Shown: piece by piece, positions 1 to 64,000 of the stretch
Layout of the letters: every line of letters starts with the position of its first letter
Position numbering within the stretch: position 1 is the first letter of the stretch
Assembly: GCA_964058845.1 (NCBI GenBank)
Contig: CAXKVR010000325.1
Span: 1 to 64,000 of the forward strand
DNA length: 64,000 nucleotides
Reading direction: 5' to 3'
From: Carex sylvatica
Lineage: Eukaryota > Streptophyta > Magnoliopsida > Poales > Cyperaceae
Notes under the pieces: generated by a model
Database searches by the model: none
What the model was told of the DNA's origin: nothing
What the model saw: the letters and a program-made list of their open reading frames with translations, nothing else
Program-made: the position numbers and the translations under genes

Positions 1-604
1 ATTTTCTCTCTACTTCAAAGTGTTTATCTCATTAACTATGTACACAAGTTTTATTTATATTGAAGTTTTGTAGGCAAATATAATTTAAATGAATTTTCTA
101 ATCTTTAAAGCTTTTAATTCTATTGTTAGAATAAGAATAGAGTATCCATCAGGAGTTCTATTCAATTTTTTGTTGCTAAACTAATTTTTTTGGAGTAATG
201 ACTTGTATTTTTTATGGTATGATTTTCACTTTTTTTTTTATTTCATAGCTTTTATGTTATGTTTGTAAATTACAGTTCTTGTTTGAAATTGTATGGACCT
301 TTTTTTTTTGAAGTAGAAATGTGAGAGTCACGCCCCTCATATTCCATTAATTGAACGCACACCAGTGGTGTGAATTACATAAAAAAATTATTTACAAAAG
401 AAATGTGAGAATCACGCCACTAATATTCCATTGTATTTCACGTTTTTTTCCCCATTGTGTTCATCCCCACAACAAATTGGCATCTTGCTCTTTTTATACA
501 TAACAAGTTAGCATATTACTTTAAATGCTGATATGTGATATCTCCATATTATATCTGAATTATGGCCCTAATTTACAATGAAACCTGTGCTTTAAAGCCT
601 ATTA
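1..604. other. AT-rich intergenic stretch with a short direct repeat
   Basis: No coding potential is visible. A unit of about 33 bp beginning gaaatgtgagagtcacgcc occurs at 315-347 and again, slightly changed, at 400-432. The first copy follows a T run of about ten bases, which could be the tail of a minus-strand retroposon. Nothing else can be assigned. Confidence 0.5.
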
Positions 605-2040
605 ATGTGGACTTTTTACTTATATTTCGATGAAATGTGGTACTGCTATGTTTTGTTTGGTATTTTGCAGGAAAAAAGGCGAAAAACTGGTTCTGACAAC
701 TTTTCATACGGCCCGTATGATATTCTGTGCGGGCCGTACAAGAACTGCCCAACCACACAGAAGGATCCACAACAGAGGCACAAAGTCTCCAAGTCAAAGC
801 CCAGGCATACGGGCCGTACGGGATCTCGTACGGGCCGTACAACGCTGATTCGGAAAATCCAGCTGGAATCTGAATTGAGCACGATTTGAGGAGCCGAAAA
901 GGAAACCCCTCCAGGCGTGATCTGGGGCATTAAAGGAGATATTCCACAGCAGAAAAGGGAAATCAATCAATAACATTCCATCTATCATCATTCATTCTTG
1001 CTAGGTTTTGGACAGGAGGAAAAGAAGAAGAGAGGGGAAGAACGCGAGTCTTCCACGGATCTTCGGATTTTCCACTGTTTTATCATGAACTCTTTTATTT
1101 CTTGTTATTTGTGCTATCTCATGAATATGAGTAGCTAATTTACTTTGTTTCTAGGGGTAAGATGTAGTTTCTAGTTTAGTTTTGCTTGTATGCTACTAAG
1201 ATTTTGTGTTGAACGCTTGGTTTTTACTTTGTTATGTAGTATTTTTATTGCTCTATTTGTGCTTGCTTGAATCTGATTAGTCATCCCGTTAGATGAATGC
1301 GCACATCTAAGTGTGGAGCCAAGTCTATGAAATTCATTCCAACCGAATAAAGTATATGAAGTAGGGTGAAACCAAGGAGTACCCGAAAGGCGAAATTTTC
1401 CTTGAGCGAAAGTCCTTGGATACTTTTAGTAAACTAACAAATAACTTAGATAAATTAGGCCAAAATGCGAAAGTTGAGGTTTAACGCATCTAAGAGGGAA
1501 GTACTTGAGTCCGGTAATCGGGTATCAGGCCAAAATGCGAAAGTTGAGGTTAGGTATCTAGATCTGGTCAAAAGAAACCCTAAACACAGTATCAACACAG
1601 GAAACAGTAGCTGCAGCATTAACTTGAGGTGCCATACGGACCGTACGGGAATCTGTACGGGCCGTACGCCTTGAGACTGAACAGAAATGAAATCTGAACC
1701 CTGGAAACGCCCTTTTATCAATTGAAAACAACTTTAATTATCTCTTATTGTCTTTTAATCAGTAGAATTGTTAGAACTAAAACCAAACCAAATTCTTCTC
1801 ACTTCTAGAATCTCAAGTGATTTTAGGATAAGTCTAGTGTTTTTATTCCGTCCCTGTGGATCGATACCTGAGCATACTCAACGACAGGATAGTACACTTG
1901 CTATCTGAATTGACAGAGTATAACAAAGATTTAAAAAGTATAGCTTGCTATACTGAAACTTTTTGGCATATATTCTCGTGCGATCAATATGTTTATTCAT
2001 ATCTGCAATTTATGTATGATAGCATACTCTATAGGTGAAA
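605..2040. mobile_element. Probable LTR-retrotransposon fragment with paired palindromes
   Basis: No protein is encoded. The stretch carries repeats typical of noncoding LTR or adjacent sequence: a 26 bp unit (aggccaaaatgcgaaagttg...) at about 1457-1482 and 1527-1552, and near 1850 the string gtccctgtggatcgatacct, which resembles a phrase I associate with plant Ty3/gypsy LTRs. Six copies of a palindrome-like CCGTACGGGCCGTACGG motif occur in three pairs. The ends of the element and any target duplication could not be fixed, so the family is an inference from memory of similar sequences. Confidence 0.45.
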
Positions 2041-2112
2041 TGAATGTGAAAAAAAAATAATCACAAAAAAAAACCTAAATTATTGTAACTAAAGACATTT
2101 TTATTCATTCAA

Positions 2113-2417
2113 GTCATGTTTGATTATGGAGTAAGTGGTGGAGTAAATTCTTACTCCATCTTTAAGGAACCAAATGATGAGTAAATTTGAAGGAGTAAGA
2201 TGAAGTAACATTTGAGTTAATCCGAATTAAGTTGATCCATCTCTTTAGGTGGAGTAACTTAGTTCACTTATACACAATGTTATAATTTTCTCTCTCTTCA
2301 TGAGCTTACTTCACCAAACTCCAATTAACATCTAACTAAACATGATTATTTTAATGTACCTTAGCTTGGAATAAGAAATTTAATTTGAAATAACTTTACT
2401 CCACAACTAAATATGAC
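2113..2417. mobile_element. MITE-like element with 22 bp imperfect terminal inverted repeats
   Basis: The left end gtcatgtttgattatggagt and the complement of the right end gtcatatttagttgtggagt match at 18 of 22 positions over the full repeat. The interior repeats ggagtaa/ttactcc motifs. It is noncoding and about 305 bp long. No clear target duplication was found, so the superfamily is unknown. Confidence 0.5.
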
Positions 2418-2873
2418 ATGGAGCAACCTCTGGATGAGACCAATCACAAAAAAAAAAAAAAAAACATTAATCATGTTTTTGTCTTGAATAGATAAATGGG
2501 GGCACGTTCCTTGCAGATTCCTATTAAATTTATGCTCTCTCCAAAACAAGATAAGAAGAACATTGGTTTTTATGACTCAACTTAGTAAGTCAAAAAGCTC
2601 TTGAAATTTGGCATCACATACCTTTTTCATTACAGATAAATATTATTTTTTAATGCACTGTATTAAAAATTCACAAGTAAACTATGATAATCTATTTGAT
2701 GCTCATTACTACAAACAAAAATGCTATAAGGTTATTAAATCAATACTCTTTTAACTACATCTCAAAATTAAGTCAATACCCTTTCAACTACATCTAAAAT
2801 AATGGTGAGGAAAGCTATTCAATCTTGTTTTCTTGTACTTCATAATACCACCAAGGCAACAACCAGCTGCATT

Positions 2874-2993
2874 GGTAAGGTTATTAACAGAGTGAGTTTG
2901 ACTTCATGCAGCACATGGACGATAGAGTGAAAACGGCACTGAAGATTGTTCCTGCGCTGCTTAAAGAAACAATAATCTGTCAATATATTTACC
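2874..2993. mobile_element. 120 bp Mutator-like MITE, copy 1
   Basis: It starts ggtaaggttattaacag and ends with the complement of gggtaaatatattgacag. It is flanked by near-identical 9 bp sequences, agctgcatt and cgttgcatt. Its length and ends match another copy at 20893-21012. The 9-10 bp flanking duplication is what Mutator-type transposases make, so the superfamily is inferred from that. Confidence 0.6.
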
Positions 2994-2999
2994 CGTTGC

Positions 3000-3265
3000 A
3001 TTCCAACAAAGTTATTCAATAATGACGAGACAAGCTAGTCCGACTCGTGCTCGGAGTAGGTCCGATGCCCATCGGACTTACTTTGGTTCGATGGGTGTAG
3101 TGACCATCCGATTGCATCAAGATTCGCGTTATTTGTATTAAATCCGTTGCGTATGTATCAATTTCCTTGCGCACAGAACTTAATGTAATCCTATGGTGAT
3201 AAAGCTAATTGAACCTAAAAGTTGGTCCAATGCCCATCGGACCTACTCCTATCTGAATTCGCATT
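3000..3265. other. Intergenic stretch with small palindromes upstream of PEX22
   Basis: Two related palindromic pieces, taggtccgatgcccatcgga near 3057 and ttggtccaatgcccatcgga near 3222, occur with no open reading frame. They may be the ends of another small inverted-repeat element, but the boundaries are unclear. Confidence 0.3.
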
Positions 3266-3423
3266 CTCTGAGATATCTCATATTTTGCGTGACTTTTTGA
3301 AAAATCTCAACCGTTGAAATACGTTCAGCGCGAATCTCAAAGCTAAAATAATACTGGTTCCCTACGCTACCCCCGAATAGGCACCGGACACGTCGGTCAC
3401 GCAAAATATGAGATATCTCAGAG
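3266..3423. mobile_element. Promoter-proximal inverted-repeat MITE, copy 1 (upstream of PEX22)
   Basis: The element is 158 bp with a perfect terminal inverted repeat of about 28 bp, beginning ctctgagatatctcatatt and continuing ttgcgtgac. It ends 113 bp before the PEX22 start codon. A second copy, in the opposite internal orientation, lies at 23889-24044 just upstream of the Lunapark gene. Confidence 0.7.
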
Positions 3424-3535
3424 GATAAGCACTCGTATCTCAGTCCGACTCTTATTACAGGTAATCGCCGGTCAAATAAACCCCCTCCTCTTTCTCTCTC
3501 TCTCTCTTTCTCTTTCTCTTTAGTTATTTGACCGG

Positions 3536-5875
3536 ATGTCGGACCACGCCGGAACCCTGGTCAGTCGTGTGGCACGCCACCTCAATCGCAAGCTCTCCGA
3601 TCTTATCACCCTACTATTAAACCACAAGGTTGGTTCTTCTTCCCTCAATCTACTTTTCAAGAACCCTCCCAGCTTTCCCAATCTTTCTCACCTAACGATC
3701 AATGGTGTATTTTGAATTGTTGTCAGAGCGCAGGGTCAATCGGCGCAGTTGCTGGATTCGCCATTGCCGTTGTATTCGCATGGAAGGTTTTCAGACCTTC
3801 TCAGCCGAGACCAAGACCAAAGAGGAGGACGAACCCAGCGTCAAATGGTCGGTCTGGAGGAGGACACGTCACAGGGTCTGATGAATCTGATTTAGGTGTA
3901 GTACGGTCCCCTAGGCAGGTATGAATTACGTAATTGTTTATGAATTGACAAGGATTTAGTCTTTTAGGGTTTTGATTTTTGGCTTTTCTGATGGTGTTGA
4001 AGCTTGCACAAGGGGATAACATGAGGAGGAATCTCGGTGGCTGTCGCAAGGTAATTCTAAGGAAAGTAATGTGATTATTTTATTCTTTCTGGTTACGATT
4101 CAAGCAAAGTATCTACAGGACTAGGAACAAAAGCAAAGGTGCAAATTAAAAGTTGAAATTTAAATTGTGTTGTTGTAACACATTCCAAGTTAGTAATCAG
4201 GTCCTAACTAATCTAGTATCTGGTCTGAACTTAGCTTAGTGAAGGCAGATTTATTTGCTTATTTTCCGCTTTGTTAATTCTTACCATGGCAGGTTACTTG
4301 TCAATTGCTCGGTGTAATTCTAGAAGAAAAGAACCCTGAGGAATTACAGGTTACCCTTTTTCAAAACATACTCATAGTTTTTTAAGTACGGCCTTAAGTT
4401 TTAGCTGAACTAACAAATTTCATATATTGTTTTGTCAGAAGCACGTTACCGTAAGGGAATCAGCGGTGAAAGTACTATCTGAATTGGCAAAACATTGCGA
4501 CCTTTATTTGATGGAAACAGTGCTTGATGATGAGACTGAGGTTTGGCTTGAACTTTTGCCTTTTCTTTAATTATCTATATACTTCATAGAAAGTATATGT
4601 AAAGACTGGATTTCAATATGTATTTGTTGGTTCTTGTTCTGTAGCCATGTATTGGGTATTCCATCCAAACAATGCTCAACTTGGACATTTACCATTGTTC
4701 AAGAACTTAGTAACCTCATTTACCATTGTTCTTGGACTTAGTAACCTCATTACCATTGTTCTTGTACTTAGTAACCTCATTTATTATTGTTCTTGAACTT
4801 AGTAGCCACATTTACCATTGTTCTTGAACTTAGTAACCACATTTACCATCAACCATCGTTCTTGAACTTAGTAATCTCATTTACCATTGTTCTTGAACTT
4901 AGTAACCTCATTTATCATTGTTCTTGGACTTAGTATAACCTCATTCTTCGATTTCTCTTTATCTTATTTTCTTTATATGTTTATAAAATTCAATTTATGC
5001 ATTACAAGGCATCAAAATAGTTCAGGCCTTACCTCAGAAACCATAATGGTTATATTGCTGGCTGAAATTGAGATCCTTCTTTACTTTTATCATTGCTGGC
5101 TGTTATCTAAGGAAATAACCTTTGCAGGAGCGAGTTCTCTCTGCCCTAGAGGCTGCTGGTATTTTTAGGCCTGGTAGTTTGATGAAGGAGAAGGTAAATT
5201 ATAGAAATTTGGTTTGTACTACCTTTCTGCACTTTTAATTTTTCTGTTGGTTGAATCCAGTGGCTGTATTTTTGTCATTTGTTCCTTTTTTTCAATTTTT
5301 TTTTTCTTATTTCAATATATTGTGTTTATTTGTATCTGACTTGAGTACTACCGTATGAGATACTACCTAAGGAGTTTATACCAGTCTGGTCTTGACTGAG
5401 GGAAATCAATGAAGTCTTAAATTCAGAGTAATTTGATCATAGAATCAATATAAGCTCAAATTAAAGATGATGAGAATATTAAAAAGGACAGCTTAGGTTA
5501 GGCTAAAACAGTGCCATATTAGACTTGGCTAGACGAGTACCTTTTTTTTTTTTTAGGCAGACTGTAATACTATTTGCACATTTTTCAGGTTCTGTTTTGC
5601 AGCACTGAAATTGGGAGAACATCTTTTGTTCGACAATTGGAATCAGATTTACACATTGACACAAATCTTGATGTAATATCACAGCTATCGGTATGTGTTC
5701 TCCCTCTCCACTTTTTCATTGATATTTTGTCAGAGTAATCTCTAAATGTTTTTACTGGATTCTGAATTGTTATCAGCGGTTTATTGGGCGTCAATTGTAT
5801 ATCTCAGCAATGGAAGAGGGGCAAATAGGTCCAAATATTTTTACTTCTACTAGCTTGGAGCATTTCTTTTCTTGA
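3536..5875 (+). CDS. PEX22: Peroxisome biogenesis protein 22 (PEX22)
   Basis: PEX22 is the peroxisomal membrane anchor for the ubiquitin-conjugating enzyme PEX4, which recycles the import receptor PEX5. Coding exons are 3536-3628, 3727-3918, 4003-4050, 4293-4349, 4439-4540, 5128-5193, 5589-5690 and 5777-5875. All introns are GT-AG and each exon is a whole number of codons, giving 252 residues (Arabidopsis PEX22 is slightly longer). Residues about 32-53 (SAGSIGAVAGFAIAVVFAWK) are the single membrane segment, followed by a basic patch and a variable linker. The C-terminal PEX4-binding domain is well conserved: VTCQLLGVILEEKNPEELQ, DLYLMETVLDD, VLFCSTEIGRTSFVRQLE and the ending FTSTSLEHFFS. The start is the first ATG after a pyrimidine-rich leader (3490-3522). 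The identification rests on remembered similarity to the plant family and is strong. Confidence 0.95.
4687..4942. repeat. Minisatellite of about 31 bp units in PEX22 intron 5
   Basis: About eight head-to-tail copies of a 31 bp unit (atttaccattgttcttgaac ttagtaacctc) lie between exons 5 and 6. Units differ by point changes; one carries a 7 bp insertion (accatca). Spliced product is unaffected. Confidence 0.9.
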
Positions 5876-6690
5876 TGTTGGATCAAAACAGCCAAAGGAA
5901 TAATTCGCCAATCTCCATTCTTACCTTACTGTTTCTCCTTTTTGAACTAAGCTTTGGATCCGGCATGTGGGACCCATGATCCTGGCACTCTGTTTTTAAT
6001 ACATAATGTACTTATGTAGGCAACTTTGTGTAAATTAAGGATTATCAGTTCCTCAATGTAGCATTTTGTTTCATACTGTTCTTGTCAAATGTGTGAAGGT
6101 TATATAAAAAAAGCTCGTGCTATGTACTTGCTGTGTGAATCATGTAAAGTAAAAAAAAATATTTAAGGCCAGGAAGTGTGCCTAGGAGCATTTCTTAAAA
6201 GGAAAAAAAAAAAAGATCAAGGTGTCTCCTCAAATATTTTGTCGTGCATACATTTTTATCAATTCCATCTTCTAGAACCTTAAATGTTCAAAACTTTATA
6301 ATACCAATCAAAACTGAGGTACGATGTTGATATTGTCTGAAATTTATGGGCATCTCCTTTTTTAAAAGGAAAGCTGTTTTGCAAAAAGATTTGAGTAGAC
6401 TTCAAAAAATAAAAATAAAATGCAGGATCATTTGCCTCAATGAAGATGTAAATTAGAGACAAGGAAACATCTAGCATTGCATAATTTTAAGGATGCTGGT
6501 TTGAATCTTGGAGGATGCACCTTGGTGTATTTCTTTGTTTGTAAAATTGATGAAAAACTTTATTGATTGATTCTCATATCTATGTAAAATTTGATATCTC
6601 TAGTTATCGTTTTAGAAGGCTGATTGCTGAATAGCCGTAAGAGAGGATGTGAATAATGGTTATTAAGAGCCGATACTAGTTTTCCATTTT
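5876..6690. other. PEX22 3' flank and AT-rich intergenic DNA
   Basis: The first few hundred bases after the PEX22 stop codon presumably hold its 3' untranslated region; no unambiguous polyadenylation signal could be singled out. There is no further coding potential. Confidence 0.4.
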
Positions 6691-7146
6691 AGGCAACTGG
6701 GTTAATGCGTGGTCGAACTGATCATAACTACTGGCAATTCTTGTTGGTATTGAAATCTGGAACATATTTTATTTTGGTATACAAAAATTCCCTGCTTTGA
6801 TTGGACCTGTTTTTTGTTTGAGCAGTGGTTGGAGTCAAGTTAGCCAACTATTTAATCTTCATAAATGAATTTTTTTTTAGATTTCAAATCTGTTACTTTT
6901 TATACAGAGATCATTATCTTTGTTACTAGACCAATAATATTACTATATTAAGAGAGAATTTCATGTATCCCCTCAAAAACTTTAATATTACGTATTTTCC
7001 TCTCAAAAATTTGTAATAACATATTTACCCTTCAAAATAATAGAAACTCACATATTTATCCACAAATAATAAAATAATACAATTTAACATTTATTATTTA
7101 TCAAACAATTTTAATTAATACATCATGACCATTATAAACCTCTCTT

Positions 7147-7179
<33 letters not shown>

Positions 7180-8830
7180 CCCGTCCGCTTCAATTACTGG
7201 GTGTTTAGATCTAGTAAAGTAACCCAATTGTTGAGTTTTAGATCGGAACCGTCCGATTCAAATCCGTAACAATCCATCCGAAGTGGAGCACACATATTCC
7301 GAGCAAAGAATCCGAATTCTGAAGCAATCTCGAACGATGGTTTTGAATCAGATGGTGTCGATCCGAAACCCAAAAGTTGGGTTACTTTAGGGGATCCGGA
7401 CTCAATTACTGGCGCCTAAAACATTTTCCAGAAAAATCTGGCGCCAAGTTTAGCTCCGATATGCCAAAACCAATTAGGCCCCACATTTCAGAGTTGTGTG
7501 AATTTTTGTCCTGAACAGCAGAAGGCTTCGTTCAATTTGAACTCTTCAATTTCATCATGAGTTACGAATGAAGCACATGCAAACATCTATTATTGGCTAG
7601 ACTACAAGATGGCTTGTGTGATTCCCCAACATGAACAGCTAAGATATCAGCTTCTTGGTTGCTACCTCTTGGTACATAACATGAGCACAAGCTAATAGTT
7701 GTGCTGTTACAACACCAACATATAGATGGATATAGGTTAACAGTAGATACTTAGAACTAGCTACTTGAGTTGCCCCTGACTTCATTCTATGTTCCAAAAT
7801 CTTATATTCAACATATATAAGTCATCATAGTAGAAACATTCAAACCATTGAAACCTTACCAGTAAATAGGAAACCGTACCAGTAAACATTCAAACCATTT
7901 AAATCATTTTATGTATCAGTGAAGACATCTTTCAAACCATTCAAGCCATATCAGTAAATAGTATATAAAACAACAATTTCTATTCAACATATATAAGTCG
8001 AAACAACAAATTGCATATAAATTATATTTTAGTAGATTTCATATAACCAAATTAAATAGTTTAACAAATAGTACATAATTTAAAACTTTACATAATGAAA
8101 CATTGACAAATACATAATTAAATAGTACAAAGTTTATCAAATTACTAATCTAACAAAAATATTATATAGTTTACCAAATCAATGAGTCAACTAAGTTGAT
8201 TCTGAACTGAGTTGGGAGCAACTTGGATTCAACTCGTAAGACAACTGAGTCAATTAACTCGAGTTAGTTTCAACTTGAGTTATTGACAAGTTGAATCCGA
8301 ATTGATTCCGAACAAGGGTTGGTTGGACGTAAGAATTATTTTTTCTTCTGAGATGATAGGTTGGAACTTCAACTTGAGAATTGTTAATCCAATTGACCTT
8401 TTATTTTTGGATAGAAAATCAAATTGACTTTTTTCACATCAGTATTCTTTAACTAATAATATATTCTGGTACTGTTCAAACAAATTTAATTTAATTTTTT
8501 TTTTTGAAAAGCCAACTGGCAATGGCTGCATATTACAAATCAACACACAAATTTAATATTAAACTCTTAACTAATAACAAAGGAAAATAAAAACAGCTAT
8601 TCGATTGGTGATGAGGAGCAATTTAGTTATATAATTTTGGTAACTATATTCATTGAACTGAATCTGTATCTTCTGAGTAACGCTCTGGAATAGGTAGCAT
8701 TTGAACCATTCATTACGAAATTTAGAACTGTTCAATTTCGAATAATTTTGTCCGTAGCGACCGTCAGAATTGTATGAACTGACTAATTCACCGTGTAGAT
8801 ATCCGAAGAACATTCACTGAAACCTTGTTC
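6690..8830. repeat. Diverged duplicated block, copy 1
   Basis: Parts of this noncoding stretch match 21180-22340 in the same order. The clearest match is agatgataggttgg plus following bases (near 8350 and 21463), followed by ttaactaataatat/ttaattaataatat and a shared gcatttgaacc(at)ttcattacga segment (near 8696 and 22287). A (CT)n tract lies near 7140-7180. A T run followed by a short hairpin at about 8498-8530 resembles a retroposon tail. No gene is seen. Confidence 0.5.
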
Positions 8831-8889
8831 TGCTACCAGGCGGGAACGGAAACGAAAATGGATTCAATTTGAATGGCCGAAATACTGTG

Positions 8890-9090
8890 CGCGTGAGAAA
8901 AATTTTTTTACTTAGGCATGTTCGCTCGTGTTACTGTTCTCGTGGGAAAAAAAAATTCAGTTCCCACGAGAACAGTAAAAAGCAGTTCAAATTTTCACCA
9001 ATCTCATACCTACACTCATTCCTATCAGTGGGCCGAACAGGAGAGTGAATTTTTTTTCCCACGGAAACAGTGAATGGCAGAACAGGACCT
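8890..9090. repeat. Small inverted repeat region
   Basis: The sequence actgttctcgtgggaaaaaa is followed at once by its complement ending cccacgagaacagt, and a related arm (ttcccacggaaacagtgaat) lies near 9060. It looks like the remains of a short foldback element. It is noncoding. Confidence 0.5.
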
Positions 9091-9495
9091 AAATGTAAAT
9101 AAAACATGTATGCAAAAAAAGATAATCACTCCCTAATATAATTAATTTTAAATATTGATCTTGTGTGAAAAAATTGTGCTCAAATATCAGTTTGTAAAAA
9201 AGAAAGAAAGTTGGAATCCTTTCTTTCACTCAAATTAGCAATTTGTTTTACATTTAATTCACAATGTTTTCGGTATTGCAACTTTAATTTTGCTGATGCG
9301 GCAAAAGAGTATTATTTTTTTATGATATTCAGAAAATCATCGTTTAGTACTTAAAATTTCAGTTGAATTTATGTTAAATATTAATAATATTAAAACACAC
9401 ACATATATATATAAATAATATTCAAATTATTAAAAATAAGCACAAAAAAAATAAATTATTTTCACTAAAATTAATTATTTTTGTGATTTATATAT

Positions 9496-9882
9496 GAGGA
9501 GGGATCCAATTACACTCTTTTTTGGTGACACAGAATTACACTCTCCATTTTCAAAGTTTTCAAATTCCAAACAGTCGATCCAAACTGTTCAACATAATGG
9601 ATAATGGATATGTTAAAATGTACTTCCATATCAAATTTTATATTTTTTGAATTTTTTTTTTACTATTTATTAAGTATTTAACAAAATCGCTATATTCAGA
9701 CCATTGAATTTTTGTACCCATCTTAATAAATAGTAAAAAAAATTCAGAAAAATATAAAATTTGATCTGCAAGCACATTTTAACATATCCATCATATTGAA
9801 CGGTTTAGATCGATTGTTTGGACTTTATAAATATAGGGTGTAATCCGGTGTCACCAAAAAAGGGTGTAATTGGATCTCTCCT

Positions 9883-9883
<1 letters not shown>
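9496..9883. mobile_element. Foldback element, terminal type 'gaggagggatccaattacac'
   Basis: Its arms run gaggagggatccaattacac... and ...gtgtaattggatctctcctc. The inner arm carries the family core (gtcgatccaaactgttcaac, then aaattttatattttttgaat, then tttactatttattaag). The whole unit folds into a hairpin with a short loop. It is noncoding. The right end abuts a (TA)n(GA)n microsatellite at 9884-9964. Confidence 0.75.

Positions 9884-9964
<81 letters not shown>
9884..9964. repeat. (TA)n(GA)n microsatellite
   Basis: A long TA run is followed by a GA run. Similar TA/GA tracts border most of the foldback elements in this cluster (for example near 10180, 10620-10695, 11115-11145, 15000-15040 and 16308-16335). 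Confidence 0.95.
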
Positions 9965-10175
9965 GGGCTACCACACATTGCAATGCATAGGCATATTTGT
10001 GCATTGGACTATAAATCACCAGATTCAAAGTCCAAATTACCGATCGAAACCATTCATCTTGTTCTCCATATTAATATGTGTTTGGAGACCAAATTTTACA
10101 TTTTTTGAAATTTTTTTACTATTTATTAAGCCACTTTGAAAATCACTGATCCAACGGTGCCTTTTGATCTGGTGA
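9965..10175. mobile_element. Foldback element, left arm only, terminal type 'ctaccacacattgcaatgca'
   Basis: This is one arm of the subfamily seen complete at 16757-17176, ending where the loop would begin (ccaacggtgccttttgat). The second arm is missing, so it is a half copy. Confidence 0.65.
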
Positions 10176-10200
10176 TATATATATATAAAGAGAGAGAGAG

Positions 10201-10614
10201 AGGCTAATATACAATCGATTGTTCCTAGCCTCCCGTGCAACCAAGTCGTTTTCTGATTTTTAAAGTCCAAATGATCGATCCAAACTGTTAGATGTCATCT
10301 CCATATTAAAATGTGCTTGGAGACTAAATTTTACATTTTTTGGAATTTTTTTACTATTTATTAAGCCACTTTGAAAATCGCTGATTCAACGGTAGCTTCT
10401 GATTTTTACTATTTGGTAAGCCACCGTTGATCAGCGATTTTCAAAGTGGCTTAATAAATAGTAAAAAAATTCTAAAAAATGTAAAATTTGGTCTCCAAGC
10501 ACATTTTAATATGGAGATGACATCTAACGGTTTGGATCGATCATTTGGACTTTAAAAATCAAAAAACTATTTGGTTACACGGGAGGCTAAGAACAATCGA
10601 TTGTATATTAGCCT
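10201..10614. mobile_element. Foldback element, terminal type 'aggctaatatacaatcgatt'
   Basis: It is a complete hairpin: the left end aggctaatatacaatcgatt pairs with the right end aatcgattgtatattagcct. The arms contain the shared core, and the loop lies near 10395-10425 between copies of the ccaacggt-type motif. Confidence 0.8.
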
Positions 10615-10615
10615 A

Positions 10616-10694
<79 letters not shown>

Positions 10695-11112
10695 TTGGGC
10701 TAAAATGAGCCATGGCTTATTTCGCATTGGTGAGCCATAACTCATTTTAGCCATTTTGAAAATTCAAACAACCAATCCGAACCGTTCGTCTTGTTCTTCA
10801 TATTGAAATGTGCTTGGAGACCAAATTTTACATTTTTTTGGAATTTTTTTACTATTTATTAAGTATTTTTTAAAATTGCTGATCCGATGGTCCAGAAAAT
10901 TTTACTGTTTTTATTGTTCACAGTAAAACAGCAATTTTCAAAAATGCTTAATAAATAGTAAAAAATTTCCAAAAAAATATAAAATTTGGTCTCCAAGCAC
11001 ATTTCAATATAGAAATCACATCTAACGGTTCGGATCAGTTGTTTGGACTTTCAAAATAAAAATACGGCGTGGAGTACAAACGCTTGGTGAGTCATGGCTC
11101 ACCCAAGTCCAT
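10695..11112. mobile_element. Foldback element, terminal type 'ttgggctaaaatgagccatg'
   Basis: The outer ends include gagccatggctt and gtcatggctcacccaa and are more diverged than the core. The inner arms from ccgaaccgttcgtc to tttactatttattaag pair over about 180 bp. Confidence 0.65.
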
Positions 11113-11113
11113 A

Positions 11114-11145
<32 letters not shown>

Positions 11146-11146
<1 letters not shown>

Positions 11147-11911
11147 GAGGTTGGCTATTATACTTCCATAAGCATATGAGAGTATATGCTTATAATTGGT
11201 TTTTGCATTTTTAATGTCCAAATGGTCGATCTAAAGCACTCAACATGTTCTTCATACTAGAATGTGTTTGGAGACTAAATTTTATATTTTTTGAAAATTT
11301 TTTGATATCTTTTCAGAATTTTTCAACACAGTCATAAAAATATTAAAAAAAATACTAATAAAATATGAAAAACTCTGTTTTGAATAATTCTGAAAAAATA
11401 GTAAATTTTTTTCTAAAAATGTACAATTCGGTCTCCAAACACATTCTAGTATGGAGAATATGTTGAGTACTTCATATCAACAATTTGGACATTAAAAACA
11501 CAAAAATAACTTATAAGCATATGTTCTCATATGCTTATAAGTCATTTTTCATTTTCAAAATCTACAAAGTTGATCTGAACCGTTAGATGTGATATCTATA
11601 TTGAAATGTGCTTGGAGATCAAATTTTATATTTTTCTGAATTTTTTTACTATTTATTAAGCCACTTTGAAAATCGTTGATCCAACGGTGGCCTAACAAAA
11701 CAGTAAAATCAGAAGCCACCGTTGGATCAGCGATTTTCAAAGTGGCTTAATAAATAGTAAACAAATTCAAAAAAATATAAAATTTGATCTCCAAGCAGAT
11801 TTCAATATATAAATCACATCTAACGGTTCAGATTGACTTTTTGGATTTTAAAAAACGTAAAAATGACTTATAAGCATATGCCTCCATATGCTTATGGAAG
11901 TAGAGTAGCCA
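11146..11911. mobile_element. Double foldback element, terminal type 'gttggctattatacttccat'
   Basis: Two hairpins are joined head to tail. The first (about 11150-11545) and second (about 11525-11911) share the junction cataagcatatg motifs. The outermost ends, gttggctattatacttccat and its near complement ending gtagagtagccaac, pair across the whole unit. The second hairpin is closest to those at 16336-16742 and 49123-49548. It may be a tandem insertion or one element inside another of the same type. Confidence 0.65.
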
Positions 11912-11931
11912 ACATCTCTCTCTCTCTCTCT

Positions 11932-12300
11932 CTTTTTTTTTTGAGAACCTGGCAGAGGCTGCCAGATATAAAATTTATTGAAGATTAAAAAAGTTTCCTT
12001 ACATCATAGTTTCCAAAATAATAGTTGAAAAATAAAACACCATATCTATTGCTCTAAAAACTGCACACTAGAATGTCCTTAATCTGGCTCTTCAATTAGA
12101 GTGTGATCACGCATCCTTGTTCCCAGATTACAACATTTCATCCACAATTTTGTTTCAACAATGACCCTATCAACAATTATTTGTGCCGGCACCCTCTTCT
12201 CAGCAAAAATGTGAAGGATTTCATGATGCGAATCAGATAAAATAAAAAAATTTAATCCGATAACATCTAAGATCGTTCTATTATTGCTAATTTATCCATG
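11932..12300 (-). mobile_element. Retroposon 3' end (poly-A tail at 11932-11942)
   Basis: Read on the minus strand, the sequence ends in a small hairpin, ctggcagcctctgccag, followed by ttctc and a run of As. Hairpin-plus-A-tail ends occur in plant LINE and SINE copies. The inner boundary is not defined. Confidence 0.4.
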
Positions 12301-13957
12301 TCGTAATCATATATATATATATATATATATTCCTACAAGAGGGAATTTTATATCATACCAATGATCTTTAACGTAGCTTGATTCCTCCGAGGTTCACCTT
12401 GAATCCGAAACAAGAATGGTGTCGAATTCGTGCTAGCGAACTCTCTTCCGCGTCTAGCTTTTCACCCGTCTATTAATCGATTGTATGATCAATCGATATA
12501 TATTTTAGCAAAATGTTTTGGAGAAAAAAAACTCTAAACTCACATGAGAGAGAGAAAAGTCATACCTGATGTATATATTTAGTTCTATTATTTACAGCTA
12601 TTAAAAACATAATTAGACTCTTTAAATTCGTATTAAAACATGAACAGAATTCGAAAACAGCACATCAACTTCTGACCTTTCGTTACTAAAACTATCACAA
12701 CTTTATGTAGGGAATTCCAAACGACTTGAAACTTTCACCGTTGGATTCTACATTCGAAGGGCTACAGAAATCATAGATCATACGCCCAGATTGGTTAATG
12801 TTTGCCCCTTCAAATGCTCATTCAAAGTTGCCTTAAAATCTGTCCATTTTGTAATCCGAATTTAATGGTCATAATCAATATTTGTTTGGGCTTATTCTCT
12901 TCTCAATTTGCTAAAATATGTTTTGGGCTTGGGCTTGGGCTTGAAATATATATTTCATAATATTCACATATTATGATATGTGCAACGAATATTATTCTCA
13001 TAATATGCACATTACAATATATATATTTATTTCCCTGCTAGTTAGCCACATCATGTGACATAATATTTATTTCTTGTTTCCCGTTCAGTTGGTGTGACCT
13101 ATATTGAGGATCTATATTATATTGGCAATGAAATAAAATATTTAATTCCATAAACTGTAAGCGGTATTCTAGCTATACATTACAGCTACCCAAATAACAT
13201 AGACGTTTAGTAATCCTTTTACGAAACGCGATCCTTACAGTAATGTAACATTTGTCATTACTTGTGTCCATTTCTTGCCTTATGATATTCTGATTAATAT
13301 ACAAAGTAGGACTGTGTCATCTTTGTATTATAATCATTTCTTGATCTCTATTAAGCAAATTATAAAATTATAACTGCACTTCAGTTATATTGGATCCATT
13401 TATAATTCTACTTTACCAAGGGGCCCAAAATATCATTTCTCATTATTAATGAGTGGCAATGATGCTATTGACATATATCATTTTCCCGCACAAGTTACAT
13501 ATAAAGAACTATTATTTTTATCACCACTTCTTGCAAGTAGTTTTTAATAATAATTACGTTGTACATTCCTCATGTGAAAACAATATATGTCTCAATCTTA
13601 AAATCAGAGACACGATGAAAACATTAATGACACTAACACAATCCATATAATGTTTCATCTATTAGGTCTGTTCAATATATGAAGCATTTCATATATTCGT
13701 GTTATTAAATGATAATCTTTTATCAACGTTTGCAGAACTACAACGTACTTTTAATCAACACACAGTCTTATATGTCATATTAGTGTTCCTGCTAATATGC
13801 AAGACCTGTGAACATTTTAGTGTTGTATATTTATTTACTTAAAGTCCTGCAGTTCAAGACCAAGTGCATCTTCTTGAACACTTCTAAATATAAATATAAA
13901 ACTCATGGAACAAAATGTAAATCACATTCAATTCATAAATATAACATATATAAAAGA
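12301..13957. other. AT-rich noncoding DNA, probably decayed transposon
   Basis: There is no gene. A (TA)n tract is at 12311-12330. The phrase gggcttgggcttgggcttg near 12928 and several short direct repeats are present. The texture suggests an old LTR element, but no ends or coding remnants could be recognised. Confidence 0.3.
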
Positions 13958-14975
13958 TAATCAACAAATGATAACTTTTAGAACACAAATCTAACAAAAT
14001 GCACTCATTTCTTTGTTTCCATAACAACCAGCAAGTGCACATGAACAAAGACTCCCATGTCTTTCGACAATCCTTCCCATGCATTGTTGCCTGTTCTCCT
14101 AATTTTTAAAAAATTTCATCAATCGTCATAGCGGGTATCATTACCCGAAACCCAAAATGCCTAGAGAGTTGAAACCAAACTTGAACCACATAAGGGCAGA
14201 GAAAAATCAAATGCAAAGCCGATTCCGATGGGCAATCTCAGCACATTATGCACTGGTTCCCCCCTCCCATATGCCTCCTGGCCATCACATCCCCCGTTAG
14301 GATTTTCCCTTTTATCATTAGGTAAGAGAAAATACGTACCGTTGGCGGTATTCTCAATTTTCATACATACGAATGTGAAAAATTCACCTTGCCCGCGGCG
14401 ATCATCTTCTTGTATGCTGAATTTGCCGAGTAGGTTCCATTTGCCGTCCATCGCCAAAGCATTGTATCCCTCCCCGTATTTAGGTGAATAGTTAATTGCA
14501 TCTCCGGCACCAGGGTGTGAGCAATTGGCTCTGCATCCCTTAGCGAAATATTTGGCTGAGTTATTTCTCCTTGCTCCACCATGTCCACCAGTGATCGGCC
14601 ACTCCACGCATCCTGCCAAAAGGAGATAGACGAGCCATCTCCAACCACCCATGCCGTACACCACCTAAAAATATGGAGAATTCTTCTCAAAGCTCTCCAG
14701 AAGAAAGACCCCGCCACCATCCAAGAATTTGGACCAGTGGCATTAAACCCAGTCCATTTGAGAGTTTTGATTGTTGATGCCCACAAGCTAGTCCGATTAG
14801 TATGTGCCCTCCACCACCAGCGAAGAAGCAAAGATGTGTTGTGCAAAGCTAAATCATGCAGCCCCATCCCTCCATTCTTTACTGGTAAACAAACGGTACT
14901 CCAACACAACAGTGAAATTGCCTTCGTGCGTCCAGCAATCAGAGAACCGGACCGTTTGTTCTTGAGTCCAGGAAC
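13958..14975 (-). pseudogene. LINE (non-LTR retrotransposon) fragment, C-terminal zf-RVT part
   Basis: Read on the minus strand, 14909-14361 encodes the conserved region after the reverse transcriptase domain of plant LINEs: KNGGMGLHDLALHNTSLLLR, WVVGDGSSISFWQDAWSG and GTYSANSAYKKM. The reading continues in other frames (around PSESALHLIFLCP near 14210-14170, and ESLFMCTCWLLWKQRNEC near 14060-14000), matching the zinc-binding tail of the zf-RVT domain. Frame changes and stop codons show it is dead, and the reverse transcriptase catalytic part and the endonuclease are missing. The upstream end is cut near the foldback element at 15041. Confidence 0.85.
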
Positions 14976-15040
14976 AAACGTTTTGATATTAGTCTATCTT
15001 ATATATATATATATATATATAAATAGAGAGAGAGAGAGAG

Positions 15041-15431
15041 AGGAACCCGCTAGCATGCTACACGTAGCATAGAGGGCCTTCGTGCAATTGTTCAATATTC
15101 GACTTTTCAAAATTATAACGGTCGATCCGAACCGTTCATCTTGTTCTCCATATTAATATGTGTTTGGAGACCAAATTTTTCATTTTTTTTACTATGTTTT
15201 TAGATTTATTGAAAATCACTATTTTTTTATGGTCCAGATTTGCTAAAAACAGTGATTTTCAATAAATCTAAAAAAAATAGTAAACAAATTTCAAAAAATG
15301 TAAAATTTGGTCTCCAAACACATATTAATATGGAGAACAAGATGAACGGTTCGGATTGACCGTTAAGATTTTAAAAAGTCGAATATTGAGCCATTGCACA
15401 GAGGACCTCTATGCTACTCATAGCATATTCC
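15041..15431. mobile_element. Foldback element, terminal type 'gctagcatgctacacgtagc'
   Basis: The outer arms carry gctacacgtagcatagaggg and ctatgctactcatagcat. The core (ggtcgatccgaaccgttcat, ctccatattaatatgtgttt, gagaccaaattt) is shared with the family. The loop-proximal arm reads agatttattgaaaatcact instead of the usual tattaagccactttgaaaa. Confidence 0.75.
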
Positions 15432-15449
15432 TATATATATATATATAGA

Positions 15450-15882
15450 GAGAGAGTGTGACTAATGTGCATTCGAATGTATATGGGTCGAAATACATAC
15501 GGTCCAAATTCAACTTTTTGAAATCCAAACGGTCGATCCAAACTGTTCATCTTGTTCTCCATATTAATATGTGCTTAGAGACCAAATTTTATATTTTTCT
15601 GAATTTGTTTACTATTTATTAAGTATTTTACAAAATTGTTGATCCAACGGTGGCTGCTGATTTTACTGTTTTGTTAAGTCACCGTTGGATCAACAATTTT
15701 GTAAAATACTTAATAAATAGTAAACAAATTCAGAAAAATGTAAAATTTGCTCTCCAAGCACATATTAATATGGAGAACAAGATGAACGGTTCGGATCAAC
15801 CGTTTGAATTTCGAAAAGTCAAATTTGGACCATATGTATTTCGGTCCATATACATTCGAATGCACATTAATCACTCTCTCTC
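15450..15882. mobile_element. Foldback element, terminal type 'gtgtgactaatgtgcattcg'
   Basis: This is a nearly perfect hairpin: gtgactaatgtgcattcgaa pairs with ttcgaatgcacattaatcac, and the core pairs throughout. The loop near 15655-15675 is ctgctgattttactgttttg. It is among the best-preserved copies. Confidence 0.85.
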
Positions 15883-15904
15883 TATATATATATATATATA
15901 TATG

Positions 15905-16308
15905 AAAATACTAATATGCTACGCGTAGCATAGAGAGCCTCCGTGCAACAACTCAATATTTAAATTTTCAAAATCCTAACAGTTGATCCAAACCGTTCAA
16001 CATGATCTCCATATGAATATGTACTTGCAAATCAAATTTTACATTTTTTACATTTTTTTACTATTTTTTTAGATAGGTAGAAAATCATTTGATCTGAAAA
16101 TTATGTACCATTTAGATTAAGTGATTTTCTATCTATCTAAAAAAATAGTAAAAAAATTCTAAAAAAATGTAAAATTTGATTTGCAAGTATATATTTATAT
16201 GGAGATCATGTTGAACAGTTCGGATCGAATGTTAGAATTTAAAAAATACAAATATTGAGCCGTGGCACGGAGGCTCTCTATGCTACGCGTAGAACCGTAG
16301 CCAATTCC
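15905..16308. mobile_element. Foldback element, terminal type 'atatgctacgcgtagcatag'
   Basis: Left gctacgcgtagcatagagag and right gctctctatgctacgcgtag pair. The inner arm uses the variant tttttagataggtagaaaatc. It belongs to the same terminal group as 15041-15431, the half copies at 20354 and 49570, and the diverged copy at 57803-59183. Confidence 0.75.
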
Positions 16309-16335
16309 ATATATATATATATATATATATATATA

Positions 16336-16742
16336 GAGGTTGCATATCTCCACATATGCTTATAACTCATTTTTGTGTTTCCAATGTTCAAATGGTCGAT
16401 CTGAACCGTTAGATGTGATATTTATATTAAAATGTGCTTGGAGACTAAATTTTACATTTTTCTGAATTTTTTTACTATTTATTAAGTAACTTTGAAAATC
16501 GCTGATCCAACGGTGGCTGCACAAAACAGTAAAATCAGCAGCCACCGTTGGATTAATAATTTTCAAAGTGGCTTAATAAATAGTAAAAAAATTCATAAAA
16601 ATGTAAAATTTAGTCTGCAAGCACATTTTAATATAGAGATCACATCTAACGGTTCAAATCGACTATTTGGACATTGGAAACACAAAAATGAGTTATAAGC
16701 ATATGTGGAGATATGCTTATATAAGCATAGTAGCCAACCTCT
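16336..16742. mobile_element. Foldback element, terminal type 'ccacatatgcttataactca'
   Basis: Outer arms carry cacatatgcttataactcat and its complement. The loop near 16515-16540 contains ggtggctgcacaaaacag. The right end (agcatagtagccaacctct) is longer than the left, which starts gaggttgcata, so the left end has a deletion. It is very similar to 49123-49548. Confidence 0.8.
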
Positions 16743-16756
16743 ATATATATATATAG

Positions 16757-17176
16757 AGTAAGTCTACCATACATTGTAATACATAGGCACCTCTATGCAT
16801 TGGACTATAAATCACAGATTCAAAGTCCAAATGACCGATCCAAACCGTTCATCTTGTTCTCCATATTAATATGTGCTTGGTGACCAAATTTTATATTTTT
16901 TATAATTTTTTTACTATTTATTAAGTCACTTTGAAAATTACTGATCCAACGGTGCCTTTTGATTTTACTGTAACCGTTGGATCAGCGATTTTCAATGTGG
17001 CTTAATAAATAGTAAAAAAATTCTAAAAAATGTAAAATTTGATCTCCAAGCACATATTAATATGGAGAACAAGATGAACGGTTTGGATCGGTCATTTGGA
17101 CTTTGAATATGGTGATTTATAGTCCAATGCACAGAGGTGCCTATGCATTGCAATGTATGGTAGACTTACTATATAG
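16757..17176. mobile_element. Foldback element, terminal type 'gtaagtctaccatacattgt'
   Basis: It is a complete hairpin with ends gtaagtctaccatacattg and caatgtatggtagacttac. The loop near 16955-16970 is gccttttgattttactgt. A second copy follows at once at 17176. Confidence 0.85.
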
Positions 17177-17501
17177 AGTAAGTCTACCATACATTGCAAT
17201 GCATAGGCACCTCTATGCATTGGACTATAAATCACGGATTCAAAGTCCAAATGACCGATCCAAACCGTCCATCTTGTTCTCTATATTAATATGTGCTTGA
17301 AGACCAAATTTTATATTTTTTGGAATTTGTTTACTATTTATTAAGTCACTTTGAAAATCACTGATCCAACGGTGCCTTTTGATTTTACTGTAACCGTTGG
17401 AGAACAAGATGAACGGTTTGGATCGGTCATTTGGACTTTGAATATGGTGATTTATAGTCCAATGCACAGAGGTGCCTATGCATTGCAATGTATGGTAGAC
17501 T

Positions 17502-17508
<7 letters not shown>
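17176..17508. mobile_element. Foldback element, second tandem copy with an internal deletion
   Basis: It has the same ends as 16757-17176. At about 17400 the second arm jumps from taaccgttgg directly to agaacaagatgaacgg, so roughly 100 bp of the right arm present in its neighbour is missing. A (TA)n tract follows. Confidence 0.8.
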
Positions 17509-17538
<30 letters not shown>

Positions 17539-17754
17539 CATTGTATGGGTGCCACCTAAGGAGCTGCGCAAAATCTGTGTGACACCCATAAGTTGTGCGC
17601 AGATAATATCAGCGTTCCGAAAAACATTGACATTTTTTTCAAAGTGATGTCAACTTTGAATTTTTATTGTTTTTAATTGCTAACTAAAAAAGTTCGGTTC
17701 TTATTTTGGCTTTTAAATATTCAACACCAAACATAATATAATCAGAAAGCAAAA

Positions 17755-17796
17755 ATGGCAGACAAGACGATCAATTCAACACAAAACCAAACATAA
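17755..17796 (+). CDS. Possible upstream ORF (13 residues) in the leader of the chimeric gene
   Basis: A short frame beginning MADKTINSTQ ends 64 bp before the main start codon. Its start context copies that of the main ATG (aaaaatggcaga), which suggests a small tandem duplication of the leader. It is only a candidate; the transcription start is unknown. Confidence 0.25.
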   Translation: MADKTINSTQNQT

Positions 17797-17860
17797 TACG
17801 CGGGAGACTTCATCAATTCAACACCAAATTTCAGAAATCAAGCTCTTAGGATCAGCAAAA

Positions 17861-20204
17861 ATGGCAGATGGTCAAACAGCTCCATTGACGACTGAACCAG
17901 AACCAGAACCAGAAGAAGAGATACAATCGCTTAAATCGAGGATGATTCTTCGTGAAAGAACCGCTGGACAAGTGAATTGGAGCATTATTTTTCTCTCTGT
18001 AAACATAGAGGTCTCCCCATGCATCCTCCTGATTGTGTAGTTTCAATTCAATTTTAACTTTGATTCTGACGAAATAGTTAAATTTGTAGTTTGTGGTGGG
18101 AATTTATGCATATCAAAGGATTCGATCGAGGAATTTGAGCTGGAAAGCTAGAGCTATTCGGATTTTACCTATGTTTCTTATACCTTCCTTGGCAACCATT
18201 TTCTGTTCACTCTCCTCTCACTTCGCAAGAATCCGTAATTCTTATATATAACTTCTATTATCTGCTTCATTTGTACTTGTTCGTTATACACTTAATTATA
18301 CTGCTGCTGTATTAGGCAGTTAACACTGGTTTCCAGTTGACGGTAAATTACTCTCCAAATTCTCAATTTTACAGATAAACATTGGTTCTACGGTTAGCCC
18401 AGTGTAGCCAGAAAATCATATTGGCACGTGATTAAATGAAACCTATATTTTTGGAGGCTGAATCCTCATTTTTTTTCCATTAAAAAAAAAACATATAGAG
18501 CACAAATCTTATAACAGGGATACAATTTGAATATATATATATTTAAAATATTTCATTTGCAGTATATATTAGAGACAACAGATTGCTTGAAACTCTCAGA
18601 AAGGAGCGCGAAGAAATAAGTCCCAATGACCAAGTAGAATTACTGATTAATGTAACTCCAGTTACAGTTCCAGAAATGCCAAGTGGTCTTTCCATGGTAG
18701 AAATGACAGATCCAGAGATGGAACCTCCGGTGATGATTATACCAGAATCAGCTTCAGCAGGAGCTGCTCCAGTCATGGGAGATTCTTCTTTCGTAACTCC
18801 ACTTATGGTTCAAAAAATTGCAAGTGGTCATTCCATTGAAGAAGTAAGCCCAAACCACCAACTTACGGACGATAGTGAAATGGACCCTCCAGTAATGTCT
18901 GTACAAGAGTCTCTTTCCTTGGGTACTCAAGAATTGTCAATGATTACAGATGCAGAAATGCCAGGTTCTTCCATAGAAGAATCTTCAGTGATGACTGTAC
19001 AAGAATCATCTTCTGTAGGTGGGACATCTACTGTAACTCCACTTGCGGTTCCAGAACTACAGGACGCTGCCTTCTGGCGCTTCCTGGAGTCCAATTACAG
19101 ATATTTCCTAGATCAGGCTGTTGATCCAGTGGAGGACGCTTCGGAGGAAGAACGCTTCTTCCGACTCTGTCATCATCCTGTGCTAATCTATGGTGGCTCG
19201 ATGGTAATTTCATTGTTAATTCGTCTTTCACTACTCATTGTTATTGGAATATTATTCTCAATTTTTGATGTGATAAGAAAATATTTTCTTCTCATTGTAA
19301 CTGGAATGCTGGATTCTTTGTAGAGTTTTGGATTCGACAAATCCAGTGGGGCAAAATGTTTCATGATTTCAGCCAGAACACTGAGAATTTCATTGAGTGA
19401 GGACTCGAGATTTTGTAAGTGGATTGCTCGTCCGGATTCAAGGTATTAGCAGTTACAAATTCTATTATGCTTGCATAGAGAAAATGATTTATTACAAAAT
19501 ACAATCTAGCTAAATTTCAACATTTGCTGATTAAATTCCCCCTTATTGTTGGATCTACTATAAAAAAAAAGTCTTAGAATTACTTAATGCAGATAATTAA
19601 ATTATCTCTCATAATAATTAAGTCTAATATTTTCTTTGTACTTTTTGAAGGTTCAGCGAGTGTGTCCACAAAGTGATAGGTACGCTGAGTGTCAGTGGCC
19701 AGATAAACAACAAATTTCTCACTCCAAATACCGCATACGCTGCTTATGTTGTTTTCAAAATGGAAGACAACGATGTGTGGAGCTTTAGCAAGATGGACCG
19801 AACCACTCAAATTACCATCGCTGGGGATGTCGTGTCTCGTCAGATCTGGACAGGGGCAGAGCAAAGTTCAAGGTATGGGGGTCAATTGAGCCCAGTAATT
19901 TCAAAAGTGTTATACTTTTACACAATGTTTTGTATAGTTTTAAGTCATACAAATTTTATATGATAGACTCCATTCACGTTTGATCCTCATATATAGGTTG
20001 AAAATCTGGCTCCGCTCCTGGATCCAGAAGGATAATTTGCCGAGTGAGAGACCGGACGGGTGGTTGGAGTTCGAGTTGGGAGAGTTTAACAGTGGATACG
20101 AGATCGATGCAGAGGTCAGCATGAGCGCGAGTTTTATTGATACTCAAGGTCACAGTAAGGGTGGGTTTATTGTACAGGGCATTGAGGTCAAACCAAAGCA
20201 TTAG
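17861..20204 (+). CDS. Chimeric protein: Lunapark membrane hairpin plus PP2-B (phloem protein 2-like) C-terminal domain
   Basis: Exons 17861-18010, 18090-18234, 18563-19203, 19324-19442, 19651-19872 and 19997-20204 join in frame to 494 residues. Residues 1-99 copy Lunapark exons 1-2, with the two membrane segments (SIIFLSVNIEFVVGIYAY and AIRILPMFLIPSLATIF) and the same exon lengths and splice phases. At KEREEISPNDQ the Lunapark exon 3 end runs straight into Lunapark exon 5 repeats, so the zinc finger is lost. From residue 266 the protein is the F-box-less part of a PP2-B protein: AAFWRFLESNYRYFLD, FFRLCHHPVLIYGGS, FDKSSGAKCFMISART, then the PP2 domain with TPNTAYAAYVVFKME, RPDGWLEFELGEF and GGFIVQGIEVKPK. 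PP2 domains are lectin-like. The predicted product would be an ER-anchored PP2 protein. The splice model is by eye; a nonfunctional but young copy cannot be excluded. Confidence 0.85.
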
Positions 20205-20353
20205 TATGTGCTTGGCTTTTTTGTTATTTTGGGTCTAAAACACTATGCATCTTGTTTGCTATCATTTTTTTTTTATATATAAAAAGCAAAAATCAGTTTC
20301 ATTAATATGAAACTGATAAGTTACATATGTATCTTGTTTATATATTATATGTC
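20205..20353. other. 3' flank of the chimeric gene
   Basis: This probably includes its 3' untranslated region. A T run followed by a hairpin (tcagtttcattaatatgaaa ctga, 20293-20316) resembles a retroposon tail. Confidence 0.35.
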
Positions 20354-20575
20354 AGAGTATAGCTACGGTGCTATCAGTTGCATAGAGGGCTAGCTCAATA
20401 TTTGAGTTTTTAAAATCTTAACGGTCGATATGAATTGTTCATCTTGTTCTCTATATTAATATGTGTTTGGAGACCAAATTTTACATTTTTTGAAATTTTT
20501 TTACTATTTTTTTTAAATAGATAAAAAATCAAATATCTGAATGATGCAGAATTTTTTAGATCAAGTAAAATTAGG
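20354..20575. mobile_element. Foldback element, left arm only
   Basis: It carries gctacggtgctatcagttgc, then the family core (cttgttctctatattaatat, gtttggagaccaaattttac). It stops in the loop-side segment gcagaattttttagatcaag. The same half element, stopping at about the same place, occurs at 49570-49800. Confidence 0.65.
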
Positions 20576-20770
20576 CTCATGTTCAGACTTTACAAACGGG
20601 CTGAACGATAATTGAGCGGCCCGGTGGACAGCTCTACTAAAAAGATTCGTGCCAAGTTAAAATGACCGGTCCAGATCTAGTAATTGTAAAAGATTCCCTT
20701 ATCAGATATTGGAGAGGATGTGAATTCGGGGGGAGGGACAAAATAGTGAGTGAGACGGAGACACTTTCCG

Positions 20771-20882
20771 CAGAGATTTTAACAGAGAAGTTTTGACTTC
20801 ATGCAGCGCACAAAAGTATAGAATCAAAACAGTCCTGCATATAATTCATGCAGTGCATGAAGCCAAAACTACTCTGTCAAAT
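20771..20882. mobile_element. Mutator-like MITE relative, copy 2 (ends worn)
   Basis: The arms gattttaacagagaagtttt and ttgacttcatgcagcgc pair with gcagtgcatgaagccaaaac and ctctgtcaaatc. It belongs to the family of the 120 bp elements at 2874 and 20893 but lacks the outer ggtaaa end. Confidence 0.6.
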
Positions 20883-20892
20883 CAGTGTCTAG

Positions 20893-21012
20893 GGTAAAGA
20901 TTTTAACAGATCAGTTTTAGCTTCAGGAAGCGTATTGACATGTGCATTTCTGTTTTAATTCTACAGTAAGTGCGCTGCATGAAGCTGAAATTGATCTGTT
21001 AAAATATTTACC
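20893..21012. mobile_element. 120 bp Mutator-like MITE, copy 3
   Basis: Ends ggtaaagattttaacagatc and the complement of ggtaaatattttaacagatc form the inverted repeat. It is flanked by an exact 10 bp duplication, cagtgtctag, at 20883-20892 and 21013-21022. It is the same length as the copy at 2874-2993. Confidence 0.8.
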
Positions 21013-21179
21013 CAGTGTCTAGTTCGAACTGGGCTTTTCACACTTAATAAATTAAGCCGGGCCAAGTTTGGGCTTAAACCCGCTCATTAGCAGGCCTTAA
21101 TTTCATCCTGGTGCATTTATTTTTAAAAATTTCAACTATATGTTTGTTGGAACTTGGAAGAACGTGTCTATTTAATTCG

Positions 21180-22340
21180 AGGTCAAACTGATCAGAACTA
21201 ATATTTTATGGCAAATATACACACAAATTCCTTGCCATGGTTAGACGTGGAAATAAATCTGCTGTTATTCTCAAAAGAATTACAAGAACCTGTTTTTTCA
21301 AATCCAACCCTCTATTTTTTAAATGTACAAACTTTAAAATTTATTGTTTTATATGTACAAATCTCAAAACAAATGAATAGACAGATTAGAAAAAGCAGAG
21401 TCATGTAATACTCAAGAATCACAGCAGATTTGTTTCCGTTAGACGTGGTAGTCGTTTCTTTCAGATGATAGGTTGGCGCCTGAACTTCAAATTAATTGTT
21501 AATAAATTGACCTCTTCTGATCGGGATTCTTTAATTAATAATATTTGCTGCTAATTTAATATTAATTAAGCACTTCTTCGCATGTACTTGGTGTGTCCAA
21601 ATTCTACCTTAATAAACTCTAATCATAACATATGTAAATAAAAGGGAAGGAGATCATCTACTCCAGAAATTTTCTGCCCCCTCAGTTATCGGAATGTAGG
21701 GTCGGTCACTGTTAAAGGAGGCTGATCACATTTAATTTTTGAACTGAGGATTCACCGATAGTGACTCTGGGGCAGAAATTTCATGCTCTAGAGAGAGAGA
21801 ATTTGATTCCAAATAAAACCTTTTTGGCTTGGTGAGAAGGTGCAATTTCCCTATATATAAAAAAAAGGTAAATAAAAACAGCTTTGCGCTTTGTGAGAAG
21901 GTGCAATTTAGTTGCAATTTTGGTAATTTTGTTCATTGGACTTGCTATTTTATGGGTATACACTCTGGATGGAATTTTTTTAGAAACCATAAAAGAAAAA
22001 AAGATTTTATCAAACTAATTTGATTGTTTTGTTTTTTAAAAAAAATCATAAGAACCGAGATAACATTTTGGTCCCAGCAGTTTTCACAGATTTTGAGTAA
22101 AAAATATGTTGAAAAATTGTGAAAATATCTCGGACCGAATTGTCATATCGGTCTTGAAAAGAAAAAAAAAATCGGACCGAAATGACATTTCAGTTCTTAT
22201 GATTTTGTAAAAAAAAAAAAAGTAATATTGTTCGTTTCATAATTTTTTTTTAATTATGGTTTATAATTTTTTTTTGCTCTGGATGAGGTTGCATTTGAAC
22301 CTTCATTACGAATTTGTTGATTGTCCTGACATGTGGGGCC
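21180..22340. repeat. Diverged duplicated block, copy 2
   Basis: It matches parts of 6690-8830 in the same orientation (see that entry). It also holds a small inverted repeat, agaaattttctgcccc at 21666 and ggggcagaaatttc at 21769. It is noncoding. Confidence 0.5.
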
Positions 22341-23060
22341 ATAAGTGAAAACAGTAAAACATGATGAAATCAGGGATCCTTCTCTTTACTTCATGTTCTT
22401 GGTCAACTAATAATAAAAAAAAATGATTTCGTGTTCTTATGAAGAAAAAATATTAAAATGATGATTCTAGCTTACAATAATTATTTTATAGAAAAACTTG
22501 TTGCTACTAGATTGATCGAGCGTTAATATTTTACTCTTTAAGATTTTTTCAATGAGAAGGATAGTTGGTAATAGCTAATAAGGAACCATTTTATTTATAT
22601 GCCCAATGTTGCTATGAGTTCCAATCAGTATTGTAAATAATGATATGTGCTCGTCAAACGGACATAGTACTGTTAAGTGATTAATCGAGAATAATTAGAA
22701 ATAATCGGTCATAATTAAAAAAAATAGCTGGTTAGTTTCTTAACAGTTTGATCACCGTCAATAACTAATCAGCCAATTAATTGATCAAAACAGACGTTTT
22801 TTACAATACTGGTTCTAATATGAGCTGGCATACTTTTAGGATTGAGAAATTTTTTCATAGTTCAATCAAAATGTTAAAAAAAAATGTATGAAAATGGTAA
22901 CGCCTCACTAGCATAATTGATTAAATAAATGCAAAAAATTATCTAACACTTTAAACAAATTATTAATTTAGCAAGATTGTTAAATTCGCAAGTGCTTCAT
23001 ACTTTTGCAATTAAAAGTTGCAAATATACAAGTCTTTTACAAACTAAAAAAAAAGGGTGG
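22341..23060. other. AT-rich intergenic DNA without recognisable features
   Basis: There is no open reading frame of interest and no clear repeat structure beyond A and T runs. Confidence 0.5.
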
Positions 23061-23350
23061 GTTTCAATATCTCATATTTTATATCTTTATTTTTAAATTT
23101 CAAACTATCAATTTGAACCGCTCAACACGATATTTATACTAAAATATGCTTGAGATGAACTTTTATAATTTTTAGATTTATTTAATATTTTTAAGATAGG
23201 CACAAAATCACTGAACAGTTCAAAAACAATGATTTTTTTTATCTATTTAAAAATATTTTTTTAAAAATTGTAAAATTTAATCTAAATCACTAATTTGAAC
23301 TTTGAAAATAAAAAAATAAAATACGAGAACATGATAATATTGGACCCTCC
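23060..23350. mobile_element. Strongly diverged foldback element
   Basis: Left atctcatattttatatc and aatttgaaccgctcaacac, and right taaaatttaatctaaatcac and aataaaatacgagaacat, still pair loosely. The order of motifs follows the foldback family. It is an old copy. Confidence 0.4.
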
Positions 23351-23661
23351 TAAAAAAAAAATAGACAATTTTAATACAAGCAGAGTTTAATAATAATTCG
23401 AAGTTTTAAGGGTATATCCGAAATAGGAGACGCTTAATAAATGTATATGTATAGATCTTATGATTCTCATCTGAGAAGATCGATTATATGTGGCTGGATC
23501 AGAAATAAAGATCGTATATCGGTCGTCGGACATGACTTAATCCGACTCGTTACATTTTCACGTTATATTACACGTAACAGACAATTTAATCTCCATTGGG
23601 AATATCAACTCCAAATAAAATAATAATTAATGAATAAACTCCGGCGTGCAGCGGAACACGT

Positions 23662-23863
23662 ATCCTCTGCATTAACTCAAAAGGGAATCTTTTGTGTTAG
23701 TAAATTTTAGTCGTCTGATTTTAGTAAAAACATCCTGACCGTCAGATTTTATCACAAGATCTCTTTAATTTTAGTGTGGATCTAATGTGCACGACTTTTA
23801 AGCTAATCGGATGTTCCAGATGCATTAACTGAAAAGTCTCATTATTTAGTTAATGCAGAGGAT
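23662..23863. mobile_element. MITE with inverted ends 'atcctctgcattaact'
   Basis: The left end tatcctctgcattaactcaa and the complement of the right end atcctctgcattaactaaat match over 16 bases. The interior is noncoding. It ends 25 bp before the promoter-type MITE at 23889 and shares the terminal string atcctctg with it. Confidence 0.6.
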
Positions 23864-23888
23864 CCGAATTCCAGTGAGAGTGCATATC

Positions 23889-24044
23889 CTCTGAGATATC
23901 TCATATTGTGCGTGACCGACGTGTCCGGTGCCTACTCGGGATAGCGCAGGGGGCCAGTAATATTTGAGCTTTGAGATACGTGCAGAATTATTTGAACGGC
24001 TGAGATTCTCCAGAAAGTAACGCAAAATATGAGATATCTCAGAG
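23889..24044. mobile_element. Promoter-proximal inverted-repeat MITE, copy 2 (upstream of Lunapark)
   Basis: Its ends are ctctgagatatctcatatt and its complement. The interior (gaccgacgtgtccggtgcct) is the reverse complement of the copy at 3266-3423. It ends 218 bp before the Lunapark start codon, so it lies in or next to that promoter or leader. Confidence 0.7.
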
Positions 24045-24261
24045 GATGCAAATTCTTCGCGTTCTGCGTTCAGTTTTTCTAAGAATATTGGTTTTTAAAT
24101 ATTATTTGTTGTTTAGTAAAGAGTCCGACGAAACCAAACAAAGGTATACAATACGCGGGAGACTTCATCAATTCAACCCCAAACGAAGAGCGGAGAGGGA
24201 GAGACACAATCAGACAAGGCACGATCAAATTTCAAAGAAGCAGCTCTCACAATCAGCAAAA

Positions 24262-27200
24262 ATGGCGGACGATCGAATACCAGAACCAGTAGAAGAGAGA
24301 GAAGGGGACGATGGAGAAGACTGTACAAGTAGTGATAGCGATAGAGATAGAGATAGAAACAACGACGCTAATCATGGGGAAGGGGAAGAGGAGGAGGAGG
24401 AGGAGGAGGAGGAGGAGGAGGAGGAGAGTAGTGGTTATTTCTCACGCATGCTTCATAAGAAGATAGGAGGAGACGATCTGGAGACGCGAATCGAGGTGAT
24501 CGACAAGGAAGAAGAATCGCTTGAATCGAGGATGGTTATTCGCGAAAGAACCGCTGAACAAGTGAATCGGAGCATGATTTTTCTCTCTGTAAACCTTGAG
24601 GTCTCCCCCATCCTCAATCCTGATTGTGATGTTTCAATTTGATTTTAACTTTGATTCTGACGAAATAGTTCAATTTGTAGTTTGTGGCTGGAATTTATGC
24701 ATATCTGAGGATTCGATCCAGGAATTTGAGCTGGAAAGGGAGAGCTATTCGGATTTTACCTATGTTTCTTGTACCTGCCTTAGCTTCCTTTTTCTATTCA
24801 CTCTTCTCTCGCTTCACAAGCATGTGTAATTCTTCTAACTTCTATTTTCTGTTTCATTTGTACTTCTTCTTTGTTATACTATTTCTGTATTAGGTAATTA
24901 ACACTGGTCTACAAGTTGACGGGAAATTACTCTCCAAATTCCCAATTTTAGACTTAATATTGGTTTTACAGTTAACCCCAGTGTAGCCAGAAAGTCATAT
25001 TGGTACGCGATTAAATGGAACCAATTTTGGAGGCTGGATCCTCATTTTTGCTATTGAAAAATATAATCATATAGTGCACAAATCTAATAATGGAGATGCG
25101 ATTTGAAGGTAGTTAAAAATATGTCATTTGCAGTGAATCTTAGAGACAGCAGATTGCTGGAAAGGCTTAGAAAGGAGCGCGAAGCAAAGATACAAGAGCT
25201 GAAGGAGAGGGCTAAATACTACATGGCTAAACGACATATTCAGGTTTTTAATTTTTCTTGTATAATAGATAACTGCTAATCACCAGCCCACTTTGTTAGG
25301 CACTGCTACCACCCAGGGTTTTAATTTTGAGCTGTACTTAGGGTTTACTGCCAATTTCTTGAGTACCGGTACCTTACCCTGGTATGCCTTGAACCACCAG
25401 ATTTGGCTATTGTGATTTAGTTTTTGTTCTTATATGATTTTGTTAATGATTACATAGGGCGGTCATTAAAAAGATGCCCCTTTAACATATTAAGATACAA
25501 GCGATTTTATTGGTAGAATTATTTATTATTAGTAAATTAATAAAACTGTTACTTACTTTAATTAGATGCACCATGATTCTATTTTTATTGATATCATGAA
25601 TCATGCCATGTTGGGACTCACATTCCAAATTAATCCCCATTTTCTTCCCTTTATATAATCCATAATTTATCGCCTAAATAGATTATATTTAAGAGAGTAT
25701 TAATAATATACATCAAGCAAAAAAACTAATTAAATGTTAATACATCATCATTCAGAACGGATGGTATTGTTGCTAATTGCCAATTTTCACGTGGTTGTTT
25801 ATGCTGTCCCTTTATGTTTTGTTCAAATTGTCGATTTAATTCTTTGTTTTTTTACTTTTTATCAACTCTTAGTTGAGCCTGTACATGAAAAATTCCTGCT
25901 TTAAAAAGATCCTCATCGTACCTTGCTGGTTTTGCTAGGTAAATGTGCCAATCAGATCTGCTCCTAGCTGTTTATTTTCTTAACACAAATCCTCTTTAAT
26001 AAACAGAATGGCCATGGTGAGAGTTCTTCAACGGCATCTTCTTTGGGATCAAGTCTTCCAGGAACGTCTAATACCAGAGATAAAACTGTAAATCATAATT
26101 TATTACGGGGTAAAAGCAGACAACTTCATTCGGATACAAGCACAGATCTTGATGCATGCAAATCCACTGTCGATGATGAAAGTGGCAAAAAGAAACTGAG
26201 GAGCTTGATTATATGCAGCAATTGCCGTATGCATAATGGTAAGTATTACACTATCACTGCTATGTAAGTACTATTCATATCTCACCGAGAATTAGATTTG
26301 AAGAATACTGTTTAATTGGATTATTTTAAAGTTACCTTTTTAATGTACTGATGTTAGGATGCTTCAGTCAGAATTGGTTTTAAGAATACTGTTTAATTGG
26401 ATTATTTTAAAGTTACCTTTTTAATGTACTGATGTTAGGATGCTTCAGTCGGAATTGGTTTTCTGTGTGTTTATGTGTGCTAGAAAAGTCGTGCTCTTTT
26501 ACAATACCAACTTCATAATATGTTTTATACTATGGTTATCAGGATTTGCCGGGAGAGATGAGCTACAGTTTATATCATATAAATGTCCACACTGCAATGC
26601 GTTAAATGGACCGAATAAAGAGCAAAATGGTAGTGACTCAGCTTCTACATCTGGTGAGGGTGCCCCACAATCTCAGCCTTATAATCCATTCTCCATGCAA
26701 GAAATGCCTAGAGGTATTTTTATAGAGGAAATAACTCCAAACCATGAATCAACTGATCCAGAGATGGACCATCCAATTATGATAATAAGAGAATCACCTT
26801 CTTTAGGTGGCGGGGAAGAATTACCAAGTGCCTTTACACCAGTTACTCTCCGGAAATTGCCAAGCGGTCTATCCATAGAAGAAATGACTTCAAACGAAGA
26901 AAGAACTGCTGCCGAAATGGAACCTCCAGTGCTGATTATACCAGAATCATCAGCTGCAGTAACCTCACTCATGGTTCCAGAAACGTCAAGAGGTTTTTCC
27001 ATAGAAGAAATAAGTCCAAATGACCAGCAAATAGAGGATCATGACGTGATCACCCCAGTTGTGTTTGTACAAGAGCCTCCTTCGGCAAGTGGCCAAGTAG
27101 AATTACTGAGTAGACAGAATTCAGGTACTGTAACTCCAGTTACAGTTCCAGAAATGCCAAGTGGTCTTTCCATAGTAGAAATGACCCCAAACCAAGAAAC

Positions 27201-29883
27201 GACAGATCCAGAGATGGAACCTCCGGTGATGATCATACGAGAATCACCTTCAGCAGGAGCTCCAGTCATGGGAGATTCTTCTTTCATAACACCCCTTATG
27301 GTTCAAGAAATGGGAAGCGGTCTTTCCATAGAAGAAGTAAGCTCAAACCACCAACTTATAGATGATCGTGAAATGAACCCTCCAGTTATGTTTGTACAAG
27401 AGTCTCCTTCCTTAGGTAGTCAAGAATTGTCAATGAGTACCCCTGATCCTGCTGCAGCAACTTCAGTTACAGTCCCTGAAATGTCAGGTTTTTCCATAGA
27501 AGAATTAAGCCCAAACCAGAAAGGAAATGAGGATTATCAAACGGACCCTCCAGTCATGATTGTGCAAGAATCACCTTCTGTAGGTGGGCCATCTACTGTA
27601 ACTCCACTTGAGGTTCCAGAGCCACTGGCTGATACCATAAATCCTGATGGCAGTGTCAGATCTCCAAATGACTCCGTCAGCTGGAGCACACCTGGGTCAA
27701 GTACAATTACAGGATCTTCTGGTAGATTCCAAGATTTAACTGAAATTGGTCAAGAGGAAATATATGATAATGATGTGCCAGGCAGTTCAGATAATGAGAG
27801 TTTTGATGCCGATGGCCCCCATGGCTCAGTTAATGCAACTGGAGTTACAGGTAAAGAGTCATTGACCGAATCACACTTACAAAGTGAAAATGAATCTGGT
27901 ATAGATTACAGTACTGGTGGTAATTATGAAAGTGATTCCAGTAGTTGGAGATCGGCTGGTTCTGATTCAGTTTCAAGAAATACAGTTACAGTTTCAGAGA
28001 TACACCCAGGGATGGGTGAGAATTTACAAAGTGAATCACAACAGATGGATGTACATGAGATGAATGTAACACACCCAGATGCAGATTTCAACTCATCATA
28101 TTCAGAGAGTGAAACTGATTCTGACTATGGATCACTTGCAGATGTCAATGAGGAAGAAGCAACTCAAGATCTGGAAACTAGAGATACAGCTGGAGGTGTA
28201 GCTGCAGGAAGTTCAGCTACAGATCCGGAGCAAAACTCAAGAAATGCAGAAGAACAAAATGAGCTTTTCTCATCTGTGTATGATGACAGCATGGACACAG
28301 ATCATGATTTTATGGGAAGCTCAGCTGTAAATGGGGATGAGGAGCAGTGGTCGAATTGGCAACAATCTGAGCCTGTGACAACAACTGGTACACACCCACT
28401 TGAGGAAACTCATCTTATAGATGAAGAGATGCCTCCCACTGAAGCAAGGGATGAAGTGGAAGAATTGGAAGAAATGGAGCAAGAGGATTACACAGGTCAT
28501 GATGACCCAAACCCTGTTGGCTCGCTTGCGTATGATCGGGATAAGGGATCTGCACCACAAATTTCAAGAAAAGGAGTTGGTGGCATGAAAACAGGTGAAG
28601 GTTATTCCTTGCAAATATCTTCGTTAATTCAATATGTGTCATGTGTGGCACTGATATTCTTAATAGTTCTTTAGGTTTAAATACCTTGTGATAATTTTAT
28701 AAGGATATGCATATCTTATCCTAGGAAGAAATTATGTTTTGGTTAAAAAGGCCTTTTGCATGATGAGATTATGTATATACATTTTTAAATGTTTGAACAT
28801 TTTTCTGATCTTATACAAACTAGGCCTGTGTGAAATTAACCATACTTATTTCTTTCATATTATATGTTATATTTGTGCAGATAGTATAATACAGGACAAG
28901 AAGAGACGAGAAGATGTAAGAGTTGAGGAAATACCAGACAAGGAGAGTAGCGTGAAAAAGCAGGTAAATGATGAATATGTTGTTTTTTTGGAGCAATTTT
29001 AGCGTACCCCTGAAGAAACTCAAAATATCCCCCCCCCCCGCCCCCCAATGCCGTTAATCAGAATTATACCCAGACTACCCTCAATTGCTGCTTCTTGCTC
29101 CAAATACTGTCAGATATAGCAGGGTACTTTTATTTTTAAAGTAATAGAGAAAAGAAATGTATGGGGTATATTTCCTCTCTTGTACCGCTGCTGTTTTGTA
29201 TTTGCAACTGGCACCTATCTAATTGCCCCATACAAGAATTCTCATACTGTCAAGCTGGATTTGTGTCAGATTTTCTTGCAAATAAATGAAAAAAGGACAA
29301 ATGGTTCTCTTATTGGTACAGGACCAATCACGTGTAGAGGATATATGGCAAAGTATCTACCTGGAGGGTTTATGGCTTACCTAGAAATATAACTTTTCAA
29401 ATTTCAACCTACATGAATACCCATCTGACCTACCAGAATCCAACTTGGCCAGGATTTATTGAAAGACAATGTCTAAAAAACCCAAACAAGTCGATCCCTG
29501 TATCTGGCTAATCCTGTTATTATGTCTATAACCAAAAGCTGACATGAGCCAAATCCAAAAACTCTCAACCAAAATTTACATAGAAATAATTTGAACCAAT
29601 CCAAAACCAGACAAAAAATTAGTGCTGTTCACAAAGGGGACTCAATCTTGCTTAAACCAGTGCTGAATTACTAACAGGCAAATACAAATTTCTACATGTC
29701 TCTTTGTAGGGAATAAAACCCGAACCAGTTGCTAAGGCTTCCGCAGCTCCTCTATTTATTGATCCAGGTTTGGATCCTCAATCCATACCTTTTACGGGGA
29801 TTGTTACTAGTCCTACTCTGCCGTGGGGCCCCAGTACAGACTTTGAACCGCCACTGGCAGTGGGTCTTAGACATAGAAAGTGA
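24262..29883 (+). CDS. LNP: Lunapark-type ER three-way-junction protein with a long repetitive acidic tail
   Basis: Lunapark proteins sit at three-way junctions of the ER network; the plant versions shape cortical ER. Exons 24262-24600, 24681-24825, 25134-25243, 26007-26238, 26543-28594, 28881-28963 and 29710-29883 join in frame to 1044 residues. The N-terminus is acidic with a glutamate run. The membrane hairpin is SMIFLSVNLEFVAGIYAYL (about 104-122) and RAIRILPMFLVPALASFFY (about 134-152), followed by the coiled segment LLERLRKEREAKIQELKER. The Lunapark zinc finger uses Cys268, Cys271, Cys290 and Cys293 (CSNCRMHNG...CPHCNALN). Residues about 326-635 are six to seven modules of 45-50 residues (core VPEMPSGLSIVEMTPN ... 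PPVMIIRESPS). A Ser/Asp/Glu-rich stretch and a proline-rich end (LPWGPSTDFEPPL) follow. Remembered Arabidopsis members are near 400 residues, so the tail is unusual. Exon 1 ends at GTCTCC, a weak donor, but the same joint occurs in the chimera. Confidence 0.92.
26303..26464. repeat. 81 bp tandem duplication at the end of LNP intron 4
   Basis: The block starting gaatactgtttaattggatt is repeated immediately with one base changed near its end (cagtcagaattgg and cagtcggaattgg), so the event is recent. Confidence 0.9.
28964..29709. other. LNP intron 6 with a C-rich tract
   Basis: The intron holds a run of Cs (11 then 6, split by one G) at about 29030-29046 and no coding sequence. The donor is caggtaaatg and the acceptor tctttgtag. 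Confidence 0.7.
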
Positions 29884-31101
29884 TCGTGGAAATGGAAATG
29901 GGTTCCAATGAAACAGACCCGTCATGCAGATCCAGCTTTGAGTTGTGTATATTTTATTTTGTTTGCATTTTGCTCTAGGCTTTGAGCTTCAAAGTTTGGA
30001 CTAGAGTGAAACCACAGTATAAAAAAGAAAAAGAAATAAAGTATAAGATAAGAAAAGAGATGTGTTGGCTGATTCTGTTTGATCACAAGATTTTGTTACT
30101 TTTTTGTATACCTTTGCGCGATACGTGTGTTAGTGTTTTTTTTTTTTTTACACTTGTCTTATAGTTCATAGTTCCTTGATGTTGTGATCTGTAAGTATTT
30201 TAAGGCAATAGCAAGGAATGGTAAATATTTTGATACCTTTTGTAAGATGGTTTGGCAACTACCACTATCAGATTTTACAGGGACTAGCGATGTATTTCTT
30301 GGTTTTGAGATTTAATAAGTTGAAAATTTGTTTGTTGGCTTGTCCTTTTTTTTTTTTGCCCTTTCTCATTTTGTGTTAAGTTGTCAGCAATTGGAACTTT
30401 TAATGGTCCTATGTGTGCTTGTGCAGTTGTTTTCAATCAATTGAAATTTTCTTTTTCTTTCATGACAAAGCTAGAAAGGTAGAACACTGATAGTTTGATG
30501 ATTATAACCACGGTGCTAGCTGTTAAGAAGTTGTTAAATAGTTGTAATATCTTCTTTTTTGTGTGAAAGAACTGATAGAGGCTATCAGTTGTACATAAAT
30601 GAAATTAACATCAAAATTAAAAATTCCATGAATGTGATTCATGTTGTTGGTAATGTCCTTTTCATGTTATGTATGATTGTATTCGTGCCGGGGTCAAAAA
30701 AGAAACTTATATGTATGCAACAGATTTTTGTTTCTTTAATTTGTGTGGCTAAACTGCCCGTGGGCTTATGATGAGGAAAATCCGTACAATTAATAATATT
30801 TATAACTCCGTTTTCTATATAATCAGGTGTTGATTCGTAGGAAATTATTATTTTAGATTCAGCGATCAAATCTCAACTTTTCGAAAAACTAGACAAAATT
30901 TAGAATTTGAAGTTGTTGTTTTGATCTTGAGATTTGAAGACAATTAAAAATTAAGTATTTAGTAAATAAGATGATATGGTGAACTCTTATGGTTTTGGCT
31001 TACCAATTCTACTCAAATCCATTTCAATAATGTCTCCCTCGGTGTTTGATTTTTAGATGTTGTTTAAAGGTTTCTAATTCAATTTAGTAACTATTTCTTT
31101 C
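29884..31101. other. LNP 3' flank and intergenic DNA
   Basis: The start of this stretch presumably holds the LNP 3' untranslated region. A T run followed by the hairpin gatagaggctatc near 30573-30585 looks like a retroposon tail on the minus strand. No gene is seen. Confidence 0.4.
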
Positions 31102-31109
31102 GCATTGAT

Positions 31110-31638
31110 CAGTGTAACAAAATGCAGTATATGCGGTTTCGAACCGCATAGAAAATTAATATGTGGTATGATATGTGATTCCGCATATTCGGTCGCATAT
31201 TCGGCCGCATAATTTTGACCGCATACTGCATATAATCCACATATGAACCGTATATGATCCGCATAGGGCATATGATTCACATATGAACTGCATACGATTC
31301 ACATATGAACCGCATATGATTCGCATATGAACCGCATATGAACTGCATATGAACCGCATATACCGCATATGATACACATATGAACCGCATATGAACCGCA
31401 TATGAACTGCATATGATCTTGATGTTGTGTATTCTTATGTATGTATGTTGCTTTTATATTAGAAAATAATGGATATAAAATAGTTATACAAACATGTGTT
31501 TCTTATTCTTGTTGCGAGATTATGCTTCCAAATATATATGAATTCTTATTTTAAAATCCGCATATGTGGTCGTATGCTGTATATGCGGTATGGGGTGGCC
31601 TTCTGCATACCGCATAGAAACCGTATTTTATAACACTG
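31110..31638. mobile_element. hAT-like MITE with internal GCATATGAACC repeats
   Basis: The left end cagtgtaacaaaatgcagta and the complement of the right end cagtgttataaaatacggtt form an imperfect inverted repeat. Flanks gcattgat (31102-31109) and gcattgac (31639-31646) are an 8 bp target duplication with one change, as hAT transposases make. The interior at 31200-31415 is a run of about 11-12 bp units based on gcatatgaacc. Confidence 0.75.
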
Positions 31639-31646
31639 GCATTGAC

Positions 31647-32150
31647 ATAGTCACCCTATCAATCAAGAGATCCAGCTAAAACTTGTCTTAATGGGTGTAA
31701 GGAGTTCTATAATTAGTCCAAATATTTCAGACTTCAATTAACTATATTTTTTGTCCTACCATTTGATTTTATTGGGTATTAACATGGTGAGACATGACAA
31801 TGCAATATTTATCTGCGAATGCTGAGACTTCTATGTATACTTTTATTAGTCCAACTAATGATATCTCCGGTTAATATTTCCACCACTAATTTAATATTTT
31901 TATTCTCCTTATCCTAACTCGGTTAGCTTAATTGTTTCTAAATTCCAGATGTGACTATCATCATGGCAGACTAGGTCTAACAAACAAAATCAAATAAGAA
32001 TGAATATAAAGCGAAAAAACAATCAAACAAGCAAAAGCAATTACAAATACCAAATAAAATTGTATTAAAACTTAATACGTAACTAGTCTAAGAATCAAAA
32101 TTTAGCAAAAAAAATGACATGATTATAACAAAGAGCCCTGATAATTGTCA
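31647..32150. other. AT-rich intergenic DNA
   Basis: No coding sequence or clear repeat is visible. Confidence 0.5.
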
Positions 32151-32151
32151 A

Positions 32152-32773
32152 CTCACTCTCATCCCTTCATTATTCCTCTAATTTTATTTGTTCAATCTCG
32201 TCTATATTTTTCACGATTTATAATGAATTTTGCGAATCTAAAATCACGAACGTCTTTTGCGCAATTTTATCTTTCAAATGAGATCCATAATGACATACTT
32301 TTGAACTCATCGTCACACAAATATTTATACATCATCATTTAAGTATTTATACCTAGTATTTTACACATATGGCACTGCTGATATTTAAAAGTATTAATAT
32401 CAAGTATTATAAGTATTTATACCTATGTGGTCAACTATTTTTGTTAGAGAAAAGTTGACGCAGGGACGATTGAGAAATGTTGATGCGGAGATGCGGGGTC
32501 CACGATTGGAGATAAATACTTACAAGTATAGGTATAAATACTTGCACGATAAGGTATAAATACTTGTGTGACGATGAACCCGAAAGTATGTCATCGTGGA
32601 TCTCATTTGAAAGATAAAATTACGTAGAATACGTTCGTGATTTTAGATTCGCAAAATTCCTCATAGATCATGAGAAATGTGAACAACATTGAAAAAAAAA
32701 ATCACATCTAAAAACGTATATGGAGAGTTTAAGAGATGGAGGAATAACGGGGAATAAGAGTGAGGAGTTTCAT
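32152..32773. mobile_element. Foldback element of a second family (about 620 bp)
   Basis: The left arm tcactctcatcccttcatta...ttgcgaatctaaaatcacga pairs with the right arm tcgtgattttagattcgcaa...ggaataagagtgagga. The arms also pair around tgacatacttt and aaatatttatac. The loop around 32345-32500 holds several taagtatttatacc copies. The arms exceed 200 bp with scattered mismatches. Its sequence is unrelated to the 9.5-17.5 kb family. Confidence 0.75.
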
Positions 32774-34435
32774 ATAATCATTCTATAACAAAGAGATAAG
32801 AGAAAGATACAACCATACGGAATGATACTCTCCTACTTGACTATATGCATTCCAATACCTTAGCAAATAAAACCTAAGATATCTAAAGATAAATTAAAAG
32901 ATATGTCCTCCTGTCCAGGAGTTTGAAATAGAGTTTTGGGGCATCTGGAGATGATTGGAGTCTTAAAGAATATGATCACAAATCTCATGCATATACCGTA
33001 TTCACCTCTGCGAATTCGAAATTTATCGTTGAAGAATAGAACATTTTCAATTTTAAAAACACGTTTATATAGAGCCCACTAAGAGAGCACAGGAATGCAC
33101 TTAATCTCGGCCCGATCGAGCTTTCTCATATTCAAAAACCAATTTTGCAATATAGCATTCACAACAATACAATTAATTATCTGGCACATGAATAAATAAT
33201 AATTAGATAATTTATAAGTGATTATTCTAAAATTTATAACTATTAATTTAGAACATTGCAATGAATTCTATTGTTGTCTTGAATTATTTAGAACGTGATA
33301 AGTGATTATTCAGAATCTTACAAGTAGTTCTTTACAACACTACAAGTAATTTTGATGTACAGAACAAAAATATTATTTCATTTAGAACACCAGAAATGAT
33401 AATTCAAGACATGAAAAGTAATTATCTATGACATAAATAAGTGACACTACAAGTAATTATTTTAATAATATCCAAAAATAACAAAAAAATTATTCAAGAC
33501 ATTAGAACTGATTGTTCAAAAATTGACAATTAATTATCTGAAACATGTGTGGCTTCTCTATATTTTTCTTTTTTTCTATGAGATCAAAATTTACCTTTTT
33601 CTTAGTAAATTTTTTCTTAAATCTTGGCAGGGGCTGCCCCTCTTTCTCAGTAATTATTGCAACTAATTTTGCCCGTTTTGCCCGAGCCGCTACCCATTTT
33701 ACCCGTTTCTTCCTTCTCTTTTAGCGCTTCATTTGAATTGTCAGGAGAGCCAACGGCTATCCCCAAATTAGAGTCAGATTGTAACAAATTCCTTGTACCT
33801 CTGTTAAACAAGAAAATATATATATAATCTCTGTGACTTGTGAGAGTATAATGTACGTATACATGTATAATATAACCCGCCAAAAAGCATTCCTATAATA
33901 CCCAATGAATGGTAGCTTCAGAGCATCTTATGAAAATTATATATATATAGCTTCCTAAGATGTATTTTGTTTGATTAAATCAGGTTTTTGTTGAATTCCT
34001 CGCCAGACACATTGCTCAGGCACAATGTAATATTTTCTTATGTATTATATATTTACCTTTATTTTCAAGCTCTAAACTGAGAAGAACCATAAAGAGGAGG
34101 AGAAATTTAACTACAATTATATATAGCTTATATTTTTGCAATGCTCAATATGGAAAAGATATATATATATATATATAGCTAATGTGCTTTCAAAGGAAGG
34201 AACAAGTCTCTTGATGCATGCATGTATTAATATCGATCGCTAGCTAACACCTTGTCAAAGTTGGCCAAAATTAAAGATCATTAATTTTCTGTTTTTCTTT
34301 TACCTTCTTTTCTTGTCTTTTCATCTATTCTAGAAGCTAGGCAGCTTGAAATGTTCTTATTTTCATAATGTGCATTTTGAGTGATTAAATTAGACGTGAA
34401 TTCCATCAGCATTTAGCATGATTCTATAGTGGTTG
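32774..34435. other. AT-rich intergenic DNA with degenerate short repeats
   Basis: At about 33165-33540 a loose repetition of tagaac..acaagtaattatt-like phrases recurs every 25-45 bp. There is no gene. Confidence 0.45.
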
Positions 34436-34445
34436 CGAGTATACA

Positions 34446-34481
<36 letters not shown>

Positions 34482-34490
34482 TATATATCA
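34436..34490. repeat. (CATA)n(TA)n microsatellite
   Basis: About nine copies of cata are followed by a TA run. Confidence 0.9.
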
Positions 34491-35086
34491 TGCAATCATG
34501 CATGCATCAACGGAGAAAATGTGGATCTCATAAAGGAATTCTATATAATATGCATCTGGCATTTTGCTCCCTCTCACATAGCATATAACATATTATATAT
34601 ATATTTCTCAGATTCCTTTTTCTTTTCTTATTGCCTCGTTTCTAATTTGTTGGCATTTTAAACCTGAGAATTGTTATCCTTCTGCCTTTTATTGCACCAT
34701 GCATTCTACTACTGCAGATCAGGGCCGTTGATCTCATCAAACGTAATTATTAAGATAAAGAGGATTTTTTATTATTTTTTCTTTTCTTTCACATAGTATA
34801 TTAATTACAGAGGTTGAATTAATTGACTCGAGTTGATCAAGCACTTGCTATATATTGATTGTCAAATTAATTGTCAAATTGTTTTCTTTCTTTAATACCT
34901 TTGAAAAATCAACTATAATAGTGCAAAATTAGAAATCTCCTTTAATTTAAGGTTGAAAATAGGAAGAGAGAGCACATGCAATAGACTGTCTAAAGATAAA
35001 TTTCTGCTAGCTTGGGGCATTATTGCTTGAGAAAAATACACGAATAAAAGAAGTATAGATGCAAATAATTATACATATTTATATAT
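34491..35086. other. Intergenic DNA and 3' flank of the response regulator
   Basis: The right-hand part is the 3' side of the minus-strand response regulator gene. No other feature was recognised. Confidence 0.4.
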
Positions 35087-35786
35087 CTAATGTCTGATAC
35101 GGCCACACAGTCTGGAAACATCGGACGGGCGCACGGGTTTGATCAAGAAATCCTCGGCGCCCTCCTCCAAACACCTGGTGATCCTATTGGGGACATTTTC
35201 GGAGGACATTATCACCACCGGGATTTCTCTTAGTTCTCTTGATTCCTGCATCATACATGAAACCATGCAAAAAATGTCAGCAGAGAAAAATGAGGAAAAA
35301 TTAATTAAGCTAACATTTTTATTAAATTCTGATTAATTTGGAACTAACCTTGATCTTCCTCAACAGCTCATATCCATTCATCTCTGGCATGCAATAATCT
35401 GTTATGATCATATCAACACTAGGTTCCTGTTACACAAAGAAATCACATTTTCCATTAGAAATGCAAATAAACAAAAGAAAAGCAAAGTGATAATAGAGAG
35501 ATTATACAATGTGATCAAATGTGTAACCTACCATCTCTAGAATTTCCAATGCTCTTTCCGCGCTATCGACAGCCGTCACTGCAACATACACAAACACAAA
35601 AGCTTTTCAGTTTAAATTCAAATAAATGGATGACAGAATTAGCTAGGTGAATTGGTTCTTCTTATTTGATGAGAAACAAATCTCACCTCTGTATTTTGAT
35701 TTGCGGAGAATCCGCGCAATTACTGCACGATCGACCGAGCTGTCATCGACTGCAAGAACATGCATCTCACTATCGCCAGAACCCAT
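35087..35786 (-). CDS. Type-A two-component response regulator (ARR family)
   Basis: Type-A response regulators receive phosphate from histidine phosphotransfer proteins and damp cytokinin signalling. Exons, in order of transcription, are 35786-35687, 35578-35532, 35426-35349 and 35245-35087, giving 127 residues: a receiver domain and almost nothing else. Visible features are [19 protein letters not shown] with the acidic pair Asp14-Asp15, phosphoacceptor Asp59 in [17 protein letters not shown], Ser89 in [11 protein letters not shown], and Lys111 in [13 protein letters not shown]. The very short C-terminus (LCGRIRH) after the receiver resembles the ARR16/ARR17 branch more than ARR3-9, but that placement is tentative. 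An upstream in-frame ATG exists, but MGSGDSE is the likely start because it lies just before the receiver. Confidence 0.93.
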
Positions 35787-35901
35787 TGAACTATTTGTTA
35801 TCAAAATCTTGTTTGCAAATGCTTTCAAGGAAAATAAAGGGTAGGAGCTAGAGAGAGAGAGCGAGAGATATGATGATATAGGATGAAGGCTCTCCAATGG
35901 T

Positions 35902-35912
35902 TATATATATAG
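35902..35912 (-). promoter_or_regulatory. TATA box of the response regulator gene
   Basis: On the minus strand, ctatatatata lies about 115-125 bp before the start codon, followed by a leader with CTCTCTCTAG. Just upstream, GGATT and AGATT cores (plus-strand aaatctttgaaaatcc, about 35938-35953) match the short motif bound by type-B regulators, but such short motifs are common by chance. Confidence 0.5.
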
Positions 35913-35989
35913 AGTCAATGATGAAATAATTAAACTAAATCTTTGAAAATCCGAGGAAACCATTAATTCCAAATACCTTTGCTATATTA

Positions 35990-36166
35990 ATATATATATA
36001 TATATATGATCAAATTAATACATGGTTTTGTTTTTGACTGGGATTATATACAATTAGTGGATCTCACTAGTCACCTCTTTTTCAATGCTAATATTTTATT
36101 TGGGTTATGAGATTCGGAAATCTGCAACAGCAAGAGTACGTAATATAAAATCTTCTTTTGCCACAA

Positions 36167-36200
<34 letters not shown>
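35990..36200. repeat. TA and CA microsatellites
   Basis: TA runs at about 35990-36007 and 36168-36188 are followed by (AC)n to 36202. Confidence 0.9.
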
Positions 36201-36202
<2 letters not shown>

Positions 36203-36203
<1 letters not shown>

Positions 36204-38005
36204 TTGAAAAAGAAAAATAGATATGTACATGTATTCTTTCCTTTGTTTTCAAAAACATATATATGCTGCCCTCATTTAGAAGCTGCCCGCATATGGTTAA
36301 GCTTCTAGAAGATAAGATTTTCTTTTCTTTTTTCAAATTGCCTTCATTTTTATTCTTCTGTCATGCCTCTATTTTTTAATTGTTAATAACTTAAAATCTA
36401 AAACTCAAATATCAAAAGAAAATCATTAGATTTGATTTATATTATCTTTTCTACATGCACATAAAATTTATCACTTTTCAATTTTATTTTTATATGAATC
36501 AATAAGTTAAAAAAACTAACCTTCAGAATTTTATCAATATAAATGTATTTTTGTAAGTTCTTGATACCAATCAAAATAAAGTCATAATGTCGTAATTTTT
36601 TATACGTGCATAGAGAATATGATATGGATCAAATCTAACGGTTTTAATTTCATATTTGAGTTTTAAATATTAAGTTATTAACATTTAAAAATGAAGGCAT
36701 TTTAACTCTTTTCTTATTTAATAGGATTAATAAACTTTATAGATCAGTTTGAATCATATGCTAAATCATTTTTTGCATATTAGTGAAGGATTAAAATAAT
36801 AAGTGTCATAAAATATATATAAAAACCATTTTTTGCATGATAAGTGATAGAAAGGAAGTTATAAAAGATTGTAAAATATAAAATTAATCTGAACAGAAAT
36901 AAAAGCCTTTTTCAGGGTTCAAGTGCAAAATAAAAATGATCCTGATAAGAAATCCTTTGTGATCTTTTAATTTCTTGCCTCTCACAATGGATCTGGCACA
37001 ACTAAAAAGCATGACTCAAGGTCAACCTTTGGGACTTTGCTATTTTATTTTTTTATATGGTGAGAATGTCAACTATAGTTATTTTATAGTATGGAGGATT
37101 TTTTGGGTCAAATTGAAAAAAGGACATTTTTAATGTCCTCCTGTCTATCTTCAATGATTTGCTTTTGCTTCAATTAATTCCTCTTAATTTAAAGCTAAAA
37201 CTTCAGGCAATCTATATATGAGACTTTTATAATTTCAAAAAAATAGCGAGGTAATAAGATAAAGTAGAGAATCATTTTTTGATTTGGTATAATGTTAGAA
37301 ATTGCAGGTTCAAATTTTAAATTGAAATTAGAAAATTTAGATTGAAAGACTGAAACATAAAACACATAATGTCATGATGTGCGTCAGTTGAAATTTGAAT
37401 TCAAGTTTTCACGATCACAAAGTTGAATTCTATATATCTTCAATGATTTACTTTTGCTTTAATTCCTCTTCAAATTTGAACCTAAACCTTGAGGCAATCT
37501 TTGAGACTTTTATGATTTCAAAAATGATGAAGTAATAAGATAAAAGTAGAGAATCAATTTTTAATTTGGTGATAAAAGATAATGTTAGAAGTCACATGTT
37601 TAAATTTAGAATGAACATGGGTGAAACTAAAAAAAAAAAAAAATGGTAGGTTGAAAAGTAAAATGTATAATATGTGTTAGTTGAAATTTGAACCTAAATT
37701 TCTATGACTACAAAGTGAATTCTAACCCGTAAGTTAATTACAAGCACACATTTAGTATTTTATTAGAAAAAATGACCTATGTAAATTTTTTTAAGACAAT
37801 AAAAATTTAATTTAAATTTAATATACATAATTAAAGTTTTAAAATTATAGGGGTGACTAAGCACTCTCAAATTGCATTAAAATCCGTCTATATTCACATA
37901 AAAATCTCTTATGAATATTAAATAATTAAATAGCTTGATTATATTATTTTCTAAAAGAAAAAGACAAGTAAATACATTTCCTTAAAACAAATAATACCTA
38001 GTTCA
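36203..38005. repeat. AT-rich intergenic DNA with a diverged tandem duplication
   Basis: The stretch 37143-37320 is repeated at about 37433-37615 (shared phrases cttcaatgattt, gaggcaatct, gagacttttat, taagataaa, gtagagaatca). The period is near 290 bp. No coding sequence is present. Confidence 0.55.
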
Positions 38006-39084
38006 TGGCATACTGACAAATGAATTATTTGAGTTCGGTTCGGCGAGGTCAAAAATTCATGATTCAGAAATAATTTGGATATAATTCGGGAATGATTCGG
38101 AATTATCTGGATCAACGATGTCAGTCCTGCAAGAGAGCAAAAAAAAAAAAAAACCAAAAAAAAATATTCTAGAAAAAAATTGGAAAAAAAGAATTATCCA
38201 AATTTAATTTGTGAATCTTATGACTATGGTTGATGGAGATGATGCTGATCTGCAATGTATCCAACAAACAATTTCAGATCATGTTAATATAAATTATTTG
38301 TTGTGAGTGCATGCTTTGTACACTATCTGATCAAAATCCTATGAAAATTTCTAGCCATAAAAACACGCTGTTAATTTATTCCCTTATTGATCCGAATGAT
38401 GTGCAATTCAACCCGCTACACAGAAATCAACACTATTTGATTTAATGAAACTTGACAGGAAATTCAAATAGATCTGATCCGTCTGATCTTAAACTTAGCC
38501 AGAATCTCAATCTGATCAGACAGCTGTGAAATAAGAAAGTTGACACCGTTCTAGATTTCCTCCAACCTATTAATTATATAAGATTAGACGTAGAAAAATT
38601 ACGAATTCACATGCTCTTCTCTAAACATTTCTATGCCAGAAAAATTACAAATTCACACGTCCTTTTTCTTCTCTTTTCTTTTTTTTTTTGGTAGAAAATC
38701 CATAGACGATTATATTGATTGAAATAGATACAAACTAGTTGTTATATAAAATTAGATGACGAGTGTCTGTGAAAATATACAGTTGTAAACAAACAAAAGA
38801 CAACGCACAGGAGTATGCGCATCCTTGCAAGGACACGCAACGGTTATATTTTCTGAATGTTTGGATATATTAGACATAACGGTTATATTTATCTATTTAT
38901 CTAGTTAGTATTTCTATTAGATGCCAACAAGTTGAAGATTTATGTTTGAAAAAATTAAAAACATTTATTTTGATTAGATTGTTCACCCTAATTGATTGTC
39001 TTACCTAAAAATTACAATTTTTTTCTTGGTGTCCAATTTTTTTAAATCAATTTCTAAATCTATGTATAATGAAAGATAAGAGTA

Positions 39085-39310
39085 GAACTAAGGTGTTCCT
39101 AAGTTTAGTAAATTTATTTGTAAACTCAACTTTAAAATTATCGGATTGACTTCAAACGACAAATTTAAATTATTGAATCTACTTTACGAGTGATGTATCT
39201 ACATGTGAAAATTTTAAACTTTCAAATTAATTTTGTATAGAATCAAGTGGTTAAAAACATTCAAAAAAAATGCATTAAAATGAATTTATAAGCCTTCTAA
39301 TTTTGACCAA
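39085..39310. repeat. Dispersed repeat, inverted match to 49795-50040
   Basis: The two stretches match in opposite orientation, for example aaaattttaaacattcgaat against aaaattttaaactttcaaat, and gagtagaactaaggtgttcc near both outer ends. Confidence 0.6.
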
Positions 39311-39627
39311 TATTTGTTGACATGACAATTATATAACTATTTTTCTTTTTAAATCTAACTTATTTTATTAAAAAGTATATATAATATTCTAGAAGTCTGA
39401 ACATAGAGCTACATGTGATATATAGGGTTAGATTGTTGCACGAACAACATAACATGTTGCAATTGCAAGTAATTGGTTAATTGCGCATGCAAACAAAACT
39501 TTGTGTGAAATATTTTTGACATTAACAATGAAAAGAGAACATTTATATGTAGCATTTTGCTTTTATATATATATATATATATATGAGGCGTTGTACTTAA
39601 TTGTAACTTGTAAAGTTGGGTGGAATT

Positions 39628-39832
39628 GAGAACAGTTTGGGTCTGATGGTCATGGAATTTAAAGTGGTTTTAATGAATTTGTTCACCAACAGATCTGTTT
39701 TAGGATTCGCGTTCATACTTTTGCATATGCTTTAAAATTTGTGTGCACGAATTTTAAAGCAGATCCAATGGTGAACGAATTTATTGGAACCACTTTGAGT
39801 TCAATAGCCATCGGATCCAAGCTGTTCTCGGT
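39628..39832. mobile_element. Short foldback element (about 205 bp)
   Basis: Left gaacagtttgggtctgatgg and aaagtggttttaatgaattt pair with right aaatttattggaaccacttt-like sequence and ccatcggatccaagctgttc. Confidence 0.65.
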
Positions 39833-40489
39833 GGAATTAGGTGATGAGTCTTAGATTGTTGAGTTTTTATCCTCTGCGGTAACATAAAATTTGAATTAGA
39901 AATCTGAACAAATTGATCAAAATTTGAACTGTGTTTAAAAATTTACGGAGTCCTTTTAATATTTGTATCAATTCGAAAATAATGATTCGGATTTATTTTA
40001 TAGTAACTCAAATTTTAAATTAATACAAAATTTTAAATTGCCTGGGTGGCTGATATTTTTTAGGTATCGCATTCATGTCTTGGAAATTCGTACTTTATCA
40101 TTACTTTTTCAAAAATTAAAATGTTAGCATATACGCAGATTAGTTCTGCGTAAAATCAATTCAATCTACTTCAGATTGGTATTGTGCAGATTAGCATTAT
40201 ACACGTGGTAATATTTTAATTTTTCATAAATCAGTGATACGATCAAACTTTCAAAATATTGAGATGGGAGTAAGGAGATGAATGAGATCGCATTAATTGG
40301 CCACTTGGTCACTGAAAGTTATTGGTCACTGAAAGTAAGGAGAACAATTATTTTTTTTTTGGTTTTTTTTTTCTCTCTCTTGCAGGACAAATATTTCTAA
40401 TCCGGATAATTCTGAATTATTTCTAAATCACAAATTTTTGATCTCGCCAAACCAAATCCGAATAATTCATTTGTCACTATGCCTACAGA

Positions 40490-42870
40490 GATGAAAAATG
40501 GTTCACATGCCAGTTTAATTCCTTTGTTTTTTATCTTGTGTTAACGTTATAGCAAGTATTATCACTACTTTTTAATGGTCTAGAATGTTTATATCAAGTG
40601 ATTTTCTATTTATTTAAAAAAATTCTAAAAAAATATAAAATTTGATTTATAAATATATTTTCATAAGAAATCATGTTAAACATTCAAATCGACTTTTTGA
40701 ATTTAGATAACAAATATATTAATCTACAGTGAGGACCAATCATCCAATTGAGCTTTATATATATTTTTTTAATATATTCTTAAAGTATGATTAACATTCT
40801 TCTTCTGCTTCTTTTAAAAAAAAAAAAATACATATTGCAAGTATATATATTGAGATAATCAGATAACATCGGCTGTCTAATTAAAGCCTTAATGGATCTG
40901 GTCAAACAGGGAATATCTGAAGTTATCTTCAAAATCTATTTGAAAAAAGTAGTAAAATCTCACAAAGAATAAAATATGATGAACTATAATTTTATTATAA
41001 AATACTACTACCTCAACATGGCTGCCGACTTCAATTATAGTATAAACAAAAATGCCATTGAATTAATTATTATGATACTATAATTTTATTATAAAATATT
41101 ACTACCTCAACATGGCCGCCGACTTTCAATTTAAGTAAAAAAACAATGTTGTTGAATTAATTACTGTAATACTGCAATTCTTGTTTAAACAAAAACACAA
41201 ATGATATGGCTATGGCTATTGTTGAAAAGAAAAAGAAAAAAGAAAAAGAAAAAGGAGACAAATGATAAAAAAAATAAGTGGCATTTTTTTAAATAAAAAC
41301 ATTAGAAGATGAGGCTAGTATCAAATAAATAAGTGTCATTGTCAATTATAATGGAATGAGTGACAATTATTTACTTGTTGAGAATTATATAAGTATCAAT
41401 TTAATAATAACTATCATTTTATCAATGTGGGAGGTTAAGGCAAAGAATTTTCAGTACAAAATATATATGAGGTGAAACTAAATATATATAACAAAATTTT
41501 CTTAAAAATAAATAATTAAAAATTCAATACACACAACACATCAAATTTTGAAGAAAAAAATTGATCCCTCATTTATCTAATAGAATTTCGCCCATGCATG
41601 TATGGTGAATCCTTATCTTATCTCTGTGTTACCATTAACAAAAATTATGTGTCAGATATTAAAATATAACATACTATACTTGTTAGTTTTCTTAAGTAAC
41701 CGTTAATTAGCAGAAAATAGCCTTTTGTTATACATATATAAATTAGCACAAAATTTCTCAAGTAACAGTTATTTTTTGCTCATTTTGTGCTAATTAAAAA
41801 TTTTGCTCACCAAGTCTAAAAACCAACGAGAATGTAAAGCTATGAGGTATTGAAACCTTTTGTGGGAAGTGGGAACTAAAAATAAATAATTATTACTATA
41901 AACAAATTATCAAAACAATAATAATTATAAAAAAAAATTATGTGACATGTGGCACCACCAGATCATGGATGAGTCAGAAATGAAGTTATCTTGAACCATA
42001 ATTAGCATCGTTCTTTATTTTTTATTTTTTAATGAAAAAAAAAGAAGCGTTGCAATGCTCAGATGTTTACCTATCCTTAATTTTTCAAATAATTTATTTT
42101 ATTGGTGTTTGCTTTGGGGTAAAATTATAAGAGTGGCACATATTTTTGAAGGAATTTCAATTAAAAATAACAGAAATTAGACCAAATATGGGTCTGCTAC
42201 TTGTCAAATCTACCAAATATAAGAGTAGCACATATTTTATTGGGTCTGCTACTTGTCAAATCTACCAGAATCAAAAAAAAATTCTATCTTTTTAGTTTAA
42301 CAAATATGACATTTGACTAACATATATTAAGAATTTGTAAATATGCATTATCTGTAAATTTACAGTCAAGCCACTCAATTATTTTGAGTAAAATTGACGG
42401 TTAAACTATCCAATTATTTTTAATATTTACTAAAAGTTTCTATTCGGATTTTGAACTTGCAACCTCTCACAAAGAGGATCAAAAGTTATAAATTTTAAGT
42501 TCATATATTATTAATAAGTTTGCTGGTCTACTCAATAATTAATTAATCTGATTTAACATTTAGCTACTAATTATGACTATTTTTTTAATGAATTATCCTA
42601 AGTGAAAATGTTCATGGATATACTTGAAGTGTGCGTCTAACATTTTCCATTTCAAAATTGTAAAATTACATCAAGATGTTGACTTTGCAATTGGAGTTTT
42701 TATTGGTGGAATTGGAAATTTTATAGTAAGTCAAACTAGGATGTGCAAAATATAGTTTAAATCTAATATGGCGTCAACAATGCGGCACTCTATGTTGTGA
42801 GATGAACCTATAAGAATATGTTTGGTTGCAAAATAAGAATACCTATGATAGTCAGTGTTCTAAATATCTA
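40490..42870. other. AT-rich intergenic DNA with an old foldback right arm
   Basis: About 40560-40720 is a worn right arm of the main foldback family (caagtgattttctatttatt, aaaatttgatttataaatat). The segment near 40985-41030 recurs at 41060-41115 (attttattataaaatactac tacctcaaca). No gene is seen. Confidence 0.45.
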
Positions 42871-42874
42871 GTTT

Positions 42875-43155
42875 CGAGGTCTAAATAGCCGATCCAAACC
42901 GTTAGATGTTTAATATATATTAAAATATGCTTGGAGACCAAATTTTATATTTTTTGGAACTTTTTTACTATTTATTAAGATGGTTTGAAAATCGCTATTT
43001 TTATTAAAATTCTGCACCATTAAAAAACATCGATTTTCAAACCATCTTAATAAATAGTAAAAAAATTCCAAAAAATATAAAATTTGGTCTCCAAACACAT
43101 TTTAATATAAATTAAATATCTAACGGTTTGAATCGGCTATTTGGATTTCGAAACT
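42875..43155. mobile_element. Foldback element, terminal type 'ctagtttcgaggtctaaata'
   Basis: The inner arms are well kept: tttactatttattaagatgg pairs with ccatcttaataaatagtaaa, and gagaccaaatttta with its complement. The loop holds ttaaaattctgcacca. The outer ends, ctagtttcga and tcgaaactag, pair exactly. Confidence 0.75.
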
Positions 43156-45346
43156 AGAGATATGAGCGCGAATTAAAACAACCCGTTTAATTCACGAAGT
43201 AGCGTAGCCTTACTCTATATTAGTTGTTATTTAGTTGTTACCTCAATTTTTCAATATTGATCATGTTGATAATTAGTAAAAATATAAAAGAAAAAATTTG
43301 AAAAGAAAAAAAATGCCATTTATGATAGCTTTCACTATAGCTACGCTATTTACAGTAGCTTTTTTTTTTTTTTGTCTCCCCGCTATACCGCTATAATCGT
43401 TATTTAGAACCTTGAGAATAACTATCGTTTGTTTTATTAAAATAGTCAAATTTCAAAACTCTTAGGAATATCTTATTTTAATAAGACAAAAGGTTTAAAT
43501 TCATTATTCTAACTATTCTAATTCAACCAAATATGAAATAGGCTATTCTGAATAGCCTAACTCCAAGTATTAGCCATTGATCAAAATAGAATTGTAAATT
43601 AGCCGTGCTGAACCGAGTTAGGTCAAGTTTAATTTGATTCATGCCAAATCGAGTTGAGTTTGACTTTAGTCGAGTTAGTTCATTAGCATCTTCTTCATAC
43701 TATAAGTCGCATACAAATTATATATTTTTTTAATTATTTATATTTTGAGTTGCATATTGGCAAGAAGTTGGTAAAAAAATTCTTCTTTTATTTAATAAGC
43801 TTTATCATAGTATAATTGGTACAAAGAAAAATAACAAAAAAGTCGGAAAACAAACTCCATCTTCTTGCAACAAGTGAGAAACAAACGAAGTTAAAACGAG
43901 CCAAATTTATAGTCAAGTTTGAACTCATTCATAATATATCGATCAGAATTAAACGAACTAATTAACTAGAAGTTTTTTTCCAAGTAATCTAGTTATGAAC
44001 TACGAATTCTTTTATTAATTTTAGATCAACAAAATGCACTCATTCAAAGTTTGGAAAGAAGAAGAAAATATATAACATGGGCAAATTTAAAGGAAAATTA
44101 ATTATGGGTTCTTCATTCTTAGTAACATATTCACAAGATTTGCGAATTTTTTGTGAATTAAATTTGAACTGAATGCCGAATTATTCGATTGATCAAACTT
44201 TGATTGAATTAAACCCGAATATTTCCCCAATTTTTCCCATATTTTTTTTTTGCTCTCTTGCAGAACTGAGATACCTGGTCTGAATAAGTCTAAATTATTT
44301 CTGAATTATATCCGAACTATTTCCGAATTACGAATTTTTGACCTCGCCGAACTGAACCCAAATAATTCATTTGTCACTTTGGTAAGTAACAAAAACAACT
44401 TTCAATTACACAGAAGTAAACAAGACTAAGAGCCACAAGATATCCGAATGATATATTGGGTGGTTGAAGCCTTGAAGGTAAAACCCTATTTTATGAATAG
44501 AATGGATTTCTTAGGGGATTTGCATGACAGGCTGACAGCTGGAGCAAAATATGACAATAATTTCTAACTAATGGTGTCAAGAGAATAATATATATCAGTT
44601 GACTTAATTAGTAAAATTTAGTAATGTACAACTAAGCTGTGTGCAAGAAATGAAGCAATCAATTTCTATTCCTGCTTTTTATATTTATATAATTTTTATT
44701 TTGGCTTCCCCTCTTCCCAACATTTTTTATTATGATATCATGTGTAAACAAAGTAGTTCGTGTTGTCTTATAAAATCTAAGTTATCTCCAATTAGCCTTC
44801 CAAAATTAGAATTTATATATATATATATATATATATAACCTTGTTAGAGCTGGCAATTATTGACCCAAATCCTAAACCAATGGGTTGACAAATGAAGTTC
44901 AGATCAAGTTCATGAATCAGCCTACAAGTAAGGTGGTATCTGACCTTTCTAACAAAAAATAAAATAAAATAAAATCAAGAAGAAGATATGAGACCAAACT
45001 CATGTGCTGATTAATTTATTATCGGTTAATTGTTACGTCAAAGGACATTATATATATATATATATATATATAGCTATTATCGGTTGTTTGACCTTTTTTT
45101 TTCATTTAAAAAGTAAAGATACACACAATCATTTTGGTTTAATTTAGAGGATTGTTCATTTTAAGCCAGTTTAAACAATAGATAGGAAATTATGATAGCG
45201 ATTGTTCATTTAGATTTAGATGAATGTATATTTAGGTTCAGACAAGTGTGTATTTTAATCCGAAATTTTTTAATATATTATTTTCTAAAAAAAAAATAAA
45301 CCAAAAACCATCGTTTCTGAAAAATTTCAAATCTACCACAGCTGCA
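43156..45346. other. AT-rich intergenic DNA
   Basis: It contains the third copy (44250-44382) of the end repeat described for 38006-40489, and TA runs near 44815 and 45050. There is no gene. Confidence 0.5.
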
Positions 45347-45949
45347 TAGGGGTGTCAATGACACCCGTTTGCTCATTTACCCTACCCGTATCGTATTTGA
45401 TAAGACGGATATAGGTAAGATTTTTTTTTCGTTAACTTATTGGGTATGGGTATGGGTATGGGTAAGGATTTTTTTTTTTGTTAGATAAACAGATATGGGT
45501 ACAGGTAAAGGTTATTTCGTACCCGTTGGGTAACGGGTAATTATATAAAATAAATTATATCATAAGAAGAATATTATGCTAAACATTTTACTTTTTTATT
45601 TGAATGTTAATTTATTATTTAGTTAAGGAATTGAATTTGTTATAATAGATATTTGTGATTTATTTTTTTTACTTAATAAAAAACTATTACTTAGAATTAA
45701 TTGCATGTTTATGTATGACAGGATAAGTTTTGATGGTTTATTTGTAAAAATAATTAAACTATTATATTTGTATTATTCGTTATTCGGCTACTACCATTCT
45801 GTTACCCGCTAATTTTAACGGGTATGAGTAGGGTAGGATAAGAAAAATTATTAACGGGTATGGATAGAATATGGGTAAGATCAATTCTTAGTGGGTATGG
45901 GTATGAAAATGGTTCCACACTATCCGTATTGTACCCATTGACACCCCTA
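45347..45949. mobile_element. hAT-type MITE with 14 bp ends TAGGGGTGTCAATG
   Basis: The left end taggggtgtcaatg is matched exactly by the complement at the right end. Flanks cagctgca (45339-45346) and cagccgca (45950-45957) form an 8 bp duplication with one change. The subterminal zones are packed with tacccg and gggtatgggtatgggta repeats on both sides. The interior is AT-rich and noncoding. Confidence 0.85.
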
Positions 45950-45957
45950 CAGCCGCA

Positions 45958-46744
45958 CTTAGGGGATGCGGCCCCACTTTTTTTTTTCGGATGAAGTTTT
46001 TTATTTGTTTGGATTTTTGTTATTTGATGAGGTATTTAACCAATTATATTTTAGTTGTATTGGATTTTTTTCACAAGGTATTTTTAAGAATATTGTTTAT
46101 TTCATGTTTGTTAGATATATTTTTATTGTAATCATGATAACATTAGCATGATATTGTTCTATTTATGACTTCTTCATTTTTTTTTTCCAACAAAACGACA
46201 TTGAAAACAAAAATAAATCCCACCTCGTTGTTATTTTCAAAAACCAAAACAATTAAAATGATGGTTTTTTGGTAGATATATATATATATTTTTTTTTTTA
46301 AATGGTATTTTTAAAAATTTCGGTATTTTAATTCAGTCTCAAAGGTACAATAAAAAATTCAGCTAATGAGTTGGAAATTTTAAAATTAACTGTTACATTT
46401 CAATCAACATGCATTTTGACTGTCAAATTGTATTTTCACAACCGTAAAAAAAAAATCTTAAACTAAAATAAACAAATACTTTTTTATTCTTATTCAAATT
46501 GCAACTCTAAAATGGTTACCCATTTTTTTAAGTGCATTTTTAAAGAGAGGTTAACCATAATGTAAGTTGAGAAGGGTCACAAAATCTTTTTCATAAAATT
46601 GATGGCTATAAAACATGATCACATTATGACTATAAATTTGAGGTAGCATTTTTTATTCTTATCATAAATTTCTGTTACGTAAGAAACACTGACAACATTT
46701 AAAGAGTTCAGTTAGTATAACATCAGTGTCATTTGACACTAAAT
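45958..46744. other. AT-rich intergenic DNA
   Basis: No coding sequence or structured repeat was recognised. Confidence 0.5.
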
Positions 46745-47000
46745 CTTTGTAGGAGTAGCTAATATCCAGTAGGCATAAATGCACCTGCATGAAAAATGAC
46801 ACCAATTAATTAAACCTTCTAGACCCTTTATGTTTTCTATTGATCTTCCATTGTTTGTTCAAATGAATATGCATGCAACTACTAAATTGACAGTCAATAA
46901 CAGCAGGTGTTCAACTAAGGAATTCCATACCAGTAAGATGTTGTTATGATCCAGCTGGTCTGAAGTAACCATGCATTTTTGCCCCCCTTTAATTTGGTTT
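46745..47000 (-). pseudogene. Relic of an oligopeptidase A gene (exon 14 and part of the intron before it)
   Basis: The stretch aligns with 51806-51990 of the intact gene on the same strand. Worn exon-14 sequence (plus strand gtaggcataaatgcacctg) is followed by the matching intron bases atgacaccaatta, accttctaga and later ttcaactaagg and atgatccag. The exon is disrupted. It lies about 3.6 kb beyond the stop codon of the intact gene, so it may be what is left of a tandem copy. Confidence 0.55.
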
Positions 47001-49008
47001 CTTTTTGTTCTGAATTTCTCTGTTCGTTCAAATTGCCAATTGAGGATTAATAGTTTAATTCTTTCTGTACCATTGAAACAGAGACACTTCAACTAAGCAG
47101 AGACTAGTTAGTGACCAGTGCAGATTTCTTCAATACCAGCAGGAACGTAACTGTATACAAGAAATATCACGTCCCTTGCGCGCTGTTGTGAACACACCCT
47201 CTATGCAAATGGGGCCCATCACTCAGAATTTAACCCAAGGAAGCATAAAAAGGGCAGCACTGGAGAGGACTAGAAATATAATCAAGCTGTGGTTTTCATT
47301 TGGTAAATCTTGACATTAAAAAATAAGATAATTTCTTTTCAGTTAGATTTAACTTAAATCATTTAATTTAAGGAAAATCTGTGTAATTGCTCGGTTTATG
47401 AAATTGAATAAGAAAATTGTGGTTTCAACCTATCCATTTTTGTTTTATCGTTCTTTCTTGTGTTCTTCAATTTTCTTCGAAATTGATTCAATTTTTTTAA
47501 TCTTTGTTGAAATTCAGGTTAGGAACCTGACAGGAAAAGGTCGCATTGTATTGTAGGGTTTTAATGCTCCGTTCGTGAGGGTACATGAAATTGTTGACGG
47601 GCAACGGGTTCGCGCCAAATGAGATCCTCGTGAGACTGTAGAGAATCCGTTTAGCAGTGGTAAATGGATCGGGTCTACAACTCTACAGTTTTTTTTGCAG
47701 TAATTTAGTCTATAATCACAAAAAAAATTACGGTTTGAATAAATTTCGAAAAATACGTGAAAACCTATATAGGTTTTGAAATTTAATATTTTTTTGGATA
47801 TTAATAAAAATTTCATAAAAAAATCACTTAACAAATTTTGTTAATAATTACAATAATATTAAAAAATAAAGTTTAAGTTTAACATTTAATTTTTCAGACA
47901 TAGTTTATATTATCCACGTATCATATTAAAAAAAAAAAACCAAAAAAATTGAAATATATTTCACAATACATCAAGTGAAATGAAACTTTAACAGGTTAAT
48001 TTTTTTTTTTCTTATGCATAATCAAACAATTTATAATTAATTATTTTTATGCATAATCAAACAATATATAAATTTTATGAAATATGATTGTGAGGCTATT
48101 TATATGTCAAATAACATGTTTATAAATTTACTTTCAAATTTTTAATTTTATTTGATTTATTTATAATTACTATTAAAATTGTTAAAAAAAATATTGTCAA
48201 AGTGATCCATCTTACCAAAATGATGTTATATGAATAAACTCTGTAAAATATAAAAAAACAAAAAAAAAACAAACGGGAATCATATTCACAAAATAAATAA
48301 ACAAAATTTGTATTTTTCGAAATATTTTGTAGAGGATTCATTAGCGGACGAGGTGATGACCTGATCGAACAAAGAAAAATAAATAATTTCTTATCAGAGT
48401 TCGGTCCATCTTTTTTTTCTTTTTTCTTTTGCGAGAATGTTTAGAAACAGTTCTTTCTTTCTCAATATATCTATCTAGATAGCATTTATTTATTTCCAGT
48501 AGATATCCAGTTTAATAATAGTCCGATCTTGCTCATATTGATACTTAAGCACTGAAAATTCGTCTGGGGTTCATAATAAAATTTTCCCTCATTTGACTCC
48601 TTTTTTTTTTTTCCATTACTAAATTTTATAAATACGTTTCGAATGATTTTTTTTTAACTCTAATTTGCTCCCTTCATTAATACATAGTAATCTTATCTCT
48701 TTTATATTAGTTCTCTCGGATTCATCCCGAAATTTTTGTTGTTACCATAATAAAAAAATAAAAATAAACCAAAACACTCTCGTTTTGAAGAAATTCCATC
48801 AATACTTAGACCGCATAGCCAATCTGCGGCCCCATTTAATGGAGATCGTACAGACGAATTTGGATCCGCAGATTCAATATGCAGCCCTAGTTATATTTAT
48901 TTTCTTTCTACTTGAAATTCGTGCCATACAATGATTTTAACCCTATTAAATTGGTCAGAAATTCTACTCCACTGAGATATCTCAAAATGTGAGCCTTTAT
49001 GTAAATAA

Positions 49009-49010
<2 letters not shown>
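47001..49010. other. AT-rich intergenic DNA
   Basis: A somewhat less AT-rich piece at about 47520-47690 shows no recognisable protein. The rest is A/T-rich without structure. Confidence 0.45.
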
Positions 49011-49041
<31 letters not shown>

Positions 49042-49122
49042 TACACACACACATATATATATATATGAGTAAGGCCATATATATATACACACACACACAT
49101 ACACATATATATACACACACAT
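49011..49122. repeat. (TA)n/(CA)n microsatellite cluster
   Basis: Alternating tatata and cacaca runs directly border the foldback element that follows. Confidence 0.95.
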
Positions 49123-49548
49123 AGAGGTTGGCTACTATGCTTATATAAGCATATCCCCACATATGCTTATAACTCATTTTTGTACTTTCAATGTCCAAAT
49201 GGTCGATCTGAACCGTTCATCTTGTTCTCCATATTAATATGTGCTTGGAAACTAAATTTTACATTTTTCTGAATTTTTTTACTATCTATTAAGCCACTTG
49301 AAAATTATTAATCCAACGGTGGCTGCTGATTTTACTGTTTTGTGCAGCCACCGTTGGATCAGCGATTTTCAAAGTGCCTTAATAAATAGTAAAAAAATTC
49401 ATAAAAATGTAAAATTTAGTTTCCAAGCACATATTAATATGGAGAACAATATGAACGGTTCCGATCGATCATTTGGACATTGGAAACACAAAAATGAGTT
49501 ATAAGCATATGTGGGGATATGCTTATATAAGCATAGTAGCCAACCTCC
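49123..49548. mobile_element. Foldback element, terminal type 'gttggctactatgcttatat'
   Basis: It is a complete hairpin: gaggttggctactatgctta pairs with taagcatagtagccaacctc. The loop near 49320-49345 is gtggctgctgattttactgt. It is very close to 16336-16742 and shows the full left end missing there. Confidence 0.85.
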
Positions 49549-49569
49549 ACACACATACACATATATATA

Positions 49570-49800
49570 TGAGTAAGGCTAGGGTGCTATGGGTTGCATA
49601 GAGGACTACGGTGCTACGGCTCAATATTCGAGTTTTTAAAATTCTAACGGTCAATCCGAACCATTCATCTTGTTCTCCATATTAATATGTGTTTGGAGAC
49701 CAAATTTTACATTTTTTGGAAAAAATTTACTATTTTTTTAGATAGGTAGAAAATCAAATATCTGAAATCGTGCAGAATTTTTTAGATCAAATATCTGAAT
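49570..49800. mobile_element. Foldback element, left arm only
   Basis: It starts gtaaggctagggtgctatgg and carries the core through gtttggagaccaaattttac and agataggtagaaaatcaaat, then stops after gcagaattttttagatcaa, as in the half copy at 20354-20575. A dispersed repeat (to 50040) follows. Confidence 0.65.
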
Positions 49801-50040
49801 CAAAAAACGTTAAAAAAATAAATGCACTAAAATTAATTTATTAACCTTCTAATTTTGACCGATTAACTTTATACTAAATTAATTCGAATGTTTAAAATTT
49901 TCGCATGTAGACGCATCACCTGTAAGGTAGGCGGATTCCAACGGTTCAAATTCGTTATTTGAAACCGATTTGATGAATTTTGAAGTTAAACTCACCAAAC
50001 ACTTTGGTGAGCTTAAGAACACCCTAGTTCTACTCTCATG

Positions 50041-50599
50041 TATTTCCTATATCAGACGCATATATAATATGTTAATTAGCATGCTCATATTGATACTTAC
50101 TGAAAATTAACACTGATACCTGTAATATGATATGTTCAATTTTCCCTCATTTGACTCATTTTTACCAATTATTACACATTATAAAAACTTTTAGAATATT
50201 TTTTTTACTCTAATTTGCTCCCTTCCTCCATTAATACAAAGCAATCTTCTTTTTATCATTAGCAATGGATGCGCTCAATTTTTACTGTGGTGTTTAAGTA
50301 GAAGACGCCATATCTGCATGTACATTTGAATTCTTTGAATCTTTTTGTATTTAGTTATTTTTGTTCTCTTTTATATTAGTCCTCTCGGATTTCATCTGGC
50401 AATTCTAAAAGGAAAAAAGCAAAACCACATTCAAATGTTCGGTTGATTTGGAAAGCATATCATCTTATTATAGCATTTAAAAATTGAGCAATAGTGAAAC
50501 AAATGCTGCACTACTTGTTCAACCTTTCCTTCCCTATGGTTCTCCTAACAATTGCAAAGCATAAATGTTGATCTAAGACACTGAGTAACTTCTTTAAAA
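50041..50599. other. Intergenic DNA and 3' flank of the oligopeptidase gene
   Basis: The right end presumably holds the 3' untranslated region of the minus-strand oligopeptidase. Nothing else is visible. Confidence 0.4.
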
Positions 50600-53500
50600 T
50601 TAACTGGACGCAGGAATAGGCAGCAGCCCATTGTGCCTGAGCAACGGTTCTGGCGAGGGCTCACGTCCCCGGAATGCAACAAAAACCTAATTTTACACAA
50701 GAGAAACAATGGTAAGCAAGCATAAAGTATTAGTTTTGGAGATACAAGTTGCACACGTAAATAAAATAATACAAACTGTTAAGCATAATAAAGGTTTGCT
50801 CAAATCTTATACAAAAAGGCTTGTGGATTACAAAAAATAAAAATTATCCTCTCCAATGTCCCCATAACTTTCATAAAAATGCCCAAACTACCACTTAACG
50901 GGTATTAGGGGATAATTCTTTTGTGGGATATATTTTACATACTCAGTCCAGCACAGATAATTTTAAATAGGTATAAGAGATGTATGAAGCAGCCTATAAT
51001 AATTACAAGTGTACATACCTCTAGTGGTGATTTGCCACCTCCGAGAGCAAGAATTGTTTCTCTGAAGCGGTGACCCGTTTCTTTAATTGCCTGTTTGCAG
51101 AGAAGCTAATCATCAGATTTACTGATATATTACATACAACCAAGGTCACACCGTCACAGTACTTGCTACATGTGAACCTTGATTTGACAATCTCAAAACA
51201 ATATCATGTTAGTCTCACAATTTCTTTTCATAGTATTCATTTAGGAAATCTAGCATTTCAATATCCAACCAAATGTGTACTAGAAGTATTGAAAGATGGA
51301 TGCATGGAGATTGGTTTGATTAGAAATATAAGTTCAAGATTATTGAAAAATAAATCTTCGCCAACTTTTAGGCAGTCTAAGAAACTTGTCAGTTGAATTT
51401 ATGGCTAAATACCACTTGGTTAAGCCAAAAAGGTATATTGGGGTGTAAGTTAAGCCAAAAGGTTAGAATTTCGATCAAGACAACCATTCACCCGCCCTCT
51501 AGGTCTCACCTATAGAGACAACAAAAGGTATATTGATATCACCGTTGTATAGCTGAGTTTACCTTATCATCTTCTAAACCAGCATCCTCAAATGCAGAGA
51601 AAGCATCAGCTGATAACACCTCAGCCCACTGTCATAGGACAACACAAGTACTTGTAGTTATATAATACATACACAGGCCTAGTGGTAGTCTTCATAAAAT
51701 AATGACAGCATACAAATTTCAGCTGGTATGTTTATCCTCAACATTGATATCTTTTTCAAAAAAAATAATGACAGCATAAATATTACAGAATGAAGTACAC
51801 ATTACCTTGTAACTGTAGTAACCAGCAGCATAGCCACCTGTATACAAAATGACACTAATTAAACCCTTCTAGTCCTTTTATATATAGCTCTTTTGTTGGA
51901 TTCAACTAGAAATTTCTAAAGCCAGGCATTGCTACGATCCAGGTTTCAAGTACAATTTCTTTTTTCTTTGTTTATTCCATCTTGTTTCTCTTTTGTTATT
52001 TCATTCTATATATATTTTCTTTCTTTCTTTCTTTCTTTTAGTCCCTTTCTTGTTTCTTTTCTGTTCTCATTTGGTCTTTAATATGCACAAATAGGATAAA
52101 ATGACTGCTTCAGTACCTATTATCCACCGACCGCAAGTATAATATATTTCCATAGAATTGGTTATCAATATTAAGCTAATAAAAAGGACAAATTATATAA
52201 ACCTGCAAATATATGGCTGAAACTGCAGAGGAATCTGTCGTCAGGAAAAGGAGGAAGAACATATGTCCTCTCTGCAACCTTTCGGTCTACATCAAAAATC
52301 GACGTCTCTCCATATGGATCAAATGTTGTGTGCAGTTCCAAATCCAATGATGCAAACCTTATCTGCAAAGAGGTTCAGATAAAAAAAGATCAGGAAATAT
52401 TCGCAAAGGTGAAAAACTTTTACAACTCTCATAGATTTCAGTAACAATCTCATGCCACAGCCTAATTTGATCCTAAAGTGATAGGTTAACATAACAAATT
52501 AAGGGAAATAATTTATTACGGGTACTGAACTGTGCCAATCTTTATAGTTCTAAGGTTTCAAAAATCCAACCCACTTCAAAACATCACTTTATATAAAGAA
52601 AGCTTAGATCCCTTTTTCTTTGTAGGGGAGGGAGATGGTGGAGGGGGTGCAGAGAAGGAAAGGAAGAGAGAAAAACCTGACGAAGGCTCAAAGAACCGGC
52701 ACGGAAAGTTTTTGCAGCGAGAAGTTTTGAATATATTTCTTCTGGAAGAGCTTCGCCAGTTTCATAATGTTTAGCAAGTCCCAATAGCGTCTCCCTGATA
52801 TATGGTCAGTTACTTTCCTAGTAAGTACATCCCATGTTCAACTTAATAGTATGTGAAACTGCACCACACTGACAAGGCTGACACCCACATGCTATGCTTT
52901 TATTTTATTTTATTTTCCAGTCTTTTCTTTTTATGTTTAAACACCAGGTCAACACAATGCTTAAGAAGCCTTGTCCCAACAATACAGGTGTAATCTGGTA
53001 CAGGACCAGTCTTTGAGTCTAATCGAGCCTATACCAATGGATGAAATATTCGTACACATCTTCGAATATAGGGGAAACAAGTACCAAAATCAGGACATAG
53101 CAAAAGGGGTTTAATTCTAATCAATCTAATTATAGAATTCACCAACAGAAACTTATTCTTGACTGTAATTTTTAAAAACGATTATAGATATATTACTTAT
53201 GGTAGCACCAGTTCTCCATGAACTGAGAAGGCAATTCGACAGCATCCCATTCAATCCCCCTAATTCCAGCTACTAACCCTTCATCCTGCTTTGTTAGCAT
53301 GTGCTGAAGCGCATGACCAAATTCATGAAATACTGTTTCCACCTACAAGAAATGCAGTTAAAGATCATGTTCTATGCTTATAGTAGTCCTAACAACTCAA
53401 GCCTACTGTCTTTCATTATGTTGCAGATCATACCTACTTTCTGGGTTATTTAAAAATAAGATATCCAGGCATAGAATCTATTATTTAGTCAAAAACTATC

Positions 53501-56500
53501 TAATTTTACCAGAAGATTCATATTGGCACCAATAAAATCATTCAAATTCATTTCAAACAAAATTTTGAGCCTAGCTTCTAAAACTATTAAGTTTTGTTCG
53601 CAGATGTGTCCACAAACATTAGGTGATACTGGCAAGTGTGTTTTAAGTCCATAGTAAGAGAATAAAAAATATAACCAAAATAATTCTTTCCTCTACCATT
53701 ATTCCAGACTGAAGAACCATGTCATTTTACTCTAGTTACCTCGCGGAAGGTCATAAGACTAGGTTTGTCACCAACTGGAGGCATCTGATTACAGACCATA
53801 TGGGCAATGGGAAGTCTGACAGGAGCACCAGGGGGAGCAAGCACACGGCTCCTAGCGAACACCTCATCCATCCATGCACCACCACGCTTTTCAGCAGGCC
53901 TGGAATATGGATCAAAATAGAAATATGCAATTGGTTGGCTGGAAGAGTCCTTTACGCAATAAAACCTGACATCTTGGTTCCAAACCTGAAAATGAAAACA
54001 AGTATTAGAGTAAAGACTAAGGCCTGCATTGTATTGGTATCATACCAGTCAGGACTGATGCTGGAATATATACGAGCTAGCCCACAGGAAGAGGTTTTGT
54101 ATGAATTACCTGGAAACTATTATATTGGAAAAATAGAAAGGCCTCACCAAAATATCTATATCTTGACAATTTTATAGGAGGCTAAAAGATAGGTTAGTAA
54201 CAATCAAATGCACACATTTCAAACTAATGTTCAAGAGCAAAAAAAGAAAAAGAAAAGGAGAGAACAACTCACAGGAGCCAGCCCATCAGCCGCTTCGATG
54301 CTAACATCAAAGAGCTTAGTTGCAAGTGTGAATAGGCCATCCAAAACCTTGGGTAGTGCAAAATAGGGACGTAACTCTTCCTACAAGAGTACAAACTTAA
54401 GTAAGCACCACACTGATTTGTAATCAGAGAAACCAATTACCAATCATACTAAATGTTAGTCACCTACCATAAGTTTTTGTTCCAGAACGTGCCACTTGGT
54501 TATGCAGCTTTTACACTTGTTCATAAGAACTTTTGAATGGCACTTCGGTCAAGTTCTTTTGGGTATTTCAAGAAAGAGTGATTTAAACCAATGCTCACAG
54601 TGTATTTGAGACTCAATATGGGTAAAAGCTTTACCCCAAGGACTTGCTAATTTTCATACCTTTGAGATAAAATGACCCTTTGATTTACTAAGAAGCATTT
54701 TTATACAAAAAGGTGAATTTTAAAAAGCAAACCTCGTTAATATCATATCTAGCCTCGCGCAACCTTTCGCTCCAGAAATTAACATCCCAATGATCAATGT
54801 CATTGGCCTCTGGAGCACCTGACTCTTTTGCAAACGCTTTTACCTCTTCTATATCTGCATATGCAGAACCATATATCATATCTATCAATAACCAGGTGTT
54901 ATATCTATTATAAGAAATTGCATGTTCAAACAAGTTCGATCAAGAATACCAGACCCAACGTTTCAGGTACCAGAAGAAGTTAGCCTATACACAGTTTTTT
55001 TGTCAAAATACAGAAGAAAAACAAAATTAGAGTCCTGTACCAGACAGGTACAGATCTACATACACCCAGGACAGAGAAGTACTATGGTGCTAAAAACTGA
55101 AAGCATACTCCATTTAATGATTAAATTAATGGCCGAACCTTCGGCTGTTACAATATACAACATATATTATATTTAATAAGAAAAAAGCCAGATAATAAAT
55201 GTACCTTTGACATGGTGGTCCCATGAAGCAACACGTACTTTCTCAAGCAATTCTTCCACTCTCTCAATTGTAGCCATTTTCGTTGCTAGGCTCACCTTTT
55301 TAAAAAATCAATAGTGTATAGAGAAGCCAATAAAATAAGTACCTGCTCCTCATAAGCTGTTCCAAGTAAAATCCACAAATAGAAAATTTAGGCTTTATAA
55401 ACTCCCATACCTCAGCATAGTTATTGTAGCCAAGAAGTTTAGCTTTTTGCATCCTCGACTTTAGAATTTGAGTGATGATGTCGGTATTGTCATGATCTCC
55501 ACTGGAAGCACGTGTTATGTAAGCCTTATAAACCTCTTCCCGCAAGGAGCGATTGCTCGCATGAAGCATCACAGCCATGTAGCTCGGTGCATCCAAGGTG
55601 ATAATCCAAGGCCCATTCTCAGGTGTTGCATTTTCATGTCCCTAAAACAAATGCACCAATGTTCATGTCCCTAACAAAATTACATTTTTGAAGTCCACGT
55701 CCAGAATAACTATAAAGAAATAATAAAGTCAAATCTGCTAGTTGAAGTATCACTTAGTGACCACCATGTGTGAGGTTTAGAATAAGAACTAAAGATGGTG
55801 GAAAGAAGTAACCATGAATAGGAAGCTGAATCAAAAACATGGAAAAAAGAAAAAAAGCAATAATTAAACAGGTAAACACATCTATTGAAAAGGAAAACAG
55901 ACAAAATGAGACAAGAATAAAAGAAAATGTTCTGATAAAAAAATCTATATACAGATGATGTTTGGCGCCTATAGGTACTGATCATGATTCCCAAGCTATA
56001 AAGACCTTCAGCACAGAGTCTTAAACTCTTGTATTTGAGAATAATAGGTTAATTATCTACATTAACATATGGTTATGTAGGATTAACTATGCACATGCAA
56101 AGAGAGACTCCTAGATATCATACCTTTGATACGGCTGTCTGTGCAGCTAGGCCAAGTGCTGAGGCAGGCAGCCCTTCTATTTCCTTCTTGTCAACAATTA
56201 CTTTTTCAAACTTTTTAGTGGCATCTAGAACATTCTCACTAAATTTCTGGGATAACTTCTCCAGCTCCTATAAATATTGAGAATAAATTTTTAGATAATG
56301 AAAGCCAGACAATGTATCTCTAAACACAATAAGTATTGAGAAAAATAAATATACTTGTTGGATTTCATTGTACTTCTCTCTCTCTTCATCCTCTAGGGCA
56401 ACACCATCTAGAACAGCCTCCTTAATTTTATCTGAGAGGAATAATTACTACATGTCAATTGTAGCAAACAATATCGAAATACATGCAATTTCTCTAAACC

Positions 56501-57373
56501 AAATAAATTAAGAAAATAATAATATCACAAAGCAACAAAATTACCTTCCACAATCCGCTTACGAGCTTCACTTAGGGATTCCCAAGAGGGTGAGCTCCTT
56601 ATAGACTTGAATGCTTCATAGATGGGTTTGCTTTGTGCCAACCTCAGCCCAAATTTAACTTTCTCGGGCTGTTATCATTTTACCAATTCATCCATAGACT
56701 AGTTACTACTTTTATCACAAAGAAAAATTGTTTTTCGCAAAAGCATGACAAACAATTCAGTCCAATTACCTGGATTTCTTCAATAGCAGAACGAAGCTCA
56801 GTCGAATCCTTTACAGATTTCAGGTGGTTGACAACTCCCCATACTACCTGAAACCGATCTATGATCCTCTCTAATGGTTCCACCAGTTTAGGCCACGTCG
56901 GCTCCACTGTTCTCTCAAGTTCCACCAGATCCTCCTCCTAAAACCACAATGCATTTCAAACAAAATAACTTATCATATATTTCCACCATCCGACCAATTA
57001 TCCATCCAAATAAAAGGAAATTAAAAAAAAAAGAGTTACTAACAAGTCTGCGAATCAGCTCTCTGATCCCAGGTCGGACATGATTCGGCTCGACCACATC
57101 AAACGGGGGGAAATCGAAGTCTTTCAGCAACGGATTGTCAGAGTTGATGAAAGACGGCGTTGGATCAACTGTGGAATCGGACGCCATCGTCGTAGCTGCG
57201 CAAATCGGAGGGTTAAATTTGGGAAGCTGACGAAGATAGGCGGAGAAGGGGTGAGAAAAGGGGAGAGCGGGGCAAGAGTAAGAATGGGAAGGTTTTTTAT
57301 AGAGGAGAGAAGTGTGGAGGGAAAGAGAAATGGGGAGAGAGCGGGTTAGAGAGAAGCGGGAGAGAGAGAGCAT
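50600..57373 (-). CDS. OOP: Oligopeptidase A (M3 metallopeptidase), organellar oligopeptidase type
   Basis: This zinc peptidase degrades short peptides, including cleaved transit peptides, in plastids and mitochondria. Seventeen exons in transcription order: 57373-57044, 56937-56770, 56668-56545, 56431-56355, 56267-56124, 55641-55411, 55295-55205, 54854-54733, 54380-54273, 53985-53740, 53342-53197, 52794-52677, 52362-52203, 51837-51806, 51628-51563, 51090-51019, 50686-50600. They join in frame to 773 residues, near the usual length. The active site HEFGH is at residues 553-557 with the third zinc ligand Glu583 in VELPSQ. Other signatures are [40 protein letters not shown] and the end [18 protein letters not shown]. 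The first 60 residues ([14 protein letters not shown]...) are Ser/Arg-rich and lack acidic residues, as in a transit peptide. A second in-frame Met at 57187 (MASDSTVD) would give a form without it. An in-frame ATG at 57445 would add a hydrophobic stretch and is less likely. Confidence 0.95.
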
Positions 57374-57802
57374 GGTAATGAGGATTGTCGTGGCTATAAC
57401 TATAAGAGGGAGGAGCAGGAGCAGACGGGTAGTGCGCTGGCCCATTTTTTACAAGTCCTCTGGATTGGGTATTTCAGTATTATTTGGGTTGAATATCTTG
57501 GATGGACGGAAAGTTAACCGAGATGTCTATGTTTTGTCGCTTCTCGTCTCTGATTTTTTTACATTTTCTTTGCTTTGCTTTGCTTTGCTTTCTTGTATTG
57601 GACAATTTGGTCAAGGGAGCGTAAAGACTTAAGAGGCCTAATTATAATTTTTCTATTGGTTTAAGCTCTCGAGTGACATGGATATGTTTTGTTGACAGCG
57701 AATATCACCATCATTTTCTTTAAAAAAATTCTCAATTTCTGCTTTTTTTTGTCAAAAAGATAAGTTTTGAGGTGAATTTTAAAATTAAATTTTTGAAAGA
57801 GT
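57374..57802. other. Upstream region of the oligopeptidase gene
   Basis: Read on the minus strand this is the promoter and leader. Five copies of a 5 bp ctttg unit lie at about 57568-57592. No clear TATA box stands out. Confidence 0.4.
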
Positions 57803-59183
57803 GAGGCTATGGCACTACGCATCAATGTTATCATAATCGGATCGGTCATCGAACCGGTAAAGCATCGGGTCAACAGTTCATTGATCGGATCGATGAGTCA
57901 ACCGGTTCAAATGATGATTTTTTAAAATAATTATATACTTGTTGTATATGAAGATTATATACAAAAATAATCGTATTGTTATATTTTTGTTCAAAATTTG
58001 CAAATATATATTAATAACTTGTAAGAAACTGGATTTTATATAAATTTATAAATTTTGACATTAAAATAAAATAAAAGTACCAACTGATTACCAAACTGTG
58101 CACAAGACAGAAAAATTAATTTGCCCAATGCCATTGGAAAGTAGAATAAAACAATTTAATAACAAAGACACGTAAGAAATTATCAAGAAAATCTGATCCA
58201 GCATGTGCTTCTTTAAATTTACCCAGGAAGAATGCTTCGCGCTATATAGACTTGTGTACCTTAATTTAACCTTTGACCTGATGCTCATTCAATTCTTTAA
58301 ATTTCTTTACAGCACTAGGTCAGAATTCGGTTATTTTAGATCAGATGTCTGATCTAGCAAATGCTTCTTTAGATCAAACACCTTTGGATCTGACCAGGAC
58401 AAGTAGGAAAGTTTAATCGAATAAGCACGTGCTTCAAATGTAATTTGGACGAAACAGATGAGCAATGTCACTACATCTCAAATGCCCACGATTTTCACTC
58501 GTCGTCGGAGGAAGAGGAGGAGATTAAGGCACCGAGCAAATGGAAGACGCGCATAGGCGGCGCATCTGTCAAAAGAAATAGCGAGAGATCGGAATTTGGG
58601 GAAAATAGAAGAAAAGATAAAGAATGGGTAAGTCACAGGAAACCAGTTATTCAGGAAAACCAGTTAATTTACCCGGTTCAATTGTACAAGCGGTTGTTTT
58701 AAAGAACCAAACCGGACTGGAATTCGGTTCCGGTTTTCTCCGGTTGAACCACCCGGTCCTGTCTGGTTTTAATAACACTGCTATGCATAGTGCGGAACTG
58801 CGGATTGGTCCACACTACATATCAATATTTTTGTTTCAAAATCTTAACAATCCATCCAAACCATTCAACATAGCCTCCATAATCCATATAAATATGTACT
58901 TATAAACTAAATTTTTATATTTATTTTTTTTTTTTTACCCTCTTTTTAGATGGATAAAAATCACTGTTTTTAGATGGTCCAGAATTCAGATCAAGTAATT
59001 TTCTACCCATGCATAAAAAAGTAAAATTTAGTTTACAAGTACTTACACGTATGCAGACCATTTACACGTATGCAGACCATGTTGAACAATTTGGATCGAC
59101 AGTTAGAATTTTCAAATCCAAAATTTGAATCCATAGCACGGGCAGACCAACATACGCTATGCATAGTACCATAGCCTCACTCT
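57803..59183. mobile_element. Diverged foldback element split by a hAT insertion
   Basis: The left end gtgaggctatggcactacgc (57801-57820) pairs with the right end gcatagtaccatagcctcac (about 59160-59180). The rest of the left arm resumes at 58781 (ctatgcatagtgcggaactg), after the inserted hAT element. The core is worn (atccatccaaaccattcaac, atccatataaatatgtactt). A 22 bp unit, ttacacgtatgcagaccat, is duplicated in the right arm near 59043-59080. Confidence 0.65.
57823..58780. mobile_element. Nonautonomous hAT-type element inserted in a foldback element
   Basis: The left end caatgttatcataatcggat and the complement of the right end cagtgttattaaaaccagac form an imperfect inverted repeat, followed on both sides by many accgg/ccggt motifs. 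The 8 bp flanks ctacgcat (57815-57822) and ctatgcat (58781-58788) are a target duplication with one change. An open stretch at 58445-58702 (HDFHSSSEEEEEIKAPSKWK) shows no recognisable domain; it may be transposase debris or captured host sequence. Confidence 0.75.
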
Positions 59184-59463
59184 TTTTGAAATCTCTCTAG
59201 CACTTGAGCACAAATCACCGTGACATTTTTTTTTTCATATAATTTTGAAACGCCCATACGGTAAGCAAAAAACATGCAAGTCTGTATACATGACCTCAGT
59301 ATTAAATGAAAACAGAAAGCTAAGGAAGCATGAAATTCCACTAAAAAGAAAAGAGAAAAAAAGCAACAAAATACAATTTTTAACATACATTCACTGATAC
59401 TGATTTTGCTCCTGTGAGCACAGTTCACAAATGCTGCTGCTGAAGGATTATTACAAGGAAACT
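59184..59463. other. 3' flank of the SF3b5 gene
   Basis: This presumably includes the 3' untranslated region of the minus-strand gene. It holds no other feature. Confidence 0.4.
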
Positions 59464-60285
59464 TCAATCTTCATCTCTCTCCGGAGGGGGCCCGCAGGGG
59501 AGTAGCATTTTCTGCAATTCATAAAAAATAACACATAAAAAGCAAATATATTAAAAATGCGCATCACATAATATTCAGTCCATTTTCTTATTTCCCTACT
59601 CTCAGTCGACTATACTTTCTAACCACTTTAATAGATACCTTAGTTCAATTGTCCTCTAAAAATAACTCTACAATGTTATCATCAAAAGAACTGAATCCCA
59701 CAAGCTGCCATAGGCAAACTCAGAAGAACAAACACAACTTGTTCACAAAACTAGAAGGCCACCAGGAACAAACTCAGAAAATTAGTAGCAACAGAACAAA
59801 TAATTTGTGTCAATCGCAAATTAAATAACTGTTGGGTACCTACCAAACACAAAAGAAACGAGAAAAATGGCTGAGAGAAGCATACCTGCATATAGTTGTA
59901 CCGTTCTCTTCCAATGGATTCATTCTCAGCAATAGCAAAATAAGCCAGCATTGGATGATGACCGATGTATGATGCATAGCAATCCCGGTTAATGTTAACC
60001 GCCCATTCACTGCATATAAGTGAGTAATGCCATTTATTTTTGTTAAAAAAAGAGGTGGTTGTGCAAATTAAGAAATTATACCCAATATTTACTGTGCTGG
60101 AAAGAACAGCAAGTGTGCCACATGTTTGCAAATGACATGCAATAACTCTGGTTTTTTTTTTCTTGCTATTTATTTAGCCTAATTAAGTCTATCCATAATT
60201 AGTTCACAGAAACTTGCAAAACTATCAAAATTGCTTTATTTTATTCTACTTCAATTTGGGGCTTAGAGCTCGCTAGAGATTAGGT

Positions 60286-60316
<31 letters not shown>

Positions 60317-61343
60317 GGGGGGGGGGTGGCGGCGTAAAGTTGTCAAAATCCATAAAAAAAATATACAGTTTATCATCACAGTAATGTAACTGCTGGGGTT
60401 TTGCGACAATTATCTTGAAGTATCTTTGGTGATCCAAACGTTAAAAAAACTTGGGTTCTGTGCAAGTAAGAATAAATATTGGGCTGTTCGCAGAAAGAAA
60501 AAGAAAAAGGAAAACACTAGTAAATGCTGTAAGAAAATGAAAATTTAGAAGTAGATGAAGGAAAGGATGCTTACAATCGACCCTGGTCAGCATGGCCAGT
60601 CCCGACATATTTGGCTTGGAGATGCTCAAGCTGTGAGTTTATGTTAAACCTGTCGCTGGCCTAGACAGTTTACAAGTGAACACAGAGGTACAATCAGACT
60701 AAACAGGCAAAAGGACTGGTACTGGACAAAAATAGGCATAAAAGGTAAAATGACTGGTACTGAAACTGGTATATTTGGGAATTTCTAGTTTGGATTCACT
60801 GATTTGGCCAGTACCAGAGTTTCACAGTATCTATGCCAAGATTGAATGTTTATGGACTTGTGCAAAATCAATTCATCGAAAGACAATACACTGCATAAAA
60901 CAACTAGAAAAATTAGAATAAGCTGGACAGTATTTCCTTAAATACCACTGTTACTGTTCTTAATTATACCAAGTATTTACTATCACCTTCCCGATGAATA
61001 TAAGAAAAACAGTCACAAGACTGCAAGTTCAGAATCCCACAAATCAACACAAATATATACAAAACCATACTGATTAGTAACGATCCACATTAACTGGGTA
61101 ATACAACGAAGGAAAGAGAATTTATATGGTATAACTTGTATACAAATTAATTAAGATTCTGTTAATTGGGTAATCAGGAACAATTAGCACATAATCTATA
61201 TCTGGAGTTTAGTACAAAATTCGCATACAAAATTAATCGAGATTCTGTCAGAGTGATTAGCAAAATTTTGGAGAAAATTAATCAAAACTGGATAGACTTG
61301 AATAATAAGGATTCTGAGAAATAAAGAAAATACTAACCTGCAT
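59464..61343 (-). CDS. SF3B5: Splicing factor 3B subunit 5 (SF3b10)
   Basis: SF3b5 is a small, highly conserved subunit of SF3b, the part of U2 snRNP that recognises the branch site. Exons in transcription order are 61343-61338, 60660-60575, 60009-59886 and 59511-59464, giving 87 residues. The first coding exon carries only Met-Gln, followed by a 677 bp intron. The rest is unmistakable: ASDRFNINSQLEHLQAKYVG, TGHADQGRFEWAVNINRD, CYASYIGHHPMLAYFAIAEN, ESIGRERYNYMQ and KMLLPCGPPPERDED. Length equals that of the family. The start is chosen because the family begins MQASDRF. The leader probably extends upstream (right), perhaps across another intron to the purine-rich sequence near 62190-62240. 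Confidence 0.94.
60286..60326. repeat. (GT)n followed by a run of about 27 G in SF3b5 intron 2
   Basis: Eight or so GT units pass directly into an uninterrupted G run, so on the transcribed strand of the gene the intron has (C)27(AC)n. It lies between exons 60575 and 60009 and does not touch the splice sites. Such homopolymers are also prone to assembly error. Confidence 0.95.
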
Positions 61344-62260
61344 TTTTCAGAACCAATAATATTCCTCTTCCAACTCAGATTAGTGTACTGATTTTGCTCC
61401 TTTAGTCTGTCTCTCTCTAAAACAAAAAAAAAATGCAATTAAAGAGTGGATGTGCTCTAATTACAGTCACAGTTTGTTTTCCAGGCACAATCATTCCACA
61501 ATTTATTATCTATATCAGGCTTTGAGGTAAACAAGTTCTATATTTCAACATTCAGAGACAATCAAAATTCAAATACCATAGAAGACAAATATAATATAGA
61601 CAGGCTTCTTCTTGAAAGGACAATATTTTTTAAGAAATCTACACAGCAAGTCACAGATCGATACAATCCAACAGCTGATCTAATTAAGCAACCAACAGAT
61701 CAATACACCTATAATCCTATTCACAAGTGTACAAACCAATAATTATGACTTATTCCTCCCTTTTTTCACTGATTCACTGCTTGAATTTAAAAAATTTCAC
61801 AATAATCAGTGGTTCGCTGTTTCACTCAAGAATCAAGTCTCGATTGCTAGATCTGAGCAAAATCAATGGGGAAAAATCGGAAAATTACAGATGCTTTGCC
61901 AATAAGAGAGAGATCAGGGATGAGTCGCCAAAACCCTAATTGATTTGGAGCTTGGAAATGAAAACTGAGAAGAGGGAGATCAGATAGGCTCTGATCGGAA
62001 CGAGTAAAAAAACGAAGAAATACGATTTGGAAATGGAATTCACGTGGTAGGACCGATCGGAAGCGAAGAAGTGACGAGAAATTATTTCAATCGGCGGGAT
62101 TTCAAGGAGGTCAAATCCCGTGATGAAATCCACCCCAAATCGATGAGATTTCACGAGAAACTTACGAAATAAACTGACGGACAAAAATCTCCTCTTCTTC
62201 TTCTCCGCTTCTCCTTCTCTTTCTGCTCCGCTATCTTGGTGTGGTAGGAATGTTTGAGTT
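61344..62260 (-). other. Probable 5' leader and promoter region of SF3b5
   Basis: A purine-rich stretch on the minus strand (agaagaagaagagg-type, 62185-62235) resembles plant leaders. If transcription starts there, a leader intron of about 800 bp would end near 61350. This is inference; no protein is encoded. Confidence 0.35.
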
Positions 62261-62547
62261 CCGACTAAACCTTTGTTCTCCAGTTGAACCCTCCGTTCTA
62301 TATATATTTTTTAATTTATCTTTTGTTATATCCGCTAAAGAAACAAAACCTAGACCATGACATAAAAGGTAATTATAAGAATTAGATGACATTTTATTAG
62401 TTTCACCTAATAAATTCTTGTCGGTTTAAACATTGTTTCTAATCAGAAAATTTCAATTCTAATTCGTTTCTATTGAATTCAAGTTATAAATCTGTACCGT
62501 TCTTTTCATATGGAACGAATCTCAAAGCAGACCCCTATAATTCCAAC
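62261..62547. other. AT-rich intergenic DNA
   Basis: No feature was recognised. Confidence 0.5.
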
Positions 62548-63081
62548 TCGGGTGTAAACGAACTGGCTCTGGCCGAGCTGGGTCTTAGCTCGGCTTGTTT
62601 ATTTTGGTCCGAGCCTGAACTGAGCGAGCTGGACCTAGGTCACCCGAGTCAAAAACCCTTGACTCGCTCGTAACAAGCCAGCCCAAACTAGCTCGCGAGC
62701 TGACAAGCTAGCTCGTTGGGCTTTATTAGGCTGCTATTATACAAATTAAAAAATATAAAAATAAGAAAATTCATTCAAAAATTTTAAGAAATTGTCCTGC
62801 AGACACATCTTCAAACAACTGAAACTCATATCCTTTCTTCCCAGACCAAAAATACATCAATTTTGCATAATTGTGCCTTTGAAAATAGGACTGGACTTAA
62901 AATTATACGAGGCTAAACTCTAAATCTATAGTAACTTAATGAGCTGAGCTGGCTCGGTCCGAGTTGACCCCTGGCTCAGCTTGTTTATTTTCGTCCGAGC
63001 CTGAGCCGAGCTGGCTCGTTAACAGCTCAGTCCACTACCGAGCGAGCTAGAGACGAGCCACGAGCTTTTTGTGCAGCCCTA
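62548..63081. mobile_element. hAT-type MITE rich in GAGCTNGCTCG motifs
   Basis: The element is flanked by an exact 8 bp duplication, attccaac (62540-62547 and 63082-63089). The ends, tcgggtgtaaacga and the complement of ttgtgcagcccta, are only loosely inverted. The subterminal zones on both sides are filled with gagctggctcg-like motifs and share the long phrase cagcttgtttatttt(g/c)gtccgagcctga. Confidence 0.7.
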
Positions 63082-63089
63082 ATTCCAAC

Positions 63090-64000
63090 TGACTCCGGAA
63101 TGAATTTGGCCCAACTGGATTAACCTGGGCCGTTCAATTTTTTAAATTTGTACCTCAGGTACCTTGGGGAAGACGGACTCGAAAGGATCAGGGGTTTTTC
63201 ATATCAGACGGTTGAGATTAAAACCAAATTTAATTAATAATATTGATCAAAATAAATAGCTTTTTATTGATAATATTGATCGAACTGCATAGGATTTGAT
63301 ATGAACACAATATGTCTACAATTTTATATTTTTATTTTGAAAAAAAAAATGTGTTGGTTAATCTGATTGTCAAATAAATTTATTCTCAATATAATAGTTT
63401 TAAAAATGAGAAAGGATTAAATTTTTGAAAAAAAAATGTGTTGGTTAATATAATTATTTTCACATTTCAGTCCCTCCCTCTAAACCCTAAATTATACATA
63501 TAAGGACCCTTAAATTCTGAATTAAGCATCTCCACAATTTAATGTTAATTCAAAAATTGTCAATAAGTTAGGCTAGTATTTGACATAGCGATAAAAAACA
63601 ATGTTTTTTATATAAGAGATCACAGATTTAAAATTGGATTGAAAGTTTCTTTGTAAATAATTAAATACTGAAAGGTATAAGAGGTCAATTAATGAATCGC
63701 TTCTAATTTTACATTTCAGCACATAACGAAAAAAAAATCAACACAAATATTTTCATATCCAAAAGGTAAAAATATTTACAGCTTTTATAAAAATGGAAAC
63801 GATGTTTATAACAACAAAAGTGTTTATACAATTAATAAAATAACTAATACTAAGAATTGAAAAGAATCCATCAGTTTATCTTAAAAAAGGAAACTATGGT
63901 GAAAAGCACAATATAAAGTCTATACAAAATTTAGAAATTACTCGTACATATTAGAAAAAAAAAAAAAAACTGTTAATATACGCATCTAATGCCGATCAAT
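63090..64000. other. AT-rich intergenic DNA to the window end
   Basis: There is no gene. The phrase gaaaaaaaaatgtgttggtta occurs twice (about 63340 and 63429, 89 bp apart). Confidence 0.45.

Follow-up and report, generated by a model that had tools for sequence, protein, structure and literature searches.

A candidate chimeric gene in Carex sylvatica joins a Lunapark hairpin to a PP2-B domain and carries a MITE in its last PP2 exon

The locus

The window (the whole 64,000-nt stretch of Carex sylvatica DNA analysed here, positions 1 to 64,000 of contig CAXKVR010000325.1) contains a six-exon predicted gene whose first half is Lunapark-like and whose second half is PP2-B-like, together with a complete Lunapark-type gene further along the same strand. 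The exons of the predicted fusion gene are as follows.

17861..18010, plus strand: fusion exon 1, 50 codons; its 3′ part is homologous to Lunapark exon 1 (24262-24600)
18090..18234, plus strand: fusion exon 2, the Lunapark hairpin; 145 nt, the same length as 24681-24825 in the intact gene
18563..19203, plus strand: fusion exon 3, running from the start of Lunapark exon 3 through exon-5 repeats into PP2-B
19324..19442, plus strand: fusion exon 4, PP2-B exon 2; bears the altered Trp15 and Trp22 positions
19651..19872, plus strand: fusion exon 5, first part of PP2-B exon 3; the final 22 nt (19851-19872) are MITE
19997..20204, plus strand: fusion exon 6, made up of 24 nt of MITE, the second target copy and the end of PP2-B exon 3

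Splicing and translating these six exons gives 494 codons plus a stop (1485 nt), and the introns are GT-AG at all five positions. As originally predicted, the joined frame is open throughout, and its C-terminal end in exon 6 reads RPDGWLE...KPKH before the stop. The gene had also been called intact, which needs a qualification: the frame is open, yet it rests on an unproved last intron derived from a transposable element (TE), which the original prediction overlooked. The locus occurs once in the genome sequence searched (64 Mb in 950 contigs, which may be partial).

In a Pfam search, residues 322-492 of the 494-residue protein matched the PP2 domain (PF14299) along its whole profile (1-148 of 148), with E=2.6e-33. 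The score was 115.5 bits against a cut-off of 25, and eight other PP2 proteins scored 165-211 bits. The same search gave neither a Lunapark match (the PF10058 zinc finger) nor an F-box match for the fusion protein, in agreement with the earlier claim that both had been dropped. What is missing on the Lunapark side corresponds to the intact gene's exon 4 and the first part of its exon 5 (the Cys4 zinc finger region). The LNPARK-type motif, which the intact gene has next to its zinc ribbon, is likewise absent from the fusion when the sequence is read by eye. Both N-terminal segments of the hairpin persist, with Kyte-Doolittle peaks of 1.55 and 1.84 in the fusion vs 1.49 and 1.77 in the intact gene.

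The Lunapark half

The complete Lunapark-type gene starts 4 kb past the end of the fusion, i.e., 6.4 kb from start to start, and has the following exons.

24262..24600, plus strand: exon 1, source of the duplication
24681..24825, plus strand: exon 2, hairpin
25134..25243, plus strand: exon 3, coiled coil
26007..26238, plus strand: exon 4, first half of the zinc ribbon
26543..28594, plus strand: exon 5, second half of the zinc ribbon and the repeat array
28881..28962 (approximate), plus strand: next-to-last exon; Carex rostrata protein P0025 matches at 28862-28963
29710..29880, plus strand: last exon, 91% to P0025 residues 974-1030

Across the 64 Mb, PF10058 was reported once, for the zinc ribbon of this gene. 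Its orthologues are Carex littledalei P0024 and C. rostrata P0025, with 92-93% identity over 74% and 100% of the query.

The first half of the fusion is a partial tandem copy of this neighbour, introns included. Introns 1 and 2 can be aligned between the two genes, which makes the fusion a DNA-level duplicate and rules out a processed (RNA-mediated) copy; the argument had already been made from the mere presence of introns, and the alignments uphold it. The K2P distances between the two genes were 0.104 for the 3′ part of exon 1, 0.069 for intron 1, 0.153 for exon 2, 0.158 for intron 2 and 0.176 for the start of exon 3. The stretch directly 5′ of the fusion ATG also aligns to the intact gene, with 19 gaps.

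Exons 1 and 2 had been described as equal to those of Lunapark in length and splice phase. This is true of exon 2, which has 145 nt in both genes, and the 1/2 and 2/3 joints agree as well. Exon 1, however, differs in length (150 nt vs 339 nt in the intact gene): its 5′ part has been shortened by a net 63 codons, and just the 3′ part and the phase agree. For exon 3, the DNA alignment agrees with the predicted joining of Lunapark exon 3 to the exon-5 repeats. The order within this exon is the start of Lunapark exon 3, a shortened exon-5 repeat array (homologous to 27126-27628) and PP2-B exon 1, and the alignment to 27126-27628 contains gaps of 18, 3, 30 and 42 nt once adjacent small gaps are merged.

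Two side observations concern the intact gene and its matches. An 81-bp tandem duplication, 98% identical, lies at 26297-26458 in intron 4 of the intact gene, and a metagenome reading frame (P0028, the sole match among 161 candidates) appears to continue through intron 1.

The repeats also bear on the age of the copy. At 6 of 136 aligned repeat residues, all three compared Carex Lunapark copies have changed and the fusion shows the outgroup state; at five of these sites the new residue is the same in all three. One of the six is located at the weld, and its homology is uncertain. In the tree, the three Lunapark block-1 copies cluster without the fusion at 93/95 (an unstarred fork). Given the retained old states and this block-1 grouping, the Lunapark half probably separated before these Carex species did, although gene conversion might give a false picture. 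A fusion of very recent date is ruled out for the Lunapark half, which retains states that the Carex Lunapark copies have lost.

C. littledalei P0024 (1261 aa) has an internal second repeat block with older states than block 1, and no such second block was seen in the Lunapark gene of the window or in C. rostrata P0025. P0024 block 2 retains the old state at five of the six sites, the remaining site being the one at the weld, and the tree places the fusion repeats beside it at an open fork. The fusion repeats may descend from a block-2-like array, or they may have branched off before block 1 changed.

The PP2 half

Judged by homology, the PP2 half evidently derives from the post-F-box part of a Carex F-box/PP2-B gene, joined to the Lunapark copy within exon 3. 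In tblastn, the PP2-B homology starts at residue 42-53 of four PP2-B queries, whose Pfam F-box falls between residues 5 and 59. On the DNA, the PP2-B part of exon 3 begins near 19063 with the post-F-box start of PP2-B exon 1, which bears out the earlier statement that the protein is the post-F-box part of an F-box/PP2-B protein from residue 266 onwards. The DNA-level alignment to the neighbouring gene and the PP2 match at E=2.6e-33 together put the ancestry of the two halves beyond chance. The splice joints on the PP2 side had all been called PP2-B-type. Two of the three are, agreeing with the tblastn break points of PP2-B genes in the same genome (L031, L032 and L034-L036), but the third is inside the hAT-like MITE.

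A PP2-B tree was built from 14 of the 23 protein matches, all retrieved with the fusion as the query (P0013-P0017, P0019 and P0021-P0023 were left out). It puts the PP2 half within the Carex PP2-B group (94/98) as sister to C. littledalei P0003 (85/83), both forks being unstarred. The branch of the PP2 half is 0.87 vs 0.25 for its sister, i.e., about 3.5 times as long, and the placement of such a long row is unsure.

The PP2-B donor was not found in the 64 Mb of genome sequence searched, a partial sequence in which absence says little. The best DNA match outside the MITE, L030 (C38:265486; 73% over 105 nt), was considered as the donor and ruled out, as no last PP2-B exon was matched there. L030 itself (4358-5058, G000:C38) is a PP2-B piece with the first two exons and no matched last exon, perhaps a broken copy, and no other own-genome match resembles the beginning of the PP2 half as closely (57% over residues 265-313). 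Another contig of the same sequence (G000 C371, 85 kb) carries four PP2 loci above the family cut-off between about 9 and 77 kb.

A PP2-B gene that still has its F-box was looked for nearby, and tblastn found none in the window. One other PP2-B query match fell below E=0.05 in the window (E=0.004 at 31039-31215, 29% over 62 residues); it lies in the frame of a reiterated peptide and is taken as low complexity. The open frame at 31156-31434 on the minus strand consists of a reiterated short peptide (FICGSY-like) and is apparently a degenerate tandem repeat. In C. littledalei, the same longest-sequence figure (18275386) is listed for Lunapark P0024 and for PP2-B P0001 and P0003, and both parents may share one chromosome in that species; the C. 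rostrata figures differ.

The MITE and the last intron

The last PP2 exon of the fusion is interrupted by a small element flanked by a target site duplication.

19843..19850, plus strand: left copy of the 8-bp target site duplication, GATCTGGA
19851..20020, plus strand: hAT-like MITE of 170 bp with inverted ends, CAGGGGCAGAGC... / ...GGCTCCGCTCCTG
20021..20028, plus strand: right copy of the target site duplication, GATCCAGA, a 6/8 match to the left copy

The element is a hAT-type MITE; the superfamily label is one that we presume from the 8-bp duplication and the end sequence. PP2-B homology ends at about 19843-19849 and resumes at about 20034, and the PP2 exon is in frame once the MITE and one target copy are removed, i.e., at the empty site. 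The last PP2-B exon is matched in 11 of 14 PP2 loci of the same genome, every time as one uninterrupted match. Parts of 19844-20027 match a repeat found on many contigs, with 15 further matches on 12 contigs in a DNA search. Twelve of these were examined, and ends (chosen by script for the best target match) were identified in nine, with a target match of 8/8 in four copies, 7/8 in two, and 6/8, 5/8 and 4/8 in one each; the other three gave no ends. The copy in the fusion is 0.19 from the family majority (0.12-0.21 for the nine others) and therefore does not look young.

The proposed last intron (19873-19996) lies entirely within the MITE and is not of the PP2-B type. Splicing it out leaves 54 nt of added sequence, i.e., 18 codons, in frame, and in the protein alignment this insertion falls in a loop of variable length among PP2-B proteins. 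The unspliced frame terminates at 19963, for a product of about 455 residues.

Other repeats lie in the vicinity. Nested near-perfect inverted repeats at 17001-17512 (arms of 44-108 nt, 94-98% complementary) are MITE-like and end about 350 bp 5′ of the fusion ATG, with a related arm at 20409-20512. Long palindromic AT-rich elements of similar make-up occupy approximately 15060-16320 and 16340-16750.

Other features of the window

Two overlapping open frames at 14161-14993 on the minus strand have no Pfam match; we take them to resemble the tail of a plant non-LTR reverse transcriptase. Also on the minus strand, 55303-57448 belongs to peptidase family M3 (PF01432, E=1.1e-10 on frame 55303-55641), and the frame at 56918-57448, which has no Pfam match, may be the first exon of this gene. 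The tRNA gene search found none.

The sugar site

Among the residues that hold the sugar in Nictaba are Trp15 and Trp41, and Tyr21 is part of the pocket (PMC12355970). Modelling of Nictaba named Trp15, Trp22, Glu138 and Glu145, and mutation indicated that the tryptophans matter (PMC5767604, available portion). We compared these positions in an alignment of the fusion to Nictaba chain 8ad2 and 14 PP2-B proteins. At positions 15, 22 and 41 the fusion has L, C and T, and the other PP2-B proteins have W in 14, 14 and 13 cases out of 14. The Tyr21 position holds F in the fusion and Y in 14/14 others, and position 151 holds S both in the fusion and in its sister P0003. Because Trp15, Trp22 and Trp41 are replaced, Nictaba-kind sugar binding by the PP2 domain of the fusion is unlikely. 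The label “lectin-like” that had been given to this domain took no account of the sugar site, which is lost.

Selection and the reading frame

Near-neutral substitution in the fusion conflicts with a preserved frame, and each side of this conflict has several lines of evidence. On the substitution side, pairwise dN/dS between the Lunapark half and the intact gene was 0.54 (95% 0.34-0.93), calculated on 235 of the 265 Lunapark-half codons in blocks set by hand. When replacements in the repeats were polarised, 19 were assigned to the fusion and 6 to Lunapark (one of each sitting at the weld), and 2 were ambiguous. Rough arithmetic, which assumes that synonymous change is evenly split between the branches, gives a fusion-branch omega of about 0.9, which is near neutral. 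Exon 2 is as diverged as the introns (K2P 0.153 vs 0.069 and 0.158), and the hairpin barely varies among the three Carex Lunaparks in an alignment that left out isoforms P0026 and P0027. Of 84-93 columns that do not vary among 11 sedge PP2-B proteins, the PP2 half breaks 27-32, vs 0-9 for held-out sedge proteins.

On the frame side, we simulated neutral change on the fusion frame with its MITE-derived codons. The probability of no stop in 494 codons was 0.010-0.068 at a branch divergence of 0.05-0.09. The Lunapark half alone is not remarkable (0.115-0.290), and for the PP2 half alone, neutral change replacing 30% of residues left no stop in about 2% of simulations. No frame-breaking indels were observed, with 17.6 expected at the intron rate and 5.9 at a third of it.

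Among the indels counted, 5/5 in coding sequence were multiples of three vs 3/12 in introns (Fisher p=0.009), a test weakened by the possibility that repeat arrays favour in-frame gaps beyond what chance would give. The five coding indels result from manual grouping of gaps: four are in exon 3 (18, 3, 30 and 42 nt, the 30 being displayed as 3+6+21) and the fifth is the net 189 nt in exon 1, including one 6-nt gap. The count leaves out the exon 3/exon-5-repeat weld and two short cuts just after it.

dN/dS had been put forward as a check on the fusion, and it gives a divided answer: there is little purifying selection on the fusion branch, yet the frame looks protected. The likeliest way to reconcile the two would be a translated protein under loose or changed constraint.

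Interpretation

Our preferred reading, to which we give about an even chance, is that the locus is a chimeric gene, old and fast-evolving, whose frame is protected and whose product would be an ER-hairpin protein carrying a cytosolic, non-lectin PP2 domain. The sequence itself establishes a partial tandem copy of Lunapark (exons 1-2, the first part of exon 3 and a reduced run of exon-5 repeats) that is welded, inside a single exon, to what follows the F-box in a Carex F-box/PP2-B gene, and a hAT-like MITE in the final PP2 exon. On our reading the MITE would serve as a new intron whose removal leaves 18 residues inserted in frame, in a loop of variable length, and selection would have kept the frame while letting the residues change almost freely.

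In yeast and mammals, both ends of Lunapark are cytosolic, so the tail of the hairpin protein would hold its PP2 fold, which would have ceased to be a lectin, on the cytosolic side of the ER membrane. Nictaba-type proteins occur in the cytosol. If the gene is expressed, and only then, the protein would most plausibly be a tether or decoy engaging Lunapark or PP2-B partners, for which we see moderate odds. It would do so without the zinc finger (dimerisation) and without the F-box (SCF recruitment). In yeast, the Lunapark zinc finger mediates homodimerisation, according to the part of PMC6055799 available. The more specific proposal, in which an expressed, fast-evolving ER protein has a PP2 domain without sugar binding, a TE that became a working intron and a role as adaptor or decoy for Lunapark or PP2-B partners, is rather unlikely when taken as a whole. 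If it is true, turning the TE into a working intron let the gene survive the MITE insertion.

The same features could belong to a decaying chimeric pseudogene that arose by accidental duplication and fusion, had its PP2 exon broken by the MITE and owes its open frame to luck or to what is left from an earlier period of function. We regard this as quite possible, if somewhat short of an even chance. A fusion-branch omega near 1, the loss of Trp15/22/41, the long PP2 branch (0.87 vs 0.25 for its sister) and the lack of an orthologue among the protein matches are all what such a pseudogene would give. A MITE in a coding exon, with a target duplication that has diverged to 6/8, is plain disruption unless it is spliced, but what remains of the MITE after splicing is exactly in frame. 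Likewise, a stop-free Lunapark half is not unusual if neutral (P 0.115-0.290), but 494 codons free of stops are less easily explained (P 0.010-0.068), as are zero frame-breaking indels where 5.9-17.6 are expected and coding indels that, where counted, are all in frame.

That the locus encodes an intact new lectin receptor, displaying a sugar-binding PP2 domain on the ER membrane, is very improbable: the hairpin is retained and the PP2 match spans the entire profile (1-148 of 148), yet Trp15, Trp22 and Trp41, present as W in 14, 14 and 13 of 14 other proteins, have become L, C and T. It is likewise very improbable that two separate genes, or an assembly join, only resemble one gene. The junction falls within exon 18563-19203, which is open, starts as Lunapark and ends at a PP2-B splice joint. 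When four PP2-B proteins and one Lunapark protein were used as tblastn queries, neither a piece of an F-box nor a Lunapark remnant turned up alongside it in the window, and the locus is present once in 64 Mb.

Comparison with known systems

The fusion as a whole found no counterpart among known proteins. The protein search scored the 8000 candidates sharing most words, from a database that includes C. littledalei and C. rostrata proteins, and among its 23 matches none covers more than 55% of the query by best local alignment. An orthologue in a relative, which would have lent weight to the original prediction, was therefore not found in this search. Nor did the literature searched contain an account combining “Lunapark” with “phloem protein 2”, and as far as seen the architecture is undescribed, as had been claimed. 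We know of no other Lunapark hairpin with a foreign cytosolic domain, and the fusion would be the first, if expressed.

The Lunapark proteins of plants are represented by Arabidopsis AtLNP1/2, ER cisterna-forming hairpin proteins, which the fusion resembles in its two N-terminal hydrophobic segments (PMC6055799, as far as its available text goes). It has the same exon 2 and splice phase as its tandem neighbour, a Lunapark-type gene with a zinc ribbon. Compared with Lunapark, it has neither the Cys4 zinc finger nor the LNPARK-type motif, and it keeps only a minor part of the coiled coil. The fusion is like F-box/PP2-B (F-box-Nictaba) proteins in its full-length PP2 domain and the first two PP2-B joints, and unlike them and the sister P0003 in lacking the F-box and the sugar-site tryptophans, in having a MITE in the last exon and in its longer branch. 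PP2/Nictaba domains occur in combination with F-box, TIR, AIG1 and protein kinase domains (PMC5485960), and the Lunapark hairpin is not among the partners named in the available part of that paper.

The MITE also has parallels. hAT MITEs within plant genes create splice variants (PMC12595863), and the element described here is like them, as presented in the available text, in being small and non-autonomous, in its inverted ends and 8-bp target duplication, and in supplying GT and AG. It is unlike them in that the whole predicted intron is inside the element, within a coding exon.

For the mode of formation, the closest comparison is with rice. In four Oryza species, 310 fusion genes have been described, and 4 of 69 expressed ones follow the pattern of Fig. 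6C, in which a tandem copy of one parent is combined with a copy of an unlinked parent (PMC9199173, available portion). The Carex fusion is like these Fig. 6C fusions in having an adjacent parent and in its formation through duplication; the parents differ. Plant fusion genes that arose via a tandem copy of one parent are therefore already known, and it is the parent pair that is unusual here. With its tandem partial copy, its weld inside an exon and a MITE supplying a possible intron, the locus is a clear case of the assembly of a plant chimeric gene.
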